A stretch of 12,527 nt of DNA from Propionibacteriaceae bacterium (GTDB lineage Bacteria; Actinomycetota; Actinomycetes; Propionibacteriales; Propionibacteriaceae), in the NCBI GenBank assembly GCA_031287505.1, contig JAITSW010000251.1, positions 1-12,527 of the forward strand. Reading direction: 5' to 3'. Both the position numbers and the translations under genes were made by a program. The notes beneath the pieces were generated by a model. That model ran no database searches. It saw only the letters and a list, made by a program, of their open reading frames with translations, and was not told the origin of the DNA. Shown one piece after another: positions 1 through 12,527 of this stretch (the first letter of the stretch is position 1; every line of letters starts with the position of its first letter).

Positions 1-1021
1 ATTTGGCATTATCGGCGACGTTCTGGGCGTAATCGCCAAAGGCCGGCTGGCGGGCCTCAGCCAGGGCGACAGCCTTGGCGGCCATCACGTTGCCCAGCGG
101 GCCGCCCAACACCATCGGACAGCCTTTGTCGATACTGTCCGCGTATTCTCCGGTGCCTAGCAACAGCCCTCCCCGCGGGCCGCGCAGCGACTTATGCGTG
201 GTGGTGGCCACCACATGCGCATAGGCGACCGGGTTCTCCTCCCCGGTGAAAACCTTGCCCGCCACCAAGCCGGCGAAATGCGCCATATCGACGAAAAGGG
301 TCGCGCCAACTTCGTCGGCAATCTCGCGCATCTTGGCGAAGTTGACCCGCCTGGGATATGCCGAGTATCCAGCCACAATAATGAGCGGCTTAAACTCTTT
401 GGCGTCGGCGCGCAGCTTGCCATAATCAATCAACTCGGTCACCGGGTCGGTGCCATAAGAACGCTGGTGGAACATTTTGCCCGAGATATTTGGACGGAAC
501 CCATGGGTTAGGTGACCGCCGACGTCCAGACTCATGCCCATCACCCGTTGCTTGGCAAAGGTGAAACGCAACTCCTCCCAATCGGCTTCGCCCAGGTCAT
601 TTACCGTCTTGGCACCCAAACGGGCCAACGTCGGCGACTCGATGCGGTGGTTCAAAATGGCCCAATAGGCCACCAGGTTGGCATCGATACCCGAATGCGG
701 CTGAACATAGGCGTATTCGGCGCCGAATAGCTCTCTAGCATGTTCTGCGCCAACAGCCTCAACCGTGTCGATGTTGTGGCATCCGGCGTACAAACGACGA
801 CCGATCGTCCCCTCGGCGTATTTGTCTGAAAGCCAGTTGCCCATGGCCAGCAACGTCGGCAAGGAGGCGTAATTTTCGGAAGCGATGAGTTTCAGGGATT
901 CGCGCTGATCGGCGAGTTCTCGGGCGATAGCGTCAGCGACTCGGGGCTCAACCTGGGCGATCAAGCTGAGAGCGGAAGTATAGATTTGGGAAGCTGTCTG
1001 GGCTGGGTCACTAGCGGTCAT
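1..1021 (-). CDS. glyA: Serine hydroxymethyltransferase, long form (3' end cut by window edge)
   Basis: Interconverts serine plus tetrahydrofolate with glycine plus 5,10-methylene-tetrahydrofolate; a cytosolic PLP enzyme. The visible 340 residues start at ATG 1021 and run off the left edge without a stop. Family motifs: LIASENY (residues 45-51), [15 protein letters not shown] (67-81), QPHSG (107-111), THG (172-174), AGYSAYPR (217-224), VDMAH (244-248) and [13 protein letters not shown] (273-285), with K277 the expected PLP lysine. About 25 extra residues lie before the [13 protein letters not shown] motif (roughly residues 124-160), as in the longer SHMT group known from chlamydiae, spirochaetes and some actinobacteria; that group assignment is from memory of the family. 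No Shine-Dalgarno lies at a usable distance, but a -10-like TATTCT ends 7 nt before the ATG, so translation may be leaderless. It diverges from lpdA across 105 bp. Confidence 0.95.
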
Positions 1022-1028
1022 GGCGTTA

Positions 1029-1034
1029 AGAATA
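1029..1034 (-). promoter_or_regulatory. Putative -10 element of a leaderless glyA transcript
   Basis: On the minus strand TATTCT (pattern TANNNT) is followed by 7 nt and then the glyA ATG, so transcription would start at or next to the A of the start codon. The nearest SD-like stretch (GGGAGG) is more than 20 nt upstream of the ATG, too far to serve it. No clear -35 is seen at 17 nt. Leaderless mRNAs are common in actinobacteria; the assignment is inference. Confidence 0.4.
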
Positions 1035-1068
1035 TGCGAAACCGACCTCCCGATAGCGCGCAGAAACG

Positions 1069-1105
1069 GCTAGGCCTCTTTTTGCTGAGAGAATAGAGGC
1101 CTAGC
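1069..1105. promoter_or_regulatory. 11-bp inverted repeat between glyA and lpdA
   Basis: The arms GCTAGGCCTCT (1069-1079) and AGAGGCCTAGC (1095-1105) are perfectly complementary around a 15-nt spacer. Each arm contains the palindrome AGGCCT, and the two copies are 25 bp apart. It lies centrally in the 105-bp divergent region, where it could be a paired operator for a regulator of both genes or an RNA hairpin in the lpdA leader. No T-tract follows, so a terminator is less likely. It does not resemble a glycine riboswitch. Confidence 0.5.
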
Positions 1106-1126
1106 GCACCCAACCCCGGAGAGAAC

Positions 1127-2497
1127 ATGAGCGATTACGACGTGATAGTGATTGGCGCAGGCCCTGGAGGCTACCTAGCCGCCGAGCGGCTCGGGCACGC
1201 CAAGAAGAAGGTACTGCTCGCAGAGCGGCAGGCTTTGGGGGGCACCTGTCTAAACATCGGCTGCATCCCCACGAAATCGCTGCTGAATTCGGCCAAGCTC
1301 TACGCGCACGCCAAGGACGCTGCCCGGTTTGGGGTGGACGCTCCGGGCGCCTCCTTCGACTGGACGCGCGTTCAGGCTTGGAAGACCGAGGTTGTGAACA
1401 CCCTTGTCGGCGGGGTGGAGCAAGCTGAGAAGCGGGCCGGCGTGGAAGTCGTCAATGCCCATGCCAACCTGGTCGGCCCTGGAGTTGTCGAAGTCAACGG
1501 CGTGCAAAAGACTGCCGAGCATGTCATCATCGCCACCGGTTCAGCGCCCGTCATCCCGCCGATTCCCGGTGTGGCCAGCAACCCGGCCGTGGTTGATTCC
1601 ACGGGTCTACTCGCTGTGGCTGAAGTACCCCAGCGGCTGGCGGTCATCGGCGGCGGCGTCATCGGCGTGGAGTTTGCCTCCCTCTTTGCAGCCTTTGGGA
1701 CGCAGGTGGAGATCATCGAAATGCTCCCCGAAATTTTGCCGTTCGCCGATAAAGACATCGCCAAGCGCATCCGGCTGGGGATGAAGAATGTCACCTTCCG
1801 CCTGGGCTGCAAAGTTGAGGGTGTTCAAGGTACGACCGTGATTTACACGGACGCCAAAGGCGGGCAACGGCACGCTGACGCCGACTTGGTTTTGATGGCT
1901 GTCGGACGCCGTCCGGTAGTGGACGGCTGGGGTGCGGAAACTGCCGGGCTTGCCGTTTCGCCACGCGGGGTGGAAGTTGACGACACCATGCGCGCAAACC
2001 TGCCCAATGTCTGGGCTCTCGGCGACGTCACCGGACGGAGTCTTCTAGCCCACGGCGCCTATCGGATGGCCGAGGTGGCAGTGGCGAATATCCTCGACCC
2101 GCAAGGCGCGGCGGCAGCCGGGCAAGTGTTCCGCGCCGAAAGCATCCCGTGGGCCGTGTACTCGATCCCGGAGGCGGCAGGTGTCGGGCTTACCGAGGCA
2201 CAGGCAAAAGAACAAGGCCTGGATGTTGTAACAGCTACCGTCCCGCTGGTCTTATCCGGACGGTTTGTGGCTGAAAACGGCCTCAAAACCCCCGGATCGG
2301 TCAAGATCATCGCCGAACGGGACTCGGGCGTTATCCGGGGCATCCACATGCTCGGCCCCTACGCCCCTGAAACAATCTGGGGCGCGGCAACCGTGCTGGA
2401 GACAGAACTCACCGTTGCCGATCTGCGGCAAATCGTCTTCCCGCACCCGACAGTCTCGGAGGGAATCCGCGAAGCCGCTTGGGCGGTCAAACTCTAA
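1127..2497 (+). CDS. lpdA: Dihydrolipoamide dehydrogenase (E3 / L-protein)
   Basis: A 456-residue FAD/NAD disulfide oxidoreductase that reoxidises dihydrolipoyl groups of 2-oxoacid dehydrogenases or glycine cleavage H-protein with NAD+. Seen: the N-terminal FAD dinucleotide fold VIGAGPGGYLAAE (8-20), the redox-active pair GGTCLNIGCIPTKSLL with C41 and C46, ATGSAP (136-141), the second nucleotide fold VIGGGVIGVEFA (173-184), the FAD-contacting ALGD (297-300), and the C-terminal dimer/active-site segment HPTVSE with H440 and E445. Length is normal or slightly short for E3 (about 460-475). Start: ATG 1127 has GGAGAG at 1118-1123. It diverges from glyA and converges on the TM2 gene 9 bp away. With a PFOR for pyruvate nearby and glyA next door, a glycine cleavage role is plausible, but no E2, H- or P-protein gene is in the window. 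Confidence 0.95.
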   Translation: MSDYDVIVIGAGPGGYLAAERLGHAKKKVLLAERQALGGTCLNIGCIPTKSLLNSAKLYAHAKDAARFGVDAPGASFDWTRVQAWKTEVVNTLVGGVEQAEKRAGVEVVNAHANLVGPGVVEVNGVQKTAEHVIIATGSAPVIPPIPGVASNPAVVDSTGLLAVAEVPQRLAVIGGGVIGVEFASLFAAFGTQVEIIEMLPEILPFADKDIAKRIRLGMKNVTFRLGCKVEGVQGTTVIYTDAKGGQRHADADLVLMAVGRRPVVDGWGAETAGLAVSPRGVEVDDTMRANLPNVWALGDVTGRSLLAHGAYRMAEVAVANILDPQGAAAAGQVFRAESIPWAVYSIPEAAGVGLTEAQAKEQGLDVVTATVPLVLSGRFVAENGLKTPGSVKIIAERDSGVIRGIHMLGPYAPETIWGAATVLETELTVADLRQIVFPHPTVSEGIREAAWAVKL

Positions 2498-2506
2498 GCG
2501 GGTTTA

Positions 2507-3172
2507 TCAGCCTTGCAGCGGAACACCCTTGGCGTCTACTTTGATCGAGCCGGTCAAGATCATGATGCCTTCGACGAGACCCCAGATCGCGGCGGCGATT
2601 GGGCCCAAGCCGAGCAGAATCCAGCCGACCAAGGTTAGGAGTAGCTGGGCTACGGCTTTGCCGGTGTAGCCGAGGTAGAAGTTGTGCACGCCCAAAGACC
2701 CCACCAAGATGCCCAGGATGCCTGCCGCAACCTTGCTTTTCTGCTCACCGTAAACCGGCTGTGCGCCATAGGGTGCGTAGGGAGGCTGCTGGACATAGGG
2801 ATTCTGCGGTTGAGCGTAAGGAGGCTGCTGGCTATAAGGAGGCTGCTGGACATACTGCCCACCCGCGTTTGGATCAGGCTGTCCGAAGTTCTGCCCATAC
2901 GGATTGGGCTGGGCCGGAGCCTGCGGGGCGTAGGCATCTGATGTGCCGTAAGAAGGCTGCGGGTAAGGAGTCTGCTGACCGAAGGGATCAGCTAGCTGGC
3001 TCTCAAACGAAGTGGCTTGTGAAGCATCTGCCGGCTCGGCTTGGGACACTCCGAATTCTGGAGGCTGCACAAACTGCGAAGCCTGCTGATCGAAAGCCGG
3101 GCTTTCCGGTGCGCTATTGTCGCCCACTGGTGGGAGGTCAAGATATGATCCGTTCTGGTTGCCGTCTGTCAT
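2507..3172 (-). CDS. TM2-domain membrane protein with Pro/Gln/Tyr-rich N-terminus
   Basis: A 221-residue protein of unknown function. Residues 1-140 are low-complexity and rich in Pro, Gln, Tyr and Asn, with QQPPY/QNPY-type repeats at about 105-137; no signal peptide is seen. Residues 145-208 form a TM2 domain: basic KSK, a first hydrophobic helix GILGILVGSLG, the hallmark loop VHNFYLGYTGKA (162-173), then a second long hydrophobic stretch through about 207. A short polar tail follows. Known family: small inner-membrane proteins with two helices, often with Pro-rich cytoplasmic tails in actinobacteria; molecular role unknown. Start: ATG 3172 is preceded by AGGAGAG 5-6 nt upstream. It is convergent with lpdA and divergent from nifJ, so it is probably a single-gene unit, and nothing ties it to the redox genes. 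Confidence 0.9.
   Translation of the reverse strand: MTDGNQNGSYLDLPPVGDNSAPESPAFDQQASQFVQPPEFGVSQAEPADASQATSFESQLADPFGQQTPYPQPSYGTSDAYAPQAPAQPNPYGQNFGQPDPNAGGQYVQQPPYSQQPPYAQPQNPYVQQPPYAPYGAQPVYGEQKSKVAAGILGILVGSLGVHNFYLGYTGKAVAQLLLTLVGWILLGLGPIAAAIWGLVEGIMILTGSIKVDAKGVPLQG
2781..2852 (-). repeat. Short direct repeats encoding QQPPY units
   Basis: The 12-nt unit GGAGGCTGCTGG (plus-strand reading) occurs three times in about 70 bp. On the minus strand it encodes successive QQPPY motifs of the TM2 protein. Such repeats are expected to slip in copy number. Coordinates are accurate to a few bases. Confidence 0.6.
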
Positions 3173-3205
3173 TTTTCTCTCCTAAATTCAGCATTGGGAA
3201 CGTTC

Positions 3206-3233
3206 GAAATATATCACGCACGATATGGGTCAA
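3206..3233 (-). promoter_or_regulatory. Possible sigma-A promoter for the TM2 gene, with internal dyad
   Basis: The minus strand has TTGACC (3233-3228) as a -35-like hexamer. Two poor -10 choices follow: TATTTC with a 16-nt spacer, or TATATT with a short 14-nt spacer. Between them lies a small dyad, ATATC (3211-3215) and GATAT (3222-3226) separated by 6 nt, which could be an operator. The expected start would leave a leader of about 30 nt before ATG 3172. Confidence 0.35.
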
Positions 3234-3265
3234 ATAGGGCATTGCGCCCGCTTGGGACGTAATCC

Positions 3266-3289
3266 GGGGGATAGTCAGTGACTCCCCCC
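3266..3289. promoter_or_regulatory. G5/C5 dyad with AGTCA-G-TGACT core
   Basis: GGGGG (3266-3270), a 2-nt bulge AT, then AGTCA (3273-3277), a central G and TGACT (3279-3283) running into CCCCCC. The 11-bp core AGTCAGTGACT is a perfect dyad around the central G. It could be a protein binding site or an RNA hairpin; TCTTTT follows about 4 nt later, so a weak plus-strand terminator is also possible. Its place between two divergent genes favours an operator. Confidence 0.4.
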
Positions 3290-3342
3290 ATGTCTTTTGC
3301 CACTCCTGGCTCAAAGACTCAATCAAGCGGGAGGAACGAAGA

Positions 3343-3456
3343 GTGAACGATGAGTCGAAGTACCAGCCGTGCGAATTCGTTTATTCGGTTTTGAACAAAT
3401 GTGCTGGGAGCCCTTCTCTGTTGAACCGCATGTGCACGGTGCCTTCTACTCGATAA
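3343..3456 (+). CDS. Possible 37-codon leader ORF upstream of nifJ
   Basis: GTG 3343 to TAA 3456 encodes 37 residues. GGGAGG at 3329-3334 sits 8 nt before the GTG, a well-placed ribosome binding site with no other use. The peptide has three Cys (C10, C20, C31), no membrane segment and no recognisable homology. It ends 63 nt before the nifJ ATG. It could be a regulatory leader peptide or chance. An overlapping alternative, ATG 3350 (14 codons), has a poorer spacing. Nothing beyond the ribosome binding site supports expression. Confidence 0.3.
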   Translation: MNDESKYQPCEFVYSVLNKCAGSPSLLNRMCTVPSTR

Positions 3457-3504
3457 AGTTGTCACTTGACTGGGCGCGCAGTCTTGCGCCAGCCCTTCTC
3501 CAGC

Positions 3505-3511
3505 AAAGGAG
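3505..3511 (+). promoter_or_regulatory. Ribosome binding site fixing the nifJ start at ATG 3520
   Basis: AAAGGAG lies 8 nt before ATG 3520. The frame is open upstream to a TTG at 3466, but that codon has no SD and the 18 extra residues have no PFOR similarity, so the ATG is preferred. Confidence 0.85.
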
Positions 3512-3519
3512 CAAGATTT

Positions 3520-6500
3520 ATGTCAGCTGAATCTCCGCGATATCCAGGCGCGTCGGATGTAATCAACGGTAACGGGGCGGTAGCCCATGTTATGCGGCAT
3601 GTGTGCGGAGGTGTGATTGGCTACCCAATTACCCCGTCCACGGAAATCGCCGAAACGTATGAGGCCTTCCGCGCCGAAGGCCAAATCAATGCCTGGGGGC
3701 GGCATCCCTTCTTTGTCGAGGCTGAAGGGGAGCATTCGGCGCAATCGGGAGCCCTGGGCGCCGCGCTGACCGGTGGAAACTTCATCTCCAACGCGTCCTC
3801 GTCGCAAGGCATCCTCTACGCGCTGGAATCCCACTTCGTCACCGCCGGCAAAAAGATCGGCGGCTTCGTGCTGCAGGTGGCAGCCCGGGTGGTCTCCAAG
3901 CACTCCCTAAACGTGATGGCCGGGCATGACGACATCTACTCGCTGCTGCCTTCGGGTTACACCATCTTGTTTGGCTCCAATCCGCAAGAAGCCGCCGACT
4001 TGGCTGCCATCTCGTACAAGGTCTCGGCGCTCTCGCTTATCCCGGTCGCCAACACCATGGACGGCTTTGCCACCAGCCATGTGATGAGCGAGGTGCTGCT
4101 TCCCGAGGCGGAGTTGCTGCGCGACTTCTTGGGTGACCCAACAGGCCGAATCAAGTGTCCGACGGTAGCCCAAGAGATGCTTTTCGGAGCTAAAGGACGC
4201 GTCTTCCAGTTGCGCCAGTTCGTCGAGCGCAACGCGCTTGCCTTTGACGCCGAAGTGCGCAACCAGCTTGACGCTTTCCTTGAAGACAACGCCGACGCTG
4301 TCGAGGCAGATGCCGCCGGCACCCTGATAGCGCAGACCCAGGCTTTGGTGCCGCCCAAGCTCCAAGAGCGTTGGCGCCGCCAGTGGCTGAACGCTTGGGA
4401 GAAGGGCACCCGGCAGTTGGTTCCAGCACTTGTCGACCCAAACAACCCCGGCCTGACCGGCCCGGTGCAGAACCAGCCAGATTTCCAGGCTGGTTCGGTA
4501 GACCACCGCACCCACTTCGTCTCGGCGGTGCCTGCCATCGTCAAACAGGCGATGGACGAGTATTCCGAACTCACCGGTCGCGAGTATCAGGTAGTCCAGC
4601 GTTACGGCGCTGCCGATGCCGATTACGCCTTCATCGGCCTGGGGTCTATCACCGACGACGCCCGCGCCGTGCTGCCTTATCTAGAATCCATCGGCTTGAA
4701 GGTTGCCGTGGTCTCGATCAAGATGCTGCAGCCCTTCCCGGATGCCGAGTTGGTGGCCGCCGTGCAAGGTGCCAAGTCCATCACCATTTTGGAGCGTTCG
4801 GACGACACCGCGCTGACCCGCCTCACCACGCAGGCGCTCTTCCGCGCCAGCGCCAACTCCCAGGCTCCAAACAGCTTCCCGAATGTGGGAGCCCTAGACG
4901 GGCCGCTGCCGCAGATCACCACCGCCATCTTCGGTCTGGGCGGTCACGACGTGCAGCCGCGCGACATGGTCGCCGCTGCCGAAAACATGAAAGCCCGCGC
5001 CGCCGGCGCCGGTGCCCCGCTGGTGTACATCGGCTCGCAATTTTTTGCCAAAAACCCGGCTCCGTCTGTCAAAGCGCTGCAAGACCGCCTGCGCGCCGCC
5101 TACCCGGAGACCGAATTGATGGCACTTCAGACCGGCGAGAATCCGCGGCTGCTGCCCGCCGGAGCCTTGCGAATCCGCTTCCATTCGGTGGGCGGATACG
5201 GCACGGTCGCCACCGGCAAGTTGCTCACCGACATCTTGGCGGGCGTTCTTTCGATGCACTCCAAATCTTCCCCCAAATATGGCTCCGAGAAATCGGGGGC
5301 ACCGACGAACTACTACATCACCCTCTCCCCCGAGCCGGTATTGCTCACCAACGCCGAGCTTGAAGATGTCGACGTGGTTGTCTGCCCAGACGAAAAGGCC
5401 TTCCACCACACCAACCCGCTCAAAGGCCTTGGCTCGGGCGGCACCTTCATCTTGCAGTCTTCGCAACAGCCGCATGAAGTCTGGCAAGATCTACCGGCCT
5501 TCGTTCGCGCCTACATCAAAGAAAAGCAGATCAAATTCCTCGTCGTGGACGCCTTCGCCGTTGCGAAGAAGCACGCCCCCACTCCCGAACTGCAAACCCG
5601 CATGATGGGTATCGCCTTCATCGGCGCCATCATCGAGCACGTCGACCAGATCACCGAGCGCGCTGGCGGCGATGTGAAAGAACTCGTCCGCCATGAAATC
5701 GCGAAGAAATTCGGACGCAAAGGCGACGCGGTCGTCGAAAGCAACATGGCCGTCATCCGCGACGGTGGCGAGGCAACCTCTTCCATCGAATACAACAGCG
5801 ACGACTTCTTGGCTTTCGAGCAGGCTCCCGCTGTCGCCAAGCGCTCGTCCGCCCTTTCGGCTTCTATGTGTCCTGCTGTCGGCGAAGCCCGTCCTAGCCC
5901 GCTCTTTGATCCGGCCTATTACGAAGATCTCGCCGCCCGTCCCTTCCGCGAGGGAACTATTGGCGAGTCTCCAGTACTGCCCGGAGCGGGCTTATTCATG
6001 CCCGTGGGCACTGGGGCTGTCAAAAACAAGGGGCTCTTCCGCCGCACCGTCCCGGTTTTTGACCCCGCCAAGTGCACAGCTTGTATGGAATGCGCGTTGG
6101 TTTGCCCAGACGCCGCCATCCCCAACACCGCCCATGAGATTGCCGATCTGTTGCAGGCCGCCGTGCGGGCCGCTGACATCACGGACGCCGACAAGGCGGC
6201 AGTGGGCAGCATCATCGAGCCTTGGGCCGAGGAAATCCGTAAGCGCTATTCCGTGGAGAAGGCTACCGACACCTTCGCCAACACCGCCTTCGCAGCCGCC
6301 GCGCCGCTGGAGGATACCGAACTCACCCGTTGCCTGTACGCCATCTCCGCGCAGTTGAAGGTGCTTCCGGTGGCTCGCCCCCGTCCCATTTTTGATGCCT
6401 TCGAACGGGACGAGCCTGGCACCGGCGGTCTTTACTCGGTCGTCGTCGACCCTTGGAAGTGCACCGGCTGCCTGCAATGTGTTGAGGTCTGCGGGCCAGG

Positions 6501-8598
6501 CGCACTCAGCGCCGTGGAGCAGGACGAAGAAATCGCCGAACAGTTGGCGTCTTGTTTCGAGCGGCTAACTGAGCTTCCCAATACCCCGGCCAGATTCACC
6601 GCCGACGCTATTGAACCTGGTGGCGACACTAAGCGCATCATGTTGGACCGCAAGTACTACTACTCGATGACCGGCGGCCACGGCGCTTGCCGCGGCTGTG
6701 GCGAAGTCACCGCGACGCGTTTGGTCACCGCGCTAAGCCACGCGATCGGCGACGAGCAGCGCAAGGCGCACATCGAAGAGCTTGAGAAGACCATCTCGGC
6801 TTTGGCTCAGAAGCTCTCCAGCGTCACCGATGTCGCCCGCCAGGCTCGTATCGAAGGCGCTATCACCGAGTTGGATAAGCGGCTTTACCTCTACGAGGCC
6901 GGCCCGACAGGCCGCGGCCCGGCTTCGACCGTCATCGCCAACTCGACGGGCTGCTCCAGCGTTTACGCCTCCACGATGCCCTTCCAGCCTTACCTCGACC
7001 CGTGGGTAAACTCGCTCTTCCAAGACGCGCAGGCGTTGGCCGTGGGCATCTTCGAAGGCTTGGTTTCCGAATACACCGGGGAGGTCAAGGCACTGCGCAC
7101 CGCTGAGCTTGAGCTCGCCGACGCTTACGACCCGGCTGTTCACGATGCGCCTATATCTTTGGTTGGCTGGCGTGATTTCACCCCTAAAGAGTTGGCTCTA
7201 CTGCCTAACGTCCTGACCATCGGCGGTGACGGGGCCACCTACGACATCGGCTTTGGCGCCCTCTCCCGGGTGCTGGCTTCCGGCACCCCGATCAAGGCGC
7301 TCGTGCTCGACACCGGCGTCTACTCAAATACCGGCGGGCAGGCCTCATCGGCCTCCTACACCGGCCAAGATGTTGACTTGGCGCGTTTTGGCAAAGGCCA
7401 TCAGGGCAAGCGCGAGCTTCGCAAGGAACTCGGGCTCATCGCGTCCTTCCATCCAAACGTGTTTGCCTGTGCCACCTCCACCGCTCTGCATTCGCACTAT
7501 TTAGAGACGGTGATGTCGCTGCTGGGCTATCAAGATGGGGCGGGTGTCATGGTCACCTACACCGCTTGCGGCACCGAGAACGGCGTCCCCGAAGATCTTT
7601 CCAACGCGCGCGCGCAGCTGGCCGTTGAATCGCGGCTCAGCCCAGTCTTCATCCACGATCCACGGCTCGGGGAGAGCATCACCGACCGGTTCGTGTTAGA
7701 CGGCAACCCAGATGTCGACCAGCTTTGGACATCCTCCACTTTGGAATACGTGGACGGGCAAGGAAACTTGCAATTGCTTCAAACACCCCTCACCCCTGCC
7801 GAGTTTGCCCTCGGCGAGGTGCGGTTCGCCAAGCAGTTCAAGAAGTTGGCCGACGATGTGGGTGCCGTTCCGATTTCCGAATACGTGGAGTTAGGGCTGT
7901 CGCAGCGCGAGGGGAAGATTCCGTTCGTTTATGCCACCGACAAAAAGCGCCAGCTGATTAAGGTCGCATGCTCGGCAGCCATCGTTGCCTTGGTCGAAGA
8001 CCGCAAGCACTACTGGCAGACGCTGCAGTTCCTTGCGGGTGTTGCCGGTCAGCAACTCACAGCCGCCCACGCCGCCGAGCTGGCCGCGCTGAACGCCCGC
8101 TATGAAGAGGCGGTGGCCGGACGCGAAGAGTCGCTAGACGAAATCGCGGCAGCTTTGGTTGAATTGGCCACCGCGTCGCCGAAGGCTCTAGAGCCGGTTG
8201 TCGAGCCGGCGGAAGTCGATCCGAGAGACGAGCTAGCCGCTGCGCTAATCTCGCTGACCACCTCGACCACTCCTTTTAGCGGCTTCCGCTTTGGGAGCGA
8301 GCCGGCTGCGACCGCGCAAACCGAAGCTGTGCCAGGGCAGCCTGCCGCAGCCGTCGCGAAAGCCGGCCCACCGCCGATCTTCTTGGCGGCGGCCGACGAG
8401 CCCAAGTGTGTGGACTGTGGGACGTGCTACCAAGAGCTGCCCCAGCTGTTTGCGAAGGCGACGATAATAGTCGATGGAGAAGCCAAGACCGTCGGGCACT
8501 TGATCAAAGGCTCGTTGGAGAAGCTGACCCTCACCCCCGACCTGCAAAAGAAAATCAACAAAGTAAAAGCTAGCTGTGATGCGGAGATCATCCAATGA
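3520..8598 (+). CDS. nifJ: Giant single-chain pyruvate:ferredoxin (2-oxoacid) oxidoreductase with extra C-terminal ferredoxin-like domain
   Basis: Oxidatively decarboxylates pyruvate (or a related 2-oxoacid) with CoA to acetyl-CoA, CO2 and low-potential electrons; cytosolic. The 1692 residues follow the PFOR order. Domain I carries YPITPST (35-41) and AARVVSKHSLNV. Domain II carries GLGS (373-376). The gamma-like CoA domain carries GGYGTV (558-563). A two-cluster ferredoxin domain follows, with C852/C855/C858/C862 and C981/C984/C987/C991. The thiamine diphosphate domain carries C1057, C1060, C1145 and C1350, matching the four proximal-cluster ligands known in the Desulfovibrio africanus enzyme, plus GDG at 1236-1238 and YSNTGGQ from Y1268. 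Relative to the usual 1170-1230 residues it has helical inserts at about 207-303, between the two ferredoxin motifs (118 instead of about 45 residues), and between C1060 and C1145 (coiled-coil-like). A C-terminal arm of 200-plus residues has a Pro/Ala-rich linker and CX2CX2C (C1630, C1633, C1636) plus C1686, a likely single [4Fe-4S] domain. It overlaps the next gene by ATGA. Substrate preference is inferred. Confidence 0.95.
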   Translation: MSAESPRYPGASDVINGNGAVAHVMRHVCGGVIGYPITPSTEIAETYEAFRAEGQINAWGRHPFFVEAEGEHSAQSGALGAALTGGNFISNASSSQGILYALESHFVTAGKKIGGFVLQVAARVVSKHSLNVMAGHDDIYSLLPSGYTILFGSNPQEAADLAAISYKVSALSLIPVANTMDGFATSHVMSEVLLPEAELLRDFLGDPTGRIKCPTVAQEMLFGAKGRVFQLRQFVERNALAFDAEVRNQLDAFLEDNADAVEADAAGTLIAQTQALVPPKLQERWRRQWLNAWEKGTRQLVPALVDPNNPGLTGPVQNQPDFQAGSVDHRTHFVSAVPAIVKQAMDEYSELTGREYQVVQRYGAADADYAFIGLGSITDDARAVLPYLESIGLKVAVVSIKMLQPFPDAELVAAVQGAKSITILERSDDTALTRLTTQALFRASANSQAPNSFPNVGALDGPLPQITTAIFGLGGHDVQPRDMVAAAENMKARAAGAGAPLVYIGSQFFAKNPAPSVKALQDRLRAAYPETELMALQTGENPRLLPAGALRIRFHSVGGYGTVATGKLLTDILAGVLSMHSKSSPKYGSEKSGAPTNYYITLSPEPVLLTNAELEDVDVVVCPDEKAFHHTNPLKGLGSGGTFILQSSQQPHEVWQDLPAFVRAYIKEKQIKFLVVDAFAVAKKHAPTPELQTRMMGIAFIGAIIEHVDQITERAGGDVKELVRHEIAKKFGRKGDAVVESNMAVIRDGGEATSSIEYNSDDFLAFEQAPAVAKRSSALSASMCPAVGEARPSPLFDPAYYEDLAARPFREGTIGESPVLPGAGLFMPVGTGAVKNKGLFRRTVPVFDPAKCTACMECALVCPDAAIPNTAHEIADLLQAAVRAADITDADKAAVGSIIEPWAEEIRKRYSVEKATDTFANTAFAAAAPLEDTELTRCLYAISAQLKVLPVARPRPIFDAFERDEPGTGGLYSVVVDPWKCTGCLQCVEVCGPGALSAVEQDEEIAEQLASCFERLTELPNTPARFTADAIEPGGDTKRIMLDRKYYYSMTGGHGACRGCGEVTATRLVTALSHAIGDEQRKAHIEELEKTISALAQKLSSVTDVARQARIEGAITELDKRLYLYEAGPTGRGPASTVIANSTGCSSVYASTMPFQPYLDPWVNSLFQDAQALAVGIFEGLVSEYTGEVKALRTAELELADAYDPAVHDAPISLVGWRDFTPKELALLPNVLTIGGDGATYDIGFGALSRVLASGTPIKALVLDTGVYSNTGGQASSASYTGQDVDLARFGKGHQGKRELRKELGLIASFHPNVFACATSTALHSHYLETVMSLLGYQDGAGVMVTYTACGTENGVPEDLSNARAQLAVESRLSPVFIHDPRLGESITDRFVLDGNPDVDQLWTSSTLEYVDGQGNLQLLQTPLTPAEFALGEVRFAKQFKKLADDVGAVPISEYVELGLSQREGKIPFVYATDKKRQLIKVACSAAIVALVEDRKHYWQTLQFLAGVAGQQLTAAHAAELAALNARYEEAVAGREESLDEIAAALVELATASPKALEPVVEPAEVDPRDELAAALISLTTSTTPFSGFRFGSEPAATAQTEAVPGQPAAAVAKAGPPPIFLAAADEPKCVDCGTCYQELPQLFAKATIIVDGEAKTVGHLIKGSLEKLTLTPDLQKKINKVKASCDAEIIQ

Positions 8599-11423
8599 CC
8601 ACTGAAATTCCCTCAAAGATCAACGATCAAAACCGTCTGGGCCATCCCGTCAGCCCAGGCTCTGGCACTGCGGCTGGCACTGCTGCCAGACGAGTAGACC
8701 CGGCCAGCACAGCTGCGGCTTTGTCACTGCTAGAGCGTCGGCTCCAAACCGATCCGAGCCTCTTCCGCGACCTCTTTATCTCAGATGGCATGGCCGCCGT
8801 CGCAGGTGAATTCCGGCAAGAAGAACTCAGTGAAGAATTCACCCTGAAGCTGTGGGACACCCTGCTTGGCGGCGGAGATGCCGCAACTGTTTTGCAGCGT
8901 TTCCTATGGCAACTGCCGCTGAAAAAGAAGAAGGTCTTCTTGGCCGCTGTCGATACCCACCTCTCGCAGCGCTACCCGATGTTTGCCGGGCTATCGGATA
9001 TGTGGCCCACCGGCAACGGCATCCATCCGTACATTCGTCCAGCCGACGAGCGGGCCAAAGATTTTGAGCTGGTCAACAAGGGCTATCTGGGCTATCAGGA
9101 TCTTGGCTACAGCCTGCGCGAGGTCGAGCTCTTCGTCTGGTTGGAGGCTTTGCGAGATCGCCAATGCGCCAAAACACCTTGCCAACTCGGTGAGCTAAAC
9201 CGCAAGACCGGGGTGTATACCGGCGGCTGCCCGGTACAGGTCAATATCTCCACCATGTTTGAGCTGATCGGCGAGGGAAAATTTGACCAGGCGTTAGAAC
9301 TGCTCGAAGGCTGCAACCCGCTGCCCGACGTAACTGGCCGGGTTTGCCCACAAGAGCTGCAATGCCAGGGCTCATGCATCCACAAACATCCGATGTCGAT
9401 CGGCCAGGTCGAGTGGTTCTTGCCCGAGTGGGACAAGCTCGCCAACCCAGATGCCGCATTGAAGCGTTACGAGGGGACGCCCGACCCATGGCAGGTTGCG
9501 GATAAGGCACCCGTCGCGATTGTCGGCTCTGGCCCCTCTGGTTTGATTACCGCCTTCTTGCTGGCTCGCCACGGGGTGCCAGTCACGGTTTTTGAGGCTT
9601 TCCACGAGCTCGGTGGGGTGCTGCGTTATGGCATCCCAGAATTCCGCCTTCCCAACGTCCTCATCGACGACGTCGTTGCCAAGATCCGCCTACTCGGCGG
9701 ACGTTTTGTCACCAATTTCGTGGTGGGCAAGACGGCTACCCTGCAAGAGTTGGAAGCGGCTGGCTTCACCCGAATTTTCGTCGGTTCTGGCGCTGGTTTG
9801 CCACAGTTCTTGAATGTTCCCGGCGAGCACCTGCTCGGCGTGATGTCAGCCAATGAGTTCCTCACCCGAGTGAACTTAATGCAGGCTCACCGGGAAACCC
9901 ATGAGACGCCACTGCCGCCGGTTGCAGGCAAGAATGTGCTGATCATCGGTGGCGGCAACACCGCCATGGACGCGGCTCGCACCGCTAAACGCTTGGGCGG
10001 AAACGTCACTATCGTCTACCGCCGGACTCGCGAAGAAATGCCAGCCCGCGTCGAAGAGCTACACCACGCTCTCGAAGAGGGCATTGCGCTTGCGACTCTC
10101 CGCTCGCCGTCCGAATTCAAAGCAAGCGAAGGCTCTCCCTGGGTTGCTACGGCGGTTGTCGACATCATGGAGCTCGGCGAGGCAGATGAATCGGGTCGGC
10201 GGCGTCCGATAAACACCGGGGAATCTGAAGAGATCGGGGCTGATTTGGTCATCATGGCTCTGGGCAACTCGGCGAATCCGATTATCAAGGATTCCGAACC
10301 GCGCCTACTCATCACCAAACGGGGCGGCATCGAGTTGCGTGAAGGCTCGCAAGAAACCACGGTCGCCGGCATCTATTCCGGCGGCGACGCGGCTCGCGGC
10401 GGCTCGACGGCCATCAGGGCTGCCGGCGATGGACGCACGGCAGCCTATGAGATCGCAGAGGTTTTAGACCCCGAGGAGGATGTTGCCCAGCTCGTGGCGC
10501 GAGCCTTGGCCTACACCGACAAGGTGTCCTCCCGCCCGGTGATCTTGGAGAAGCGGAACCTATCGCACAACATCGAGGAGCTGGTGGTCTTTGCCCCGGC
10601 GATCGCGTCGGCTGCCCGGGCAGGCCAGTTCGTCAGGGTGCTGCCCTATGTGGGTGGCGAACTCATCCCGCTGACTTTGGCCGATTGGGATGCCGCTGCC
10701 GGCACCATCACCTTGGCCGTCCAGCAGATGGGCACTTCGTCGACTCGCATCAACCGCATGACCGCGGGCGATGCCTTGGCTGGTATTGCCGGCCCGCTTG
10801 GCCAGCCGAGCGAGCTCCACAAATATGCGGACGACGAGACGGTGGTCTTCACCGCCGGCGGCCTCGGACTGCCGCCGGTCTATCCGATCATGCGCGAGCA
10901 CCTACGGCTGGGCAATCACGTCACGCTGATCGCCGGCTTCCGTTCAAAGGATTTAATGTTCTGGACGGATCTGGAAGAGCGCGTCCCAGCATTGCAAGCC
11001 GAGTTCGGCGACAAGCTGGAAGTTGTCTACGCCACAAACGACGGCACCTACGGTGTTGAAGGCTTCGTGACGACCCCGCTGGAGCCCTTGCTCGCCGCTA
11101 CCCAAGACGGCACCGCGACCCGCAAGATCGCCGAGGTGGTCACCATCGGCCCACCGCTGATGATGCGTTCGGTCTCTGACCTGACCAAACGTTACGGCGT
11201 GAAGTGCGTAGCCTCGCTGAACTCGATCATGGTAGATGCCACCGGCATGTGCGGTGCCTGCATGGTGCCGGTCAACGAGAACGGCAAGCTGGTGCGCAAG
11301 CACGCCTGCATCGACGGCCCCGAGCTAGACTCCCACAGCATCGATTGGGATAAATTCTTGCCCCGCTTCAGCTTCTTCAAAGCTCAAGAGCAGGCCAGCA
11401 AGGAGCGCGCCGGGTTGGTGTAG
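8595..11423 (+). CDS. NfnB-NfnA fusion: NAD(P)H:ferredoxin-type flavoprotein with extra N-terminal domain
   Basis: A 942-residue probable cytosolic electron-transfer flavoprotein. Residues 1-145 are an unrecognised, mostly helical extension after a disordered start. Residues about 150-620 resemble NfnB/GltD: Fe-S cysteines C191, C196, C212, C251, C257, C261, an FAD fold GSGPSG (311-316), an NADP-type fold GGGNTAMD (452-459) with YRR (R476, R477), and GGD (D598). A linker (about 624-646) leads to an NfnA/PyrK-like half: PLTLADWD (692-699) for FAD, GGLGLPP (755-761) for NAD(H), and a [2Fe-2S] site D881/C886/C889/C905 in DATGMCGAC. Known NfnAB couples NADH, NADPH and ferredoxin by flavin-based bifurcation, with Asp plus three Cys on its [2Fe-2S] cluster. 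T249 before GRVC and E254 in CPQE fit Nfn better than GltD. The start ATG overlaps the nifJ stop (ATGA), with GGAG at 8583-8586. No glutamate synthase large subunit is nearby, so a GltD role is unlikely. NADP(H) and NAD(H) use is inferred. Confidence 0.88.
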   Translation: MTTEIPSKINDQNRLGHPVSPGSGTAAGTAARRVDPASTAAALSLLERRLQTDPSLFRDLFISDGMAAVAGEFRQEELSEEFTLKLWDTLLGGGDAATVLQRFLWQLPLKKKKVFLAAVDTHLSQRYPMFAGLSDMWPTGNGIHPYIRPADERAKDFELVNKGYLGYQDLGYSLREVELFVWLEALRDRQCAKTPCQLGELNRKTGVYTGGCPVQVNISTMFELIGEGKFDQALELLEGCNPLPDVTGRVCPQELQCQGSCIHKHPMSIGQVEWFLPEWDKLANPDAALKRYEGTPDPWQVADKAPVAIVGSGPSGLITAFLLARHGVPVTVFEAFHELGGVLRYGIPEFRLPNVLIDDVVAKIRLLGGRFVTNFVVGKTATLQELEAAGFTRIFVGSGAGLPQFLNVPGEHLLGVMSANEFLTRVNLMQAHRETHETPLPPVAGKNVLIIGGGNTAMDAARTAKRLGGNVTIVYRRTREEMPARVEELHHALEEGIALATLRSPSEFKASEGSPWVATAVVDIMELGEADESGRRRPINTGESEEIGADLVIMALGNSANPIIKDSEPRLLITKRGGIELREGSQETTVAGIYSGGDAARGGSTAIRAAGDGRTAAYEIAEVLDPEEDVAQLVARALAYTDKVSSRPVILEKRNLSHNIEELVVFAPAIASAARAGQFVRVLPYVGGELIPLTLADWDAAAGTITLAVQQMGTSSTRINRMTAGDALAGIAGPLGQPSELHKYADDETVVFTAGGLGLPPVYPIMREHLRLGNHVTLIAGFRSKDLMFWTDLEERVPALQAEFGDKLEVVYATNDGTYGVEGFVTTPLEPLLAATQDGTATRKIAEVVTIGPPLMMRSVSDLTKRYGVKCVASLNSIMVDATGMCGACMVPVNENGKLVRKHACIDGPELDSHSIDWDKFLPRFSFFKAQEQASKERAGLV

Positions 11424-11442
11424 TGTCCCCCACCAAGGTATG

Positions 11443-11468
11443 TGGGTTTGCCGAGGTTTTGGTTGACT
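11443..11468 (+). repeat. Left inverted repeat of the IS remnant
   Basis: 26 bp starting TGGGTTTGCCGAGG; the reverse complement of 11642-11667 except for two mismatches (at repeat positions 15 and 21). Confidence 0.75.
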
Positions 11469-11484
11469 TTGGGACACTCGACAC

Positions 11485-11613
11485 CAACTACGGCTAAAAA
11501 TCGTTCACTGGATAGAAGCAACTCATAACCGGCGAAGACGACAACGACGGCTAGGCAAACTCACCCCCATCGAATACGAAACTCTCACAGTCGGCCACAC
11601 CAAAACCGAATAA
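11485..11613 (+). pseudogene. C-terminal fragment of an IS3-family transposase
   Basis: The plus-strand frame ending at TAA 11611-11613 reads LRLKIVHWIEATHNRRRR followed by QRRLGKLTPIEYE and a short tail. This is the typical end of IS3-group integrase-type transposases (WI..YNRRRRQ..LGKLTP.EYE). About 42 codons remain; the catalytic DDE region and the start are absent and no ribosome binding site is present. Similarity begins abruptly just after the left inverted repeat, which shows internal deletion of the element rather than simple decay. It is not expected to make a functional product. Confidence 0.75.
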
Positions 11614-11641
11614 GGCAAAGCGGCTTAAACGACAAAACAGC

Positions 11642-11667
11642 AGTCAGCCAAACCCTCGGCAAACCCA
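11642..11667 (-). repeat. Right inverted repeat of the IS remnant
   Basis: 26 bp ending CCTCGGCAAACCCA; the partner of 11443-11468 with 24 of 26 matching bases. It lies about 30 bp after the transposase stop, the usual place for the right end of an IS3-type element. Confidence 0.75.
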
Positions 11668-11671
11668 AATG

Positions 11672-11703
11672 CCTGTGGGGGCAGCACCGGCTGCCCCCAC
11701 AGG
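11672..11703. terminator. Perfect 14-bp stem-loop between convergent genes
   Basis: CCTGTGGGGGCAGC pairs perfectly with GCTGCCCCCACAGG around the loop ACCG. There is no real T-tract on either side. It sits between the 3' ends of the Nfn-like gene and the minus-strand BIG2 gene (stop 11721-11723), so it probably terminates both transcripts, as T-tail-less hairpins can in actinobacteria. Its left arm overlaps the outer part of the IS remnant's right end. Confidence 0.7.
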
Positions 11704-11720
11704 TTAGTTGAGCTACCTAC

Positions 11721-12527
11721 TTACTTGACCTTGATCGTATAGGTCTTCGACTTCCCGCCGGCCTTCACAGTGACCTTCGCAGTGCCCTTGCCCTTAGCCA
11801 TCAAACGGCCAACACTGTCAGCCTCCACCACAGATGGCTTCGACGACTTATAAGACACCTTCACCCCCGTCGCCTTCGACGAAGAATACTTACCAGTGAC
11901 ATACACCGTCTGACCCTTCTTCAAAGACTTCGGCACCGAAGCCGACACCGACTTCACCTTCACCTTCTTCTTAACCACCGACACCTTCACACTCGCGGAA
12001 AGCTTCCTCCCCGCCTTGTCCGAATCCACAGTGGTAACCGTGATAGTCGCCGACCCGGCCTTCTTAGCCGTCACCTTCCCATTACGGTCAACCGTCGCAA
12101 CCTTCGTGTTCGACGACTTCCAAACCACCTTCGCAGCCCAAGCCGAATGCGAATTCGAATAATAGACAGCCTCATTGAGCGTCAAATTCTTGCCCTTCAC
12201 CAACGACAACTGCGACTGGTTCAACTTCACCCTCGACACCACAAGAGCCGACTTATCCCGAACCGGAACCAAACCAGCCATCGCCGCCAAAAGCTCCCTA
12301 GCAGCCTGATCAGCCTGCGCCTGCGTCGAAGAAACACTCCCAATAACCCGGTTAGCGTCCGCGATCTCAGCCTGCAACCTCGACCACGACGCCGCCGAAT
12401 AAGCACCACCCGCATTCGACAACGCCTTCGCCTCATCACGGACCGCCCGCAACACCACCAACTGGTCAACAGTCAAACCATTAAGCGCAGCCTGCAACGC
12501 CGCAACCTCGGCATCAAGCTGCGCCTG
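11721..12527 (-). CDS. Secreted FIVAR/BIG2-domain protein, C-terminal part (5' end beyond window)
   Basis: The frame is open to the window edge, giving the last 268 residues of a larger protein; internal TTG or ATG codons should not be taken as the start. The first about 90 residues form a FIVAR-like helical repeat (a leucine-rich start, then YSAASWSRLQAEIADANRVI and STQAQADQAARELLAAMAGL). Next comes a BIG2 immunoglobulin-like domain (VVWKSSNTKVATVDRNGKVTA, then AGSATITVTT). A second, lysine-rich BIG2-like domain ends in a TYTIKVK tail. BIG2 and FIVAR modules are typical of cell-surface or secreted proteins that bind glycans or host surfaces; substrate unknown. No LPXTG motif or terminal membrane helix is present, so it is either free or held in the wall by other means. 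It is convergent with the Nfn-like gene and unrelated to it in function. Confidence 0.85.
   Translation of the reverse strand, partial: QAQLDAEVAALQAALNGLTVDQLVVLRAVRDEAKALSNAGGAYSAASWSRLQAEIADANRVIGSVSSTQAQADQAARELLAAMAGLVPVRDKSALVVSRVKLNQSQLSLVKGKNLTLNEAVYYSNSHSAWAAKVVWKSSNTKVATVDRNGKVTAKKAGSATITVTTVDSDKAGRKLSASVKVSVVKKKVKVKSVSASVPKSLKKGQTVYVTGKYSSSKATGVKVSYKSSKPSVVEADSVGRLMAKGKGTAKVTVKAGGKSKTYTIKVK

Follow-up and report, generated by a model that had tools for sequence, protein, structure and literature searches.

The DNA analysed here (the window) is a stretch of 12,527 nt from a Propionibacteriaceae bacterium (GenBank assembly GCA_031287505.1, contig JAITSW010000251.1) and holds an isolated two-gene unit on contig C183 of an assembly that is 71% complete. 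The first gene (3520..8598, plus strand) encodes a PFOR-like protein of 1692 amino acids; its start was placed at the ATG at 3520, preceded by a probable ribosome-binding site AAAGGAG (3505..3511, plus strand), with a TTG at 3466 as the alternative in the list of open reading frames. The second gene (8595..11423, plus strand), recognised from the same list and from domain matches, encodes an NfnB-NfnA fusion of 942 amino acids, designated NfnBA. The genes share a start/stop overlap ATGA (8595..8598, plus strand), and GGAG (8583..8586, plus strand), the probable ribosome-binding site for NfnBA, is located within the PFOR gene, as an earlier, sequence-only reading of this DNA had described; it stands 8 nt 5′ of the second ATG. 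The translational coupling deduced there from this arrangement is supported by the homologs: among 64 homologous rows, including two that duplicate others, 51 have the earliest in-frame start codon of the partner gene placed so as to give the 4-nt overlap, which is thus not a product of chance. Upstream of the pair are genes for serine hydroxymethyltransferase (2-1021, minus strand), dihydrolipoyl dehydrogenase (1127-2497) and a TM2 protein (2507-3172, minus strand), and downstream of NfnBA, on the minus strand, lies a gene for a Big_2 protein identified by family match.

The first protein has the layout of the single-chain PFOR superfamily: POR_N (residues 31-204), PFOR_II (367-430), POR gamma (558-749), two four-cysteine Fe-S motifs and a TPP-binding part follow each other in this order. 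The Fer4 matches (around residues 844-991) coincide with two [4Fe-4S] motifs of domain V, C852 C855 C858 C862 (6073..6105, plus strand; Fer4_6 at 844-867) and C981 C984 C987 C991 (6460..6492, plus strand), a CRGCGE motif is found at residue 1057, and the C-terminal TPP domain (TPP_enzyme_C, residues 1230-1282) scores 21.5 bits, just under its cut-off of 21.9. Single-chain PFORs are the best relatives in both NCBIfam and PDB, the Moorella PFOR structure 6cin matching at 1.1e-88. With 405.1 bits against TIGR02176, the single-chain PFOR equivalog whose curated cut-off is 911, the protein is not a member of that equivalog. YPITPS, the Arg of AARVV and YSNTGG are all present, the first two within stretches aligned to the PDB relatives, and presumably play their catalytic roles in PFOR. 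Domain order and cluster motifs are as in the PFORs of Moorella (6cin) and Desulfovibrio africanus (1b0p/7plm), from which the protein differs by its inserts, its C-terminal ferredoxin domain and its length (1692 versus 1171-1232 amino acids); hereafter it is called the extended PFOR. The source genome contains a second, canonical PFOR at C106:4476-7988, which scores 1690.5 bits to TIGR02176.

That both proteins carry domains beyond those of the canonical enzymes, as claimed before, proved correct. In NfnBA the addition is an N-terminal helical region, and the extended PFOR ends in a variable linker followed by a single-cluster ferredoxin domain, which the sequence-only reading had not named. 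The linker (residues ~1553-1617, codons 8176..8370, plus strand) is poorly conserved (mean 0.18 at residues 1561-1600, 59 rows), differs in length between 50 and 122 amino acids when residue 1540 and the first tail cysteine are taken as its ends in the same 59 rows, and is predicted to be disordered, with pLDDT <50 at local positions 754-818 of an AlphaFold model of PFOR residues 800-1692 only. The tail domain (codons 8395..8595, plus strand) carries C1630, C1633, C1636 and C1686 in a C-x2-C-x2-C-x49-C motif; these cysteines are conserved in the 59 rows, and the domain is folded in the same partial model (block mean pLDDT 71-86, local 821-890). It matches Fer4_13 (residues 1626-1647) with E 4e-4, just under the cut-off of that family, and gives a weak match (E 0.21) to the solved putative ferredoxin 7m1o. 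Genome searches located the tail sequence in all five tailed genomes searched, always at the C-terminus of PFOR; it was not found in any of 13 tail-less genomes or of eight genomes with standalone NfnBA. We read the tail as a tethered electron carrier to NfnBA.

The domain order of the second protein is NfnB then NfnA, with Fer4_20 at residues 210-280, Pyr_redox_2 at 307-612 and DHODB_Fe-S at 876-916. Model NF009415 (PRK12779) aligns over residues 41-940 (profile positions 43-942 of 944) and scores 1514.1 bits, the cut-off being 1519. In a structure model of mean pLDDT 80.6 the NfnB and NfnA folds are both recognised, and the best Foldseek matches include both subunits of Pyrococcus furiosus NfnI and, of Thermotoga NfnAB, the large one; the large subunits (P. 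furiosus 5jca, T. maritima 4ylf) are 37-41% identical to NfnBA. Like the bifurcating NfnAB enzymes, NfnBA keeps, besides these folds, the Arg near FAD and the Asp/Cys3 [2Fe-2S] motif. The former is Arg351 of PEFRLP (9645..9647, plus strand), aligned to P. furiosus NfnL and invariant in 46 rows; the latter is formed in the NfnA part by Asp881, Cys886, Cys889 and Cys905 (11235..11309, plus strand), placed by alignment, with Asp881 invariant in 46 NfnBA rows. By our own count on the alignment Arg351 corresponds to NfnL Arg201, which we take to be the Arg at FAD N5. An Arg in this location is described for Nfn (PMC6405883).

NfnBA departs from the bifurcating NfnAB in its fused B-A order, in the N-terminal helical extension seen in the structure model (residues ~36-150; 8700..9044, plus strand) and in one cluster motif. 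The latter reads Asp188-x2-Cys191-x4-Cys196-x15-Cys212 (9156..9230, plus strand), with Asp (codon 9156-9158) replacing the first Cys in 58/58 rows, so that the full set of Cys ligands for the two NfnB clusters, a feature of bifurcating Nfn, is not retained. The ordinary NfnB of Cohaesibacter (L030) has the canonical C-x2-C-x4-C-x3-C, and relative to it NfnBA has 12 extra residues before the fourth ligand. Judging by the ligands of dihydropyrimidine dehydrogenase, the Asp188 cluster is presumably the one further from FAD. Because Asp replaces a cysteine here, the potentials of NfnBA may differ from those of Nfn. In ordinary Nfn the ferredoxin is predicted to dock near the distal NfnB cluster (PMC6405883). 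The ordinary two-gene NfnAB of Cohaesibacter (L030:1610-3897) lies upstream of a tailed PFOR-NfnBA pair, on the opposite strand.

Among the fused forms of Nfn, Pattern C has been defined as a single gene, about 200 amino acids longer, with the NfnA module C-terminal, from Actinobacteria, Alpha- and Gammaproteobacteria (Liang et al. 2019, PMC6405883). The gene described here, with its homologs, is one reading frame with NfnB followed by NfnA, about 200 amino acids longer than other fusions and found in Actinobacteria or Proteobacteria; NfnBA thus fits Pattern C.

The association of the two genes was followed in the best 80 of 89 named-genome loci and in loci from further genomes. From the count of partners 13 loci without the 3′ end of PFOR and L042 (<300 nt remaining) were left out, and the 64 tailed rows correspond to 62 distinct loci, since L095 and L096 repeat L093 and L094; L033 and L067 are 97% alike, and the PFOR of L083 is in broken pieces. 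Among loci whose downstream DNA extends for 300 nt or more, NfnBA lies immediately 3′ of PFOR in all 62 distinct tailed ones and in none of the 13 that are tail-less. A whole-genome search (E up to 1e-60) gave an NfnBA match in six of six tailed proteobacterial genomes. Tailed PFOR and NfnBA are therefore a conserved cassette, and the co-occurrence of the two extended proteins expected in the sequence-only reading holds for every distinct tailed locus counted. The same reading would have been contradicted by an extended PFOR commonly lacking the partner; such PFORs exist, but they are those of the tail-less clade (13/13), the tailed ones having the partner in 62/62.

Sixty relatives were examined in the same respect. 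Twenty match PFOR at 1e-30, and 19 of these are extended once G025, whose 32% match is to a 1214-aa frame of canonical length, is dropped; 29 match NfnBA at 1e-60, or 27 after removal of G013 and G024, which match only to a frame of shorter homology (38%). By coordinates, NfnBA lies beside the extended PFOR in 17 of the 19. In the other two, G006 (L113, contig C215) and G013 (L112, contig C201), the extended PFOR is cut off by the end of its contig, and NfnBA of this type was not found elsewhere in the genome. Class-wide scans (E up to 1e-200, at most two candidates scored per genome) returned one of 289 and three of 296 genomes, the centre genome being counted each time. A natural fusion of the two proteins, for which a genome search had been suggested, was not encountered: the best 120 of 990 matches to a joined query contain no bona fide fusion. 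The sole candidate among them, P0241 (2587 aa), was rejected as a frameshift, because at the junction the ferredoxin tail is translated in a wrong frame and the NfnBA frame is joined only after that.

The tail-less PFORs belong to Pleomorphomonas, Oryzibacter, Consotaella, Roseospira and a further proteobacterium and form one alphaproteobacterial clade of 15 rows, one of them a repeat (L092, which duplicates L035 and is absent from the locus count). The clade branches from within the tailed rows of the tree, and does so too when three canonical PFOR regions whose frame contains the YPITPS motif serve as the outgroup. The tail-less state being a single clade, loss of the tail and NfnBA was one evolutionary event; many independent losses were rejected on the same ground. 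No NfnBA match (E up to 1e-60) was found in the whole-genome search of the 13 tail-less genomes, and the PFOR core of 13 tail-less rows is not short of any segment of four or more residues. The frame of L040 is broken near residue 1480, and its tail-less call is based on the lack of a tail match in genome G063. All 13 tail-less genomes have nifH over the cut-off, as do 4 of 17 tailed genomes. One Consotaella tail-less PFOR is located within the order NifU, aminotransferase V, HMGL-like (homocitrate-synthase-like), NifW, PFOR, DRAT; the neighbour of the Pleomorphomonas one was identified by family search as FeoB, not a nif gene. By inference, a PFOR without tail and partner fits NifJ, passing its electrons to a free carrier. 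Consotaella salsifontis has two tail-less PFOR copies (L041 and L060), the latter inside the nif cluster.

On the gene architecture, the motifs, the tail and its linker, their conservation, the co-occurrence and the joint absence we base the following reading: the products of the two genes probably work together as a single enzyme system, namely a pyruvate (2-oxoacid):NAD(P)+ oxidoreductase with a tethered-ferredoxin wire. The chemistry of the PFOR and Nfn families is established; for Nfn it is also set out in PMC6405883. In the pathway we infer, the two proteins would be in physical contact, and the PFOR part would oxidise pyruvate with CoA on thiamine diphosphate. Two low-potential electrons would then pass through the three [4Fe-4S] clusters of PFOR to a fourth cluster, in the ferredoxin domain on its flexible C-terminal tether, and this domain would swing over to the NfnB half and reach its distal cluster, from which the electrons would go on to FAD. 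There they could either reduce NADP+ directly or be joined with NADH electrons from the NfnA half by confurcation, in which case the reaction would be pyruvate + CoA + NADH + 2 NADP+ → acetyl-CoA + CO2 + NAD+ + 2 NADPH. Translational coupling would ensure matched synthesis of PFOR and NfnBA. In the lineage using PFOR beside nitrogen fixation the tail and the partner are both missing, which would free electrons for diffusible carriers. Only tentatively do we put forward the stricter version, in which the PFOR arm delivers electrons exclusively to bound Nfn, two NADPH are made by confurcation with NADH without any diffusible carrier, and loss of the arm made the enzyme an electron donor of nitrogenase.

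The joint absence could also be a matter of shared descent, one clade having lost tail and NfnBA for unrelated reasons. One clade and one event on the tree are what this explanation expects, but the tail is kept in the other 59 tree rows, from Propionibacteriaceae to Alteromonadaceae, with the partner present wherever downstream DNA is readable, and we regard a mere coincidence as rather unlikely.

A different explanation is raised by genomes that have NfnBA alone. NfnBA occurs without the extended PFOR in 10 of the 60 relatives (G003, G004, G007, G008, G018, G020, G022, G023, G025 and G029; in G004 and G029 as pieces at contig ends only), and the flanks fetched for these ten genomes, several of which are incomplete assemblies, contain no PFOR match. 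Eight full-length standalone Pattern C copies (L097-L104) make up two clades that branch within the linked ones. In view of these copies the idea that NfnBA is obligately tied to the extended PFOR was rejected. They also weaken one side of the sequence-only reading, which had proposed a stable complex sending pyruvate electrons straight to NADP(H)/NAD(H): coupling, co-occurrence and the matching redox roles of the two proteins, which are supported, speak for it, the standalone NfnBA genes and the lack of a bona fide fusion among the best 120 of 990 matches against it. The pair might thus be an ordinary operon, in which PFOR reduces free ferredoxin, NfnBA draws on the pool and the tail is accessory or protective, e.g. 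an oxygen shield for the clusters. Retention of NfnBA in genomes without the extended PFOR agrees with this, as does the fact that all ten of them match the canonical PFOR family (nine over the cut-off), and matched expression could be explained by gene order alone. We nevertheless consider an ordinary operon unlikely, because the tail is missing from every searched genome that lacks NfnBA and has a readable PFOR, and because a complete, conserved ferredoxin set of cysteines on a long variable linker would be superfluous for a pure shield.

The standalone copies were used to look for docking residues under the preferred reading, that of one enzyme system with a tethered ferredoxin. Of the conserved NfnBA positions that have changed, all three in the larger standalone clade and two of nine in the smaller belong to the N-terminal extra region. 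Against all conserved NfnBA positions (18 of 351 in the extra region) p is about 1e-4; with eleven linked control clades as reference, where 6 of 36 changed positions are in the region, the larger clade gives p 0.009 and the two pooled give 0.086. The same test on the PFOR core, with nine changed positions, gave nothing clear beyond controls. The N-terminal helical region is thus a candidate docking region, which the sequence comparison makes only suggestive.

A match to the canonical PFOR family was obtained in 20 of 20 genomes tested, the source genome included, and exceeded the cut-off in 19. The PFOR-NfnBA pair is for this reason not the only pyruvate route of the cell and may use another 2-oxoacid. 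That the substrate is indeed one other than pyruvate, with the mechanism otherwise unchanged, is in line with this coexistence and with the TIGR02176 score (405 vs 911 bits), but the best NCBIfam model and the best PDB relatives are pyruvate enzymes and the catalytic motifs YPITPS, AARVV and YSNTGG are in place; we judge it unlikely. Reverse running, in which low-potential electrons driven by NADPH through NfnBA and the tail would turn acetyl-CoA and CO2 into pyruvate, is very improbable: PFOR and Nfn are reversible families and NADPH bifurcation does yield low-potential electrons (PMC6405883), but the locus bears no sign of carboxylation and the tail-less forms next to nif genes are consistent with oxidation of pyruvate.

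Two elements of the system are already known, the Pattern C class of Nfn and a postulated PFOR-Nfn complex in Propionibacterium. Fused Nfn patterns have been called uncharacterised, with Pattern C among the homologs perhaps needing more attention, and a phylogeny cited in the same paper (Poudel et al. 2018) places an actinobacterial Pattern C member at the base of Nfn (PMC6405883). The available parts of that paper describe no constant PFOR partner or ferredoxin tail for Pattern C, PFOR being named in the legend of a gene-arrangement figure. In Propionibacterium PFOR is co-transcribed with NfnB-like and NfnA-like genes and a complex has been postulated; knockout of PFOR severely crippled the growth of P. 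freudenreichii (PMC7650540, section 3.4.3 for the complex). The likeness lies in PFOR accompanied by Nfn-like genes, whereas there the two are separate, flanking genes, quinol is the proposed donor and section 3.4.3 mentions no tethered ferredoxin. In the open-access literature searched we found no description of a ferredoxin-tailed PFOR or of a link of such a tail to NfnBA, and these are what is new here.

Eukaryotic PNO combines PFOR with an NADP module that was given up again in some lineages, whose enzyme is PFO once more (PMC6993867); the tail-less clade shows a similar loss. PNO has its NADPH-cytochrome P450 reductase module fused in one chain, unlike the separate genes here; the Pfam matches of PFOR and NfnBA include no NADPH-P450 reductase domain, which places the pair outside PNO. 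Phenylglyoxylate dehydrogenase Pad, which is NADH-dependent, also oxidises a 2-oxoacid and has an NAD-linked flavin subunit of its own; it has separate subunits, unlike the pair, and its models NF045764 and NF045766 gave 116.4 and 45.1 bits against a cut-off of 700, so that the pair is not Pad either.

If the reading of a single enzyme system is true, bacteria would be able to make NADPH with electrons from pyruvate and no free carrier in between, and the cell would insulate low-potential electrons within one machine instead of sharing them through a common ferredoxin pool. A dedicated PFOR with a tethered ferredoxin would give Pattern C Nfn a concrete donor, and the pair could serve as a soluble pyruvate-to-NADPH module for metabolic engineering.

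The region directly 3′ of the NfnBA stop (11424-11720) contains an inverted repeat with arms at 11427-11468 and 11642-11681 (86%). A 21-aa reading within it has no Pfam match, the interior has a 79% copy on contig C219, and the region looks like a mobile-element remnant. A terminator-like hairpin of 14 pairs (11672-11703, minus strand) lies between NfnBA and the Big_2 gene.
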